Part shown: piece after piece, positions 1 to 64,000 of the stretch
Position numbering within the stretch: position 1 is the stretch's first letter
Layout of the letters: each line of letters opens with the position of its first letter
Source of the DNA: Halorussus caseinilyticus
GTDB lineage: Archaea; Halobacteriota; Halobacteria; Halobacteriales; Haladaptataceae
Assembly (NCBI RefSeq): GCF_029338395.1
Contig: NZ_CP119809.1
Location: forward strand, 1,488,001-1,552,000
DNA length: 64,000 nucleotides
Direction: 5' to 3'
Program-made: the position numbers and the translations under genes
Notes under the pieces: generated by a model
The model's database searches: none
The model's input: the letters and a program-made list of their open reading frames with translations, nothing else
Told to the model about the DNA's origin: nothing

Positions 1-1
1 C

Positions 2-598
2 TCGACCGAACTCGACTGTCGGTTCGCGCTCGAAGGCGTCGTCCCAATCGCCGAAGACCGACTGCTCGAATACGTCGCCGTCGAGGGCGCGTCGGCCTCG
101 ACGGTCATGGACCGGTTGGAGGGGATGGAAACCGTCACGGAGGCCCGAATCGTCACCGAAGACGACGAGGAGTGTCTGCTCGAACTCGACCTCGCGTGGT
201 CCGGCGTGGACAAACTCGTCAAGGCCGGGACCGTGGTCAAGTCGGCGGTGGCCGAGGATGGCGTCGTCCGGTACGTCGCCGAGGCGTCCTCGAACGTGGA
301 CGTTCGGAGCGTCGTGGACAGTTTTCGGACGGCCTACCCCGACGCCGAACTCGTGAGCAAGCAGGAGGTAGACCGACCGGTCGATACCTCACACGAGTTC
401 CGACAGCGACTCGGCGAAGACCTGACCGACAAACAGCGAACCGCGCTTCAGGCCGCCTACTTCGCCGGGTACTACGAGTATCCCCGCGAAAGTACCGGTC
501 AAGACGTTGCCGAGTCGCTCGACATCTCGTCGCCGACGCTCCACCAGCACTTGCAGGCGGCCCAGCGCAAACTCGTCGGCACGTTCTTGGACCGATAG
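2..598 (+). CDS. Bat-type HTH transcriptional regulator (5' partial)
   Basis: The reading frame is open from the window edge, so this is the C-terminal 198 residues of a longer protein. The last ~60 residues (from LTDKQRTALQAAYFAGYYEYPR, through the SLDISSPTLHQHLQAAQRKL helix-turn-helix, to the end) match the HTH_10 domain of the bacterio-opsin activator (Bat) family. The preceding ~130 residues look like the bacterioopsin-activator GAF/HTH-associated region. Such proteins are haloarchaeal transcription regulators, usually with N-terminal sensor domains that lie outside this window. Inference: DNA binding; target and signal unknown. The internal ATG at 107 is not a plausible start because the same coding pattern continues upstream of it. 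Confidence 0.85.
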   Translation, partial: STELDCRFALEGVVPIAEDRLLEYVAVEGASASTVMDRLEGMETVTEARIVTEDDEECLLELDLAWSGVDKLVKAGTVVKSAVAEDGVVRYVAEASSNVDVRSVVDSFRTAYPDAELVSKQEVDRPVDTSHEFRQRLGEDLTDKQRTALQAAYFAGYYEYPRESTGQDVAESLDISSPTLHQHLQAAQRKLVGTFLDR

Positions 599-770
599 CG
601 GTCGGCGACCGGCCCCTCGTTTCCGCCAAACAGTTGGCTGAGTGAACGTTCGTTCGACCCCTAAGACGGTTGATATTCACCGCTTGACACTCTCTACCGG
701 GTGTACCTCATTATTGAGGCATAGGTTTGTTGTCCCCTCTGCCTGAAGGTTCGGGCGGAGGTCAGCCGTC

Positions 771-1172
771 ATGAACAACGATTCCATTCGGTCGGGTATC
801 GAGGGCAACCACGCCTTCCAGAACGGTCGCGCAGTCAAAACGCCCTCGTTCGATACGCTCTTCGACCTCCTCGCGGAGAGTCGTCGCCGCTACACGCTGT
901 ATGCGCTCGTCGGAACCGACGACGGACTGGCCGACGTGGAGACGTTGGCCGACGAAGTGGCGATGTGGGAGGCCCGTACCGGTGACGAACCGATTACGGA
1001 CTCCCTTCGACAGAACATCGCCGACGAACTCCGGGAGACCCACCTCCCGCGCCTCGCGGAGGCCGACATCGTAGAGTTCGACGAGCGAAGCGACACGGTA
1101 CGCTACTGGCGACAACCGACGCTCGAAGAGTATCTCGAACACACCCACTACAAGGAATTTGCTAACGAGTGA
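771..1172 (+). CDS. DUF7344-like winged-helix protein
   Basis: A 133-residue acidic soluble protein. Residues ~25-45 (PSFDTLFDLLAESRRRYTLY) followed by a helical segment and LPRLAEADIVEFDERSDTVRYW give the layout of the small haloarchaeal winged-helix family annotated as DUF7344 (helix, then RRRY.LY, then a wing). Members are probably transcription regulators, but no target is visible. It stands alone: 172 bases separate it from the upstream regulator, and the next gene is convergent. The ATG at 771 is the first start in frame and the coding pattern begins there. Family assignment is from memory of the motif; function is inferred. Confidence 0.7.
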   Translation: MNNDSIRSGIEGNHAFQNGRAVKTPSFDTLFDLLAESRRRYTLYALVGTDDGLADVETLADEVAMWEARTGDEPITDSLRQNIADELRETHLPRLAEADIVEFDERSDTVRYWRQPTLEEYLEHTHYKEFANE

Positions 1173-1343
1173 CGGAACGACGCCCGCGGCCCGTCTCCTC
1201 GTAGCGACTGCGGTTCCGTCAGTCCCCGCTGACGCTCCCTCTCCTGACTTCTCGGTCCCCTGCTGACTTCTGGCTCTGTCCCCCTCTCGAACCAGACGGC
1301 ACACGCCGGTCGCCGACGCGATTTCCCGAGAAAGCGGGCGGCG

Positions 1344-2405
1344 TCAGTAGCCGCGTTCGATGAGGTAGTCCGCAATTCCTTCGAGCAAGTCGCGGGCCTC
1401 GTTGTCCGGCAAGACCGAGAGGTGGTCTTTTCCGCTCGTGACCAATTCGTTGGCCTTGTCCTTGGCGTAGTCGATGCTCCCGGCGTCTTCGAGGCGAGCG
1501 ACCGCCTCGTCGATTTCCGCCTCGGTAACGGCGTCCACGTCGTCGGTTCCGACCAGTTCGTCCACGTCCACGCCCTGCTCGCGGGCGTGAAGCGTGATAA
1601 TCGTCTGCTTGCCCTCCACGAGGTCGCTCCCGCGCTGTTTGCCCAGTTCCTCGCTCGGAACCGTCAGGTCGAGGATGTCGTCCTGAATCTGGAACGCCCG
1701 GCCCACGTCGATGCCGTACTGGTAGAGTTCTTCGACCGTCTCGTCGTCGGCACCGAACAGGATGGCGGGAATCGCCGTCGTCGCGCCGTACAACACGGCC
1801 GTCTTGTCCTCTATCATCTCGAGGTACTCGTCGGGGAGTACGTCGGTTCGCTCCTCGAAGGCCATGTCGAGCGCCTGTCCCTCGCAGATGTCGGTACACG
1901 TCGTCGCCAACACGTCCATCGCTTCGACCACGCGGTCGGCGGGTGCGTCCGCCTCGATGAGAATCTCGAACGCCTTCGAGTAGAGGGTGTCGCCCGCCAA
2001 AATCGCCGTCTCGGTGTCGTAGGCTCGGTGGACCGCGGGGACGCCACGACGCAGGTCGTCTTGGTCCATGATGTCGTCGTGGATGAGCGTGAACGTCTGG
2101 ATAGCTTCGAGGCTGACCGCCGCCGACATCACGTCCAACGGTTCGCCGTGAGCGTCCGGGAAGTTGCGGTAGTCGATGTCGGTCGGGTCGGCGTCTACGT
2201 CCGCGAGCGCCTCGACGATGAGCATCAACACGGTCGGTCGCAGGCGCTTCCCGCCAGCGTCGAGTAGGTGGCGAACAGCCTCGTAGAGACGCTCCGGGTC
2301 TTCGACCGGAAGTTCCTCGCCGATGGCCGCGTTGACGATTTCCCGTCGCTGTTCGACTGCGCTCTGTACCTGAGCTTCCAGTATCTCGGCGCTCGCGTCT
2401 TTCAT
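1344..2405 (-). CDS. idsA: Geranylgeranyl (polyprenyl) diphosphate synthase
   Basis: A 353-residue trans-prenyltransferase. It has both aspartate-rich magnesium/diphosphate-binding motifs: HDDIMDQDD (first motif, residues ~113-121) and QDDILD (second motif, ~residue 240), plus GGKRLRP near residue 52. It condenses isopentenyl diphosphate with allylic diphosphates, making the C20 (possibly C25) chains of archaeal ether lipids. Its start codon lies one base after the rnj stop, so the two are surely cotranscribed. Length and motifs are normal for the family. It belongs functionally with mvk and ipk a little upstream. Exact chain length cannot be read from the sequence. Confidence 0.93.
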   Translation of the reverse strand: MKDASAEILEAQVQSAVEQRREIVNAAIGEELPVEDPERLYEAVRHLLDAGGKRLRPTVLMLIVEALADVDADPTDIDYRNFPDAHGEPLDVMSAAVSLEAIQTFTLIHDDIMDQDDLRRGVPAVHRAYDTETAILAGDTLYSKAFEILIEADAPADRVVEAMDVLATTCTDICEGQALDMAFEERTDVLPDEYLEMIEDKTAVLYGATTAIPAILFGADDETVEELYQYGIDVGRAFQIQDDILDLTVPSEELGKQRGSDLVEGKQTIITLHAREQGVDVDELVGTDDVDAVTEAEIDEAVARLEDAGSIDYAKDKANELVTSGKDHLSVLPDNEARDLLEGIADYLIERGY

Positions 2406-2406
2406 G

Positions 2407-3759
2407 TTACTCGACGAGTTGGATGAGGTTGCCGTTTCGGGTTACGTGAAGGTCACGACCCAGTTTGTATCCCTGACTCTCACAGAGGTCCACGTAGGGC
2501 GCGAACCCTTTCATGTCCTGATGGGCCGGGATGATGTTCTGCGGTTGGAGCGCGTCTATCATCTGGTAGTGACCCTCCTCGCGGAGGTGGCCCGAGACGT
2601 GGATGTCGTCGTAGATGCGCGCGCCCTGCATCTTCAGGAGGCGCTCGGACTGGTAGCGCTGGCCCTCGTTGGTGGGTTCCGGAATCACGCGCGCCGAGAA
2701 CAGCACCTTGTCGCCGTCGTCCAGTTCGTAGGGCGTCTCGCCGCGACCCATCCGGGTCAGCATCGCGCGGGGTTCACCCTGATGGCCGGTGACGATGGGG
2801 AGGTAGTTCTCCTTGCCCTCCTTCATGATTCGCTTGAAGGTCCGGTCCACGGACTTGCGGTGGCCGAACATGCCCATGTCCTCCGGGAAGTCCACGAAGT
2901 CGAGTCGTTCGGCGGTGCCCGAGTACTTCTCCATCGACCGACCCAACAGGACGGGTTCGCGGCCGATGTCGTTGGCGAACTCCACGAGGCTCTTGACGCG
3001 GGCGATGTGGCTGGAGAACGTCGTCGCCACGATACCGCCGTCGTAGTCCTCGATAGAGTACATCACGTCTTTGAGGTGCTTGCGAGCGACCGACTCGCTC
3101 GGCGTCCGACCCTTCCGGCCCGCGTTGGTACAATCCTCGATGTAGGCGAGGACGCCCTCGCCCTCGCGGCCGATTTCGCGGAACCGCTCCATGTCGATGG
3201 GGTCGCCGAGGACGGGCGTGTGGTCCATCCGCTTGTCGAGACCGTAGACGACCGCGCCCTCCGGCGTGTGGAGAACCGGGTTGATGGCGTCGATGATGGA
3301 GTGAGTCACGTTGACAAACTCCAACTCGACCTGTCCGGAGTCGCCGATGGACATCGTGGACCCGGCTTCCATCTTCACGAGGTCGTTCTCGACGCCGAAC
3401 TTCTCCTCGCCCTGAATCTGCTGTTTCACCAGTTCGATGGTGAACGGCGTGGCGACGACCGGCGCGTTGTACCGGTGTGCTAGCTTCGAAATCGCACCGA
3501 TGTGGTCCAAGTGACCGTGGGTCGGCACGATTGCCTGCACGTCGCCTTCGAGGTCCGACATCACGCGGTCGTCCGGAATCGCGCCCATGTCGATGAGGTC
3601 CAAACTGTGCAGTTTCTCCGTCTCGACGTTGTCGTGGAGCAGTACCTTCGAGAGGTTCAGCCCCATGTCGAAGATAACAACGTCGTCGCCTGCGCGCACG
3701 GCAGTACACTGCCGTCCGACTTCTTCGTAACCGCCGATGGTTGCAATTTCGATTTCCAT
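2407..3759 (-). CDS. rnj: Ribonuclease J (archaeal 5'-exoribonuclease)
   Basis: A 450-residue metallo-beta-lactamase/beta-CASP RNase. The zinc motif HGHLDH is at residues 81-86, a further metal ligand region reads [11 protein letters not shown], and a C-terminal SGH motif ([11 protein letters not shown]) is present. RNase J degrades RNA 5' to 3' and processes mRNA in euryarchaea. It starts at 3759 with a TATA-like element on the minus strand (around 3768-3778), giving a nearly leaderless transcript. It is followed at one base by idsA, a pairing often seen in haloarchaea. No truncation or frameshift is seen. Confidence 0.93.
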
Positions 3760-4155
3760 AGTTTCACCTTATGTACGCAAAGCCGTCGGTGGTGGCGACG
3801 CCGCGTCGCGTTCCGCGTTCCCGCGGCGAAGTCACCCCGACGGCGACCGTACGCACGTAAACCTGCTCGGGGCGACGAGACCCCTGCCGCGGCGTCTTAC
3901 AGCCGTCGGTGGGACCTCGCGGTGGCGAAGCCACGTACCCCCGAGCTATCGGTCTATAGGAGCGTTACGCTCCCCGGTAATAAAAACTGCCGGGATTGGC
4001 CGAATACCCCGAACGAGTTGAAATCAAACGCGGAAAGCGTGGAATTTTTCGAGAATCGGGATTCGCCTTCGGACTTCGGTGAAACGTTCGGGTCGCTCCC
4101 GGCCGGTGGCACCCCGGGACGGGAGGCGTCGGTTCCCGTTCTCCTCGGGGAAGTC

Positions 4156-4200
4156 GGTCAGGGAGTTACTGTCGTCGGAGGGTCAGGGAGTTACTGTCGT
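4156..4200. repeat. 20-bp direct repeat, two copies
   Basis: GGTCAGGGAGTTACTGTCGT occurs at 4156-4175 and again at 4181-4200, a 25-base period with identical copies. It lies in the 660-base gene-free stretch between ipk and rnj. It may be a tandem duplication by slippage or a paired binding site; nothing in the sequence decides between these. Confidence 0.8.
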
Positions 4201-4222
4201 TAGGAATGCGGAGTATCGAAAG

Positions 4223-4370
4223 AGCTAGCTTCAGGCTTGAACCAATGAAGGCCGCACAGCACCGCAACCGCGGGCCTCACCCCTCCCCAACCTCGTCGGC
4301 CGCCGGAGGCGGCCGACTCCCTCGCGCGAGTGGGCGCGGCCACTTGCGGGCCGCGCCCGCGCGCGCCGGG
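4223..4370 (+). repeat. Dispersed repeat R1, copy A
   Basis: The element opens with GCTAGCTTCAGGCTTGAACC at 4223, continues with an ACC/GCA-rich stretch, then CCTCCCCAACC, and ends in a GC-rich hairpin region with CTCGCGCG, GGCGCGGCCAC and a CGCGCGCGCC-type end. The same order is seen in six other intergenic places in this window. It sits in the 660-base gene-free gap between the 3' end of ipk and the start of rnj; the rest of that gap (3760-4222) shows only a small palindrome (GGAGCGT/ACGCTCC at about 3958) and a short direct repeat. No coding signal is credible here. Confidence 0.85.
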
Positions 4371-4419
4371 TCAAAAATATAATTCGGCGTACGCCGACCC
4401 TCACCCGCCGTCGATACGC

Positions 4420-5172
4420 TCACCCGCCGTCGATGCGCGTGCCCGGCGTCTCGCCCGCGAGGAACGCCCGGAGGTCGTCGGGACCGAAAATCGTGGCGGG
4501 CGCGCCGAGTGCGAGCAGTGCGCGGACTTTCCCGGCCATCCCGCCGGTCACGTCCGTCGAGTCGCTTCCGCCGAGGAACTCGACCACCTCGTCGTAGGAC
4601 CGGATTTCGGGAATCACGGCGTCCTCGTCGTCCAACACGCCCGGTACGGTCGAGCAGAACCCCACGCGGTCGGCGTCGATTCCCTCCGCGACGGCCGTCA
4701 CCACCTCGTCGCCGCTGAGGACGGTGACGCCCTTCCCCTCGTGGACCACGCCGTCGCCGTGGAGGACCGGCACGAACCCCTCGCCGAGCATCGTCTCGAC
4801 CTGTTCGGTCATGAGCGTCAGGTCCGCCTCGCGGTTCCGGCAGGCCGCCGAGAAGGGGTGGACCGGCACCGCGGGCACGTCTCGCTCGTGGAGACGCGAG
4901 AGAACGAAGTCGTTGAGGGTCTTCATCGCGGCGTGGATTTCGAGTGCCGCGCCCGCGTCGTCGGTGCCCTCGGTCTTCGAGACGCCGTGTTTGCTGGCGT
5001 GGTGGTGGCCGAAGCTACCGCCGCCGTGGACGACCACGAGGTCCGAGGTGTCGCCGCTGGCGAGGGCGTCGGCCACGGCGTCCGCGGCCGCGTCGAGTGC
5101 CGGGCCGTCCAGCGCCTCGGCGCGGTCCTTGTCGGTGACGACGCTCCCGCCGAGTTTGAGTACCGTCGTCAT
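4420..5172 (-). CDS. ipk: Isopentenyl phosphate kinase
   Basis: A 250-residue amino-acid-kinase-fold enzyme starting MTTVLKLGGSVVTDK. The N-terminal KLGGS phosphate-binding loop, VVHGGGSFGHHHASKHGV (with the His typical of isopentenyl phosphate kinases) and VTGGMAGKVRALLAL are visible. It phosphorylates isopentenyl phosphate to isopentenyl diphosphate in the archaeal variant of the mevalonate pathway. An open frame extends 54 codons upstream but overlaps mvk and is low-complexity, so the ATG at 5172 is the start; it begins one base after the mvk stop, showing an operon. Confidence 0.93.
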   Translation of the reverse strand: MTTVLKLGGSVVTDKDRAEALDGPALDAAADAVADALASGDTSDLVVVHGGGSFGHHHASKHGVSKTEGTDDAGAALEIHAAMKTLNDFVLSRLHERDVPAVPVHPFSAACRNREADLTLMTEQVETMLGEGFVPVLHGDGVVHEGKGVTVLSGDEVVTAVAEGIDADRVGFCSTVPGVLDDEDAVIPEIRSYDEVVEFLGGSDSTDVTGGMAGKVRALLALGAPATIFGPDDLRAFLAGETPGTRIDGG

Positions 5173-5173
5173 C

Positions 5174-6163
5174 TCAGGTCTCCTCCACGCGCACGCCGTC
5201 GGTGTCGAGTTCCGCGCGGAAAGCGTCCTCGCACCCCGGCGTGTAGTCGAGTGCGGTCTCGGTGCTGTCGGTGGGGTCGAGCGCGACGATGCACCCGCCG
5301 CCGCCCGCGCCCGTGAGTTTGGACCCGAGCGCACCCGCGTCTCGGGCGGCCCACACCATCTGGTCGAGCGACCGCGAGGAGACCCCGAGGGCTTCGAGCA
5401 GGCCGTGGTTGAAGTTCATCAGTCTGCCGAGTTCTTCGATGTCTCCCTCCGCGAGGACTTGCTCGCCGTAGCGCACCACGTCGCCGATGCTCTCTACGGT
5501 GTCGGCCGCGAAGTCGTACTCCTCGCGGAGCGCGCGGACCCCCGCCACGAGTCGTCCGGTGTCGCCCGCGCCGCCGTCGAACCCGATGACGAACGGCAGG
5601 TCCGGGGCTTCGATGGCCCGGCAGTCGTCGCCCTCGACGCGGACCGCCCCGCCCGTCGCCGAGCAGAACGTGTCGGCGCGCGAGGCGTCGCCACCCTGTA
5701 CTTCGAGTTCGGCCTGATACGCTCGCTCGGCGACTTCCTCGGTGGGGAGTTCGACGCCCAACTCGCGGGTCGCGGCGTGGATGCCAGCGGTCGTGACCGC
5801 CGCCGACGACCCGAGACCCGCGCCGAGGGGTATCTCGCTCTCGATGGTGATGTCGAATCCGGCGTCGGGCGCGTTCGCGGCGTCGCGGGCCTGTTCGACC
5901 GCGGCGTCGATGTAGCCCATCGCCGCATCGACCAGCGATTCGGACACGTCCACGTCGGGGTCGTCGTCGCTTCCGTCGCTGTACTCCACCGTGAACCCGT
6001 CGAGACTCAGGTCCTCGGCGTGAACTCGCAGGCTGTCGTCGTCGCGCGCTTCGACGGTGACTCGCGCCCGTCGCTCGATGGCGCAGGGTACCGCCGGTTC
6101 ACCGTAGACGACCGCGTGTTCCCCGAACAGGTAGACCTTGCCCGGAGCGCTCGAAACGACCAT
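5174..6163 (-). CDS. mvk: Mevalonate kinase
   Basis: A 329-residue GHMP kinase. Visible motifs are SAPGKVYLFGEHAVVYG at the N-terminus, the ATP loop PLGAGLGSSAAV (~residue 112) and the C-terminal KLTGAGGGGC. It makes phosphomevalonate from mevalonate at the start of archaeal isoprenoid synthesis. It is cotranscribed with ipk (one-base gap). A normal-length, intact gene. The 595-base stretch upstream contains tandem repeats and R1 copy B rather than another gene. Confidence 0.93.
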   Translation of the reverse strand: MVVSSAPGKVYLFGEHAVVYGEPAVPCAIERRARVTVEARDDDSLRVHAEDLSLDGFTVEYSDGSDDDPDVDVSESLVDAAMGYIDAAVEQARDAANAPDAGFDITIESEIPLGAGLGSSAAVTTAGIHAATRELGVELPTEEVAERAYQAELEVQGGDASRADTFCSATGGAVRVEGDDCRAIEAPDLPFVIGFDGGAGDTGRLVAGVRALREEYDFAADTVESIGDVVRYGEQVLAEGDIEELGRLMNFNHGLLEALGVSSRSLDQMVWAARDAGALGSKLTGAGGGGCIVALDPTDSTETALDYTPGCEDAFRAELDTDGVRVEET

Positions 6164-6243
6164 GTTGGAGGCTTCCGCACCGGGGGTTAATTCGTTTGCG
6201 AAGGCGACTGGGAGAAGGCGGGGGTTCGGGTGGTGTGTCGTCG

Positions 6244-6351
6244 GTGTTTGCTGTTTGGGGAGTCGTCAGTGGGTTTGCTGTCTGTGGAGTCGTCAGTGGG
6301 TTTGCTGTCTGTGGAGTCGTCAGTGGGTTTGCTGTCTGTGGAGTTACCGAG
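6244..6351. repeat. 27-bp tandem repeat, about four units
   Basis: Units of 27 bases (GGGTTTGCTGTCTGTGGAGT plus CGTCAGT) occur at 6271-6297 and 6298-6324. A decayed unit lies before them (6244-6270) and a partial last unit after them (6325-6350). The period is a multiple of three, so open frames run through it on both strands, but they have no start signal or family resemblance. There are no spacers between units, so it is not a CRISPR array. It lies just upstream of mvk on the far side of its promoter. Confidence 0.85.
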
Positions 6352-6420
6352 GACAGCACCACCTGCAACCGCACAGCACCGCGAACGTACCGCCACCGAG
6401 ACGGGAGACTCGACGGAGAA

Positions 6421-6622
6421 GCTAGCTTCAGGCTTGAACCCATGAAGACCGCACCGCACGGCACAGCACCGCGACCGTGAACCGCACTGATGCCGACTCC
6501 GAGGAGACCGCACCGCCCCGCTACCGCGGGCCTCACACCTCCCCAACCTCGTCGGCCGCCTCCGGCGGCCGACTCCCTCGCGCGGTTGGCGCGGCCACGA
6601 GGGCCGCGCCAGCACGCGCCAG
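6421..6622 (+). repeat. Dispersed repeat R1, copy B
   Basis: It begins exactly with GCTAGCTTCAGGCTTGAACC and continues CATGAAGACCGCA. An extra ~50 bases of degenerate ACCGCA-type sequence precede CCTCCCCAACC, and the GC-rich hairpin tail with CTCGCGCG and GGCGCGGCCACGAGG ends near 6622. An AT-rich tract AGTTGTCTAAGACAATTCTA follows at once. Together with the 27-bp repeats this fills the gene-free interval 6164-6758. Confidence 0.87.
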
Positions 6623-6758
6623 TTGTCTAAGACAATTCTATAAGTATGTTAAATATAGAATAGAAATTCTCTAGAACATCTATAGGAGTTTCAGTACTCA
6701 AGTTTCCATCTTGCTCCCTCCCCGAAGTTTATGTACGATAGCGGAACCAACCAAGAGT

Positions 6759-8795
6759 ATGCCCGACCCGCCCGAGACCGAACGCCGCGAAGTCGTCGAG
6801 GAGATGCACGGCGAGGAGATACGCGACCCCTACCGATGGTTGGAGGACGACACCGAGGAGGTACGGGAGTGGGTCGAGCGCCAGAACGAGTACGCCGACC
6901 GATTCCTCGAAAACGACGCCCGCGAGCGCCTCGAACCGCGGTTCGAGGCGCGCGCCGAGGTTCCCGAGTACGGCGTCGTTCACGCGCGCGGGGACAAATA
7001 CTTCCAGCGCGTCGAGGACGCCGGGGACGACCGGGCGAAACTCGTCGTCCGGTCGTCCCCCGACGCCGACCCGACCGTCATCGCCGACCCCAACGAGTGG
7101 GACGACGGCGAATCCCTCGACTGGTTCCACCCCTCGCCCGACGGGTCGCTCGTCGCCTACGGCGTCGCGGAGGGCGGGCGCGAGAACTACGACGTGACCG
7201 TGCTGGACGTAGAGACCGGCGAACCCGTGGACGTGCTCCCCGACTGCGGCCGAATCGGTCCGGTGGGCATGGCGTGGACCGACTCGGGTTTCTACTACGC
7301 TACCACCGGGTCCGCCGACGAGGGCGGCCAGTTGGACCAAGAGATTCGCTACCACGAACTCGACACCGAGACCGGCGACGACCCCGTACTGGTCGAGGAC
7401 GTGGGCGAGCGCGTCTGGAGCCACCTCGAAATCACCGACGACACGCTCGTCGTCGCCTTCCACGAGGGGTGGACCCGCTCTGAGGTGTTCCGGTGGGAGC
7501 GAGACGGCGAGGGTCGCGGGGACGGCGAACTCGTCCGCCTCGTGGCCGACGCCGACGCCTCCTTCCGACCGCGGGTGAGCGACGGGACGGTCTACCTCGT
7601 GACCGACTACGACGCCCCGCGCTCGCGGGTGGTCGCCTGCGACGCGGACGCGACCGGGACCGACCCCGACGACCTGCGCGAAGTCGTGCCCGAGACCGAG
7701 GCTACGCTGATGGACTGCACGCTCGCGGGCGACTCGCTGGTCGTCCACCGCCAGCGAGACGCCCACTCGTCGCTGTCGGTCTACGACCGGTCGGGCGACC
7801 ACCGCCACGACGTTGCCCTGCCGGAGTACGCCGCCATCGCCCGCGAGGACTTCCGGGCGAACCCCGACGCGCCGGAGTTCTTCGTCCGCGCCCAGTCGTT
7901 CGACCGCCCGCCGTGGGTCGCGCGCGCCGACACCGAAACCGGCGAGACGACCGTCGTTACCGAACGCGAGTCCGAGACCGACCGCGCTCTCCCCGACCTC
8001 GTGGTCGAACAGCAGTTCTTCGAGTCCGCGGACGGCACCGAGGTTCCGGCGTTCGTGGTCCACCGCGAGGGCGTCGAACGCGACGGCGACAATCCGACCG
8101 TCCTCTACGGTTACGGTGGCTTCCGCAACAACCTCACGCCCCAGTACGACCGATTCCGGACGCCGTTCCTCGAAGACGGCGGCATCTACGTGCAGGCGAA
8201 CCTCCGGGGCGGGCAGGAGTACGGCGAGCGGTGGCACCGCGAGGGCATGCGCGAGAACAAGCAGAACGTCTTCGACGACTTCTTTGCGGTCGCTGAGGGG
8301 CTAATCGAACGCGAGTACACCCGCCCGGAGCGACTCACCGCGATGGGCCGGTCGAACGGCGGCCTGCTGGTCGGCGCGGCAGTCTCTCAGCGCCCGGACC
8401 TGTTCGGTGCCGTCTCCTGTGCCGTCCCCCTGCTCGACATGCTCCGGTTCCACCGGTTCCTGCTCGGCGAGTCGTGGACCGTCGAGTACGGGTCGCCCGA
8501 CGACCCCGAGGACTTCGCGTACCTCCGGGAGTACTCGCCGTACCACAACGTCGAACGCGGAACCGAGTACCCCGCGGTCCTGTTCGAGACGGCGGCGGGC
8601 GACACCCGCGTCCACCCCGGTCACGCCCGGAAGATGACCGCTCGGATGCAGGCCGCGAACGCGAGCGAGAACCCGATTCTGCTCCGGACCGAGACCGACG
8701 CGGGCCACAAGACCGGCAGACCTACCTCGATGGTGGTCGCCGAGGAACTCGACCGCTGGGGATTCCTCTACGACCGACTCGGCGTGTTGAAGTAG
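6759..8795 (+). CDS. Prolyl oligopeptidase family serine peptidase (S9)
   Basis: A 678-residue protein with an N-terminal seven-bladed beta-propeller region and a C-terminal alpha/beta-hydrolase domain. The family start RDPYRWLED is near residue 24. The catalytic triad is readable as Ser532 (GRSNGGLL), Asp615 (DTRVHPGHA) and His650 (DAGHKTGRPT), all in S9A-like context. It cleaves short peptides, often after proline; no signal peptide, so cytosolic. An ATG 16 codons further upstream exists, but 6759 is chosen because a TATA-like TTTATGTAC lies ~25-30 bases before it, giving a leaderless transcript. Monocistronic; a T5 tract follows the stop. Confidence 0.92.
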   Translation: MPDPPETERREVVEEMHGEEIRDPYRWLEDDTEEVREWVERQNEYADRFLENDARERLEPRFEARAEVPEYGVVHARGDKYFQRVEDAGDDRAKLVVRSSPDADPTVIADPNEWDDGESLDWFHPSPDGSLVAYGVAEGGRENYDVTVLDVETGEPVDVLPDCGRIGPVGMAWTDSGFYYATTGSADEGGQLDQEIRYHELDTETGDDPVLVEDVGERVWSHLEITDDTLVVAFHEGWTRSEVFRWERDGEGRGDGELVRLVADADASFRPRVSDGTVYLVTDYDAPRSRVVACDADATGTDPDDLREVVPETEATLMDCTLAGDSLVVHRQRDAHSSLSVYDRSGDHRHDVALPEYAAIAREDFRANPDAPEFFVRAQSFDRPPWVARADTETGETTVVTERESETDRALPDLVVEQQFFESADGTEVPAFVVHREGVERDGDNPTVLYGYGGFRNNLTPQYDRFRTPFLEDGGIYVQANLRGGQEYGERWHREGMRENKQNVFDDFFAVAEGLIEREYTRPERLTAMGRSNGGLLVGAAVSQRPDLFGAVSCAVPLLDMLRFHRFLLGESWTVEYGSPDDPEDFAYLREYSPYHNVERGTEYPAVLFETAAGDTRVHPGHARKMTARMQAANASENPILLRTETDAGHKTGRPTSMVVAEELDRWGFLYDRLGVLK

Positions 8796-8796
8796 A

Positions 8797-8801
8797 TTTT
8801 T
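8797..8801 (+). terminator. U-tract terminator after prolyl oligopeptidase
   Basis: A run of five T directly follows the stop codon at 8793-8795. Archaeal transcription often stops at such oligo-T stretches. The downstream gene begins 25 bases later, so termination may be partial. Confidence 0.4.
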
Positions 8802-8826
8802 GTACCAGCAATCTGTCGTCCATCGT

Positions 8827-9330
8827 ATGAGTTCGCTGTTTCTCGTGCCGGTAGACGAACCGTCGTTTCGCCGCACGCTCGAATCCCCCATCGACCTGAC
8901 GCCGGTCCCCGAGTCGGACCGTCCCGACGGCGGGATTCCCGACCGCGCCCGCGTCTGGGGCGTCCGAACCGACCGCGAACAGGGCGACTGGGAGCGAAAC
9001 CGACGCAACTGGAACCGGATGGAGTCCGGGGATGCTCTCCTGTTCTACCGCAACAGCGAGAGTCGGTACACTGCGTCTGGCCGGGTCGGGCGGATGTTCG
9101 AGACCGAGTACGTCCGCGACGAACACTGGGAGGGCGGTCCGGCGACGAGCGTCTTCACGGTCAAGGGGTACAACGAATCGCCAGACCTCGACACGACCGA
9201 AGTCAACTCGATACTCGGCTACAAGGAGGGGTTCTATCCTCAAGGCCTCTGGCGAGTCACCGACGACCGGCCGACGGACCGTCTTCTGACTCGCATCGCC
9301 CTCGACGCCGACCTACGGCACAACGGCTAA
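8827..9330 (+). CDS. EVE/PUA-like domain protein
   Basis: A 167-residue soluble protein beginning MSSLFLVPVDEPSF. The central RNWNRMESGDALLFYRNSESRYTASGRV resembles the EVE/ASCH PUA-like fold, in which a GD.LLFY strand followed by small basic/aromatic segments lines a pocket for modified nucleobases. Related domains occur alone and as modified-base sensors in restriction systems. No nuclease domain is attached and no restriction gene is adjacent. The ATG at 8827 is preferred to one nine codons upstream because it begins the conserved pattern. Fold assignment is moderate confidence; the ligand is unknown. Confidence 0.55.
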   Translation: MSSLFLVPVDEPSFRRTLESPIDLTPVPESDRPDGGIPDRARVWGVRTDREQGDWERNRRNWNRMESGDALLFYRNSESRYTASGRVGRMFETEYVRDEHWEGGPATSVFTVKGYNESPDLDTTEVNSILGYKEGFYPQGLWRVTDDRPTDRLLTRIALDADLRHNG

Positions 9331-9355
9331 CTTGCCCGCCCCCGAATATCCGGGC

Positions 9356-10318
9356 ATGAAGTTACGAAACGTCGTCGCTGGAGCCGCAGGTGGACTCGGA
9401 GCCGCCGCGCTCGGCAACCGACTGCTGGCGTGGAAAGCGGGCGACCTCCAACCTGCGCTGGAGGGGAGACAGCAGACCTACCGCTGGCGGGGGTTCGACG
9501 TGGCCTACACCGAGGCTGGCGACCCCGATAACCCCGACGTACTCCTCCTCCACGGGGTCCACGCCGCGGCCTCCAACAAGGAGTTCGACCAAATCTTCAA
9601 GCAACTCGCCAAGACTCACCACGTCATCGCGCCCGACCTACCCGGATTCGGACGCTCGGACCGGCCGCCGTTGACCTACTCCGCGGCGCTCTACACAGCC
9701 TTCGTCACCGACTTCGCCGAGGACCTGACCGAGGACGCGGCCTGCGTCGCAACCTCGCTGTCGGGCGCGTACGCCACGCTCGCCCAACAGCAGTCCGGCG
9801 CGTTCTCGCGGTTGCTCCTCGTCGCGCCGACCGGCGACACCGGGTCCCGGCGGACGTGGCTCCGGTCGCTGTTCCGGTCGCCCGTGGTCGGACAGGGCCT
9901 GTTCAACCTCCTGACCAGCAAGCGGTCGCTCCACGTCTTCGACAACCGGGAGGCGTACTCGACGGAAGCGTCCTACACCGAGCGAGACGTGAAGTATCAG
10001 TGGCAGACCTCCCACCAACCCGGCGCGCGCTTCGCGCCCGCCTCGTTCGTCTCGGGCTATCTCGACCCCGACGTGGACCTCGGCGAGGAGTTGGCCCGCC
10101 TCGACGTGCCCGTCACCATCGTCTGGGGTCGGGACGCGACGGTCTCGCCGCTGGAGGACGGCGAGGAGCTGGCCGAGCGAGCGGACGCGAAACTCGTCGT
10201 GTTCGACGAGGCGAAACTGCTCCCCCACGCCGAGCATCCCGGTCCCTTCCTCGACGTGCTACTGGACGAGTTGACCGAGGAAGACCGAGAGGCCGGAAGT
10301 AACGTCACGACGCAGTAG
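9356..10318 (+). CDS. Alpha/beta hydrolase
   Basis: A 320-residue alpha/beta-hydrolase-fold protein. Oxyanion-loop HG is in LLLHGVHAA, followed by DLPGFGRSDRP. The nucleophile elbow reads CVATSLSGAY, so the usual G-x-S-x-G is degenerate (A-T-S-L-S-G). An acid near VTIVWGRDATVSP and a late His in LLPHAEHPGPFLD complete a plausible triad. The first ~30 residues (MKLRNVVAGAAGGLGAAALGNRLLAW) look like a membrane-anchoring helix. The substrate cannot be predicted. The start is the ATG at 9356; an upstream TTG at 9332 is less likely. Confidence 0.8.
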   Translation: MKLRNVVAGAAGGLGAAALGNRLLAWKAGDLQPALEGRQQTYRWRGFDVAYTEAGDPDNPDVLLLHGVHAAASNKEFDQIFKQLAKTHHVIAPDLPGFGRSDRPPLTYSAALYTAFVTDFAEDLTEDAACVATSLSGAYATLAQQQSGAFSRLLLVAPTGDTGSRRTWLRSLFRSPVVGQGLFNLLTSKRSLHVFDNREAYSTEASYTERDVKYQWQTSHQPGARFAPASFVSGYLDPDVDLGEELARLDVPVTIVWGRDATVSPLEDGEELAERADAKLVVFDEAKLLPHAEHPGPFLDVLLDELTEEDREAGSNVTTQ

Positions 10319-10348
10319 GTCCGGGAGAAACGAACTGCAGGTGGGCGT

Positions 10349-10741
10349 TCAGTCCGCCCGGAAGACCAGCACGCGCTCGCCCGCGGTTTCCGTCTCGCCG
10401 ACGCCGGGCGCGACTTCAGTGCCGACTTCCACGTCGTCGGGGTCGATGTCGCGGACGATGCCCGTCACGCGCACGCCGCCGAAGTCCGCGACGGCCGTGA
10501 CGTAGGGCGCGTCGTCCTCGAACTCGGGGGAAGCGACGTTGACAGTCGTGAACGTCTCGATTTCGCCGGTTTCGGGAAGCGGAGTCTCTTCGAGGTCGGG
10601 CGCGCCGCAGTGGGGACAGACCCGCCGCGGCGGGAGCGACCCGTGTCCTTCGGGGCATTCGAGGTAGAAGCCCTCGTCCGACTCGATGGCGTCGAGGAAG
10701 TCGTCGAAGCCCTCGTCGCGGACTCGTTGTTCTTCCGTCAT
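10349..10741 (-). CDS. DUF35 zinc-ribbon/OB-fold acyl-CoA-associated protein
   Basis: A 130-residue protein with a rubredoxin-like zinc ribbon near residues 29-48 (a single Cys in LECPEGHG, then CPHCG) followed by an OB-fold domain (DUF35). In archaea this family forms complexes with thiolase-like and HMG-CoA-synthase-like enzymes and helps transfer CoA intermediates. Its start codon overlaps the thiolase stop by four bases (10738-10741), so the pair is translationally coupled. Only one Cys is seen in the first half-knuckle, which may mean a weakened zinc site. Confidence 0.85.
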   Translation of the reverse strand: MTEEQRVRDEGFDDFLDAIESDEGFYLECPEGHGSLPPRRVCPHCGAPDLEETPLPETGEIETFTTVNVASPEFEDDAPYVTAVADFGGVRVTGIVRDIDPDDVEVGTEVAPGVGETETAGERVLVFRAD

Positions 10742-11901
10742 TCTTCCACCTCCAAGACGTGAACCGTGGTGCTTGCGACCGTTCCACCCGCGTTGTGGGT
10801 GACGCCGACGTTTCCGGACACCGCGTCGCTGTTGGGGTGGTCCCCGCGAAGCAGGCGAGTCATCTCCACGACCTGACTCGTTCCGGTCGCGCCGACCGGG
10901 TGGCCCTTGGCCTTGAGTCCGCCCGAGAGGTTGACCGGCCGGTCGCCCTCGCGGGTGGTCTCGCCGCGGGCCGCCGCGCCGATGCCTTCGCCGGGCGCGT
11001 AGAAGTCCAGCGCTTCGAGCGCCAGTACTTCCGCGATGGTGAAACAGTCGTGGACCTCGGCGACCGACACGTCCTGCGGGCCGATTCCGGCGTCGTCGTA
11101 AGCTTCCTCGGCGGCGCGCTCGGCGGCGGGGGTGCGCGCGAGGAACTGGCGGTCTTGGAGCGCCATCTTGTCGCCGCCCTGTCCGGTGCCGGTGACCGAG
11201 ACGGGCGCGTCGATGTCGTTCTCCTCGGCGTACTCGTCGCTGACGAGGACCGCGGCGCTCGCCCCGTCGGTGATGGGACAGGCGTCGTAGAGACCGAGGG
11301 GGTCGGCAATCATCGGCGCGTCGAGGGCGTCCTCGACCGAGATTGCCTTCTGGAACTGCGCGAACTCGTTTTCGAGGGCGTTGTCGTGGTTCTTGACCGC
11401 GATTGCCGCGAGGTCCTCCTTGCTCCCGCCGTACCGGTCGAAGTAGGCCCGCGCCATCAGCGCGTAGGCCGCCGGGAAGGTCATGCCCGCCCGGACCTCG
11501 TAGAGGTCGTCGGCGGCGATTGCGAGGGCTTCGGTCGTCCCCGCGGTGCCGAGGTTATTCATGCGCTCGGCTCCGCCGACCAACACCACGTCGGCCTCGC
11601 CGTTTCGCACGTCCTTGACGGCCTCGCGGACGGCCACGCCCGAGGAGGCGCACGCGCTCTCGTAGCGCGTGGCGGGCGCGTCGAGACCGGCGGCCTCGGC
11701 CATCAGCGGCCCTTGGTGGCCCTGATGCTCGGCGAGTTCGCCCATGAAGTTGCCGTAGTTCAACTGCGCTACGTCCGCGCGGTCCACGCCCGCGTCGGTG
11801 AACGCGCGCTGGCACGCCTCCGCGAAGAGGTCCCGGCCCGTCCGCTCGGGATGCTTGCCGAAGTGGGTGAGACCGACCCCTGCGACTCGTACGCCTGTCA
11901 T
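10738..11901 (-). CDS. Thiolase family acyl-CoA C-acyltransferase (SCP2-type)
   Basis: A 387-residue thiolase-fold enzyme starting MTGVRVAGVGLTHFGKHPERTGRD. The acylated cysteine lies in YESACASSGVAV, the His region is EVHDCFTIAEVLALEAL, and the C-terminal segment GGLKAKGHPVGATG is classical. It probably condenses or cleaves acyl-CoAs together with the DUF35 partner encoded directly after it. A longer frame runs upstream to 12186, but those 95 codons are low-complexity; the ATG at 11901 starts the family pattern. Substrate unknown. Confidence 0.88.
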   Translation of the reverse strand: MTGVRVAGVGLTHFGKHPERTGRDLFAEACQRAFTDAGVDRADVAQLNYGNFMGELAEHQGHQGPLMAEAAGLDAPATRYESACASSGVAVREAVKDVRNGEADVVLVGGAERMNNLGTAGTTEALAIAADDLYEVRAGMTFPAAYALMARAYFDRYGGSKEDLAAIAVKNHDNALENEFAQFQKAISVEDALDAPMIADPLGLYDACPITDGASAAVLVSDEYAEENDIDAPVSVTGTGQGGDKMALQDRQFLARTPAAERAAEEAYDDAGIGPQDVSVAEVHDCFTIAEVLALEALDFYAPGEGIGAAARGETTREGDRPVNLSGGLKAKGHPVGATGTSQVVEMTRLLRGDHPNSDAVSGNVGVTHNAGGTVASTTVHVLEVEE

Positions 11902-12079
11902 GCATCTATCTTCGTGATGGACTGTTAAGAAAGGCATCGGTCTCGCGCTCGCCGGAGGGTCCGAAAGAAACCCGAGGGATGCCGCTGGTCGGGAGTTCGG
12001 ACGCCGCTGGTCGGGGTTCGCTCGTCGGGTGATTCGGGGGTCTTCGTTTCGTCTCTGCTTTTTGTTTTTTGTTGTCACC

Positions 12080-12254
12080 TCCGGCGCGTGCGCGCGCGAC
12101 CGCGTGAGCGTGTCGCGCCCGACCGCGCGAGGAATGAGTAGCGCAGGGAAGGAACGACCGGAGGGAGTGACGACCGAGCAACGCAATCGGTTGGGGAGGA
12201 CGTGGCCCGCGGTCGCGGTGCTGTGCGGTTTGATAGGTTCAAGCCTGAAGCTAG
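12080..12254 (-). repeat. Dispersed repeat R1, copy C (inverted)
   Basis: On the minus strand the element starts with GCTAGCTTCAGGCTTGAACC (12235-12254), passes a GACCGC-rich part, then CCTCCCCAACC, and ends in a GC-rich segment with CTCGCGCGGTCGGGCGCGACACG near 12080. It fills much of the 610-base gene-free interval 11902-12512. The remainder is an AT-rich stretch (about 12350-12420) with a TATAGAAATCTATA palindrome and oligo-T runs near 12060-12072. Confidence 0.85.
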
Positions 12255-12512
12255 CTCTCTTGAAACCGAGGAGTTCGCGGTGCCGTGCGGTCGCCGCCCC
12301 GTCGTTCGTGCCCGCCGCCCGCGCGGACGGAAGCCATCGCAGACGACGCGGTATAGAAATCTATACAATCTCGAAACATATCTATAGTTATTCTAAAGAA
12401 AGAAAAAGAAGTAGCTACCAAATAGCGAGTATTCTCTCGCGAAACGCCCGCCCGACACACCTTAGAATCCCGATGAGTCAGTTTTTCATTGCGGGAGCCA
12501 GAACCCACGGGC

Positions 12513-12842
12513 ATGGGCGTGAGGCCACCACCGTCGAACTCGGACGGAGGACCCGACGTTATCGAGTTCGGTATCGCCGAAGTCGCCGCTGAACTCGACG
12601 GCGGGAACCTCTCGTTCCCGGCGACCGGCGCGGAAGTCGTTGAGTCGCTGTCGAACCCTCGCATCAAGTACGACGCAGACGGCCACACCGTACCGCTCTC
12701 GGAGGCCGTCTCGGAGGTCGAACGCGAGCGGTTCGAAGACAAACAGGAGTTTCTGAACGCGCTCCATCCGGTCTTCGAGCGGTATCGCAACTCGCGGACA
12801 CCCGGTGTCATCGAACGGGTCCGGTCCGCGCTCCCGCTCTGA
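12513..12842 (+). CDS. DUF5789-like small acidic protein
   Basis: A 109-residue protein. The region VIEFGIAEVAAELDGGNLSFPATGAEVVESLSNPRIKYDADGHTVPLSEAVSEV has the spacing of the haloarchaeal DUF5789 family, a small domain of unknown function. No membrane segment or signal peptide. An upstream TTG would add eight residues; the ATG at 12513 is preferred. It stands alone between two R1 copies; a T5 tract lies eight bases after the stop. Function unknown. Confidence 0.7.
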   Translation: MGVRPPPSNSDGGPDVIEFGIAEVAAELDGGNLSFPATGAEVVESLSNPRIKYDADGHTVPLSEAVSEVERERFEDKQEFLNALHPVFERYRNSRTPGVIERVRSALPL

Positions 12843-12849
12843 ACTCGGG

Positions 12850-12854
12850 TTTTT
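12850..12854 (+). terminator. U-tract terminator after DUF5789-like gene
   Basis: A T5 run following GGG lies eight bases downstream of the stop codon, the typical archaeal oligo-U stop signal. No stable hairpin is needed or seen. Confidence 0.4.
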
Positions 12855-12930
12855 CTGCGCTTCGCTTTCGGTTGGGTTTCGTTCGGGGCTGTCGAGGGGT
12901 TTGGGCGGATGCATCGGGACGACGATGAGG

Positions 12931-13013
12931 GGTGACGGAGAAGGACGAGAGGACGGTGAAGGGTGACGGAGAAGGACGAGAGGACGGTGAAGGGTGACGG
13001 AGAAGGACGAGAA
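12931..13013. repeat. 31-bp tandem repeat, nearly three units
   Basis: Units of 31 bases beginning GGTGACGGAGAAGGACGAGA occur at 12931-12961 and 12962-12992. A third, cut at 21 bases and diverging into AGAG, runs to 13013. They are identical or nearly so, pointing to recent slippage or duplication. They lie immediately before R1 copy D, in the 407-base gene-free interval 12843-13249. Confidence 0.88.
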
Positions 13014-13018
13014 GAGAA

Positions 13019-13177
13019 ACTAGCGTCAGGCTTGAACCAATCAGACCGCGACCGCACGGCACCGCCACCGCAGGCCACACGCCTCCCCAACCGACTGCGG
13101 TCCTCGGCCGATGGCCTGCGGTCCTCATCCCTCGCGCGGAGATGGCGGACCACGAGGGTCCGCCAGCGCGCGCCGGG
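13019..13177 (+). repeat. Dispersed repeat R1, copy D
   Basis: The core is slightly changed (ACTAGCGTCAGGCTTGAACC) and is followed by AATCAGACCGCGACCGC, CCTCCCCAACC and the GC-rich tail with CTCGCGCG, GGCGGACCACGAGG and CGCCAGCGCGCGCCGGG. It lies just downstream of the convergent acyl-CoA ligase gene. Confidence 0.85.
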
Positions 13178-13249
13178 TAGTCGGTCGAATCCCTCGAAAT
13201 CGCCGGTTCGAATTCGGTCTCCCGTTCGACTACGGCCTTCGGTCCGACT

Positions 13250-14935
13250 TCACTCCCGTTCGACTTCGGCCTCCTGTTCGGCGTCGTCCTGCAACTCCGT
13301 CCGGCGAATCTTCCCCGTCACCGTCTTCGGGAGTTCCTCGACGAACTCGATTTCGCGGGGGTACTCGTGGGCCGAGAGTTCCTCGCGGACGTGGGTCTTG
13401 ATGTCCTCCGCGAGGTCCTCGCTGGTCTCGGCGGATTCGCTGGTGACGACGTAGGCTTTCACGATGTTGCCGCGCTCGCGGTCGGGTTTGGGCACCACCG
13501 CGGCCTCGGCGACGGCGGGGTGTTCGCCCAGTGAGCTTTCGACTTCGAAGGGACCGATGCGGTACCCCGACGAGAGAATCACGTCGTCTGCCCGGCCCTC
13601 GAACCAGAAGTAGCCGTCCTCGTCTTTCCGGGCGAGGTCCCCCGAGAGGTACCACTCGCCGTCGGGTCCGTCCACGAAGCAGTCGGCGGTCTTGTCCGGT
13701 TTCTCCCAGTACTCCGCGAAGAAGCAGGGGTAGTCGCCGCGCTCGGCGATTTCGCCCGTCTCGCCCGGCGGCATGGGTTCGCCCGTCTCGGGGTCCACCA
13801 CGTCGGCTTCGATTCCCGGAAGCGGTTTGCCCATGCTTCCGGGCTTCAACTCCATCGTCGGGTAGTTGTTGATAATCATGTTGCCCGTCTCGGTCTGGCC
13901 GTAGGTGTCGTGGATGGTGACGCCCAGCGTCTCCTCGCCCCAGTCCACGACGCCCGCCGAGAGGGGTTCGCCGATGGAGAGGGCGTGGCGCAGGTCCAAA
14001 TCGACGCCCTCCAGTACGTGTTCTTTCTCCCGGAGCATCCGGTAGGCGGTGGGGACGCTGAACAGCACCGAAATCGGGTACTCGTCCAGCAACTCGGCCC
14101 ACGTCTCGGGGTCGAACTCGCCTTCGTAGGTGAAGAGACTCGCGCCCCAGAACCACGCCCCGAGCGTGTTGATGGGACCGGTCAGCCACCCCAAGTCGGC
14201 GGTGGACCAGTAGAGGTCGCCCGGTTGGAGGTCCACCGCGTACTTCTGGGTGGCCGCGACACCGGCGACCCACCGGTGTTTGTGGAGGACGCCCTTCGCC
14301 AGTCCGGTCGTTCCGCTGGTGTAGTAGAGAAGCGCGTCGTCCTCGCCGCCGGTCTCGGCCGCCTCGTACTCCCTGCTCGCGCCGTCGAGCGCGTCGGCGA
14401 AGGTCAGGTCGCCCTCTTCGACACCCTCGCCGCGGTCCACCGTGACGACGTGTTCGACCGAGGGTGCGTCTTCGAGCGCGTCTGCCACTGTGCCCCGGTT
14501 GTCGCTGGTCGTGACGACCACCGAGGCGTCGCAGTCGTCGAGTCGATACGAGATGCCGTCGGGTCCGAACCGCTCGTTGACGCCGCCGAAGGCGGCACCG
14601 CGCTTGAGCGTCCCGACCAACGCCATGTAGTGTTCCGGAATCCGGGGCATGTAGGAGAACACCCGGTCGCCTTCCTCGACGCCCAACTCCTCGAGGACGT
14701 TGGCGAACTGGCCCGAGCGGTCGGCGAGTTCCCGGAAGGTCGTCTCGGTGAGGTCGCCGTCGGTGCCGACCTGTCGGAGGGCGACGTTCTCCCCGTCGTC
14801 GGCGTGTCGGTCACACACCTCGTGGCCGACGTTCAACTCGTCGGGGGCGTCCCAGTCGGCTTCCGCGTAGATGTCGTCCCACGAGAACGATTCGCGCACG
14901 TCGTCGTAGTCGGGAAGGTTGTGGCTTTCTGCCAT
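13250..14935 (-). CDS. AMP-forming acyl-CoA synthetase
   Basis: A 561-residue adenylate-forming ligase. Motif A3 reads YYTSGTTGLAKGVLHKHRW, A5 is DTYGQTETG, A8 is YLSGDLARKDEDGYFWFEGRADDVILSSGYRIGPFEVE, and the catalytic lysine region A10 is PKTVTGKIRRTEL. It activates a carboxylic acid to an acyl-CoA. The pattern is close to the medium-chain/acetate-type acyl-CoA synthetases; the substrate is not decided by sequence. An upstream ATG/GTG extension of 19 codons is ignored because MAESHNLPDY starts the family pattern. Confidence 0.9.
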   Translation of the reverse strand: MAESHNLPDYDDVRESFSWDDIYAEADWDAPDELNVGHEVCDRHADDGENVALRQVGTDGDLTETTFRELADRSGQFANVLEELGVEEGDRVFSYMPRIPEHYMALVGTLKRGAAFGGVNERFGPDGISYRLDDCDASVVVTTSDNRGTVADALEDAPSVEHVVTVDRGEGVEEGDLTFADALDGASREYEAAETGGEDDALLYYTSGTTGLAKGVLHKHRWVAGVAATQKYAVDLQPGDLYWSTADLGWLTGPINTLGAWFWGASLFTYEGEFDPETWAELLDEYPISVLFSVPTAYRMLREKEHVLEGVDLDLRHALSIGEPLSAGVVDWGEETLGVTIHDTYGQTETGNMIINNYPTMELKPGSMGKPLPGIEADVVDPETGEPMPPGETGEIAERGDYPCFFAEYWEKPDKTADCFVDGPDGEWYLSGDLARKDEDGYFWFEGRADDVILSSGYRIGPFEVESSLGEHPAVAEAAVVPKPDRERGNIVKAYVVTSESAETSEDLAEDIKTHVREELSAHEYPREIEFVEELPKTVTGKIRRTELQDDAEQEAEVERE

Positions 14936-15037
14936 ACGGCCGTCCCTACTCCGGTGGGAAGAATAACTGTACCGTCGATTTTCATCGCGCAAAAATGTCC
15001 CGCGACGAGTCGAACGCCGGGCAGGGCGGCGTGGCGG

Positions 15038-15940
15038 TCAGTCCAGACGCCGCATCTGCTCGCGGTGGAGCGTCACGATGAGGTCCGAGAGGACGCCGAA
15101 CATCAGCAGTTGGACGCCGAACAGGATAGCGAACGCCGCGACGACCGCCAGCACCTCGTGGGAGATTCGCTGTGTCACCCACTCGACGCCGACGTACGCG
15201 CCGATGACGACGCCGACGAGCGAACTCGCCACGCCGACGCTCCCGAAGTAGAACAGCGGGTTGCTCGTCTTCGCCAGTTGGTAGAGGGTGACGAGGATGA
15301 CGCCGCCGTCCCGAATCGGGTGGAGGTTGGTGTCCGACCCGTCGGGTCGGGCCTCGTACCGAATCGGGACCACCGTGGTCGCCACGCCGTGTTTGACGCA
15401 CTCGACGGCCATCTCCGTCTCGACGCCGAACCCGTCGGCGTCGAGGAGGAAGTTCTCGACGGACTCGCGGGTGAACGCCCGATAGCCGCTCAGGATGTCC
15501 TCGAAGTTCTTGCCGTGGATGTGGCGGAACACCCAGTTGAACATCCCGTTGCCGAACTGGTTCAGTCCGCTCATCGCGCCCTCCTCCATGTCGGCGAACC
15601 GGTCGCCGATGACGTGTTCGTAGTCGCCGTCTACGATGGGTTCGAGCATGTCGTCGGCGTCCTCCGGGCGGTAGGTACCGTCGCCGTCGAGCATCAGGAC
15701 GTACTCGGCGTCGATGTGTTCTATCGCCTCCCGAATCGCCTGCCCCTTGCCGTTCCCGGACTGTTGTATCACTCGCGCCCCGTGGTCGCGGGCCACGTCG
15801 GGCGTCCCGTCCGTCGAGTTCCCGTCGATGACGAGGACGTTCTCGAACCCGCGACTCGTGAACCCGTCGATGACCTCGCCGATGGTCTCGCCCTCGTTCA
15901 ACGTCGGGATGAGTACGCACACGTCCTCGCGGTCGGCCAT
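15038..15940 (-). CDS. aglJ: AglJ-type dolichyl-phosphate hexosyltransferase
   Basis: A 300-residue family 2 glycosyltransferase starting MADREDVCVLIPTLNEGETIGEVIDGF. The nucleotide-sugar aspartates are in MLDGDGTYRPED. The two C-terminal membrane helices (about residues 228-250 and 262-290) and the overall pattern match AglJ, which adds the first sugar to dolichol phosphate on the cytosolic face in haloarchaeal N-glycosylation. It is divergent from the archaellin and the rest of the glycosylation genes. An open frame 39 codons upstream lacks family resemblance; ATG at 15940 chosen. Confidence 0.88.
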   Translation of the reverse strand: MADREDVCVLIPTLNEGETIGEVIDGFTSRGFENVLVIDGNSTDGTPDVARDHGARVIQQSGNGKGQAIREAIEHIDAEYVLMLDGDGTYRPEDADDMLEPIVDGDYEHVIGDRFADMEEGAMSGLNQFGNGMFNWVFRHIHGKNFEDILSGYRAFTRESVENFLLDADGFGVETEMAVECVKHGVATTVVPIRYEARPDGSDTNLHPIRDGGVILVTLYQLAKTSNPLFYFGSVGVASSLVGVVIGAYVGVEWVTQRISHEVLAVVAAFAILFGVQLLMFGVLSDLIVTLHREQMRRLD

Positions 15941-16288
15941 TGAGAGTGACTGGTCACCACGAGCGCAAAAGGCTTTCCAACCGTTCGTTGCACAACCATT
16001 CGGTGCGTGGTCGTCGTTCACGTACCGCAGTCGGGAGGCCGGTGGTCGGCCCTCCATTCGACACCTCCGCGTGCGTTCGTCGCGGACGGGCGCGCAGGGG
16101 CGAGATGCGCGAGTCGCCCCGAACTGCGGACCGAATCCGGAAAGTGGCCCCTAGCCGACACCAACTTAAACTATTCGAATCCCGTCAACTAGCGTGTCCG
16201 GGACCGAGAGGCCGTCTCCGTACGACTTCCTGCGGTCGGCGAGCTACCGATTCCCGTTCCGATTATCACGCCTGAAAACGGACGAACG
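15941..16288. other. Divergent intergenic region, no gene seen
   Basis: The interval between aglJ (minus) and the archaellin gene (plus) has open frames but none with a family pattern or a start signal. It holds the promoters of the two divergent genes. An AT-rich element CCAACTTAAACTATTCGAAT lies at about 16162-16181. Confidence 0.5.
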
Positions 16289-16298
16289 TTATATATAT
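16289..16298 (+). promoter_or_regulatory. Archaellin promoter TATA box
   Basis: GTTATATATATCG is a strong archaeal TATA box 55-60 bases before the archaellin ATG, implying a short 5' leader of about 30 bases rather than a leaderless mRNA. Confidence 0.6.
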
Positions 16299-16352
16299 CG
16301 TTAGTGGTACTTCTCCGTTGGGAAAGTTCCCGACTACAATACGGTCCGAATA

Positions 16353-16961
16353 ATGATACGAAATGGTCTCTCAGCAGTAAAAGATAGAATCGAGGGCGCG
16401 GTCAACGACCGCGGTCAGGTGGGTATCGGTACGCTCATCGTGTTCATCGCGATGGTGCTGGTCGCCGCGATTGCGGCAGGCGTTCTCATCAACACGGCTG
16501 GCTTCCTCCAGACCAAGTCCGAACAGACCGGTCAGGAGTCCAGCGCGCAGGTCTCGAACCGCGTGCAGGTCGTGAGTGCGTTCGGTAACGTCGCAAACGA
16601 GCGAGTCAAAGATATTAGCCTGACGGTCATGCGCGGGTCCGGTTCCGACGACATCAACCTCTCGGCCGCCACTATCGAGTGGATTGGTCCGGACAAAGCC
16701 AAGACGCTCACCTACAAGGAAAGCGGTACTGGCGCGTCGAACTTCACGGTCAACACCATCAAGGACCCCGACAAGTCCGCACCCGTCCTCAACACGCAGG
16801 ACGACCGCCTCGAAGTCAACATGAGCGCAGAGGAGATTTCGAACGCCCTCAGCGAGGGCGAAGAAGTCAAGCTCAAGCTCACCACGCAGTACGGCGCAGT
16901 GACGCTCTATCGCGCCAACGTGCCCCAGTCGCTCTCCCAAGAGAGCGCGGTCACGGTCTAA
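16353..16961 (+). CDS. Archaellin (archaeal flagellin)
   Basis: A 202-residue class III signal-peptide protein. The prearchaellin peptidase site is [21 protein letters not shown] (cleavage near residue 22) and the following helix [18 protein letters not shown] is the archaellin signature that forms the filament core. Three N-x-S/T sequons (NLS, NFT, NMS) are seen in the outer domain, fitting glycosylation by the adjacent agl genes. It is a single gene here with no arl motor genes in the window. A type IV pilin is a less likely alternative because the helix matches archaellins almost exactly. A T5 tract lies downstream. Confidence 0.92.
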
Positions 16962-17004
16962 AACGCGGCAGACCTTCCTCTCATTCCGTCCTGTCCGCGT
17001 TTCA

Positions 17005-17009
17005 TTTTT
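17005..17009 (+). terminator. U-tract terminator after archaellin
   Basis: A T5 run lies about 43 bases after the archaellin stop codon in GTTTCATTTTTCGTC, a typical oligo-U termination signal before the next gene at 17071. Confidence 0.4.
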
Positions 17010-17070
17010 CGTCACGCCGTCACGACGAGCGACCAACAGTGTGTTATAGCCCGATTCCATACCCGGTCGT

Positions 17071-18213
17071 ATGAACCCTCTCGTCGCCGTTGCTGGCGCA
17101 CTCGTCGCTGTCACGGCTCTGCCGTACCTCGCGTACCTCGCCCTCTACGCGGCGGTCGGACCGAGCGGTTCGCCCGCCGACAAGCGCGAGTCAGAACCGA
17201 CGGTCAGCATCGTCCTCCCGACGTACAACGAGTCGGGTATCATCGAGAAGAAACTCGACGACGTGGTGTCGCTGGACTACCCGATGGAGAAAGTCGAGTT
17301 GGTCGTCGTGGACTCCAGCGACGACGAGACGCCCGACCGAATCGAGGAGTACTTCGCCGACCGGGAGCATCCCGACCTGAACCTCATCCGCGAACAGGAG
17401 CGTCGTGGTCTCGCGCCCGCGCTCAACGACGCCTACGCCGCCGCGGGGAACGAGATGGTCGTCAAGACCGACTGCGACTCGTACGTCGCCGACGATGCGC
17501 TTCGGGAGGCGGCCGCGAACCTCGCGGACCCCGACGTGGCCGCGGTCACGGGCCAGAACGCGGAAGTCCTCGGCGGGAGCGAAGTCGAGGCCGGGTATCG
17601 GGGCGTGCAGGCCCACATCCAGACGCTCGAATCGCACCTCGACTCGACGCTCATCTTCCACGGTCCCTTCTCGGCGTTCGAGAACGACGCCATCGTCCCC
17701 ATCGACCCCAACTCGCTGGCCGACGACACCGAACTCGCCCTGAAGATTCGTCGCGGCGGCGACCGGGTGCTGTTCGACCCCGCGGTCCGGTACAAGGAAG
17801 CGTCCCACTCTGACTTCGGCAAGCGCCGCCTCCAGAAGGACCGCAGAGGGATGGGCCTGATTCGCCTGCTCGCTCAACACCGGGACGCCCTCGGCAAGTA
17901 CGGCAACTACGGGAAACTCGTCCTGCCGTTCAACTGGTGGTTCATGGTCGTCTCGCCGTGGCTGGTCGCCATCGACGTGTTGGCGCTCACGGCCGCCGGA
18001 GTCTCCGTGGCGGGAGTCGCGGGTCTCGCGGTTCCGGCCGCGCTCGGCGTCTTCGTCTGGTTGGGCCAGAAGGACCTGCTCGGTCCGCTCCAAGCCGTCT
18101 ACGCCGTCTTCGACTCGCAGGTGTCGCTGTTGCACGCCGCGGTCGAACTGCTCCGCGGGAAGGGCGACGGGACGTGGGAAGTGGACGAGGAGTTGCGCGA
18201 GGCCTTCGAATGA
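17071..18213 (+). CDS. Membrane glycosyltransferase family 2
   Basis: A 380-residue GT-A glycosyltransferase. One N-terminal helix (residues ~2-28) precedes the catalytic domain starting TVSIVLPTYNESGIIEKKL. The aspartates are in VVVDSSDDETPD and VVKTDCDSYVADD, and an acceptor motif (DDTELALKIRRGGDRVLFDP) with QKDRRGMG (a QxxRR-type motif) follows. Two or more helices are at the C-terminus (~290-350). It probably adds a sugar to the lipid-linked N-glycan. It starts the plus-strand glycosylation run that reaches aglB. Confidence 0.88.
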   Translation: MNPLVAVAGALVAVTALPYLAYLALYAAVGPSGSPADKRESEPTVSIVLPTYNESGIIEKKLDDVVSLDYPMEKVELVVVDSSDDETPDRIEEYFADREHPDLNLIREQERRGLAPALNDAYAAAGNEMVVKTDCDSYVADDALREAAANLADPDVAAVTGQNAEVLGGSEVEAGYRGVQAHIQTLESHLDSTLIFHGPFSAFENDAIVPIDPNSLADDTELALKIRRGGDRVLFDPAVRYKEASHSDFGKRRLQKDRRGMGLIRLLAQHRDALGKYGNYGKLVLPFNWWFMVVSPWLVAIDVLALTAAGVSVAGVAGLAVPAALGVFVWLGQKDLLGPLQAVYAVFDSQVSLLHAAVELLRGKGDGTWEVDEELREAFE

Positions 18214-18259
18214 GCAAACTTAAACCTCCGTCAGGAAAATCCCGAACCGATAGAATAGC

Positions 18260-19411
18260 ATGAATGACCAGTCTATCGCCATCGCCCACGGGAACTACCT
18301 TGAACGCGGCGGTGCCGAAACGCTGTCGGACGAACTCGCCCGCACGTTCGACGCGCCGCTGTACTACGGGTTCGGGAGCGACGAACACGTCTCCGACGAC
18401 GTGGACGCCCGAAGCCTCTACGAGGACTCCCCGTTCTCGGCGGTCAAGCGGTCGGTGTTCCTTCGGGACCTCTACTACGCGTGGAACGCCCAGCGCATCC
18501 CCGAACTCACCGACTACGACGTGGTCGTCCTCTCGAAAAACGAGTTGAGTTGGTACGTCCCCGAGGACGAACAGGTCGTGGTCCACTACACCCACAGCAC
18601 CCCGCGGATTCCCTACGACCTGTTTCAACAGCGCGCGAACTCGGTGTTCTCGCGGCTGTACGCCTTCGTCGCGCGGACGATGTTCCTCCCGAACACGAAG
18701 TTCCCCGACAAGTTCGTGGCCAACAGCGAACTCGTCGCCCGTCGCCTCCGGCGCTACTGGGGCGTCCCCGACGAGAAGATAGAAGTCGTCTACCCGCCCG
18801 TGGACGTAGACCAGTACGAGCGTCGTGAGACGAAAGACTACTACCTGACCTACTCGCGGTTGATTCCCGAGAAGCGCATCGACGCCATCGTCCGGGCCTT
18901 CGAGGGTCTCGACGCGAAACTCGTCGTCGGTGGGGCGGGCGACGAGCGCGAGAACCTCGAACGACTCGCGCCCGACAACGTGGAGTTCGTGGGCTACATG
19001 TCCGAAGAGGAGAAGATTCGACGCCTCGGGGAGGCCAAAGCCGTCGTCTTCAACGCGATGAACGAGGACTTCGGCATCATCCCCATCGAGGCGTTCGCGA
19101 GCGGGACCCCCGTCCTCGGCGTGGAGGAGGGCTACACCAAGTACCAGATTCTCGACGGCGAGAACGGACTGGTCCACGACCCGGACGCCGCGAGCGTCCG
19201 CGAGTCCATCGAGGCGTTCGAGCGCGAGGGCGTCGCGTGGGACGCCGACGAAATCGCGGCGTTCGCCGAGCAGTTCGGTGCCGAGCGGTTCCGCGAGGAG
19301 ATGCGGGCAGTCGTGGAGGAGGCAGTCGCCGACGCCGACCTCTCCCCGCACGAGGAAACCGACACGCAGAAAACCTCTCCGGCTTCGAATAGAGGTGTAT
19401 CTAAGCGATGA
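18260..19411 (+). CDS. Glycosyltransferase family 4
   Basis: A 383-residue GT-B enzyme. The N-terminal glycine loop is HGNYLERGGAETLSDELA. The C-terminal nucleotide-sugar site includes YLTYSRLIPEKRIDAIVRAF and the E-x7-E motif NEDFGIIPIEAFASGTPVLGVEEGG-like segment near residue 275. It is cytosolic and likely extends the lipid-linked glycan. Its stop overlaps the start of the next gene by four bases (ATGA at 19408), indicating coupled translation in the glycosylation operon. The C-terminal ~35 residues are an acidic tail without family counterpart. Confidence 0.88.
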   Translation: MNDQSIAIAHGNYLERGGAETLSDELARTFDAPLYYGFGSDEHVSDDVDARSLYEDSPFSAVKRSVFLRDLYYAWNAQRIPELTDYDVVVLSKNELSWYVPEDEQVVVHYTHSTPRIPYDLFQQRANSVFSRLYAFVARTMFLPNTKFPDKFVANSELVARRLRRYWGVPDEKIEVVYPPVDVDQYERRETKDYYLTYSRLIPEKRIDAIVRAFEGLDAKLVVGGAGDERENLERLAPDNVEFVGYMSEEEKIRRLGEAKAVVFNAMNEDFGIIPIEAFASGTPVLGVEEGYTKYQILDGENGLVHDPDAASVRESIEAFEREGVAWDADEIAAFAEQFGAERFREEMRAVVEEAVADADLSPHEETDTQKTSPASNRGVSKR

Positions 19412-20379
19412 GCCTCCAAGACTGGGCCGAAAACGCCAAAGACCGGTTCGACCGCGACGGACTGGCGACGGGCGTCTACGGAGCGGTTCAGGAACTCTGG
19501 CAGGGCGGTCTGGGCGTCCTCGGACGCCACGTCTACAACTACGGCACGCACGTCTACGAGGAAGACTGGGACGTGCTGTTGGTGTTGGACACCTGCCGCC
19601 CCGACGTACTCGCGGAAGTCGCCGACGAGTACGAATTTCTGGCCGACTACGACCCCGACGCCGACGTGCTGAACTCCATCGGGTCCCGCTCGCCCGAGTG
19701 GATAGGCAAGACGTTCGACCCCGAGTCGGTCGCCGGTCCCGAACTCGAAGACACCGCGTACGTCAGCGCGAACCCCCACACCCGCGACGTGCCCGACCCC
19801 GACCAGTTGGCGCTGGTGGACGAACTCTGGAAGTACGGGTGGAGCTACGACCACGGGACGGTCCGGCCCGAGACGGTCGTAGACCGGGCCATCGACGTGC
19901 ATCGGTCGGGCGACCACGACAGACTCGTCGTCCACTTCATGCAACCCCACTCCCCGTATCGGTCGCTGGTCGAGGAACACCCCGACTGGTTCAGCCTCTC
20001 GGTCGGGATGGACAACCCCGAGGACACCCCGGAGTTCGTCCTCTGGGAGCGACTCCGGACCGGTCGGGTCTCCCGCGAGGAACTCTGGGAGGCCTACCGC
20101 GACAATCTCCGGTGGGTCCTCGACAGCCTCGAAATCCTGCTCGACAACATGGACGCCGATAACGTGGTCATCACCAGCGACCACGGCGAGGCGTTCGGCG
20201 AGTGGTGGTACTACGGCCACAGTAGCACGGCACCCATCCCCGTCCTGAAGCGCGTGCCGTGGGCGACCACCACCGCCACCGACAGCGGGACCTACGAACC
20301 CGAGATAACCCCCGAGAGCGACGAGAACCCGACGCCCGACGAAGTGAACGAGCGACTGCGCACACTCGGCTACATGTAA
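19408..20379 (+). CDS. Sulfatase-fold (alkaline phosphatase superfamily) protein, tandem paralog 1
   Basis: A 323-residue protein with the metal-binding start DWDVLLVLDTCRPDVL (~residue 53), a possible nucleophile segment SIGSRSPEW (~93), HFMQPHSPY (~173) and the second metal motif ITSDHGEAFGEW (~255). The sulfatase C/S-x-P-x-R maturation motif is missing, so it may be a phospho- or sulfo-group hydrolase/transferase using Ser. There is no signal peptide or membrane helix, so it is probably cytosolic and acts on the lipid-linked glycan before flipping. It is the first of three adjacent homologs; start overlaps the GT4 stop. Confidence 0.75.
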   Translation: MSLQDWAENAKDRFDRDGLATGVYGAVQELWQGGLGVLGRHVYNYGTHVYEEDWDVLLVLDTCRPDVLAEVADEYEFLADYDPDADVLNSIGSRSPEWIGKTFDPESVAGPELEDTAYVSANPHTRDVPDPDQLALVDELWKYGWSYDHGTVRPETVVDRAIDVHRSGDHDRLVVHFMQPHSPYRSLVEEHPDWFSLSVGMDNPEDTPEFVLWERLRTGRVSREELWEAYRDNLRWVLDSLEILLDNMDADNVVITSDHGEAFGEWWYYGHSSTAPIPVLKRVPWATTTATDSGTYEPEITPESDENPTPDEVNERLRTLGYM

Positions 20380-20381
20380 CC

Positions 20382-21335
20382 ATGACTCTGCAAGACTGGA
20401 TTGACGAATCGAAGGAACGCATCGACGAACACGGCCTGCTCAACGGCGGTCAAGGCTCCGCCAAGGCGTTTTGGGAGGGCGCGCTCTGTCGCGTCGGCCA
20501 CCGCTGGAACTACGGAACCCACATCTTCGAACACGACTGGGACGTGCTGTTGGTGTTGGACACCTGTCGTCCCGACGTACTCGAAGACGTGGCCCACGAG
20601 TACGAGTACGTCCCGCGAGACGTGCCCTCGGAGACTTCCATCGGGTCGGCCTCCATCGAGTGGGTCAAGAAGAACTTCACCAACGACGACTACGCCGAGG
20701 AACTCTCCGAGACGGCCTACGTCACCTCGAATCTCTTCTCCGAACACATCGACCCCGACGACCTCTACCTGCTGGACGAGGTGTGGCGCTACGGGTGGAA
20801 CGACGACGACTGCACGACCCCGCCGGAAGTCGTCGCCGACCGCGCCATCGACGTGATGCGCGAACACGACCCCGAGCGGATGGTCGTCCACCTGATGCAA
20901 CCCCACGCGCCGTATCGGTCGATGCTCGAAGAGTTCCCCGAGTGGCGCGTCCAACCCGGTCCGGGCGAGGACGACCCTTCCCACCCCGCCCGCGAGATGT
21001 GGGAGGACCTTCGCCACGGCGTCATCTCCCGACAGGAGATTTGGCAGGCCTATCGGGACAACCTCCGGTGGGTGCTGGACGACGGCGTTGACCTCATGTT
21101 GAACAACATGGACGCCGACGACGTGGTTATCACCGCCGACCACGGCGAGTCGTTCGGCGAGTGGGGCGTCTACGCCCACCCGCCGTACTGTCCGGTGCCG
21201 GTGCTGAAGAACGTCCCGTGGGTCCACACGTCCGCGACCGACAGCGGCGAGTACACGCCCGACATCGAACCCGACGAAACCGCGCTGGCCGAAGACGAGG
21301 TCGAAGACCGCCTCGAAGCCCTCGGCTACAAATGA
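20382..21335 (+). CDS. Sulfatase-fold protein, tandem paralog 2
   Basis: A 317-residue protein, the closest relative of the gene before it: both share DWDVLLVLDTCRPDVL and a run of more than 30 identical bases there. The candidate nucleophile segment is SIGSASIEW, then HLMQPHAPY and ITADHGESFGEW. The late histidine region reads YAHPPY instead of YGH. It starts two bases after the previous stop. The family-level reaction is metal-dependent hydrolysis or transfer of a phosphate/sulfate ester; the actual substrate is unknown and likely a surface glycan. The longer open frame beginning at 20259 overlaps paralog 1 and is not used. Confidence 0.75.
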   Translation: MTLQDWIDESKERIDEHGLLNGGQGSAKAFWEGALCRVGHRWNYGTHIFEHDWDVLLVLDTCRPDVLEDVAHEYEYVPRDVPSETSIGSASIEWVKKNFTNDDYAEELSETAYVTSNLFSEHIDPDDLYLLDEVWRYGWNDDDCTTPPEVVADRAIDVMREHDPERMVVHLMQPHAPYRSMLEEFPEWRVQPGPGEDDPSHPAREMWEDLRHGVISRQEIWQAYRDNLRWVLDDGVDLMLNNMDADDVVITADHGESFGEWGVYAHPPYCPVPVLKNVPWVHTSATDSGEYTPDIEPDETALAEDEVEDRLEALGYK

Positions 21336-22288
21336 CGCTCGGCGACTGGGTTCGGGAATCGAAGTACAAAATCGACGCCTACGGTCTCCGGAAGGGAGCG
21401 CGCTCGGCCGCGTTCGACTTCTGGGGCGGTGCCGCGCGTCGGTTCTGTCACAACCTCGGTCTCGACACCCACGGCACGCCCATCTACGAGCGCGACTGGG
21501 ACGTGCTGGTCCTGTTGGACACCTGTCGGATAGACGCGCTCGAAACCGTGAGCGACGAGTTCGACTTCCTCCCGTCGTCGGTGCCGTCGTTCACCTCGCT
21601 GGGTTCGACCTCGTGGGAGTGGATGCACGACAACTTCACCGACGAGTACCGCGACGAGATTGCCCAAACCGCGTACGTGACCGCCAACCCCCACACTCGG
21701 CGGTTCGGCGACGAGTTCCCGATGTCGCCAGACGCGTTCGGCCTGTTGGACGAGGTGTGGGAGTACGAGTGGGACGACGACCTCAGCGGTAATCCGCCCC
21801 GCCCCGTCACCGACCGGGCAATCTCGGTCGCCCGCGAACGCGACCCCGAGCGACTCATCGTCCACTACATGCAACCCCACGCGCCCTACCCCGCGTTAGA
21901 GGAGTTCGCGCCCGAGGCGGCCCGGATACTCGCCAACGACGACGACAGGGCGATTTGGGACCTGCTTCAGGCGGGCCAACTCCCCCGGTCGGCCGCGTGG
22001 AGCGCGTATCTGGAGAACCTCCGGTGGGTTCTAGAAGAGGTCGAACTCCTGCTGTCGAACATGGACGCCGACACCCTCGTCGTGTCGAGCGACCACGGCG
22101 AGGCGTTCGGCGAGTGGGGTCTCTACGGCCACTACCGACACGTCCCGATTCCGGTCCTCAAGAACGTGCCGTGGGTCGAACTCTCGGCGACCGACTCCGG
22201 CGAGTACGAACCCGCAGTCGAGGCCAAGAGCGTGGACGTGACCGACGACGACGTTGAACAGCGCTTAAGCGCGCTTGGCTACAAGTGA
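21332..22288 (+). CDS. Sulfatase-fold protein, tandem paralog 3
   Basis: A 318-residue third homolog, more diverged (DWDVLVLLDTCRIDAL, SLGSTSWEW, HYMQPHAPY, SSDHGEAFGEWGLYGH). The N-terminal ~35 residues (MTLGDWVRESKYKIDAYGL..GA) match the other two, showing that the duplication covered the whole gene. The ATG at 21332 overlaps the stop of paralog 2 by four bases. No signal peptide or membrane helix. The first Asp-Thr-Cys-Arg metal motif has Ile in place of Pro after Arg. Confidence 0.75.
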   Translation: MTLGDWVRESKYKIDAYGLRKGARSAAFDFWGGAARRFCHNLGLDTHGTPIYERDWDVLVLLDTCRIDALETVSDEFDFLPSSVPSFTSLGSTSWEWMHDNFTDEYRDEIAQTAYVTANPHTRRFGDEFPMSPDAFGLLDEVWEYEWDDDLSGNPPRPVTDRAISVARERDPERLIVHYMQPHAPYPALEEFAPEAARILANDDDRAIWDLLQAGQLPRSAAWSAYLENLRWVLEEVELLLSNMDADTLVVSSDHGEAFGEWGLYGHYRHVPIPVLKNVPWVELSATDSGEYEPAVEAKSVDVTDDDVEQRLSALGYK

Positions 22289-22293
22289 TTTCA

Positions 22294-23412
22294 ATGACTG
22301 ACACGACACTCTTGGTGACGGTCGATTCGCTCCGGTACGACCACTACCAGTACATGACCGCGACGAGGGAGTTTCTCGGCGAGTCCCACCCGGCGACGTT
22401 CGCCACCAACACCGCCACGCCCTCCTGCTTCCAGTCTATCGTCGGCGGCATCTACCCCGGCGAAGTCGGCGTGGACGAAGATTCGAACGTCGGGGTCGCA
22501 ATCGACTCGCCGTACAAGTACGGCGTCTCGACCAACCGATTCCTCTCGAATCGGTACGGTTACGACCTCGGCTTCGACCACTTCAGCGCGCCGAGTCGGG
22601 AGGACAAGGGTCTGAAAGCGAAGGTGGCCGAACACATGACGCCCCAGAGTACGCTGTTCGGCATCGCCTCGCGCGTCTGGAACGTCGTGCAGGGAGTCCA
22701 ACAGCGCGTCTCGTCGGTAGACCGGGAGTACCGCCCCGCGGCCGACGTAATCGCGGAGTTCTTAGACGCGACCGAGGGCCGAGACGAGTGGTTCGGGTGG
22801 CTCCACTTCATGGAACCCCACCACCCCTACAACCCCGACGACGGGCCAGTCTCTCGCGGCGAGGCCCAGCAAATCACCCGGCGGGTGCTGAACGGCCGGG
22901 CGAGCGAGCGCGACGAGCGACTCGCCCGCGAACTCTACAAGGGCGAGGTCGAGGAGTTGGACGACCGACTCGCGCGACTCTGGGAGACGATTCCCGACGA
23001 GACGCGGGTGCTGTTCGTCGCCGACCACGGCGAACTCCTCGGTGAGTTCGGCGAGTGGGGCCACCACGCGACGATGTGCCCGGAACTGCTCAGACTGCCG
23101 CTTGCGACCCGAAACATCCCCATCGAAAGCGAGGTCCTGAGCCTCGTGGACGTGCCGACGCTCCTGCTCGGCGAGGAGTACAACCACGGGTCGTTCGAGC
23201 GCGAGACGGCCTACGCGGCCTCGAACGGCAACCACGCCGCGATGAACCGCGACCACGTTGCGACCGACGAGGGCGTCGTGACCCTCGACGGCGACCCCGC
23301 CGAGGACGACGACCTGATGGCGGCCAAAGAGGAGTACGAGAGCAGAGCCGAACGACCCGTGACGAAAGACGAACTCCCTCACGACGACTTGGAGGCACTG
23401 GGCTACCTCTGA
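22294..23412 (+). CDS. Sulfatase-like hydrolase/transferase
   Basis: A 372-residue alkaline-phosphatase-superfamily protein of a different branch from its three neighbours. It starts TLLVTVDSLRYDHYQY with the metal Asp-Ser, then NTATPSCFQSIVGGIYPGE, which is close to sulfatase CxPSR but reads PSCFQS. HFMEPHHPY and FVADHGELLGEFGEWGHH follow. Cytosolic by appearance. It may remove or add a sulfate or phosphate group on the glycan. A GTG at 22285 overlaps the previous stop and would add three residues; the ATG at 22294 is chosen. Confidence 0.8.
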   Translation: MTDTTLLVTVDSLRYDHYQYMTATREFLGESHPATFATNTATPSCFQSIVGGIYPGEVGVDEDSNVGVAIDSPYKYGVSTNRFLSNRYGYDLGFDHFSAPSREDKGLKAKVAEHMTPQSTLFGIASRVWNVVQGVQQRVSSVDREYRPAADVIAEFLDATEGRDEWFGWLHFMEPHHPYNPDDGPVSRGEAQQITRRVLNGRASERDERLARELYKGEVEELDDRLARLWETIPDETRVLFVADHGELLGEFGEWGHHATMCPELLRLPLATRNIPIESEVLSLVDVPTLLLGEEYNHGSFERETAYAASNGNHAAMNRDHVATDEGVVTLDGDPAEDDDLMAAKEEYESRAERPVTKDELPHDDLEALGYL

Positions 23413-23415
23413 GCG

Positions 23416-24879
23416 ATGAGTACGGCTGACCTCGACATCGGCAGGGAGGCGCTGGTCTCGGTCGCCGCGAAGTTCACGATGTCGGCGTTCGGGTTCGTCG
23501 GCGTCATGATTTTCGCGCGAGTACTGGGGTCCAACGGCGTCGGCCGGTACTACACCGCCCTCGCCATCGCGCTGATGCTGGTCCGGGTCTCGGCGGGTCT
23601 GGGCAAGGCCATCAAGAAGCGCGTCAGCGAAGTCGATACCGACCCCGCGGAGTACCTCGGTCTCGGTCTGGCAGTTCACGTTCTCTACGTCGGGGTCGTC
23701 ACCGCAATCTTCGTCGCGCTTTCGCCCGCCCTGCCGGTCAAGGGCATCACGGTGGACGACGTTCTCGGCATCGTCCTCGTGTTCAGTAGCGTCGGGTCCT
23801 TCCAGATTCTAAACCGGTTCTACGCCGGTATCGGCTTCCCCGGCCGGTCGTTCTGGCTGGACACGGTGCGCAGCGTCGTGACCCTCGTGTTCCAACTCGC
23901 GTTACTGCTCGTCGGGATGGAGGCGTTCGGCATCCTGCTCGGACTGGCCCTAGCGAGTTTCGTCACCGCGGGCGTCGTCGCCGTCGTCAGCGGCGTCCGG
24001 CCCGCGCTTCCCTCGCGCGAGACGTTCGCCTACACCGGGAAGTTCGCCCGGTGGAGCATCCCCACTTCGGTCATCAACGACCTCTACAAGCGCGCCGACC
24101 CCATCCTCATCTGGCTGTTCGTCGGCACCGGCGCGGTCGGGTTCTACGAGACGGCGCTCCGACTCGTGCTTCCGGCCTCCCAACTGACCGCCAGCATCTC
24201 CAACCCCCTGCAAGTGAAGGTCAGCGGCGCGTCGTCGCTCGGCGAGGACGTACGCGAGGACGTGTCGAACGCGATGACCTACGCCGGACTGCTCGGTATC
24301 CCGATGTTCTTCGGCGCGCTGGCGCTCCCCGACGTGTTGATGCGGACGTTCTTCGGGGCCGGGTTCGGCGAGGGCGGCGTGGCGCTGGTCGGCATCGCGC
24401 TGTTCTACGTCTTCTACATCTACCAGATTCCGCTCGAATCGGCCATCAGCGGGACCGACCGGCCGGAACTCACCTTCCGAGTGAACGCCGCCGGACTGCT
24501 GGTCCACATCCCGCTGGCAATCGTCCTCGCACGGGAGTACGGCCTGCTCGGGGTCATCGGCGCGACGCTGTTCGCCGAGGTCATGATGTTCTTCGGCTTT
24601 CAGCTTCTCTGCCGGAAGCTGTTCGGCGGCGCAATCTTCCCGGCCCCCATCGCGGCCCAGACGGTCAGCGCGCTGGCGATGTTCGGCGTCATCACCGAGG
24701 CCCGCGACGCGATGGCGCTCAACTACTGGCTCCCGGTCGTCGCGCTCGTCGCCTTCGGCGCGGCGGTCTACTTCGCGGTCCTCGCGGTCACGAGTTCCCA
24801 CTTCCGCCTCACGCTGGCGAACGTGCTGGGACCGGTCTACCAGCAAGTTCTCGGGCGAGGCCAGCAGTCCGACGGCTAG
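23416..24879 (+). CDS. Oligosaccharide flippase (MATE-like/Wzx-type)
   Basis: A 487-residue integral membrane protein with about 12-14 helices (for example residues 15-40, 50-68, 83-105, 112-130). The opening REALVSVAAKFTMSAFGFVGVMIFARVLGSNGVGRYYTALAIALML is typical of polysaccharide/lipid-linked oligosaccharide exporters, like AglR in Haloferax. It would move dolichol-phosphate-linked glycans to the outer face for AglB. It follows the sulfatase-like gene by three bases. No motif fixes the substrate. Confidence 0.87.
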   Translation: MSTADLDIGREALVSVAAKFTMSAFGFVGVMIFARVLGSNGVGRYYTALAIALMLVRVSAGLGKAIKKRVSEVDTDPAEYLGLGLAVHVLYVGVVTAIFVALSPALPVKGITVDDVLGIVLVFSSVGSFQILNRFYAGIGFPGRSFWLDTVRSVVTLVFQLALLLVGMEAFGILLGLALASFVTAGVVAVVSGVRPALPSRETFAYTGKFARWSIPTSVINDLYKRADPILIWLFVGTGAVGFYETALRLVLPASQLTASISNPLQVKVSGASSLGEDVREDVSNAMTYAGLLGIPMFFGALALPDVLMRTFFGAGFGEGGVALVGIALFYVFYIYQIPLESAISGTDRPELTFRVNAAGLLVHIPLAIVLAREYGLLGVIGATLFAEVMMFFGFQLLCRKLFGGAIFPAPIAAQTVSALAMFGVITEARDAMALNYWLPVVALVAFGAAVYFAVLAVTSSHFRLTLANVLGPVYQQVLGRGQQSDG

Positions 24880-24966
24880 CTTCGAGTCCGCTCCGTCGGG
24901 AATTTCCCCCGCGCGTACCCGAGGGCTGTCATCAGAATCCCGAGGCGTACCGGGGGTAGATGACAA

Positions 24967-24976
24967 GGCTTATGCG
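24967..24976 (+). promoter_or_regulatory. aglB TATA-like element
   Basis: GGCTTATGCG lies about 25-30 bases before the aglB ATG in the 120-base gap after the flippase gene. The spacing suits a leaderless or very short-leader aglB transcript independent of the upstream operon. Confidence 0.4.
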
Positions 24977-24999
24977 CGTTTTGGCACTTCATCAACTCA

Positions 25000-27900
25000 A
25001 TGAGCCAGCAGACTGAGCAGGTCGAGGACTCCGCCGATTCGGTGGATTCAGTCCTCGACTCGTTCGAAGACTGGTATCACGTCCCCGTGCTCGCCGCGGC
25101 CATCGCGTTCATGCTGTGGGTGCGGCTCCAGTCGTACGGACAGTTCATCAGAAACGGTGAAGTGTTCTTCAAAGGTAACGACGCGTGGTATCACCTCCGG
25201 CAGGTGCAGTACACGGTGAACAACTGGCCGTCCACGATGCCGTACGACCCGTGGACGTACTTCCCGTTCGGCACGAGCGTCGGCCAGTTCGGGACGCTCT
25301 ACGACCAACTCGTCGCTACCGCGGCGCTCGTCGTCGGACTCGGCGACCCCTCCAGCACGCTGGTAGCCAAGACCCTGTTGGTCGCGCCCGCGGTGTTCGG
25401 CGCGCTCGTCGCCATCCCGACGTATCTGGTCGGCAAGCGCCTCGGCGGGCGTCCCGGCGGCCTGTTCGCCGTCGTCGTCCTCGCGCTGTTCCCCGGCACG
25501 TTCCTCCGGCGCGGACTGGTCGGATTCGCCGACCACAACATCGCCGAGCCGCTCTTCCAGACGTTCGCCGTCTTTGCGATGATGGTCGCGCTGACCGTCG
25601 CAGAGCGCGAGAAACCCGTCTACGAACTGCTCGCGGACCGCGACTTCGAGGCGCTCCGCGCGCCGCTGGTCTACAGCGCGCTGGCCGGAATCGCCACCGC
25701 GTTCTACCTCTGGACGTGGCCGCCGGGCGTGCTTCTGGTCGGCATCTTCGGCATCTTCTTCGGTATCAAGCTGACCGCCGACTACGTTCGGGGCGTCAGT
25801 CCGGACCACCTCGCGTTCGTCGGCGCGGTCAGCATGACCGTCGCGGGCCTGCTTCTGCTGGTTCCGCTCGGCACGCTCGACATGAGTCCGACCCGGTTCT
25901 CGCCGCTCCAGCCGCTACTGGCGTTCGCGGTGGCCGGTGGCTCCGTCTTCATGGCGTGGCTCGCCCGCGAGTGGGACGCTCGTGACCTCGGGACCGCGCT
26001 CTACCCCGCGACGGTCGGCGGTATCATCCTCGCGCTCGTCGGGTTCGTCTACGTCGCGCTCCCGTCGCTTTTCAACCTCGTGCGCCGGAACCTCGTCCGC
26101 ATCGTCGGCTTCAGCGCGGGCGCACAGACCCGGACCATCGGCGAGGCCCAACCGTTCCTCTCGCGGACCCAACCCCGGTTCGGCATCGAGTGGTACGACG
26201 TGATTCTCCAAGAGTACGGCCTGATGTTCTTCACGGCCGTCGCCGCCGCCGTCTGGATGGTGTGGCGGACCTACCGGACCGACGACCACCGCGCCGAACA
26301 CCTGCTGGTCCTCGTGTGGGCCGCGTTCATCACCGCGGCGGCGTTCACGCAGGTCCGGTTCAACTACTACCTCGCGGTGCCGGTCGCGGTACTGAACGCC
26401 TTCCTCGTCAAGCAGGTCCTCTCGATGGCGAACGTCACCGACCGCAAGTCGCTGACGGATGTCGAGGGGTATCAGGTACTCGCAATCGTGTTCGTCGTCC
26501 TGCTGGTGGTTCCCGTGCTGGTCGCGCCCGCCAGCATCGGGTCGTCGGGCTACCCCTCCATCGACGAGACCAACACCGCGATGGCGGCCGGTGAAACCGC
26601 GCCGCGCGCCGTCACCAAGTGGGACGGGTCGCTCGACTGGATGGCGAACAACACGCCCGCCGAGGGCGACTACGGCGACGCCAACAACGCCGAGCAACTC
26701 GACTACTACGGCACCTACGAACAGCACGACAACGACTACCCCTACCCCGAAGGCGCGTACGGCGTCATGTCGTGGTGGGACTACGGTCACTGGATTACGG
26801 TCCAAGGCGAGCGCATCCCGAACGCCAACCCGTTCCAAGAGGGTGCGACCACCGCCGCGCGGTACCTGCTCGCGCCGAGCGAACAGCGTGCCAACAACAT
26901 CCTCCAGAACCTCGGCAACGACAGCGAGGAGACCCGCTACGTGATGGTGGACTGGAAGATGGCCGAACCGAGTTCCAAGTTCTCCGCGCCGACGGTGTTC
27001 GACGACAACGTGTCGGCCCGCGACTTCTACAGTCCGGTCTACCAGCAGACCCAGAACGGGCCGCAGTTCGCCTTCCGGATGAAGAACCAGCGCTACTACG
27101 ACAGTCAGGTCGCGCGCCTCTACCTCTACCACGGCAGTCGGGCCGAACCCCGGCCCATCGTCGTGGACTGGCGCGCCCAGACCTACCAGACGCCCGAGGG
27201 CGAGACCGCCTCGTACAAGATTAGCGAGTCGGGACCGAACGCCACCCTCGTCCGGCGGTTCTCCACGATGCAACAGGCCCGCCAGTTCGTCGCCAACGAC
27301 ACGACGGCCCGCGTCGGCGGCATCGGGCCGTTCCCGAGCGAACCGGTTCCGGCGCTCGAACACTACCGCGTCGTCAAGCAGAGCGAGGCGTCGGGCGCGA
27401 ACTCCTCGCAGTACGCCCAGACGCTCCGGGGCGAGATGGGACTGCTCCAGCAGGCGGGCGTCAACCCCCAGAGCATGTTCAAGACCGCGCCGTCGTGGGT
27501 CAAGACGTTCGAGCGCGTGCCCGGCGCGACGGTGACGGGTACCGCCCCGGCCAACACGACGGTCACGGCGCAGGTCCAACTCTCGGCGACCGGCCAAGGC
27601 AACGCGTTCACCTACCGCCAGCAGGCCGAGACCGGACCCGACGGGGAGTTCACCATGACCCTGCCCTACTCCACGACGGGATACGACGAGTGGGGAACCG
27701 AGAAGGGCTACACCAACGTCAGCGTGCGGGCGACTGGTCCATACCAGTTCTACACGCCCCAGAGCGTCGAGGACGGCAACCTGACGTTCCACAACGCCTC
27801 CACGCAGGTCACGGAGGCCCAAGTCGTCGGCGAGAGCGACCAGACCGCCACGGTCGAGTTGACCGAGGAGTCGGTCTCGATTCAGCGGACCCAGAACGAG

Positions 27901-28104
27901 ACGACTGCGCCCGGCAACGAGTCCGCGCCGGGTGAGGAGACGACTGCGCCGACGAACGAGTCCGCGCCCGGCAACGAGACTGGCGGTGCCGCGAACACCT
28001 CGGCGCTCGCAGGGCCGACTTCGACGCAGGCAGGGCCGACTTCGGTCCGCGCCGGTCTCGTCGCGGCGTCCGCGGGTGCGCTCGCGGTCGGCAGTCGGGA
28101 CTGA
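25000..28104 (+). CDS. aglB: Oligosaccharyltransferase AglB
   Basis: A 1034-residue STT3-type enzyme. Asp61 (GND) is the first metal ligand, ADHN at 177-180 the second motif, about 13 membrane helices occupy residues ~25-520, and the acceptor-binding WWDYG motif is at 592-596 in a large extracellular domain. It transfers the glycan from dolichol (pyro)phosphate to Asn in N-x-S/T on the outer face. The last ~70 residues form a low-complexity tail rich in sequons (NET, NES, NES, NET, NTS) that ordinary AglB need not have. Intact; preceded by its own short promoter gap. Confidence 0.95.
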   Translation: MSQQTEQVEDSADSVDSVLDSFEDWYHVPVLAAAIAFMLWVRLQSYGQFIRNGEVFFKGNDAWYHLRQVQYTVNNWPSTMPYDPWTYFPFGTSVGQFGTLYDQLVATAALVVGLGDPSSTLVAKTLLVAPAVFGALVAIPTYLVGKRLGGRPGGLFAVVVLALFPGTFLRRGLVGFADHNIAEPLFQTFAVFAMMVALTVAEREKPVYELLADRDFEALRAPLVYSALAGIATAFYLWTWPPGVLLVGIFGIFFGIKLTADYVRGVSPDHLAFVGAVSMTVAGLLLLVPLGTLDMSPTRFSPLQPLLAFAVAGGSVFMAWLAREWDARDLGTALYPATVGGIILALVGFVYVALPSLFNLVRRNLVRIVGFSAGAQTRTIGEAQPFLSRTQPRFGIEWYDVILQEYGLMFFTAVAAAVWMVWRTYRTDDHRAEHLLVLVWAAFITAAAFTQVRFNYYLAVPVAVLNAFLVKQVLSMANVTDRKSLTDVEGYQVLAIVFVVLLVVPVLVAPASIGSSGYPSIDETNTAMAAGETAPRAVTKWDGSLDWMANNTPAEGDYGDANNAEQLDYYGTYEQHDNDYPYPEGAYGVMSWWDYGHWITVQGERIPNANPFQEGATTAARYLLAPSEQRANNILQNLGNDSEETRYVMVDWKMAEPSSKFSAPTVFDDNVSARDFYSPVYQQTQNGPQFAFRMKNQRYYDSQVARLYLYHGSRAEPRPIVVDWRAQTYQTPEGETASYKISESGPNATLVRRFSTMQQARQFVANDTTARVGGIGPFPSEPVPALEHYRVVKQSEASGANSSQYAQTLRGEMGLLQQAGVNPQSMFKTAPSWVKTFERVPGATVTGTAPANTTVTAQVQLSATGQGNAFTYRQQAETGPDGEFTMTLPYSTTGYDEWGTEKGYTNVSVRATGPYQFYTPQSVEDGNLTFHNASTQVTEAQVVGESDQTATVELTEESVSIQRTQNETTAPGNESAPGEETTAPTNESAPGNETGGAANTSALAGPTSTQAGPTSVRAGLVAASAGALAVGSRD

Positions 28105-28234
28105 ATCGCTTCGGGACCGAAGCGCGGCTTTCGGGACGCTGTTTCTGCGGTTTTCGGTGTCGGACTGACTACGCGGCGAGTCGGCGGTTCGTGGGTGGGG
28201 GCGTTCGGGGACGTGAGTCTTTGAGAACGGGGAC

Positions 28235-28270
28235 GCTAGCTTCAGGCTTGAACCCATGAAGACCGCACAG
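28235..28270 (+). repeat. Dispersed repeat R1, copy E (5' core only)
   Basis: Starts with the core GCTAGCTTCAGGCTTGAACC and CCATGAAGACCGCA, then leaves the family after about 36 bases. A complete copy follows 67 bases later. It is a truncated copy or a duplicated 5' end. Confidence 0.85.
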
Positions 28271-28301
28271 TACCGCGACAGCAACAAACTTGACAGGAGA
28301 C

Positions 28302-28459
28302 GCTAGCTTCAGGCTTGAACCCATGAAGACCGCAACCGCCCCGCACCGCAACCGCCTCGTCCTCCCCAACCTCCTCCGGTCCTCGCTCGCTTCGCTCGCT
28401 ACGGTCCTCGTCCCTCGCGCGAAGATGGCGCGACACGAGGTCGCGCCAGCGCGCGCCGG
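28302..28459 (+). repeat. Dispersed repeat R1, copy F
   Basis: A full copy: core GCTAGCTTCAGGCTTGAACC, CATGAAGACCGCAACCGC, CCTCCCCAACC, then the GC-rich tail with CTCGCGCG, GGCGCGACACGAGG and CGCGCCAGCGCGCGCC. Downstream, an AT-rich tract AGTTGTCTTTAACAATTTTA resembles the one after copy B. The interval 28105-28620 between aglB and the DUF368 gene holds no gene. Confidence 0.87.
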
Positions 28460-28620
28460 AAAGACGAGGTACCGACGTGGACCGACCCGCCAGAGCAACG
28501 AAAAGTTGTCTTTAACAATTTTAAATATTGTTAAAAGACTCCTAAAGGCACGCCGAACCCCTGTCACTGCCTCGCGCGAAAGCAAACCGTTTTCCGGCCG
28601 GTCGTAGTACCAAACTCCCA

Positions 28621-29595
28621 ATGCGAGGCTGGCTCTCCATCTACCTCAAGGGCGTGTTCATGGGTGCCGCCGACGCCGTGCCCGGCGTCTCCGGCGGGAC
28701 CATCGCGCTGATAACCGGCATCTACGAGCGACTCGTCGGCGCTATCGCGGCCTTCGACCCGCACGTACTGGCCGACCTGCCGCGGGCCTACGACCCGGAG
28801 GCCCGCGGGCGAATCGCCGACCTGCTCCGCGAGATGGACGTGGCGTTCCTCGCGGTTCTGGGCGCAGGCGTCGTCACCGCCGTCGTCGCGGTGACGGGCG
28901 TCATCCTGCAGGTCAAGGAGTCGAACCCCGCGATGCTGTACGCGTTCTTCTTCGGTCTCATCGCGGCGTCGGCCGTCGCGCTCTGGGGCGAAGTCAGACT
29001 CGACGCCCGCGAAGAGGTAATCGCCGCCGTCGTCGGCTTCATCGTGGCGTTCCTCGTCTCGGGCATCTCGGCCTCCGCGAGCGTCCCCCACACGCCCGTC
29101 GTGCTGTTTCTGGCGGGCGCGCTGGCAATCAGCGCGATGGTCCTGCCGGGCGTCTCGGGGTCGTTTCTGCTCATCCTGCTGGGCCAGTACGTCTTCATGT
29201 CCGAGTCGCTCCACGGGTTCATCGACGCGGGCGTCGAGTTCGTCCGCGGCGGCCCGTTCTCGGCCGTGACCGACCCGTTCGTCAGCGTCGTCTCGTTCGT
29301 CGCGGGCGCGGCGGTGGGCATCCTCACCTTCGCCCGCGTGGTCGAGTGGGCGCTGTCCGAACACCATCAGGTCACGCTGACGTTCCTCGTCGCGCTGATG
29401 GTGGGCGCGCTCAGACTCCCCGCCGAAGAAGTCCTCGGCGCTGGCGGCGCGTGGACGCCCGCCCGAGTCGCCGCGGTCCTGACCGCCGGTCTGGTCGGCG
29501 GTTTCGCGGTGCTGTTGGTGGACTACTACACCGACGACTTGGAGTACGGCGGCGACCCGCCGACCGAACCCACGCCCGCGCCGAGAAACGATTGA
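28621..29595 (+). CDS. DUF368 polytopic membrane protein, possible polyprenyl-phosphate translocase
   Basis: A 324-residue protein of about eight helices. The DUF368 hallmark occurs twice in inverted-repeat halves: GAADAVPGVSGGTIALITG near the N-terminus and AMVLPGVSGSFLLILLGQY near residue 170. In bacteria, DUF368 (PopT) recycles undecaprenyl phosphate across the membrane. Its place after aglB suggests recycling of dolichol phosphate released by N-glycosylation; this is inference from context. It is separated from aglB by 515 bases with R1 copies, so it probably has its own promoter. Confidence 0.87.
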   Translation: MRGWLSIYLKGVFMGAADAVPGVSGGTIALITGIYERLVGAIAAFDPHVLADLPRAYDPEARGRIADLLREMDVAFLAVLGAGVVTAVVAVTGVILQVKESNPAMLYAFFFGLIAASAVALWGEVRLDAREEVIAAVVGFIVAFLVSGISASASVPHTPVVLFLAGALAISAMVLPGVSGSFLLILLGQYVFMSESLHGFIDAGVEFVRGGPFSAVTDPFVSVVSFVAGAAVGILTFARVVEWALSEHHQVTLTFLVALMVGALRLPAEEVLGAGGAWTPARVAAVLTAGLVGGFAVLLVDYYTDDLEYGGDPPTEPTPAPRND

Positions 29596-29605
29596 CGGCG
29601 GCGGA

Positions 29606-30757
29606 CTACTCCACCGACGTTCGCCCGTCGAACCGCAGGAACGGGAGCGTCGGAAACCGGGGTTCGGGGCGACTGGGACGGCGACCGCTCCCGTCGGTCG
29701 AACCGGTCTGAATCCGTTCGAGGACGCCGCGCTCGGCGAGTTCGTAGAGGAATCGCTTGACCGTCGCCGCCGACAGGTCCGACCGCTCGGCGATGGCGCT
29801 GGCCGCCTCGTCTATCGGCGGCGTCGGGTCGAGCGCCAGCAGTTCCGAGAGTACCTTCCGTCGGTTCTCCGGCAGGACGAACACCCGCCCGACGTGGATG
29901 CCGTCCTCGGGCACGTCCGCGATACCGGCGTCCACGTCACTTGCGCGGATTCGGTCGGCACCCTCGGCGTCCGCGATGTCGGCCGCGCCGAACGCGGCGG
30001 CGAGTGCGTCGTGGGCGTCTCCGCTCGCCCACTCCGCGACGTGCCGGGCCTGTCCGTGTCTGAGCGCACCGCTCGTCAGCGCACGGGACGCCCGTTCGGT
30101 CAGGATGTCCACGAGCGCGTGCTGGCGGTACTCCGGCACGTGGACGGTCACGGAATTCCATCCGTCGGGAACCGCGCGGCCGACGACGACGAGCGCTACG
30201 TCGTCGCCGACCGGTTCGAGCCACTCCCGGAGTTCGGACCCGGACGGCGAGTTCTCGCCAGCGTGGTCGATTGCGACGACGGCGCGTCGAGTCGGCGACG
30301 AGAAGTGTTCGACCAATCGCTCGCGGAGTCGCTGGGTCCCGACGCCCCGCCGCGGGACCGACTCGTCTACGATGGCGTCGAGTAGCGTGTGATAGAACTG
30401 GAACTCGCTGGTCGTGCGGTAGGCATCGACGTGGGCGAACTCCACGGTGTCGGTGGCGGTCCCGGCGCGGGTGGTCGTGCCGATGCGCTGGTTGCGCCGT
30501 CCGAACTGGTCGCTCAGGTGGGCGAACAGCGCGCTCACGAGCGCGGACTTGCCAGCGCCTTTCGGCCCGTACACAGCGGCGTCGGGCGGGAGTCGCTGGT
30601 CGAACACCGGGTCGAACACGTCCAGCAGACGTTCGAGGACGGGACCGCGGCCCACCGGGTCCGCGAGGTGGACCGCGGGGTTCAGCGGACTCCGGTCCAC
30701 GATGAGGTCGTCGTCCCGCGTGGCCTGCCGCCGGGCGATTCGCTCTTCGAGATCCAT
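29606..30757 (-). CDS. Orc1/Cdc6-like AAA+ ATPase
   Basis: A 383-residue protein. Walker A reads GPKGAGKSAL (~residue 64). The Walker B position is VVAIDHAGE, so the usual acidic pair is spaced out. A C-terminal winged helix (DEAASAIAERSDLSAATVKRFLYELAERGVLER) completes the Orc1/Cdc6 layout. Haloarchaea carry many such genes; some start replication, others are orphans. No clear origin recognition boxes or AT-rich unwinding element are seen beside it, so an initiator role is not supported. It lies next to glpC on the same strand (six-base gap). Confidence 0.75.
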   Translation of the reverse strand: MDLEERIARRQATRDDDLIVDRSPLNPAVHLADPVGRGPVLERLLDVFDPVFDQRLPPDAAVYGPKGAGKSALVSALFAHLSDQFGRRNQRIGTTTRAGTATDTVEFAHVDAYRTTSEFQFYHTLLDAIVDESVPRRGVGTQRLRERLVEHFSSPTRRAVVAIDHAGENSPSGSELREWLEPVGDDVALVVVGRAVPDGWNSVTVHVPEYRQHALVDILTERASRALTSGALRHGQARHVAEWASGDAHDALAAAFGAADIADAEGADRIRASDVDAGIADVPEDGIHVGRVFVLPENRRKVLSELLALDPTPPIDEAASAIAERSDLSAATVKRFLYELAERGVLERIQTGSTDGSGRRPSRPEPRFPTLPFLRFDGRTSVE

Positions 30758-30763
30758 CGTCGC

Positions 30764-32107
30764 TCAGTTGCTCCCCTCGCCGACGAGCGCCTCCTCCAGC
30801 ACTTCGAGCGGATGGCGAATCTCGTAGCCCGTTCCGTGTTCCATCTGCATCGCGCAGGTCGGACACTCCGTCATACCCGTCTCTGCGTCGGTTTCCTCCA
30901 TGTGTTCGAACATCTCTTCGCCGATTTTCATGGACGTTTCGTACTTCTCCTCCTTCCACCCGTAGGTGCCAGAGATGCCCGAACACGACTCGCCAACGTC
31001 CTCGGCGTTCGCGCCCGAGAGACCGTCGAGGAGTTCGACCGCTTGCCCGGCGAGTCCCTGATTTCGGGCGTGACACGGCGCGTGGTAGGCGAACTCGCCC
31101 GCGTCTACCTCGGCCGATTCGAGCGCACCCTCCAAGTCCTCGTGGAGTCGCAAGTATTCGAGGGCCTCGTAGGTGTGGGCCGCCACGCTCGCGGTCCCGT
31201 CGTAGCTGAACAGTTCCGGGTACTCTTGGCGCAGCGACATCGAACACGAGGTACACGACGCAATCACGTCGTAGCCCTCTTCGACGAGTCCCGAGAAGTT
31301 CTCGACGTTGACTCCGGCGGCGCGCTTGGCGTCGTCCAACATCCCGTTGGCGAACATCGGCGTGCCCGAACACCGCTGTACGGGGACGACCACCTCGTAG
31401 CCGAAGTGTTCGAAGAGGCGGACCATCGCCTTGCCGACTTCCGGGGTGTTGTAATTCGAGTAACATCCGTGGAAGTAGGCGACTCGCTTGTCCTCGGAGC
31501 GAACCTGCGGGCCGCCTCGCTCGTCCCACCACTCGCGGAACGTCTCCTCGGCGAACTCGGGGAACTCGCGTTCGGCGGTGATGCCGAGCAGTTTCTCGTT
31601 GGCGGCCTGCACGAGCGAGTTGCCCATCAGGAAGTTGGTGAGTCGGGGCACCTTGCTCCCCAGTTCGGCCATCGTCCGGTAGTTCGCCAGAATCCGGTTG
31701 CGGACGTACTCGCGCGAGAACTTCTCCATCTGGTCTTCGACGTACTCGCCGCGGGCGGTGTTGTGCATCTGACTGAGGGGCACGTCGGAGGGACACGCCG
31801 AGTCACACCGCATGCAGTTCGAACACGACATCACCGAGTCGTCTACGTCGTGGTCTTCCTTGCGCTTGAGTCGCCACTGCTCGGGACCTTGGAACTTCGG
31901 ACCGGGGAAGTCGTCGTCCACCTCCGCGACCGGGCAGTTGGTATCGCAGGTCGAACACTTGTAGCAGTCGTCGCTCCCCGGACGGAGGTCCATCTCCTCG
32001 CTCTCGGGGAACACCTGCACCGGTTCGAACTCGTCGTCCGAGACTGTCTCTTCCTCGCGCACGTCGGTCACGTCACTCGCGTCGGTTGGCTGTTCTGCGT
32101 CACTCAT
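30764..32107 (-). CDS. glpC: Anaerobic glycerol-3-phosphate dehydrogenase subunit C
   Basis: A 447-residue iron-sulfur subunit. Two ferredoxin-type cysteine motifs are at CYKCSTCDTNCPV (~residue 48) and CSNCMRCDSACPSDVP (~95). Two CCG domains follow (YFHGCYSNYNTPEVGKAMVRL..CSGTPMF, and HAPCHARNQGL..ESCSGISG). It passes electrons from GlpAB to the quinone pool at the membrane during glycerol use. It overlaps glpB by eight bases, so glpABC is one operon. In haloarchaea this complex serves growth on glycerol, an abundant osmolyte. Confidence 0.93.
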   Translation of the reverse strand: MSDAEQPTDASDVTDVREEETVSDDEFEPVQVFPESEEMDLRPGSDDCYKCSTCDTNCPVAEVDDDFPGPKFQGPEQWRLKRKEDHDVDDSVMSCSNCMRCDSACPSDVPLSQMHNTARGEYVEDQMEKFSREYVRNRILANYRTMAELGSKVPRLTNFLMGNSLVQAANEKLLGITAEREFPEFAEETFREWWDERGGPQVRSEDKRVAYFHGCYSNYNTPEVGKAMVRLFEHFGYEVVVPVQRCSGTPMFANGMLDDAKRAAGVNVENFSGLVEEGYDVIASCTSCSMSLRQEYPELFSYDGTASVAAHTYEALEYLRLHEDLEGALESAEVDAGEFAYHAPCHARNQGLAGQAVELLDGLSGANAEDVGESCSGISGTYGWKEEKYETSMKIGEEMFEHMEETDAETGMTECPTCAMQMEHGTGYEIRHPLEVLEEALVGEGSN

Positions 32108-33458
32108 AAGTAGTCACCTCGCTGGCCGCGCTCCGTCCGGCAGTCCGCCCGGTAGCGAGCGAGACGCCGCTTCCGGACTTCTCGGCGGCGAAGTCGTAAC
32201 CGCCCAGCACTGCTCCGGCGGCGCGCACGTTCTCGAACTCCGGTTCTCCGCCCGCGTCGAGAGGTCGCAACTCGTCGTCGGTCTCCACGCCGAACCGGGC
32301 GAAGGGGTGGTCGCCGAAGGCGTCGTCGGCGAACCAGTCGTACCGGTCGCCCGAGTGGGGGACGTGGCAGTCGAAAATCGGTTCCTCGACCCCCTCGCGG
32401 TCCGAGTCGATGCCCTTCCCGACGAGTCCGCCGGTCGCCAGCACGAACTGGTCGGCGTGGAACGGAATCGTCGCGCCGTTTCGCTCGACGCGGACCGCCG
32501 CGACAGCGCCCGAGTCGTCTTCCTCGTAGCCCACGACCGGGTTGCCGGTGGTGAACCGGACCCCGGCGTCCCGGCAGGCCGCGAGGAACGCCCCTTCCAG
32601 TCGCATCCCCGGCAGACTCGGCGGACCCATCGGCACCTCGAACACCGCCGCGCCGAGTTCGGATTCGAGGTCGGCCCGGACCGCCTCGGTCTCGTGCTGG
32701 CCCAGAATCGCGGGAAAGCCCACGCGCGCCTCGCCGCGGAGGTGGGGTTTCACGGTCTCCGCGAGGGCTTTCCGGGCCGGGAGTTCGGTGGTGTAGCCGT
32801 CGCCCTCTATCGAGACTCGTTCGTCGGCGTCGAGGGCATCGGCCAAGCGCGTAATCTTGGCGTCCACCCGGAAGTCGCCGGGGAACGAGACGGTCGCGCC
32901 GCGCGCGACGAACGGGACGCCCGCCGATTCGAGGTGGGCGGCCGCCAACGGCGCGTCGAAGTCCGTAACCGTCTCAAACCCGACGAGAAGCGCGTTCCGG
33001 TCGTCGCTGGCGAGTCCTTCCGCCGCGCTCGCGGGATAGCGCGCGGTGGGTTTGACCGCCCCGCCGTGGGTCGGCACGAGGGCGTTCCTGTCGGTGTGGC
33101 CGCCGCGGTACCGGTCGCCGACCACCTCGTCGAAGAGGGTGAGGGCCTCTCGGACGCCCTCGACGCCCACGGTCCGGTAAGGGTGCGATTCCGGCAACGC
33201 CGGAATCGCGTCGAAGGGGTCGGCGAGGGGACCGTCGGGCGTCGTCTCGGACTCTTCCGATGCAGACCCCTCGCCGCGTTCGTCGTCCGACGAACGCGGC
33301 GGATAGCCCAGTACGTCCACCAGTCCGCTCGCGCTCCGGAGGGTCGAGTCCTTGTGCGAGAGGACCCGAACTGCCGCGCCCTCGCGGGCGGCGGCGAGCG
33401 CGGCGGTCATCCCGGCGATGCCGCCGCCGATTACCGTCACGTCGTCTTCAATCGCCAT
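32100..33458 (-). CDS. glpB: Anaerobic glycerol-3-phosphate dehydrogenase subunit B
   Basis: A 452-residue FAD-binding subunit: the dinucleotide fold starts [27 protein letters not shown], and [26 protein letters not shown] with a C-terminal [22 protein letters not shown] segment matches GlpB. It links GlpA and GlpC. It overlaps glpA by 11 bases and glpC by eight. An acidic insert (~residues 55-75, [15 protein letters not shown]) is a halophilic loop not expected in bacterial homologs. Confidence 0.92.
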
Positions 33459-35181
33459 CTTTCCCTCCGTCGGCCGCGGGTTTCGCAGTCCGCGACTCTC
33501 CGGCGTCGAACGCGCCGAAGTCGAGCGATTCGGCGTCCCCGTCGGTCCGGCCGTCCGCCACCGGGTCGCGGTCCCGGTTCATCGTCGTCGCGTGGAGCGC
33601 GTAGTTCAGCGCGGCCTGCGAGAGCTGTTCGCCCCAGAGGGCGTGGCGCTCGCCCTTCCAGCGTTCCTCGAACAGTTCGTCCAGCGCGGCGTAGGCCTGC
33701 GGCTCGTCGTACTCGGGGTGGAGTTCGCCCGCCATCCGGTGACAGCAGAACCCGCCCTGACAGTTGCCCATCGAGGCGCGGGTCCGGATGCGGACCGCGT
33801 TGAGGTCGGTGCCCGACTGGTCGATGGCGTCCTGCACTTCGGCGCGGGTGACGGCCTCGCAGTCGCAGAGGACGGGGTTCGGCTCTACCGACGAGAGAAC
33901 GTCGTCCGCCCTGCTTCCGAGTCGCTGGGCGCTCCGGCGCGCGACCGGCGAGCGCAGGCCGAAGCGGTCCATCCCGGCGTCCAAGACCGACTCGTCCTCG
34001 CTCCCCGGCAGGGGGACCTCGGCGGTCCGGCAGGTCGCGCTGACCCCGAGTTGGTCGCAAACGTGGTCGCTGATTTCCTCGGCCATCATCCGGTAGGTGG
34101 TGAACTTGCCGCCGACGATGGAGGTCAGGCCGTGCAGGTCGTCGCGTTCCTCGTGGTCCAACAGGAAGTAGTCGCGGGTGATGTCGGTCGGGTCCGCACT
34201 CCCGACTTCCGGCGGTTCGTACAGCGGCCGGACCCCCCAGAACGACCGGACCGTCCGGGCCTCTTCGAGGATGGGGACGAGTCGCTTCAACTCGTCTATC
34301 ATCAAATCGACCTCCCAGCGCTCCTCGGGGTAGTCCTCGGGGTCCGAGACTTCTTCGTCGGTGGTCCCGAGGATGGCCGTCGTCTCGTGGGGCACCACGA
34401 TGTCGGCGTCCCCCTTCGGCCGACAGCGATTGATAACCGTATCCACTTGTCGGCAGTTCATCACGACCATCACGCCCTTCGAGGGCCGGACCTCGATGTC
34501 TACTCCGGCCATCTCCCCGATTCGTCCGGCCCACGCGCCCGTCGCGTTGACGACGTACTCCGCGCGAATCTCCTCGATTTCGCCGGACTTTCCGTGCGAG
34601 CGCTTGCCGGGGCCGCTCTCGTGGCGGACCTTCACGCCGGTGACGCGTTCGTCGTCGCCCAACAGGTCCACGACTTCGGCGTGGGTCTCGATGCGGGCAC
34701 CGTGGTTCTCCGCGCTGATGGCGTTGGCGACGCAGAGCCGAAACGGGTCGATAGCGCCGTCCGGAACCCGAATCGCGCGCTTCACGTCCTTCGTGAGATA
34801 GGGTTCCTCCTCGCGGGCTTGCTCGGCGCTGAGAACCTCCGCGGGAATGTCGCACTCCCGACACCCCTCCAACTTCTCCTCGAAGTACTCGTCGGGGTCG
34901 CCCTCCAACTGGACGAACTGGCCGCCGGTCTCCTCGACGCAGTGACTGGCGATGTCCCGGAGGACGCGGTTCTCCTCGATGCACTCTTTCGCACTGGCTT
35001 GGTCGGAGACGGCGTAACGCCCGCCGCTGTGGAGCAGACCGTGCATCCGCCCCGTCGTCCCGTGAGTCAAGTTCCCTTTCTCGACGAGAGTGGTTTCGAC
35101 CCCGCGCATCGCCAAGTCCCGAGCGATGCCGGTACCGGTGGACCCCCCTCCGATGACGAGAACGTCTGTAGTATCGGTCAT
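33448..35181 (-). CDS. glpA: Anaerobic glycerol-3-phosphate dehydrogenase subunit A
   Basis: A 577-residue FAD-dependent catalytic subunit. The N-terminal fold is [42 protein letters not shown] contains the flavin-binding segment, and the C-terminal BFD-type iron-sulfur region has [25 protein letters not shown] cysteines. It oxidises sn-glycerol 3-phosphate to dihydroxyacetone phosphate. It heads glpABC and is divergent from glpK across a 247-base promoter region. Confidence 0.95.
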
Positions 35182-35428
35182 CCGTTTTTTCCAAGATAGT
35201 ACCCGCGATACTTTACTTTACCGCCATTGCTACCTTCAGAGTAAACAGGGTGTGGTACGCTGGTAATCTCTTCGGTACTGGAAGAAATAAACCCGACTGA
35301 GCGCGTCTCGGCGAAAGTTTTATAATGAAAGTCAATATTGTTTACTGATAGAGCGTCACCGAGCGTAAAGTACGCACGGTGTCGTGAATCCGGAAAGTGG
35401 CCGGGGCGAACCCACTGGTGACTAACAC
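35182..35428. promoter_or_regulatory. Divergent glpA/glpK promoter region
   Basis: The gap between glpA (minus) and glpK (plus). A clear TATA box TTTTATAAT lies at about 35318-35326 for the plus strand, implying a glpK leader of roughly 75-80 bases. On the minus strand AAAGTAAAGTATC near 35207-35219 could serve glpA in a nearly leaderless arrangement. AT-rich CAATATTG at about 35333-35340 is a perfect 8-base palindrome that might be a regulator site. Nothing here identifies the regulator. Confidence 0.5.
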
Positions 35429-36973
35429 ATGAGCAAGGAAACATATGTCGGAGCAATCGACCAAGGGACGACCGGTACTCGCTTCATGGTCTTCGACCAC
35501 GGCGGCCAAGTCGTCGCCAACTCGTACGAGACACACGAACAGATTTACCCGGAACCCGGTTGGGTCGAACACGACCCGGTAGAAATCTGGGAGAACACCA
35601 AGTCGGTCGCGGAGAGTGCGCTCGCGGACGCGGGCATCGAAGCCGACCAACTCGCCGCACTCGGCGTGACCAACCAGCGCGAGACGACGCTTCTCTGGGA
35701 CCGCGACACCGGCAAGCCGGTCCACAACGCCATCGTCTGGCAGGACCGCCGGACGACCGACCGCGTGGAACAACTCGAAGCGGAGGGCAAGGTCGAAGAC
35801 GTGCGAGCAAAGACCGGTCTCGAAGCCGACGCCTACTTCTCGGCCACCAAAGCCGAGTGGTTGCTCAACAACGCCGACCCCATCAAGACCCAACGCGCCC
35901 GACCCGCCGACCTGAAAGAGCGCGCGGCCGAGGGCGAAATCCTGTTCGGGACCATCGACTCGTGGCTCATCTACAACCTCACCGGCAATCACGTCACCGA
36001 CGTGACCAACGCCTCGCGGACGATGCTGTTCGACATCCACGAGATGGACTGGGACGCCGAACTCTTGGACGAGTTCGGCGTCCCGGAGGCGTGTCTCCCG
36101 GAAGTACGCCCCTCCAGCGACGAAGCCTACTACGGGACGACCGACTCCGAGGGCTTCCTCGGCGCGGAGGTTCCGGTCGCTGGCGCACTCGGCGACCAAC
36201 AGGCCGCGCTGTTCGGCCAGACCTGCTTCGACGCGGGCGACGCCAAGAACACCTACGGCACGGGGAGTTTCTTCCTGATGAACACGGGCAACGAGGCGGT
36301 GGACAGCGACCACGGCCTGCTCACCACGGTCGGGTTCCAGCGGTCGGGCGAACCCGTCCAGTACGCGCTGGAAGGCTCGATTTTCGTCACGGGCGCGGCC
36401 ATCGAGTGGCTCGAAGACATGACGCTCATCGAGGACGCCGCAGAGTCCGAGACGCTCGCCCGAAGCGTCGATTCGACCGACGGCGTCTACGTCGTCCCGG
36501 CGTTCACCGGTCTCGGGGCACCTCACTGGGACCAGCGCGCTCGGGGGACCATCGTGGGGATGACCCGCGGGACGCGCCGCGAACACGTGGTCCGGGCCAC
36601 GCTCGAATCCATCGCCTACCAGACCCGCGACGTGGCCGAGGCGATGGTCGCCGACAGCGGCATCGAACTCTCCAACCTCAAAGTGGACGGCGGCGCGGTC
36701 AAGAACAACTTCCTCTGTCAGTTGCAGGCCGACATCATCGGCACCGAAATCGCCCGCCCCGAAGTTGACGAGACCACCGCGCTCGGGTCGGCCTACGCCG
36801 CGGGTCTCGCGGTCGGCTACTGGGACGACCCCGATGAACTCCGGAACAACTGGCAGGTGGACCGCGAGTTCGAGCCGGACATGAACGACGCCGAGGCCGA
36901 CGAGATGTACGACCGATGGGCCGAGGCCGTCGAACGCTCCCGCGACTGGGCGCGCGACGGAGGTGACGACTGA
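35429..36973 (+). CDS. glpK: Glycerol kinase
   Basis: A 514-residue FGGY kinase: VGAIDQGTTGTRFMVFDHGG at the N-terminus, LWDRDTGKPVHNAIVWQDRRT, the FGGY signature 2 region GAVKNNFLCQLQADIIGTEIARPE, and family-normal length. It phosphorylates glycerol to glycerol 3-phosphate for GlpABC. The following membrane protein begins directly at the next base after the stop, so both are cotranscribed. Confidence 0.96.
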   Translation: MSKETYVGAIDQGTTGTRFMVFDHGGQVVANSYETHEQIYPEPGWVEHDPVEIWENTKSVAESALADAGIEADQLAALGVTNQRETTLLWDRDTGKPVHNAIVWQDRRTTDRVEQLEAEGKVEDVRAKTGLEADAYFSATKAEWLLNNADPIKTQRARPADLKERAAEGEILFGTIDSWLIYNLTGNHVTDVTNASRTMLFDIHEMDWDAELLDEFGVPEACLPEVRPSSDEAYYGTTDSEGFLGAEVPVAGALGDQQAALFGQTCFDAGDAKNTYGTGSFFLMNTGNEAVDSDHGLLTTVGFQRSGEPVQYALEGSIFVTGAAIEWLEDMTLIEDAAESETLARSVDSTDGVYVVPAFTGLGAPHWDQRARGTIVGMTRGTRREHVVRATLESIAYQTRDVAEAMVADSGIELSNLKVDGGAVKNNFLCQLQADIIGTEIARPEVDETTALGSAYAAGLAVGYWDDPDELRNNWQVDREFEPDMNDAEADEMYDRWAEAVERSRDWARDGGDD

Positions 36974-38110
36974 ATGGCGTGGAGCGACCTCTGGGCGCTG
37001 GAGATGCTCGTGGCGGCGTTCGCGGGCGGCGCGTTCGGCGCGGCGCTCGGGGCGCTCCCGGCGTTCATCTTCACCGGATTCATGGTCATCGCGGGCGAAG
37101 CGGCCAACGTCATCGGCAAGACCGTCGCGGGCGCGTCCGACGCGGGCACGGCGAACGAACTCGCGGCGGTCGGCATCACCGGGTCCATCGCGTTCGGACC
37201 CGTCTTCTCACCGGCCATCAGTTTCGCTGGCGGCGCGGCCGCGGCCGCATACGCCGCCAAGAAAGGCTACATGGAGTCCGGATTCGACTACCACAACGCC
37301 AAGGACATCGCGTTCGCACAGGGCACCAAACCCGACGTGCTGGCGGTCGGCGGCGCGTTCGGTATTCTCGGCTACTGGCTGACGGTCGCGTCCTCGACGG
37401 CCGGGATGCCCTACGACCCGATTGCGATGGGCGTCGTGCTGTCGGCGGTCGTCCACCGCATCGTCTTCGGCTACGACCTCATCGGCGACACCAGCGGCGG
37501 CATCCTCAACATGAAGCCGTTCGAGGACGGCGACCGGCGCATCATCGGCGAGGCGGCGACTGCCGACGGCGACGGGAGCGACCAACCCGCCGCCGACGGC
37601 GGGACCGCCGAGGGCCGATTCGTGGTCGAACCGTGGCTCCCCCACCAGTACAAGTGGGCGAACGTGACGATGCTCGGACTGGTCGTGGGGATTCTGGCGG
37701 CGTTCACGGCGTACACGACCGGGAGTCCGTTTCTCGCGTTCGGCATCAGCGCGGCGAGCCTCGTGTTCCTCAACTGCGGCGTCGAGAAGATTCCCGTGAC
37801 CCACCACATCAGTCTCCCGGCGAGTACGGCGGCGCTGGCGCTCGCTCCGGCGGGAATGGCGGTATCGTCGGCCCCGCCGTCGGAAGTCGCGGCCGCGATT
37901 CCGCTCCTGTCCGCGCTCGTGGTCGGCGCTATCTTCGGCGCGGTGTGTGCGCTCGCTGGCGAAGTCGTCCAGCGAATCTTCTACGCCCACGCCGACACCC
38001 ACTTCGACCCGCCCGCCGCGGCCATCGTGGTCGGCACCTTCCTCATCGCGGTGCTGACCATCGTCGGCGTCTTCCCCCAGAGCGTCTGGGTGCCGACGCT
38101 CGGTCTCTGA
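36974..38110 (+). CDS. GlpK-linked multi-pass membrane protein, candidate glycerol transporter
   Basis: A 378-residue protein with about eight hydrophobic segments (for example residues ~10-40, 65-90, 120-160, 225-245, 255-330, 350-372) and a hydrophilic acidic loop at ~175-210. It resembles the haloarchaeal protein usually encoded right after glpK, sometimes called GlpX there and proposed to import glycerol. It is unrelated to bacterial GlpX phosphatase or to GlpF aquaporins (no NPA motifs). Zero-base spacing to glpK supports a shared role; transport is inferred from context only. Confidence 0.7.
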   Translation: MAWSDLWALEMLVAAFAGGAFGAALGALPAFIFTGFMVIAGEAANVIGKTVAGASDAGTANELAAVGITGSIAFGPVFSPAISFAGGAAAAAYAAKKGYMESGFDYHNAKDIAFAQGTKPDVLAVGGAFGILGYWLTVASSTAGMPYDPIAMGVVLSAVVHRIVFGYDLIGDTSGGILNMKPFEDGDRRIIGEAATADGDGSDQPAADGGTAEGRFVVEPWLPHQYKWANVTMLGLVVGILAAFTAYTTGSPFLAFGISAASLVFLNCGVEKIPVTHHISLPASTAALALAPAGMAVSSAPPSEVAAAIPLLSALVVGAIFGAVCALAGEVVQRIFYAHADTHFDPPAAAIVVGTFLIAVLTIVGVFPQSVWVPTLGL

Positions 38111-38165
38111 AGTGGGACCGCTTCCGAACGACCGCTTTTTGTGGCTGACGCCCCGACGCTACTGC

Positions 38166-38840
38166 ATGGTTCCGCCGCTCGTCCTCGACATCGACGGCAC
38201 GATGACCCGACCCGACGACTCCGTAGACCCGCGGTTCTTCGACGTGCTTCCCGACTGGGACGCGCCGGTCGTCCTCGCCACCGGGAAGGCCTTCCCCTAC
38301 CCGGTCGCGCTCTGTCACTTCATGTACGTCGAGCAGAACGTCATCGCCGAGAACGGCGGGGTCGTCCTCTCGGGCGAGCAGGTGACGACGAACGGCGACG
38401 GCGAGGCCGCGCGCCGAGTCGCCGAGGAGTACGTCGCGGCGGGGTACGACCTCGGGTGGGGACCCACCGACCTCACGAACCGCTGGCGCGAGACCGAAAT
38501 CGCGGTCGCTCGGGACCGACCGCTCGGTCCGCTGGAGGAGTTGGCGGCCGAACACGGACTGGAAGTCGTAGACACCGGGTTCGCCTACCACGTCAAGTCG
38601 CCGAGCATCGAGAAGGGCATCGGCCTGAAGTCGGTCGCACAACTCTTGGACCGCAGTCCCGAGGAGTTCGTCGCCGTCGGCGACTCGGAGAACGACGTGT
38701 CCACGTTCGGAGTCGCGGGGGAGTCCTACGCCGTGGCGAACGCCGACGAGAAGGCCAAGCGCGCCGCCGACGTGGTGCTGGACGAGTCGTACTCGGCGGC
38801 GACGCTGAGCGTGCTGGAGGACCTCCGAGCGCGGGCGTGA
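38166..38840 (+). CDS. HAD phosphatase, archaeal phosphoglycolate phosphatase type
   Basis: A 224-residue Cof/PGP-type HAD enzyme. Motif I is LDIDGTMTRPDD (nucleophile Asp near residue 6), motif II an ATGKAF-like Thr, motif III the Lys in VKSPSIEKGIGLK, and motif IV VGDSENDVSTF. Archaeal homologs are annotated as phosphoglycolate phosphatase. ATG 38166 chosen over one 18 codons upstream because the conserved strand begins six residues later. Substrate assignment is by family only. Confidence 0.85.
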   Translation: MVPPLVLDIDGTMTRPDDSVDPRFFDVLPDWDAPVVLATGKAFPYPVALCHFMYVEQNVIAENGGVVLSGEQVTTNGDGEAARRVAEEYVAAGYDLGWGPTDLTNRWRETEIAVARDRPLGPLEELAAEHGLEVVDTGFAYHVKSPSIEKGIGLKSVAQLLDRSPEEFVAVGDSENDVSTFGVAGESYAVANADEKAKRAADVVLDESYSAATLSVLEDLRARA

Positions 38841-38911
38841 GTCCGCGGGTGTGAGTCCGCGGGTAGGAGTCAGTCGCCCGCTTTATGGCCGACGACACCG
38901 GAGTCACGGGT

Positions 38912-39214
38912 ATGCCGACTGCCTACGTCACCGCGCCTGCGGAGGACGCGCCGGAAATCGCCGAAACGCTCGTCGAGGAACGCCTCGCGGCCTGCGTCAA
39001 CCGATTCCCCTGCACCTCGGTCTACCGGTGGGAGGGCGAGGTCCACCGCGACGACGAGGTGATTCTGCTGGCGAAGACCACCGACGACGCCTACGACCGC
39101 CTCGAAGCGCGCGTCGAGGAACTCCACCCCTACGACGTGCCCTGCGTCGAGCGATTCGAGGAGGACGACCTGCTGGCGTCGTTCGCGGCGTGGCGCGACG
39201 AGGAAGTCGCGTGA
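38912..39214 (+). CDS. cutA: CutA-type divalent-cation tolerance protein
   Basis: A 100-residue protein starting MPTAYVTAPAEDAPEIAETLVEERLAACVN, with SVYRWEGEVHRDDEVILLAKT and ELHPYDVPCVERF, the standard CutA1 trimer pattern. The role in metal tolerance is poorly defined. An ATG at 38885 lies in the TATA-like CGCTTTATGG, so that sequence is better read as promoter and the ATG at 38912 as a leaderless start; the resulting length suits the family. Confidence 0.9.
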   Translation: MPTAYVTAPAEDAPEIAETLVEERLAACVNRFPCTSVYRWEGEVHRDDEVILLAKTTDDAYDRLEARVEELHPYDVPCVERFEEDDLLASFAAWRDEEVA

Positions 39215-39408
39215 GGAGTCGGTGAGGCGAGAGGGCAGTGAAGCGACGGGAGAAACGAAGAAACGTTCTCCCCGGTGATACCTGCCGTCGCGGTAGGTCC
39301 GGAGCAAGCGAACACCGGCCCCTCAACCTATCGACTCCAAATCAACCGAACAGCATCGACGTAGCCGAAGAAGTATCCTTAAGCCGTTCCCGGCCACATC
39401 TCGCCCGT

Positions 39409-39795
39409 ATGAACGTCGAGAACTTCTTCGAGGAGATGCCGTTCGCCGACCTGCTCGGGGTCGAAGTGACCGAAGTCGAGGACGGCCACGCCGAGGGCCG
39501 ACTGGAGATGCGCGAGGAACTCTCGTGGAACGCCGACCACATGATGGCTCACGGCGGCGTCACGTTCACGCTGGCCGACACGGTGGGCGGCGCGGCGCTG
39601 GTCTCGCTGGTGGACCAGCCAGTCCCGACTATCGACATGCGCATCGACTACCTCGAAGCGGGGACCGGCGACCTGCGCGCGGAGGCCGACGTGGTGCGCT
39701 GTGGAAGCGACGTGGGCGTCGTGGACGTGGAAGTCTACGCGGTAGACGACGACGCGCAGGTAGCCGACGCGCGCGGTGTTTACAAGACGGGGTGA
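39409..39795 (+). CDS. PaaI-type hotdog thioesterase
   Basis: A 128-residue hotdog-fold protein with ADHMMAHGGVTFTLADTVGGAALVSL, the PaaI-type catalytic region (HGG then Asp/Glu helix), and PTIDMRIDYLEAG. It would hydrolyse acyl- or aryl-CoA. Just upstream of its ATG is a TATCCTTAAG TATA element at the right spacing for a leaderless mRNA. It is followed convergently by a Bat-type regulator beside the paa operon, so a role in phenylacetate metabolism is possible but not shown. Confidence 0.85.
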   Translation: MNVENFFEEMPFADLLGVEVTEVEDGHAEGRLEMREELSWNADHMMAHGGVTFTLADTVGGAALVSLVDQPVPTIDMRIDYLEAGTGDLRAEADVVRCGSDVGVVDVEVYAVDDDAQVADARGVYKTG

Positions 39796-39799
39796 CTGT

Positions 39800-40441
39800 T
39801 CAACCGAACAGTTGCGCGAACAGGGTCGCCTGCCCGCGGCGTAGACGCTCCAGAAACGCCGACTTGCTGATTCCCAACTCGTCGCCCACCTCCGCGGCCG
39901 TCACCTCGCGCGGGACCGCAAAGTAGCCCATCTTCAGCGCGGTTCGGAGCGCGACTTCTTGGGCGGGCGTCACGTCCCACCGCTGAGCGACCGCCTCGTC
40001 GTCCTCGCTCCCGAGGGGGAAGACCCGTTCGAGCGAGACGCCGACCGTCTCGGCGGCCGCCGCGAGGACGCCCTGTAGCACGTCGTGGCCGACGACCGCG
40101 CCGGTGTAGCGTTCGGTTCCCTCCCGGTACTGGAGCGTCTCGGCCATGAATCCGGCGTCGGTCAACTCGTGGACCGCGCAGGGGTGTTTCGAGAGACACC
40201 GGAAGTTGGTCCGACTGTCGGTCCGCGAGACGTGGAGGTACCGAATCCGGTCGTCGTCGTCGAGAATTTCGGCGAGGTCGTCGGCCCCCTCTCCCGCCGA
40301 GAACCGCAGGAGGGCGTTGTCGTCCGACCGGAGTTGAGGCGGCCGGGCGTCGATGGTAGTGCCGGTCGTCCGGGACGCCTCCGCAAGCGGACAGTCGTCG
40401 CCGGTCACGCTGAACTCCACGACGAGACACTCGTCTATCAC
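39800..40441 (-). CDS. Bat-type HTH regulator next to the paa operon
   Basis: A 213-residue protein. The C-terminal HTH_10 domain reads WDVTPAQEVALRTALKMGYFAVPREVTAAEVGDELGISKSAFLERLRRGQATLF; the N-terminal ~150 residues are the associated ligand-sensing-like region (CPLAEAS..., FRCLSKHPCAVHELTDAGF). It is divergent from paaA across 448 bases, so it is a good candidate regulator of phenylacetate genes. No sensor type can be named. The start is ATG 40441. Confidence 0.8.
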   Translation of the reverse strand: MIDECLVVEFSVTGDDCPLAEASRTTGTTIDARPPQLRSDDNALLRFSAGEGADDLAEILDDDDRIRYLHVSRTDSRTNFRCLSKHPCAVHELTDAGFMAETLQYREGTERYTGAVVGHDVLQGVLAAAAETVGVSLERVFPLGSEDDEAVAQRWDVTPAQEVALRTALKMGYFAVPREVTAAEVGDELGISKSAFLERLRRGQATLFAQLFG

Positions 40442-40506
40442 GAGTCGATACCTCCGGTAGTTCGATTCGTGTCGTTGCTGTCGTGGGGGGTTCCGAAACG
40501 GTTGGG

Positions 40507-40810
40507 TAGAAAGCCCCCGCCGGGTCGCGGCCGCTCCGCCGGATATTCCGCGCGCAGAACTGCGCGCGGAATAGGGCCGCCGGAGACGACCGAGCGTTGC
40601 GCGACCCGGCGGCCCCTTTCAGTCCCACCCACGGCGGTTGACTGGCGGAGCGTTCGCGGTAGTTCGGTCGGCCGTCGCGCGACTGGGCGACGGTCGGCGT
40701 CGCTTCCCCGTGGACTGTCGGCGACGATTTCGGGTGGACTGTCGGCATCCCTCGCCGGTGGACGGTCGGCCGGGCGTCGGCGGCCGACCGTCGGCCCGTC
40801 GTTCATGTCG
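40507..40810 (+). repeat. Dispersed repeat R2, copy 1 (upstream of paaA)
   Basis: Starts AGAAAGCCCCCGCCGGGTCGCGG and contains CCGGATATTC, then a perfect hairpin (ATTCCGCGCGCAG 40545-40557, loop AA, CTGCGCGCGGAAT 40560-40572), GCCGCCGGAGACGAC and GGCGGCCCCTTT (ending near 40620). A second part (to ~40810) has CGCCGGTGGACGGTCGGCCGG and CGGCCGACCGTCGGCCCG. Copy 2 before paaK keeps the same order with different hairpin loops. It fills the gene-free 40442-40820. Confidence 0.8.
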
Positions 40811-40828
40811 GAAGCTTGCCCGGCGTAG

Positions 40829-40872
40829 TATTTAAACCCTTTCCATGGACGGGTTAATCTGTTTGGTGGTCG
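40829..40872 (+). promoter_or_regulatory. paaA promoter with phenylacetate box
   Basis: TATA box AGTATTTAAAC at about 40828-40838 is followed by TTAATCTGTTTGGTGGTCG (40854-40872), which straddles the expected transcription start 18-36 bases before the paaA ATG. The box matches TAAACTGTTTGGTCGTCG before paaK at 16 of 18 bases. Position over the start site would suit a repressor. Confidence 0.6.
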
Positions 40873-40889
40873 GGAGCTAGTATCGGGAC

Positions 40890-41831
40890 ATGGACATCGA
40901 CCAACTCAAAGAGCGCGCCGGGCCGCGCGAGTTCAGTCCGAAAGACGACCTTCCGGAGAAGTACCGGAAGGCCGCGACTCGGATGATTCAGTTCCACGCC
41001 AACAGCGAAATCATGGGGGCGTACCTCGAACGACCCTTCATCCGAGAAGCGCCGAGTCTCGACCGGAAACTGGCGTTCTCCGCGAAGGTGCAGGACGAAA
41101 TCGGCCACGGCCAACTGCTCTACCGGGCCGCCGAATCGCTCGGCATCAAGACCCGCGACGAGATGCTGGACGAGTTGGCCAACGGCGAAGGCAAGTTCCT
41201 CAACTGCTTCCACTACCCGCTGGAGTCGTGGGTCGAGACGCCGATGATTGCGTTCTTCGTGGACGGCGCGGCGATGCGCCGACAGGCCACGCTCAAGCAG
41301 TCGAGTTGGGAACCCTACGCCCACGCGATGGACAAGGTGTGCTTCGAAGAGGGATTCCACGTCAAGCACGGCGAGGCCATCCTCTACGAACTCATGACCG
41401 GTTCGAAGGCCGAACAGGAAAAGACCCAAGAGGCCTTCGAGACGTGGTGGCCCCGAATCATCCAGTTCTTCGGGCCGACCGACGACAAGTCCACCCACCA
41501 CGACTTCTCGGCCGACGTTGGCCTGAAGACGATGACCAACGACGAGTTGCGAAACGCCTTCCTCAACGCCTACGTCCCGAAGGCAAAGAAGTACGGTCTC
41601 GAAATCCCCGACGAACCCCGCATCCGCGAGAACGGCGACGGCACCTACGAAGTCGTGGAAGACGACCTGAACTGGGACGAGTTCTTCACCATCGCCAAGA
41701 ACGACTACGAGGGGAGCCACGAGCAAATCGGCAAGCGGAGGCGCACCCAAGAGGCGGTTGAGTGGGTTCGCAACAGCATGGACGACTGGGAAGCCAAGAG
41801 CGCGGGCGCGAGTCCGCAGGCGGCAGACTAA
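40890..41831 (+). CDS. paaA: 1,2-phenylacetyl-CoA epoxidase, catalytic subunit PaaA
   Basis: A 313-residue ferritin-like diiron oxygenase. DEIGHGQLLYRAAESLG (ExxH pair) and EEGFHVKHGEAI (second ExxH) supply the iron ligands; the pattern and length match PaaA. With PaaC it forms the core that epoxidises the ring of phenylacetyl-CoA. It opens a five-gene run (paaA-paaB-paaC-paaD-zinc ribbon) with two- to three-base spacings. The oxygen-linked reductase PaaE is not in this run. Confidence 0.95.
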   Translation: MDIDQLKERAGPREFSPKDDLPEKYRKAATRMIQFHANSEIMGAYLERPFIREAPSLDRKLAFSAKVQDEIGHGQLLYRAAESLGIKTRDEMLDELANGEGKFLNCFHYPLESWVETPMIAFFVDGAAMRRQATLKQSSWEPYAHAMDKVCFEEGFHVKHGEAILYELMTGSKAEQEKTQEAFETWWPRIIQFFGPTDDKSTHHDFSADVGLKTMTNDELRNAFLNAYVPKAKKYGLEIPDEPRIRENGDGTYEVVEDDLNWDEFFTIAKNDYEGSHEQIGKRRRTQEAVEWVRNSMDDWEAKSAGASPQAAD

Positions 41832-41833
41832 CC

Positions 41834-42154
41834 ATGATTTGGGAAGTATTCCGACAGGACCAAGCCGGGGAGTATCACACCCACTGCGGAAACGTCCACG
41901 CGCCGGACCGCGACATGGCGCTCATGTTCGCCGAGATTCAGCACGGGCGGCGCAAGCCCACCAACAGCCTCTGGGTCGTCCCCCAGAAGGAAATCGGCGA
42001 GGTGGACACCGAGGACGCCAAGTTCGGCGGGACGACCGACAAGTCCTACCGGTGGGCACAGTCGTACAGTTTCGAGGCGGCGGCCGAGGAAGTCGCCGAG
42101 TCCGAGAGCGAGCAAGTGCAGGCAGAGGCCGAACGCCAGCGAGGTGACGACTGA
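41834..42154 (+). CDS. paaB: 1,2-phenylacetyl-CoA epoxidase subunit PaaB
   Basis: A 106-residue protein (MIWEVFRQDQAGEYHTHCGNVHAPDRDMALMFAEIQHGRRKP). This is the PaaB pattern, a small structural subunit that bridges PaaAC dimers. The ATG is two bases after paaA and its stop overlaps the paaC ATG by one base. A longer frame from 41762 overlaps paaA and is rejected. Confidence 0.93.
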   Translation: MIWEVFRQDQAGEYHTHCGNVHAPDRDMALMFAEIQHGRRKPTNSLWVVPQKEIGEVDTEDAKFGGTTDKSYRWAQSYSFEAAAEEVAESESEQVQAEAERQRGDD

Positions 42155-42987
42155 TGGCGAGTGCCGAACAACTGCCGGGTCCCGAGGACCTCTCGGACGA
42201 CGAACGTGAAGCGGTCGAGACCCTGCTGTTCCGCCTCGCGGACGACGAGTTCGTGATTGCTGAGCGATACACCGAGTGGCAGGTCCGCGCGCCGACGCTC
42301 GAATCCGACCTCGCGCTGGCGAACATCGCGCAGGACGAACTCGGCCACGCCCGCCTCTGGTACGACCTGCTTCAGGACTTCGGACCGGACGAACCCGACC
42401 TGATTTGGGAGCGACCCGCGGGCGAGTGGCGTCACAGCACGCTGACCGAACTCCCCTTCGAGGAGGGCGACTGGGCCGACCCCATCCTGCGGTCGTACCT
42501 CTACGACGTGGCCGAGGAGATTCGCCTCGAAGCCCTCGTGGACTCGTCGTACGCCCGCATCCGTGACCGGGTGGGCAAGATTCAGGGCGAAGAGGACTAC
42601 CACCGCGAACACGCCGAGAACTGGCTCGAACGACTCACCGAGGACGACGAGGGCGAGCGGCGCGTCCAACAGGCGCTCGACCGCCTCCTGCCCTACGCGC
42701 TGACGATTTTCGCGCCGACCGACGAGGACATCGAGGCCCGCATCGACGAGTTGGGCCTGCGCACCGAGTCGCTGGCCGACATGCGCGAGGAGTGGCTGGA
42801 CACCGTGGTCCCGTACCTCGAAGGACTCGGACTCTCGGTGGACGAGGCCGAACTGCCCGAGCAGTACGACACCCACCACGAGGGTCTCGAACTCCCCGAC
42901 GAAATCGGGCGCGACCAGTCCCACACCGACGACTGGGACGACCTCTGGGACGAGTTCACCAACACCTACCGCGAACTCGACCGGACC
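42154..42987 (+). CDS. paaC: 1,2-phenylacetyl-CoA epoxidase subunit PaaC (coordinates to 43029 include the C-terminus)
   Basis: A 291-residue ferritin-like protein whose reading frame ends at the stop at 43027-43029 (the listed end falls just short of it; read the gene as 42154-43029). AQDELGHARLWYDLLQDFG and GEEDYHREHAENWLERL are the ferritin-type helices. PaaC is the inactive structural partner that supports PaaA and binds it tightly. The C-terminal ~50 residues are a haloarchaeal acidic extension. It is followed after three bases by the GTG of paaD. Confidence 0.9.
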
Positions 42988-43032
42988 GAGGCGACCCGCA
43001 TCATGAAAGACCCCGACGAGGTGGCCTAAATC

Positions 43033-43599
43033 GTGTCGAGCGACCTGCCCTACGACCCCGAGATTCCGGACCTCCGGGAGAACGACCCCGAGGACCTCGA
43101 CGCCGACGAGGTTCCCGGCACCGGCGGGATTCCCGGTCTGGACGACTGCGGGGACCCCGCGCTCTGTGCGTACACCGAGTACGTCGAGGGCGAGGAAGTC
43201 GAGGAACTGCCAGCGACCGGCGAGGGAGCGGAGGGCGTCGAAGCCGACGTGTGGGACGCCCTCTACGGCGTCGAGGACCCCGAGATGCCCGTCTCCATCG
43301 TGGACCTCGGTCTCATCTACGGCGTGGAGGTCACGGAACGAGTGGACAGCGAGGCTCCGGAGGAGTCTCGTAGAGGCGGTGAAACCGCCGGAAGCTACCA
43401 CGCCGAGGTCCTGATGACGCTGACCTACTCGGGGTGTCCCGCCCGCGACATGCTGACCGACGAGGTGGAGCGTTCCGTCGCGGGCGTCTCCGGCGTCGAG
43501 TCGGTGGACCTGCGACTCGTCTGGAGTCCCGAGTGGTCCATCGAGATGGTGACCGAACAGGGCAGAGACGACCTGAACGACTTCGGCCTGAGCATCTGA
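43033..43599 (+). CDS. paaD: PaaD-like DUF59 (SUF-type) iron-sulfur assembly protein
   Basis: A 188-residue protein starting with GTG. The MIP18/DUF59 domain VWDALYGVEDPEMPVSIVDLGLIYGVEV is at ~residues 76-105 and LTYSGCPARDMLTDEVERSV (with the conserved Cys) near 130. PaaD matures the epoxidase/reductase iron sites. The bacterial PaaD continues into a zinc ribbon; here the protein stops and the ribbon is encoded by the next small gene. Two extra regions are seen: an acidic N-terminal ~70 residues, and an insert (SRRGGETAG) that contains a hairpin GGCGGT-GAA-ACCGCC at 43375-43389. Confidence 0.88.
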   Translation: MSSDLPYDPEIPDLRENDPEDLDADEVPGTGGIPGLDDCGDPALCAYTEYVEGEEVEELPATGEGAEGVEADVWDALYGVEDPEMPVSIVDLGLIYGVEVTERVDSEAPEESRRGGETAGSYHAEVLMTLTYSGCPARDMLTDEVERSVAGVSGVESVDLRLVWSPEWSIEMVTEQGRDDLNDFGLSI

Positions 43600-43601
43600 C
43601 C

Positions 43602-43772
43602 ATGAACCGACGACCAGACCCCAGCGTCGAGACTTCGGGCGAGGACCGCGGGGCCGAGTGCCCCTACTGCGGTTCGACCGAAACCGAACGCGAACATCCC
43701 AAAGGCCCGTCGCTCTGCCGGTCGATGCACTACTGCAACGACTGCGAGCAACCCTTCGAGAAGTTCGAGTAA
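43602..43772 (+). CDS. Small zinc-ribbon protein, detached C-terminal domain of PaaD
   Basis: A 56-residue protein: ECPYCGSTETEREHPKGPSLCRSMHYCNDCEQPFEKFE. The CPYCGS...T.....G.SLC...YYC..C..PFE.F pattern is the zinc ribbon that ends bacterial PaaD. It starts two bases after the paaD stop, so translation is coupled. It probably acts with the DUF59 protein in iron-sulfur assembly of the epoxidase system. It is short, and could be missed by gene finders. Confidence 0.85.
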   Translation: MNRRPDPSVETSGEDRGAECPYCGSTETEREHPKGPSLCRSMHYCNDCEQPFEKFE

Positions 43773-43780
43773 CCGGGAGA

Positions 43781-43818
43781 CTCGGCGTCGCGCCGTCCGC
43801 GGACGGCGCGACGCCGAG
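43781..43818. terminator. Perfect 38-bp palindrome after the paa operon
   Basis: The left half CTCGGCGTCGCGCCGTCCG is followed with no spacer by its exact reverse complement, eight bases after the last paa stop codon. AAATATTTTC follows. As RNA it would form an 17-bp stem with a tight loop and then a U-rich stretch, fitting a terminator or a 3'-end protecting hairpin; archaeal terminators rarely need such a strong stem. Confidence 0.7.
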
Positions 43819-43879
43819 AAATATTTTCTGCCGTTTTGGAATCGTATATATTGTTTTTAGAAACAAAATTCACCCTGTC

Positions 43880-43985
43880 AGATAGAGATAATTGTCTTTC
43901 GGACGCCCGCGCCGGGCGTAGAGATATAAAACATACGTATAGTATATAAATATAATTTTATAAGTCTTCGTTCGTAATATACTCT
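43880..43985 (+). promoter_or_regulatory. AT-rich promoter region of the large secreted protein gene
   Basis: Between the paa palindrome and the ATG at 44002 the sequence becomes AT-rich with several TATA-like elements, including GAGATATAAAAC (about 43920-43931) and TATATAAATATAAT (about 43944-43957). The last would give a leader of some 25-30 bases. A short palindromic GCCCGCGCCGGGCG at 43905-43918 precedes them. Confidence 0.45.
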
Positions 43986-44001
43986 CGATTCGCGACGATT
44001 C

Positions 44002-51845: not shown

Positions 51846-54764
51846 ATGAAAGAAGCAGATGTTCACTTCGAATTTTATCGACATCTTCAAAACGCAATTG
51901 AAGAGAAACCCAGTAGAGGGAACATCACGTATTCTAAAGTTAGTCCTGAACACGCTCGTAACATCAATGGACGTGCAGACATCGTGGTATTTAACCACGA
52001 TGATGACCCCATTTTCGTAATTGAAGCAAAACGACCCGGTGGTGGTCGAGACATCGACCCATTCGCACCAACGGTCATCCGCCAAGCATTCGCTTACGCA
52101 GGTAGCCTCGGGGCACCCTTCTTTTGCACTTACAACGGTAATCGACTCGTCATCTTCGACGCTTTCACGCAGGGCGTTCCTCTTCTCCAGCGAAGCACTA
52201 AATCGTATGAAATTAGCGACCCGAAAGAGTTCGCCAACACCCTTCTTGACGAAATTAGCCGATTGCATAGCGGTGACGAAAACTGGGACTCGCTGGACGC
52301 CTTCTTTATTGAACGGATTCGGGCCTTACATGGATTCATCGCGCCTGAACTCGAGAAAACTGTCAAGAGCGAACTCAAGAACGATGATGCATTCCGCGAA
52401 TCGTTCTTCGAGTGGACTGATAAACAAAACATAGATTGGGAAGAATCTTCGACTTCCCTCAAAGAAGAAATCATCGCCGAATTTAGCGAACAATCCGCTT
52501 ACCTTCTTATCAACAAAATTCTCTTTTACAAGATGTTAGAACAAAGCACGGCATATCATAGTGAAATTAACCCGCTTGACGTTCGTCGTTCGTATCTCCG
52601 TGAAGACCTAAACGAACACTTCGAGACCGTTGTTGACAATATCGACTTCGAAGCAGTCTACGAACACGATGACGTTTATAGCGAAATCCCACTTGGCCGT
52701 GTCGAAGAGCGAGTCCGAGATTTCATTCTCGAGCTCGAAGAACGGGACCTCACAGGGTTCAATTCCGACGTAATCGGTCGTATCTACGAACAGGTGATTC
52801 CGATTGACCGTCGTCGAGAATACGGCGAGTATTATACACCACCTGCAGTCACTGACCTCATTACTCGCCTCACTATCAATTCTGGCTCGGATGACATACT
52901 CGACCCAGCATGTGGGTCCGGTGGATTCCTTATCTCTGCCTACGACCGACTTAAGTCCCAACTCGCCGAACCAGCGGGAAGCCACGAACGCATCCTCAAT
53001 CAAATCTACGGCGTAGAAACCAACCGCTTTCCCGCCCATCTCTCTGCTATCAATCTTGCAATTCAAGACCTCGATTCCTACACTGAAGACGTTAACATCA
53101 AGATACGGAACTTCTTCGACGTGAAAGGTTACACCGAGTTTGGTGGGGAATCAGCAGGAACGAGTGGTACCGAAAAGGAGGATGCGTACACCGACGACCA
53201 ACTCGGAGGATTTGACGCGATTATCGGCAACCCGCCATACATAAGACAGGAGATGATTTCTGACAAAGATACGGTCAGAGAGCATCTCGAAAACGGTGAT
53301 GTTGATGCGGGATACCTTTCGAAGCGTTCCGACATTTACTCTTACTTCGTCACACACGCAACTGAGTTCCTCGCAGATGGTGGGAAGCTGAGTTATATTA
53401 CGTCTGACCGTTGGCTTGACACCAACTACGGAGCGGACCTACAACAGTTCATGCTTGAACAGTACTGTATAGATGCCGTCATCCGATTTGACCGGCAAGC
53501 GTTTGACGATGCACTCGTTGGTTCTACGATTTTCGTTCTTACTAAGGAACCCAATTCGGAACTCCGTGACGAGAACGTTACCAAGTTCCTTCGTGTTCGG
53601 CGTGGGATGGATGTCGAAGAAATTGCAGGTCTCGTAGAAGAAGAGTGGGACGCGAATCAGTTGGTAAAGAACGAACAGTATCGCTTAGTGACACAGCCAC
53701 AACACGCACTTAAAAACCAAGATAAGTGGAACCGGTATTTCATCGCCCCCACACTTTACTTCGAACTGGAAAAGACTCCCAATACAACCCGACTCGGGGA
53801 AGTCGCAGACCTCAGTTACGGTATCAAAAGCGGTGCTAACAAGTTCTTTATCGGCCGGACCGAAGAGATGAACGACCTCGGTCTCGAACCGTACACCCGC
53901 CCACTACTGAAAGCGAGCGGACAGGTTCGACAAGTTTCGTTCGAAGGTGAACAGGCCAAAGAGTGGGTGATTCTCGACATTCACGACCTCGTTGAGAAAG
54001 CCCGGAAGGAGTCGGACAACTTTATGAACGACGACCCGGCAGAGCGAGTAAAGAACTGGTTCGAAGAAAACGGCTATGAGTTACTTCACGAGTACATCGT
54101 GTGGGGTGAGCAACAAGGGTACGATACGAACGCAACTTGCGAACGACGAGACATTTGGTACGACCTCGGTGAGATGGATGTCGCGCCGATGCTCATCCCT
54201 CGATTTGCGTGGCGAGAAAACGTCGTTCTCTGGAACACTGAAGATGGTGTCGGTACGACCCAGTTCTACAATATCGAACCGAACAGCACAGCAGATTATC
54301 GCTTGCTATGTGCGTGCTTGAATTCCCGTCTTGCGTGGCTCTCACGGGAAATCGAAGGAAGGCAAGCAGGTGGGCAAGGAATGACTCGCTCAGAAGTCAA
54401 AGTATACGAGGCCAACTCGATTCTACTCCCAAAAATATCTGAAATTAGTCAAAGTAAGCGAGACGCAATTCTCGATGCCTTCGAGGAACTACTAAAGGCC
54501 GAGAAAGAACTCGGCGGAGAGACTGATTCAGAAAAGCTCGAAGCAGAACGGGATGTACTAGATAAAGCGGTCATGACCGCAATTGGGTTCGAAGGACGAG
54601 TCAAGGAATTAAAAAGAGCAGTCGAGGCGTTAGTCGAACTGCGTGAGCGCGAGGCAGGTGACGAAACAGAGGTTCTCGTCGAGGACACTACTAGCGAAAC
54701 CGAAGTTATCGACCTTGCAGGTGTCTCCGAAATGCATGAGAGTACGACGTTAGAGGATTTCTGA
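51846..54764 (+). CDS. Type IIG-like restriction-modification enzyme, AT-rich and solitary
   Basis: A 972-residue fusion. Residues ~1-110 form a PD-(D/E)xK nuclease/HSDR-N-like domain with Asp45 and Glu60-x-Lys62 (IFVIEAKRPGG). The N6-adenine methyltransferase core has DPACGSGGF (motif I, Asp353) and NPPY (motif IV, Asn462). A long C-terminus (~650-900) with a helical PKISEISQSKRDAILDAFEELLKAEKEL segment looks like target recognition and coiled regions. One chain would thus cut and methylate DNA. No partner gene. Its codon use and base composition are clearly more AT-rich than neighbours, suggesting transfer. Start: ATG 51846; a TTG two codons upstream is weaker. Confidence 0.85.
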   Translation: MKEADVHFEFYRHLQNAIEEKPSRGNITYSKVSPEHARNINGRADIVVFNHDDDPIFVIEAKRPGGGRDIDPFAPTVIRQAFAYAGSLGAPFFCTYNGNRLVIFDAFTQGVPLLQRSTKSYEISDPKEFANTLLDEISRLHSGDENWDSLDAFFIERIRALHGFIAPELEKTVKSELKNDDAFRESFFEWTDKQNIDWEESSTSLKEEIIAEFSEQSAYLLINKILFYKMLEQSTAYHSEINPLDVRRSYLREDLNEHFETVVDNIDFEAVYEHDDVYSEIPLGRVEERVRDFILELEERDLTGFNSDVIGRIYEQVIPIDRRREYGEYYTPPAVTDLITRLTINSGSDDILDPACGSGGFLISAYDRLKSQLAEPAGSHERILNQIYGVETNRFPAHLSAINLAIQDLDSYTEDVNIKIRNFFDVKGYTEFGGESAGTSGTEKEDAYTDDQLGGFDAIIGNPPYIRQEMISDKDTVREHLENGDVDAGYLSKRSDIYSYFVTHATEFLADGGKLSYITSDRWLDTNYGADLQQFMLEQYCIDAVIRFDRQAFDDALVGSTIFVLTKEPNSELRDENVTKFLRVRRGMDVEEIAGLVEEEWDANQLVKNEQYRLVTQPQHALKNQDKWNRYFIAPTLYFELEKTPNTTRLGEVADLSYGIKSGANKFFIGRTEEMNDLGLEPYTRPLLKASGQVRQVSFEGEQAKEWVILDIHDLVEKARKESDNFMNDDPAERVKNWFEENGYELLHEYIVWGEQQGYDTNATCERRDIWYDLGEMDVAPMLIPRFAWRENVVLWNTEDGVGTTQFYNIEPNSTADYRLLCACLNSRLAWLSREIEGRQAGGQGMTRSEVKVYEANSILLPKISEISQSKRDAILDAFEELLKAEKELGGETDSEKLEAERDVLDKAVMTAIGFEGRVKELKRAVEALVELREREAGDETEVLVEDTTSETEVIDLAGVSEMHESTTLEDF

Positions 54765-54794
54765 ATTAAAATACCGGCGGCTACGTATGGCCAA

Positions 54795-55268
54795 CTACGC
54801 GTCGTCCGCCTCTTCTTTCTTAATCAGGAACTTCATGTCACCCTCGAACACGACGGTATCCTCCTGATTCGTCATCACGGTATCAATCACGACGAGTCCG
54901 GCGTCGTCCCGACTGGAAATGTCCTTCGTCTCCACGACTTCCATGTCGAGGCTGATGGTGTCGTCCATGTGGACCGGGTTCGGGATGTCCATGTAGTTCA
55001 TCCCGAGGAACGCCAGCACCGTGCGCTCTAGAATGCCGGTGCGGTAGACGAATCCGGTCGCCAGCACGAACGTCATCGGGCCGTGGGCCACGCGCTCGCC
55101 GAAGTACTCCTCTTCGGCGTACTCCTTGTTGGTGTGGAGTTCGGTCCAGTCGCCCGCGAACGCCGAGTGCATCACGAAGTCGTACTCGGTGACGGTCCGA
55201 CCGACGCTCTCGAAGGTCTGGCCCTCCTCGAAGTCCTCGAAGTGGTGGGGCGTGTAGCTGTAGGGCAT
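54795..55268 (-). CDS. MaoC-family (R)-hydratase-like protein
   Basis: A 157-residue hotdog-fold protein with HSAFAGDWTELHTNKEYAEEEYFGERVAHGPMTFVLATG: the Asp/His of the hydratase motif and the HG P turn are present. It would hydrate enoyl-CoAs in the R configuration or act as an accessory hydratase. Start ATG 55268 (MPYSYTPHHFEDFEEGQ). The longer open frame upstream runs through R1 copy G and is rejected. Confidence 0.88.
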   Translation of the reverse strand: MPYSYTPHHFEDFEEGQTFESVGRTVTEYDFVMHSAFAGDWTELHTNKEYAEEEYFGERVAHGPMTFVLATGFVYRTGILERTVLAFLGMNYMDIPNPVHMDDTISLDMEVVETKDISSRDDAGLVVIDTVMTNQEDTVVFEGDMKFLIKKEEADDA

Positions 55269-55410
55269 ATTTCGGGGTTCGCCCGGTGGCGATAAAATTC
55301 TATGGTATTTCGGGTGCAGGCGACTAGTTGCTCTGGGGTTGTGGGTTTCGGGAACGGGTGAGTGCTTGGCGTCACGGAAGACGACGCTACGCTGGAGACT
55401 GACGTGAGAC

Positions 55411-55550
55411 GCTAGTTCTAGACTTGAGCCAATCATACCGCAACCGCACCGCCACCGCGGGCCACACGCCTCCCCAACCGATTGAGCTACTCGGCCTCCG
55501 GCCTGCGTTGCTCATCCACCGTCGGAAGCGAGTTCCGACGAGCCTGCACT
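55411..55550 (+). repeat. Dispersed repeat R1, copy G (diverged)
   Basis: Core GCTAGTTCTAGACTTGAGCC (four or so changes from the consensus), then AATCATACCGCAACCGC, CCTCCCCAACC and a GC-rich tail with CTCGGCCTCCGGCCTGCG. The tail is less conserved than in other copies. It fills part of the 471-base gap 55269-55739. The remainder (55620-55739) is AT-rich and carries the next promoter. Confidence 0.75.
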
Positions 55551-55700
55551 CACGTCCGTTCGCGCAGACCACGCGCGGATGGGCGCGACCCGGAGTCGGA
55601 TACATCGGTCGGCGCGCTTTCGGAACGAGCGTTCCGGTCCGAATAACTATATATGTCTTAAACATGAAGAGACAATTTCCTCAGCATTATTATCATTGCT

Positions 55701-55720
55701 ACGACCAAACTATAAGTATT
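55701..55720 (+). promoter_or_regulatory. Thioesterase promoter with phenylacetate half-box
   Basis: ACGACCAAAC (55701-55710) is the reverse complement of GTTTGGTCGT in the paaK box (10 of 10 bases), and it adjoins the TATA box ACTATAAGTA (55709-55718). The ATG is 22 bases further. It may be a weaker site for the same regulator. Confidence 0.4.
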
Positions 55721-55739
55721 CGTCGCGTCAATTACGGCC

Positions 55740-56141
55740 ATGACCGATATTCCGGACGACCGCCGCGAGCGAATCGCCGCCGACCCCTTCTGCGAGAAAC
55801 TGGGCGTCGAGTTGGCCGAACTCGGTCCCGGCACCGCCACGACCGAGTTGACAGTCACCGACGACCTGCTCAACTTCCACGGCACGCCCCACGGCGGCGC
55901 GATTTACTCGCTCGCGGACGCCGCGTTCGCGGCCGCGTCCAACAGCGAGGGCGACGCCGCCCTCGCGATGGAGACCAACATCTCCTACTACGAGACCGTC
56001 GAAGTCGGCGGGACGCTGACCGCCGACGCCGAGCGAATCCACCGGCGGGGTCGAACCGCCTCCTACCGCGTCGCCGTCACCGACGAACGTGGCGACGAAA
56101 TCGCCACCTTCCGCGGCCGGGTGTACCTCCCCGGCGAATGA
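55740..56141 (+). CDS. PaaI-family hotdog thioesterase
   Basis: A 133-residue protein: DDLLNFHGTPHGGAIYSLADAAFAAASNSEGDAALAMETNISYYETV. The HGG followed by Asp is the PaaI catalytic pattern. PaaI thioesterases release CoA from dead-end phenylacetate intermediates. The promoter half-box and position between MaoC and paaK support membership of the phenylacetate set. The mRNA looks leaderless. Confidence 0.88.
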   Translation: MTDIPDDRRERIAADPFCEKLGVELAELGPGTATTELTVTDDLLNFHGTPHGGAIYSLADAAFAAASNSEGDAALAMETNISYYETVEVGGTLTADAERIHRRGRTASYRVAVTDERGDEIATFRGRVYLPGE

Positions 56142-56171
56142 ACGGCGGGCGAGCGACTGCCGGACGTGAGT

Positions 56172-56224
56172 GTCGGGCGAGCGACCGTGGGCGGTCGCTC
56201 GCCCGACGGCGCGACACCAGTTTT
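56172..56224 (+). terminator. Strong hairpin terminator after PaaI thioesterase
   Basis: GTCGGGCGAGCGACCG (56172-56187), loop TGGG, CGGTCGCTCGCCCGAC (56192-56207) is a perfect 16-bp stem, followed by TTTTC at about 56221. It lies 31 bases after the stop codon. Confidence 0.7.
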
Positions 56225-56272
56225 CTACTTCAATTCATGCATATTTTTGAACCCCGAGTGTCATCAACCGGT

Positions 56273-57592
56273 ATGAAACGCCGCCCGTTCCTCCACCTCG
56301 CGGTCGGCGCGGCCGCGGCGACCGCCGGTTGCTTGGGCCGGTTCGACACCGACGCGAGACCGGCCGACGCGACGGTCTCGCCCACTGCCACGACTCGGAT
56401 GGCGGCCGCCGACGAGTCGGGCGACGACGCCGCCCTCTCGGTCGCTGGCGTCGAGACGTTCGACTACGTGGTTCGCCTGAACGACCTCGGCGACGACCCC
56501 GGCGGCGGCGTCACCGCGTTCTCGGACTTGACCGACCGCCAGCGCGAAGTCGTCGCTACCGCCATCGACGGGACCTACCGGACCCGAGACCCGGCGATGT
56601 GGCTTCGCAAATTCGCCAGCGGGACTCCGTTCGTGGAACGCGACGCGACCTACTACCGACTCGAAGACACCTTCCCGACCTACCGCGTCACCGCGAAGTC
56701 CGCCGCCGAGTCCGACGTGTCCGGCGAAGTCGCCAGTTACGACGAGTACGAACGGGCCGTCACCCACGACGGCTACGTCACCAGCGGTCTCTTGGGAATC
56801 GCTCGCCGGGAGGGAATCGAGTTGAGTTACGTCTGGCCGTCGCTCCGGGAGTTCTTCGAGACCTACGACGCCGTACGCTACCACGGCGAAGTCGTCTCAT
56901 TCTCGGTCGAAGTCACCGACTCCGGCCCGCCCTACGAGATGTCGGCGACCGAGGTGCCGGTCTCGAAGGCGGTCGGCGGGTCGGTGTGGAACGCCAGCGC
57001 GGAGTCCGAGCGGACTCGCCGACTCGTCCGGCGCGCGGGTCGCGCCCGCGGCGCGTACGGGTTCGACCGCGCACCCGCGGGCCTGCTCGCGGCCCTCCGG
57101 TCCCACGAGTACGTCCGCCTCGACGACACCTTCTACACGACCTACGTCGAGAAGCGCGACCCGGTTCCGGTCTCGGTGTCGGCCGAGGTCCGCGACGGCC
57201 GTCTCCGCCTCGCGCTCCGCAACGACGGAGACGCCGACGTTCGCCTCTCCAGCGGCGTACCCCGACCGTTCGGCGTCGTCCGCTGTCGCCCGGCGGACGC
57301 GCCAGACTCCTCGGCGCACCGCCTGCTCTGGACCGACGCCTACGCCGACAGCGACCACGTTCGGACCGACGGCCGCCGAATCGCGTCGGTCAACGACCTC
57401 GCCCTCGTCTCGACGCTCGGTCCCGGCGAGTCGGTCGCCGAGACCTACGCGGTCCCGGCCGACCTCCCGCCCGGCGAGTACGCCGTCGAGAGTTCGCTCG
57501 GCGTGCGGAGCGACGGCGGCGATGGCGAGAGCGACGGAGAAAGCGACGGCAGTTCGACGGTCCGGTATCGCGTCACGTTCTCGGTCGCGTGA
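56273..57592 (+). CDS. Tat-exported lipoprotein of unknown function
   Basis: A 439-residue protein. The first ~20 residues MKRRPFLHLAVGAAAATAGC have a twin-arginine pair and a lipobox ending in Cys, so it is probably a Tat-secreted lipoprotein held on the outer membrane face. The mature part is rich in Tyr/Arg/Asp, with several S-V-R-L-x-D/N-D-G-D-A-D-V-R beta-rich segments near 310-340 and 385-400 that resemble an Ig-like fold. I do not recognise the middle region. A Ser/Glu/Asp/Gly-rich low-complexity stretch (~412-430) precedes the last strand. A TATA-like CATATTTTTG lies upstream. Confidence 0.75.
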   Translation: MKRRPFLHLAVGAAAATAGCLGRFDTDARPADATVSPTATTRMAAADESGDDAALSVAGVETFDYVVRLNDLGDDPGGGVTAFSDLTDRQREVVATAIDGTYRTRDPAMWLRKFASGTPFVERDATYYRLEDTFPTYRVTAKSAAESDVSGEVASYDEYERAVTHDGYVTSGLLGIARREGIELSYVWPSLREFFETYDAVRYHGEVVSFSVEVTDSGPPYEMSATEVPVSKAVGGSVWNASAESERTRRLVRRAGRARGAYGFDRAPAGLLAALRSHEYVRLDDTFYTTYVEKRDPVPVSVSAEVRDGRLRLALRNDGDADVRLSSGVPRPFGVVRCRPADAPDSSAHRLLWTDAYADSDHVRTDGRRIASVNDLALVSTLGPGESVAETYAVPADLPPGEYAVESSLGVRSDGGDGESDGESDGSSTVRYRVTFSVA

Positions 57593-57665
57593 CGCTCACT
57601 GGCACGGTTCTCGCCCGACGAGAATCCGCGAGTAGGGTTATATCTCTCTTGGTCGTACTACAAGT

Positions 57666-58367
57666 ATGGCTACAGAAACCAAATCCCGAAACCTCGGTCG
57701 CAGACCCGCAAGCCAGACCATCTTCGGCGCGCTCGTCGTTCTCATCGGCGTCTTGCTCCTGTTGGACACGACCGGCGTGTTCGACACCGGCGCTCTGCTG
57801 ACCTACGTCCCGTCGCTGTTCGTTCTCGTCGCGCTGTACGCGATGGTCGCCAGCGAGTTCCGGAACGTCGCCGGACCGCTCGTCGTCGCCCTGCTCGCGG
57901 GCGGGTCCCAACTCGTCGCGCTCGGCGTCGTCGAGTTCGCGGACCTCGCCCCGCTCTGGCCGGTGTTCGTCATCGCGTTCGGTCTCTCGGTCGTGCTGGC
58001 GCGCTACCGCGCTCGCGCCCACACGGTCCCCGACGACTACGTGTCGGCGCTGGCGCTCTTCGGCGGGAGCGAGAAGCGTTCGACCTCGAAATCCTTCGCG
58101 GGGGCCGACCTCACCGCCCTCTTCGGCGGCGCGGAACTCGACCTGCGTGACACCGAACTCACCGACAGACCGGCGCAGGTGTCGGCGACGGCCCTCTTCG
58201 GCGGCATCGACGTGGTGGTGCCCCGCGACTGGAACGTCCGGGTGGACGTGCTTCCGGTCTTCGGCGCGGCCGAGGACGACCGACCCCGCCGCGAGGAGGA
58301 GAGCGAGGACGTGGACCTCGTGGTGACGGGGTTCGTCGCCTTCGGCGGAATCAGCGTGACGGACTGA
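57666..58367 (+). CDS. LiaF-like membrane protein
   Basis: A 233-residue protein. About four N-terminal membrane helices (~residues 18-38, 45-65, 68-90, 92-112) are followed by a C-terminal soluble domain with three similar turns: ALFGGSEKRS, ALFGGAELDL and ALFGGIDVVVPRDW. This is the LiaF/cell-wall-active antibiotic response (DUF2154) repeat pattern. In bacteria LiaF regulates a cell-envelope stress kinase; the archaeal role is not known. An AT-rich GGTTATATCTC promoter lies about 25-30 bases upstream. Confidence 0.8.
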   Translation: MATETKSRNLGRRPASQTIFGALVVLIGVLLLLDTTGVFDTGALLTYVPSLFVLVALYAMVASEFRNVAGPLVVALLAGGSQLVALGVVEFADLAPLWPVFVIAFGLSVVLARYRARAHTVPDDYVSALALFGGSEKRSTSKSFAGADLTALFGGAELDLRDTELTDRPAQVSATALFGGIDVVVPRDWNVRVDVLPVFGAAEDDRPRREEESEDVDLVVTGFVAFGGISVTD

Positions 58368-58430
58368 TTCCCCGCGAAGTCCGAGGGAAAGTCTACGTTT
58401 TACCCGTGTCAACTCATTTATAACTGTTCC

Positions 58431-58775
58431 TTAGGGGCTATCACCATCTCGTTGGTCCCACTCGTCGTCTTTTTCGCTGTTAATTCGGGGCAAATCTCGT
58501 GGCTGGATGGAGTCACGATTCTGCGTCAAAGCGCGTTTCCGTGCGGTGCTAACCATACCAATAACTTCTTCATTTAGTTCAGCAACAAACTCGTCTGTCG
58601 TTGCTACATCCTCAAGTAAGTCTTCTAAAGCACTTGTATCAATCACTTGTTGGTCCACTCTGTTTTCGTCTACTTGATTGCCCACCCCGATTTCACCATT
58701 TCCGTCATCTTGCTCGTCATCTACGATATCTTCGTCAAGTTGGTCCCAGTCATCGTCATCCCCATTATTATTCAT
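58431..58775 (-). CDS. Small acidic protein with histone-fold-like C-terminus
   Basis: A 114-residue protein. Residues 1-45 are very acidic and Asn-rich. Residues ~48-98 read as a short helix (SALEDLLEDVA), a long helix (DEFVAELNEEVIGMVSTARK) and then RDSIQPRDL; the R-x-[ST]-[IV]-x-x-x-D-[LI] end (Arg87, Ser89, Asp94) is the signature of the histone-fold second loop and third helix. This is an inference from the pattern, not a known annotation. The frame is AT-rich relative to neighbours and lies 84 bases after the membrane protein on the same strand. ATG 58775 chosen over TTG 58778. Confidence 0.6.
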   Translation of the reverse strand: MNNNGDDDDWDQLDEDIVDDEQDDGNGEIGVGNQVDENRVDQQVIDTSALEDLLEDVATTDEFVAELNEEVIGMVSTARKRALTQNRDSIQPRDLPRINSEKDDEWDQRDGDSP

Positions 58776-58858
58776 CAATGTTTGTCTTATAGGTCGGGAT
58801 ACTTGCTCGTTTTTGCTGTTTGACTATATTTTGGGAGCAGACGTGATATCTAGAAACA

Positions 58859-59449
58859 CTAAAAGAATTTTTTGTCCCTCCGACTTTCTTGCAAAAATTT
58901 GGTTCTTTCACGGCCGTAGTATGATAAGACGGGTATAATAATGATACTCACTATATCGAGAATAGGATACGTATCAATTTTCGTAATGGCTGGAAATGCC
59001 GAGGTAGCAAAGAATAACAGCCCGGCGAAGGCTGCCCATATAGATCTATTTAAGTTCTTAGTCATATCTTTCTTTACTTTATTATTCCGGTCAATCCACT
59101 TTTCATATTTCAACGCTAGTTTATTGTAGTACGCTTTAGATCCCATCTCCAATGCTTCTTTCGCACCTTTTGGATTTAGGCCAATATATCTGTCATTAGA
59201 TGTTAATGTCTGCGCGCAGTAATAAATCGAGACGATAATGGAGATAATTCCACTAAATATTAACAACGTAGCTTGCTGTGAGCCTGCGAGTCCGGTTACT
59301 AACCCTGTAAGCACGAGATCTGCGGAAAGAATTGTTGCCGCCCGGTCGCGAATATGATTCCGACTATTTAGATTATGGGTAAACGTATTGTTAAGTTCGT
59401 TTCTTATCGATTCTGCTTTCTCCGGGTTATGGCCTTCATCCTCCCTCAT
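58859..59449 (-). CDS. Four-helix membrane protein, SLATT/Pycsar-effector-like
   Basis: A 196-residue protein: hydrophilic start, RDRAATILSADLVLTGLVTGLAG (helix 1, ~38-55), helix 2 (~60-80), a ~50-residue charged middle (KGAKEALEMGSKAYYNKLALKYEKWIDRNNK), then helices at ~136-155 and ~163-178. This layout (two helices, cytosolic coiled segment, two helices) resembles SLATT and Pycsar-type (PycTM) membrane effectors, which form pores in defence systems. No nucleotide cyclase is seen nearby, so the link is speculative. AT-rich, foreign-looking. ATG 59449; a TTG at 59479 is less likely. Confidence 0.6.
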   Translation of the reverse strand: MREDEGHNPEKAESIRNELNNTFTHNLNSRNHIRDRAATILSADLVLTGLVTGLAGSQQATLLIFSGIISIIVSIYYCAQTLTSNDRYIGLNPKGAKEALEMGSKAYYNKLALKYEKWIDRNNKVKKDMTKNLNRSIWAAFAGLLFFATSAFPAITKIDTYPILDIVSIIIIPVLSYYGRERTKFLQESRRDKKFF

Positions 59450-59479
59450 TGAGCCTTGAAATACCAGACCTATCCACAA

Positions 59480-59630
59480 AGGTTGTTCGCTTTACAGCTC
59501 TATTTGCCAGAATCTATAAACTTCTCTAACACAGGATCGGAATGAAGAGTTATTTAAATGTTTTTTTTTGATATTGAATTTCTTAGAATTAGGTGATTTA
59601 AAGGCCAGCTGAGACCTAAGATATCGTCGA
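59480..59630. other. AT-rich gene-free stretch at islet edge
   Basis: The sequence between the islet and paaK has oligo-T and oligo-A runs (for example a T9 run near 59562) and no plausible open frame. It may carry the islet promoter and the paaK terminator. The abrupt change in base composition at about 59625 marks the islet boundary. Confidence 0.5.
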
Positions 59631-60926
59631 TTACTCCTCGTCGCGGTGGTCGAACACGCGCTTGACCTTCCCCGTCTCGGTCCGGTCCACGACGCCGGGA
59701 CCGACGACTTCGATTTCGTCGGGTTTGACTTCCAGCGTCTCCTCCAGTTCGTTCCGGATGTCACGCTCCAGTTCCTCGTGAGTGCCCTCGTAATCCTCGG
59801 TGTACTCGACGGTGAGTTCCATCGTGTCGAGGTTGCCCTTCCGGTAGAGGTCGATGCGGTAGTGGGGCGCGACGTGTTCGATGTCCACCATGACCTCCTC
59901 GATTTGGCTCGGGTAGACGTTGACCCCGCGGACGATGATGAGGTCGTCGGTCCGGCCGGTCACGTTGTCCATCCGGACGACGGTCCGCCCGCAGTCGCAC
60001 TCGTCGTAGGTCAGCGAAGTCATGTCGCCGGTCCGGTACCGGAGGACCGGCAGGGCCTGCTTGGTCAGCGAGGTGACGACGAGTTCGCCCTCCTCGCCCT
60101 CGGGAAGGGGTTCGCCGGTCTGGGGGTCCACGACTTCGGGGTAGAAGTGGTCCTCCCAGACGTGGAGTCCGTTCTGGACCTCCTCGCACTCGATGGAGAC
60201 GCCCGGCCCGATGATTTCCGAGAGACCGTACACGTCCACGGCGGTCACGTCGAGTGCTTCCTCGATTTCCTCGCGCATGGGGTCGGTGAACGGTTCCGCG
60301 CCGATGACGACCGTCGAGAGCGGGAGTTCCTTCGGGTCGATACCGCGCTCCTCGGCGGCCTCCGCGAGGTAGAGGCAGTAGGAGGGCGTACACGACAGCA
60401 CGTCGCTTTCGAGGTCCTGTAGCATGTCCAACTGCCGGGCGGTGTTGCCCCCGCCGGTCGGGATGACGCAGGCCCCCAACTCCTCGACGCCGTCGTGGAA
60501 TCCGAGACCCCCGGTGAACAGGCCGTAGCCGTATGCGTTCTGGACGACGTGTTCGGGCCGAACGCCCGCGGCGTACAGCGACCGGGCCATGACTTCGCGC
60601 CACACGCCGAGGTCCTCGTCGGTGTAGCTCACGATTTTGGGCTTGCCCGTCGTCCCCGAGGAAGCGTGAATCCGGCACACCTCGTCGTGTTCGACCGCGA
60701 ACAGGCCGTCCGGGTACTCGTCGCGGAAGTCCTCCTTCGTCGTGAACGGAAGCTTCGACACGTCCTCGACCGATTCGATGTCCTCTGGCGCGACCCCCGC
60801 CTCGTCCAGTGCGTCGCGGTAGAAATCGACGTTCTCGTAGGCGTACTCGACGGTCTCGGCGAGTCGCTCGTCCTGCAACTCGCGGAGTTCCTCACGCGGG
60901 GCGGTCTCGATGTCGCTGTAGACCAT
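59631..60926 (-). CDS. paaK: Phenylacetate--CoA ligase
   Basis: A 431-residue adenylate-forming ligase: SSGTTGKPKIVSYTDEDL (A3), YGLSEIIGPGVSIEC (A5), LRYRTGDM (A7) and the C-terminal RTDDLIIVRGVNVYPSQIEEV (A8) are in the PaaK pattern, with the substrate-specific N-terminal part FYRDALDEAGV. It activates phenylacetate to phenylacetyl-CoA for PaaABCD about 17 kb away. It has its own promoter with the shared box; the 461 bases upstream contain R2 copy 2. The ends are complete. Confidence 0.93.
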   Translation of the reverse strand: MVYSDIETAPREELRELQDERLAETVEYAYENVDFYRDALDEAGVAPEDIESVEDVSKLPFTTKEDFRDEYPDGLFAVEHDEVCRIHASSGTTGKPKIVSYTDEDLGVWREVMARSLYAAGVRPEHVVQNAYGYGLFTGGLGFHDGVEELGACVIPTGGGNTARQLDMLQDLESDVLSCTPSYCLYLAEAAEERGIDPKELPLSTVVIGAEPFTDPMREEIEEALDVTAVDVYGLSEIIGPGVSIECEEVQNGLHVWEDHFYPEVVDPQTGEPLPEGEEGELVVTSLTKQALPVLRYRTGDMTSLTYDECDCGRTVVRMDNVTGRTDDLIIVRGVNVYPSQIEEVMVDIEHVAPHYRIDLYRKGNLDTMELTVEYTEDYEGTHEELERDIRNELEETLEVKPDEIEVVGPGVVDRTETGKVKRVFDHRDEE

Positions 60927-60954
60927 ATCGAATAATAATTCGCAAGAAGGGGTC

Positions 60955-60972
60955 TAAACTGTTTGGTCGTCG
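60955..60972 (-). promoter_or_regulatory. paaK promoter with phenylacetate box
   Basis: On the plus strand TAAACTGTTTGGTCGTCG lies at 60955-60972; it is nearly palindromic (CTAAAC-T-GTTTGG). For paaK (minus strand) the CAGTTTAGACC part falls at the TATA position, ~28-34 bases before the ATG at 60926, so binding there would block TBP. It matches the paaA box at 16 of 18 bases. Confidence 0.6.
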
Positions 60973-61079
60973 TCTCGTCGTGGGGTGGTTACGGCCACCG
61001 CGGAATGGTGACGGGAAAGCCTCGGAAGGTTTCTGTTCGCTTCGCATCGCTACCGCCAGAGCTACGGAGAAGAACGTCC

Positions 61080-61310
61080 AGAAAGCTCCCTCCCGGTCGC
61101 GGTCGCTCTGCGGGATATTCTCGCTCGCTCACTCCGTTCGCTCGCTCGAATAGTAGCCCGCAGAAGCGACTGAAGTGAACGCGACTGGGCGGCCCCTTTA
61201 TCCCCCGTCGATTGGTGAGTCGAGCGTTCGCTGTCGATTGGTGAGTCGAGCGTGTGCCGGTGGACCGTCCGGCCGGTCGCCGAGTCGCGGGCCGTCGGCC
61301 CGCGACTCTC
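61080..61310 (+). repeat. Dispersed repeat R2, copy 2 (upstream of paaK)
   Basis: AGAAAGCTCCCTCCCGGTCGCGG, GCGGGATATTC, a long palindromic loop region (CTCGCTCGCTC / GCTCGCTCG), GAATAGTAGCCCGCAGAAGCGAC, GGCGGCCCCTTT and, after ~50 bases, GCCGGTGGACCGTCCGGCCGG and GGGCCGTCGGCCCG. Order and spacing match copy 1 before paaA. No gene in 60973-61387; an AT-rich tract (61326-61385) follows. Confidence 0.78.
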
Positions 61311-61387
61311 CCGCCGTGGGACTCATAAATGCTTCTTTAACAATGATATTTAATACTAAAAGATTCTTTTGCGATTTCTATAGCTCA

Positions 61388-61984
61388 CTATAGTTTGGTC
61401 GTCGCGTTGGCCCACGTCCGGTCCGGGCGCTCGTCCTCGCGGAACTGTCCGCACCCGCCGCGGAGCGAACTCGTGTAGCTTCCCGAACATCCGGCCTCCT
61501 CGCCGTTCTCGAACCACCGGACGCGGACGCCGTGGGCGTCCGGCAGGACTCCGGCAGGGCTTCCGCCGCTGGTGGTCGCCTCGATGCGGTACTGGACGCC
61601 CGTCTCGCAGTCGTCGGTCGTCGCGCTTGCGACTTCACTTGCTTCGCTCGCGTGGGACTCGACGTAGACGCGGAACGTACTCAGGTCCGCGCCCGGCGGC
61701 GAGGTGCGTTCGACCCACGCCGAGAGGTCGGCGTCCGGGTCGTCGGTCTCGATAAACGTGACCCGCGTGTACGTGCCGCCGCTGACCGACCCGCGGGCGT
61801 AGTTCGCCACCGAGTCCCGACACCCCGCGTCGAGGCGTTCGAGCGACGTGACGCGCATCTCGGAGGGTCCGGTGTGGTCCGAGAAGCCGGGGAGGGCGTT
61901 CACCGCGCCGGGTTCGAGGGCGGTGACGGCGAGGGAGACGACGAGTACCGCGAGGAGGGCGTCCTTCGGGTTCGGGGAGTTCAC
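61388..61984 (-). CDS. Secreted protein of unknown function
   Basis: A 198-residue protein if read from GTG 61984: a hydrophobic start NSPNPKDALLAVLVVSLAVTALEPGAVNA suggests a signal peptide, and the mature part has four to five cysteines (CRDSVANYARG, DDCETGVQYRIE, GCSGSYTSSLRGGCGQF) that may form disulfides. I do not recognise the family. The longer frame to 62074 is not used. It is divergent from the thiolase gene (121 bases apart). Confidence 0.65.
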   Translation of the reverse strand: MNSPNPKDALLAVLVVSLAVTALEPGAVNALPGFSDHTGPSEMRVTSLERLDAGCRDSVANYARGSVSGGTYTRVTFIETDDPDADLSAWVERTSPPGADLSTFRVYVESHASEASEVASATTDDCETGVQYRIEATTSGGSPAGVLPDAHGVRVRWFENGEEAGCSGSYTSSLRGGCGQFREDERPDRTWANATTKL

Positions 61985-62105
61985 GCGGTGGAACTCGCAC
62001 GCTCCGGAAATAAACGACGGTGGTGCGTGCCGACCGACGGCGGTCACGACTGCCGAACCGACCGACAACAGCAACTATTTCCTCCGAGACATCCACGCCC
62101 TAGCT

Positions 62106-63332
62106 ATGCGCGACGCCTATCTCGTCGGCGCGGCCCAGACCGACTTCGGGTCGTTCCCCGACGAAAGCTACCGGTCGCTGTTCCGCACCGCGTTCGAGGC
62201 GGCCCGCGACTCCGTGCCCGCGGGTATGGACTCCGACGACGTGGACGAGGCCGTCGTCGGCACCCTCGGCGTGGGCGGCCGCCAACTGGGTCTGTCCGGA
62301 CCGGCCGCAACCGAACACGTCGGACTCCACGGCATCCCGACCACGCGAGTCGAGAACGCCTGCGCCGCCTCCGGGTACGCGGTCCGGCAGGCGGTGCAGG
62401 CCGTCAGGTCCGGGATGGCCGACGTGGTGCTTGCGGGCGGGGTCGAAATCATGACCGACATGTCCGGCGACGCCACCAAGTACTGGCTGGGCGTCTCGGG
62501 CGAGACCGAGTGGGAGCGACTCTCCGGGACCACCTTCGCCGGAGTCTACGCGCAGATGGCCGACGCGCACATGGCCGAGTACGGCACCACGACCGAACAG
62601 ATGTCCCACGTCGCGGTCAAGAACCACCGCAACGGCGCGAAGAACCCCCACGCCCAACTCGGCTTCGAGTGTTCGCTGGAGGACGCCGAGAACGCCCAGA
62701 CCGTCGCCGACCCCCTCACGCTCTACCACTGCTGTCCGACCACCGACGGGGCCGCAGTCGCCCTGATTGCCAGCGAAGACGTGGTAGACGAGTACACCGA
62801 CGACCCCATCCGCGTCGCTGGCGTCGGCGCGGCCAGCGACGCCGTGGGCCTGTTCCAGCGCGATAGCTACACCGGTATCGAGGCCTCCCAGCGCGCCGCC
62901 GAGACCGCCTACCGGCGCGCCGGAGTCACGCCCGACGACATCGACTTCGCGGAGGTTCACGACTGTTTCTCCATCGCCGAGATTCTGGCCTACGAGGACT
63001 TGGGCTTCTGCGAACCCGGCGAGGGCGGCGAACTCGCCGAGTCCGGAACGACCGCGCTCGACGGCGACCTGCCGGTCAACACCTCCGGCGGTCTCAAGTC
63101 GAAGGGCCACCCCATCGGGGCGACGGGGGCCGGACAGGTCGCGGAGGCCTTCAAGCAACTCTCGGGCGACGCCGGGAACCGACAGGTCGAGGACGCGACC
63201 CGCGGCCTGACCCACAACGTCGGCGGGAGCGGCGGCGCGGCAGTCGTCCACGTCTTCGAGCGCGAGGCGCGAAGCGCCTCGAACAGTCGAGCGGCGAAGC
63301 CGCGAGAGAAGGAGCGGGAGGTGGCGAAATGA
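62106..63332 (+). CDS. Thiolase family protein
   Basis: A 408-residue thiolase-fold enzyme. The nucleophile is in VENACAASGYAVRQAVQAV, the His region in EVHDCFSIAEILAYEDLGFC, and GGLKSKGHPIGATGAGQVAE closes the core. The last ~28 residues (REARSASNSRAAKPREKEREVAK) are basic and unlike the rest. The DNA there has two hairpins with GAA loops (63264-63280 and 63291-63303), suggesting the tail arose by repeat insertion. The stop overlaps the start of the next gene by three bases. It likely works with the HMG-CoA-synthase-like product. Confidence 0.88.
   Translation: MRDAYLVGAAQTDFGSFPDESYRSLFRTAFEAARDSVPAGMDSDDVDEAVVGTLGVGGRQLGLSGPAATEHVGLHGIPTTRVENACAASGYAVRQAVQAVRSGMADVVLAGGVEIMTDMSGDATKYWLGVSGETEWERLSGTTFAGVYAQMADAHMAEYGTTTEQMSHVAVKNHRNGAKNPHAQLGFECSLEDAENAQTVADPLTLYHCCPTTDGAAVALIASEDVVDEYTDDPIRVAGVGAASDAVGLFQRDSYTGIEASQRAAETAYRRAGVTPDDIDFAEVHDCFSIAEILAYEDLGFCEPGEGGELAESGTTALDGDLPVNTSGGLKSKGHPIGATGAGQVAEAFKQLSGDAGNRQVEDATRGLTHNVGGSGGAAVVHVFEREARSASNSRAAKPREKEREVAK
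63264..63303. repeat. Paired GAA-loop hairpins in the thiolase 3' end
   Basis: GAGGCGC-GAA-GCGCCTC (63264-63280) and GCGGC-GAA-GCCGC (63291-63303) are perfect stems with the same three-base loop, inside the coding sequence. Comparable hairpins are in paaD (43375-43389) and in the gap before rnj (GTGGC-GAA-GCCAC near 3921-3933). Confidence 0.75.
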
Positions 63333-64000
63333 ATCCCAAAATCGAGGCCGTCGGAGCCTACGCGCCGCGGTTCCGGGTCTCCGCGGAAGCCTTCGAGGAG
63401 GCGTGGGGACAGTTCCACGCCGCCGGAGTGAACTCGAAGGCAGTCCCCGACGCCGACGAGGACGCCGTGACGATGGCGTACGAGGCGGCTTCGCGTGCGC
63501 TCGACGCGGCCGACCGCGCGGGAGCGGACGTGTCGTTCCTCGCGTTCGCGTCCACGACGCCGCCGCTGGCCGAGGAGGACCTGACCGCCCGACTCGGCGG
63601 GATGCTGTCGGTACCCCAATCCGCGACTCGTCACGTCTTCACGGGAAGCACGCGGGCCGGGACGCGGGCGCTCGACGCCGCGCTGTCGGCCGGGCCGTGG
63701 GAGCAGGAGGCCGACGACTCGCCGCCCTCCGGCGAGTCGGTCGGCCTCGTCGTCGCCGCCGACTGCCCGCGCGGGCGACCCGACAGCGACGAGGACCACG
63801 CCGCCGGAGCGGGCGCGGCCGCGTTCGTCCTCTCGGAGTCCGGCGGGAGTGCGGGCGGGGCAGAGGTCCGCGAACGCGCCGAGTACGCCAGCGAGTACCC
63901 CGGCACGCGCTTCCGGCGCGCAGGGTCGGAGGCAGTCGAAGGGCTCGGCGCGACCGGATACGAGCGCCGAGCGTTCACCGAGACGCTGGCCGGGGCAGTC
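63329..64000 (+). CDS. HMG-CoA synthase-like / KAS III-like protein (3' partial)
   Basis: The frame is open to the window end (224 codons). MNPKIEAVGAYAPRFRVSAEAFEEAWG and VVAADCPRG with GAGAAAFVLSES fit the HMG-CoA synthase/ketoacyl synthase III fold. The expected catalytic Cys lies where the sequence reads VFTGSTRAGTRALDAA; Thr108 (or Ser107) replaces it, so it may be a non-condensing partner of the thiolase. In related operons a DUF35 domain follows, probably just beyond the window. The ATG overlaps the thiolase stop. Confidence 0.8.
   Translation, partial: MNPKIEAVGAYAPRFRVSAEAFEEAWGQFHAAGVNSKAVPDADEDAVTMAYEAASRALDAADRAGADVSFLAFASTTPPLAEEDLTARLGGMLSVPQSATRHVFTGSTRAGTRALDAALSAGPWEQEADDSPPSGESVGLVVAADCPRGRPDSDEDHAAGAGAAAFVLSESGGSAGGAEVRERAEYASEYPGTRFRRAGSEAVEGLGATGYERRAFTETLAGAV

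Follow-up and report, generated by a model that had tools for sequence, protein, structure and literature searches.

A membrane-protein gene next to an acidic histone-fold gene in an AT-rich islet of Halorussus caseinilyticus

The gene pair, its islet and its recurrence

The stretch of DNA that was analysed, 64,000 nt long and called the window below, comes from C1, a contig of 3.48 Mb in a genome of 4.39 Mb. Within it lie two small genes on the minus strand, the first coding for a membrane protein of 196 aa and the second for a histone-fold protein of 114 aa, with approximately 83 bp between them. The locus is laid out as follows.

57666..58367, plus strand: gene for a LiaF-like membrane protein (Pfam LiaF-TM, 1.5e-13), an ordinary flanking gene outside the pair
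58420..59632, no strand: AT-rich islet holding the pair, GC 0.408, flanked by convergent genes
58775 (ATG) to 58431 (stop), minus strand: histone-fold gene, second of the pair, 114 aa (ORF call)
59449 (ATG) to 58859 (stop), minus strand: membrane-protein gene, first of the pair, 196 aa (ORF call)
59631..60926, minus strand: gene for a phenylacetate-CoA-ligase-like AMP-binding enzyme (Pfam AMP-binding), an ordinary flanking gene that marks the apparent insertion site

Alternative in-frame TTG start codons occur 5' of both ORFs, at 59479 for the membrane protein and 58778 for the histone-fold protein; the ATG codons were taken as the probable true starts. A preliminary description of this DNA had reported two small same-strand ORFs about 84 bases apart in an AT-rich islet of approximately 1.2 kb, and both statements agree with what we found. 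The islet has a GC content of 0.408 compared to 0.647 for the window, with values of 0.40 for the membrane-protein gene and 0.465 for the histone-fold gene. The lowest 1-kb GC value of the window (0.415) falls inside the islet and the second lowest (0.480) overlaps it, whilst both flanking genes are GC-rich and ordinary. Apart from the pair, the islet has one minus-strand ORF of at least 50 aa, a short one at its edge (59492-59764) overlapping the ligase gene. The immediate neighbours of the pair are the LiaF-like and AMP-ligase genes, neither of them a cyclase or a known defence gene. Another AT-rich stretch of the window encodes a 974-aa restriction-modification-like protein with Eco57I and N6 methylase domains (51840-54764, plus strand), 3.7 kb from the pair with GC-rich genes in between. 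The arms of an inverted repeat (58716-58732 and 59618-59634) were considered as ends of a mobile element and rejected, one of them lying within the histone-fold gene.

Comparison with the same genus bears on how the pair came to be here. The ligase gene was present in 17 of 18 same-genus genomes (our own counted), and at 16 same-genus loci neither pair gene was found near it (tblastn, 1e-3, approximately 1.5 kb on each side). Three of these 16 loci (L109, L113 and L120) carried the LiaF-like gene on the same side of the ligase without the pair, the flanking genes being no more than 1.5 kb apart. The gap between them measured approximately 285 bp in L109; in L120 the match ends were less than 20 bp apart, and in L113, with a gap of approximately 1,050 bp, a further ORF was seen by eye between the two genes. 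At the remaining 13 the LiaF-like gene fell outside the fetched stretch of approximately 1.5 kb per side of the ligase. Because the same-genus ligase loci do not have the pair, three of them with the LiaF-like gene near the ligase, the pair appears to have been inserted into the genome of the window. The ligase-LiaF gaps of L109 (2794-3084) and L113 (2790-3836) share a GC-rich stretch with, by eye, the look of an inverted repeat and the core GACGACCACGG; an exact search showed this core to be absent from the window.

Among 391 haloarchaeal genomes, the best non-self match to the membrane protein was found in Haloarculaceae archaeon H-GB1-1 (JARUKX010000015.1; 28 % identity, 1.4e-13). The next gene there, on the same strand and 21 bp 3' of the membrane-protein gene, encodes a face-to-face-type histone of 73 aa with an 18-residue N-terminal extension, and an Orc1/Cdc6 gene lies upstream of this second pair. 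The linkage that the preliminary description had proposed to look for elsewhere is thus repeated, with its gene order kept, in a single further genome, but it is rare: a histone gene stood near the membrane-protein gene (up to 1.5 kb per side) in one of 95 distinct other-genome loci, that of H-GB1-1. These 95 loci derive from 118 fetched membrane-gene loci after overlaps were merged and a copy from our own genome was dropped; the count covers the fetched loci, a few of which have shorter flanks at contig ends. In the reverse direction, a related membrane-protein gene was found near one of 29 non-own histone loci. There, on an 8-kb contig (L029:27-1659), an ordinary histone gene stands head-to-head with a gene for a 263-aa protein with no Pfam match, followed by the related membrane-protein gene. 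We did not accept this locus as a further pair, its arrangement being different and a rough estimate giving about 0.1 chance cases among 29 loci. The LiaF-like gene was likewise rejected as a part of the system, being downstream and convergent in the window, upstream beyond the Orc1/Cdc6 gene in H-GB1-1, and near the ligase without the pair in three same-genus relatives.

Searches of mobile elements returned little. At E<=0.1 the membrane protein matched nothing in phage or plasmid collections, the H-GB1-1 histone matched no phage, neither window protein had a match in PHROGs, and the window histone gave only weak matches to four haloarchaeal plasmids. Pattern scans of viral contigs with either protein or with a two-row membrane-protein profile found no relative; a pattern scan of genome contigs with the window sequence also found none, and the two-row profile recovered H-GB1-1 as the only relative there.

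The histone-fold protein

The 114-aa protein has a net charge of -27 and comprises three parts.

58647..58775, minus strand: acidic N-terminal tail, residues 1-43, net charge -16, probably disordered (mean pLDDT approximately 47 over residues 1-40)
58491..58646, minus strand: histone-fold domain, residues 44-95, with helices at 47-54, 61-84 and 92-94
58434..58490, minus strand: C-terminal tail, residues 96-114, net charge -4, absent from the aligned ordinary 55-aa relatives

The acidic N-terminus had been described before; so had the histone fold, which held up in our analysis. Searched as a single sequence, the protein had no match above cut-off in Pfam, PADLOC, NCBIfam or among PDB sequences, the sole histone hint being DUF1931 at 0.074. 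In contrast, a profile of 19 ordinary haloarchaeal face-to-face histones, built without the window or H-GB1-1 sequences, scored the protein at 31.8 bits, compared to 8.5 bits for the best of the shuffled controls (1,958 scored of 2,000 made). With the protein itself as query, matches at E<=0.01 were obtained in 369 of 391 genomes (our own counted), with 26-40 % identity among the non-self matches listed and 31-40 % identity to 17 haloarchaeal histone rows aligned outside the pair. At 29 other histone loci that we fetched, the match fell mostly within query residues 44-100, and a methionine stood at the start of the 55-aa protein in 27, with two loci having none. A 55-aa protein of this kind fits the description in PMC11390915 of the face-to-face histones that Halobacteria carry on chromosomes and plasmids. 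The genome of the window also encodes an ordinary copy (G000:C1:2819230-2819397), a possible partner of the window histone.

Structure prediction pointed the same way. AlphaFold2 modelled residues 47-94 as a short helix, a long helix and a very short helix of three residues, a result that does not contradict the histone-like fold expected beforehand for residues 48-98, with pLDDT 62.6 over the whole protein, approximately 82-90 over residues 61-90 and low-confidence tails. This model is not independent evidence, because it was built on an alignment with 18 relatives; likewise, 18 of the 19 rows were other histones in the alignment whose profile matched HTkC (9f2c) at 4.1e-12. The closest solved structures were the alpha3 histones HBb, HTkC and HLp (VIA Z 5.8 to 5.2 over 54-59 residues), with nucleosome histones trailing by less than one Z unit. 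Alpha3 histones also headed the Foldseek list with probabilities of 0.99-1.00 and a best E-value of 0.089, no match being returned at E<=0.001. Since that E-value is modest and the nucleosome histones follow within one Z unit, the structure lists speak more clearly for a histone fold than for this subtype.

We then compared the positions to which function has been ascribed in face-to-face histones. PMC11390915 proposes DNA contact for K11 and neighbouring lysines, and places the tetramer interface at R41 and N45, with a salt bridge between R41 and the carboxyl end of residue 55. By alignment (55-aa numbering first), K7, K11 and K48 correspond to T47, E51 and D88 in the window histone, whilst R41 (R81), R47 (R87) and D54 (D94) are retained. 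Of the RxTxxxxD motif, the window histone has the arginine (R87) and the aspartate (D94), with S89 in place of the threonine (T49). Of the tetramer features, R81 is kept, N45 is replaced by Q85, and the chain runs on for 19 residues past the equivalent of residue 55. The short alpha3 of only 3-4 residues is found in the window histone (helix 92-94). The protein thus resembles face-to-face histones such as Haloferax volcanii HVO_0196 (D4GZE0) and Thermococcus kodakarensis HTkC (PDB 9F2C) in an alpha3 cut to a few residues and in the equivalents of R41, R47 and D54, but it adds a 43-aa acidic N-terminal tail and a 19-aa C-terminal tail, whereas the ordinary proteins end at residue 55. Because N45 is changed and the chain extends by 19 residues, we refer to it as an alpha3-type histone-fold protein and not as a face-to-face histone. 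Its gene stands in a pair, unlike those of alpha3 histones, which PMC11390915 describes as single-gene operons.

The earlier suggestion of a DNA-binding partner is weakened by these replacements, as T47 and E51 stand where ordinary relatives have lysines in alpha1, and D88 where they have one in the loop. Judged from its residues, the window histone would form a dimer that probably lacks DNA binding by the usual face. The H-GB1-1 histone, by comparison, keeps 9 of 9 checked positions, both DNA-contacting and tetrameric, and so a loss of DNA binding fails to cover both histones. The same observations bear on whether the two genes form a toxin-antitoxin-like pair, in which the histone would bind both the DNA of the operon and a membrane toxin and regulate its own expression, as type II antitoxins do. 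Two small co-directional genes within an AT-rich islet would suit such a pair, as would the DNA-contacting residues retained in H-GB1-1. Against this, the window histone is without the DNA-contacting lysines, and the putative antitoxin gene stands second here, whereas in type II pairs it usually comes first. We consider this explanation unlikely.

Histone domains of the same type were also seen C-terminal to long acidic N-terminal parts at two other loci (L012:1198-1710 and L015:1330-1785, both plus strand), in surroundings that we take to resemble a gas-vesicle gene cluster.

The membrane protein and its family

The AlphaFold2 model of the 196-aa protein (pLDDT 87.4) contains helices at residues 9-54, 62-83, 93-101, 104-156 and 162-193, and four hydrophobic cores were identified at 37-55, 60-78, 137-155 and 158-176 around a charged middle. 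Together these outline two hairpins.

59201..59425, minus strand: helical hairpin 1, residues 9-83, a long helix starting outside the membrane followed by membrane helix 2 (AlphaFold2, hydrophobic cores)
58871..59140, minus strand: helical hairpin 2, residues 104-193, a long charged helix that leads into membrane helix 3 and is followed by membrane helix 4 (AlphaFold2, hydrophobic cores)

The preliminary description had likened this plan to SLATT and Pycsar-type effectors, and two helical hairpins flanking a charged segment are indeed shared with PycTM (Pfam PF18967, PADLOC PDLC02364) and SLATT proteins. SLATT has been predicted to be a nucleotide-responsive pore-forming effector, according to PMC7159879. 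The window protein alone gave nothing above cut-off in Pfam, PADLOC, NCBIfam or PDB sequences; no curated family, housekeeping families included, matched it above cut-off. It is a member of a large haloarchaeal family. Matches at E<=1e-3 were found in 41 of 391 haloarchaeal genomes (our own counted), and searches with the two-row profile at cut-offs of E<=1e-5 or 1e-6 gave matches in 80 (19+9+29+13+6+4) of 531 genomes (146+28+125+170+26+36), our own and H-GB1-1 included. A second gene of the family is present in the genome of the window itself (G000:C1:3121340-3121621), seemingly split into two overlapping frames.

The relation to PycTM emerged at the level of the family. An alignment of 31 family members, drawn from 51 candidate rows with omissions chosen by eye, matched six haloarchaeal PycTM proteins in hhalign with 88 % probability (E 2.8e-6), compared to 0.3 % for the same rows against a LiaF alignment as control. 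For the 11-member clade that contains the window protein the values were only 27 % and E 6.6e-4, with the LiaF control at 0.4 %. One PADLOC PycTM model was matched at E<=0.01 by 8 of the 31 members (best 1.5e-6), the window protein not among them, and PycTM was the only name returned for the H-GB1-1 membrane protein in PADLOC at E<=1 (2.4e-4 and 0.07). These PADLOC matches are only suggestive, because unrelated Pfam membrane families gave similar E-values with the same 31 members, namely DUF2207_C in six (best 3.1e-5) and tetraspanin at 1.2e-4. These profile comparisons make the family a probable distant relative of PycTM/SLATT. The effector-like plan thus stands as regards the hairpins and the distant family relation, but the window sequence by itself fits no PycTM or SLATT model.

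Further differences from PycTM proteins were apparent. In a phylogenetic tree that included three of the six haloarchaeal PycTM proteins, these formed a separate clade with support of 100/100. A search of 293 genomes at E<=1e-4 gave haloarchaeal PycTM genes in six (L190-L195), whilst the genome of the window had no PycTM-model match at that threshold. Five of the six loci (L190, L191, L193, L194 and L195, not L192) have an upstream ORF that we take, by eye, to resemble a cyclase. Pycsar differs from the present pair in this respect, as the latter has no adjoining nucleotide cyclase and the partner is a histone-fold protein.

The predicted fold of the membrane protein also aligned with that of Orai (CRAC) channels, which occupied the top six rows of the structure list with Z 10.3-12.0 and rmsd 4.3-6.4 over 125-139 residues. 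Identity was 4-7 %, however, and Foldseek placed Orai at rank 38 with an E-value of 1.7. We did not adopt this resemblance as an identity and regard it as a lead only, since Z-values under approximately 13 can reflect a common helical arrangement.

Possible joint function of the two proteins

Within a set of 35, the membrane proteins of the window and H-GB1-1 were each other's best hits; the tree placed them together as sisters, though with weak support (82/50). Between the two histone domains, 13 of 52 residues (25 %) are identical, compared to 21 of 52 (40 %) between the window histone and an ordinary copy and 34 of 52 between the H-GB1-1 histone and that same ordinary copy. Simple co-inheritance of the pair is therefore disfavoured; either the partner has been recruited twice, or one of the two has been replaced, or one linkage has arisen by chance.

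We tentatively explain the pair as a membrane-effector module that has been acquired and in which a histone-fold partner exerts control through contact between the two proteins. A two-gene module would have been acquired horizontally, its first gene encoding a four-helix effector of the PycTM/SLATT kind that would open or disturb the membrane when released or triggered. The histone-fold domain of the second protein would dimerise, probably no longer binding DNA in the usual way, and would control the membrane protein by protein contacts, either by silencing it or by triggering it when the state of the partner changes. One possible trigger would be pairing of the window histone with the face-to-face histone of the cell, or its displacement from it. 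That the genes are co-transcribed, that the histone dimerises, no longer binds DNA and touches the membrane protein, that the membrane is damaged, and that any of this serves defence are inferences: distant family similarity suggests the effector role, gene linkage the control role, and residue changes in one of two histones the lack of DNA binding. The defence role put forward in the preliminary description does not follow from these results. The N-terminal tails carried by both pair histones favour the module, whilst the fact that the pair is known in two genomes only counts against it. Because the H-GB1-1 histone keeps all nine positions, the two pairs need not work alike. Charge complementarity (membrane protein +8, histone -27) was rejected as evidence of contact, as it is not conserved (-2 and -6 for the H-GB1-1 proteins).

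The main rival is that the genes are chance neighbours, an orphan membrane-protein gene and a histone gene of plasmid type, either decaying or free-running, joined by insertion without joint function, with H-GB1-1 a coincidence. We hold this to be doubtful, though a serious contender. The linkage was seen in just one of the 95 other loci, for which a rough calculation (approximately 2 histones per 4,000 genes) gives a chance expectation of approximately 0.05. Extra histone copies occur on plasmids in Halobacteria (PMC11390915), and the two pair histones do not group together by identity. The linked locus is, however, the best non-self match of 391 genomes, with the histone gene adjacent and in the same strand and order, and for that single locus the chance was put at approximately 7e-4 (inferred from 3 histones in roughly 4,300 genes). 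Coincidence would, moreover, have to supply N-terminal tails to both histones, which 27 of the 29 others need not have.

Two more specific roles were considered. In the first, which elaborates on the proposed effector module, a histone stripped of its usual DNA contacts would dimerise with the chromatin histone, sense in this way how the chromosome fares, for instance whether a virus has taken over or host chromatin is being degraded, and release the PycTM/SLATT-like effector; we think such histone gating improbable. In the second, the membrane protein would be a tether that recruits histone-bound DNA in a housekeeping or plasmid-segregation role. The co-occurrence of a histone with a membrane protein and the Orc1/Cdc6 gene upstream of the H-GB1-1 pair speak for a tether, but the DNA-contacting lysines are missing from the window histone, the pair is rare and looks inserted rather than core, and the family relation of the membrane protein is to effectors. 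A tether is accordingly very unlikely in our estimation.

A comparable arrangement is the RdgC-histone operon of Halobacteria and Bacillus, in which, as described in PMC11390915, a histone-fold gene conservedly shares an operon with a gene for a transmembrane protein. The histone gene comes first there, the RdgC-like gene follows and the transmembrane-protein gene is third, whereas in the window the membrane-protein gene precedes the histone gene and there is no RdgC-like gene. In that operon the transmembrane protein has a winged helix and other domains and the histone a long C-terminal helix, features absent from the window pair. None of the open-access papers listed in our literature searches described the pair; its members belong to known kinds (an alpha3 histone and a PycTM/SLATT-like membrane protein) in a combination not seen among them. 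Prokaryotic histones are usually regarded as DNA packers encoded in single-gene units. If the effector module is real, histones would have been recruited as protein-protein switches, perhaps in defence, and under histone gating a histone would be an immune sensor in Archaea.

The surroundings of related membrane-protein genes suggest that these often travel with a small partner, of which the histone domain is one version. In the clade of the window, six of the 11 membrane proteins are followed by a small acidic protein or tail. The partner charges are -27 in the window, -6 in H-GB1-1, -26 in L076, -19 in L168 and -14 in L170 (an overlapping ORF), and in L125 (1501-2568, plus strand) an acidic tail of approximately 135 residues (-19) extends the membrane protein in the same frame. 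Charge alone is weak evidence, because haloarchaeal proteins are generally acidic, and only the partners in the window and H-GB1-1 contain a histone domain, with none in the L125 tail. On another branch, small basic ORFs, marked by the motif [ST]NSPx[LY]GP, took this place behind the membrane-protein gene at 5 of 26 loci (L077, L079, L099, L127 and L172) in a survey of ORFs starting between -60 and +250 bp, one of the 26 being the second copy from our own genome. All of these small partners are predicted ORFs, not proven genes. The [ST]NSPx[LY]GP ORFs are 46-56 aa long and lie just downstream of the membrane-protein gene; a Pfam search with one of them gave no match. Some of the longer membrane proteins seem, by eye, to end in F-x-G-x-R-x-S-K-G.
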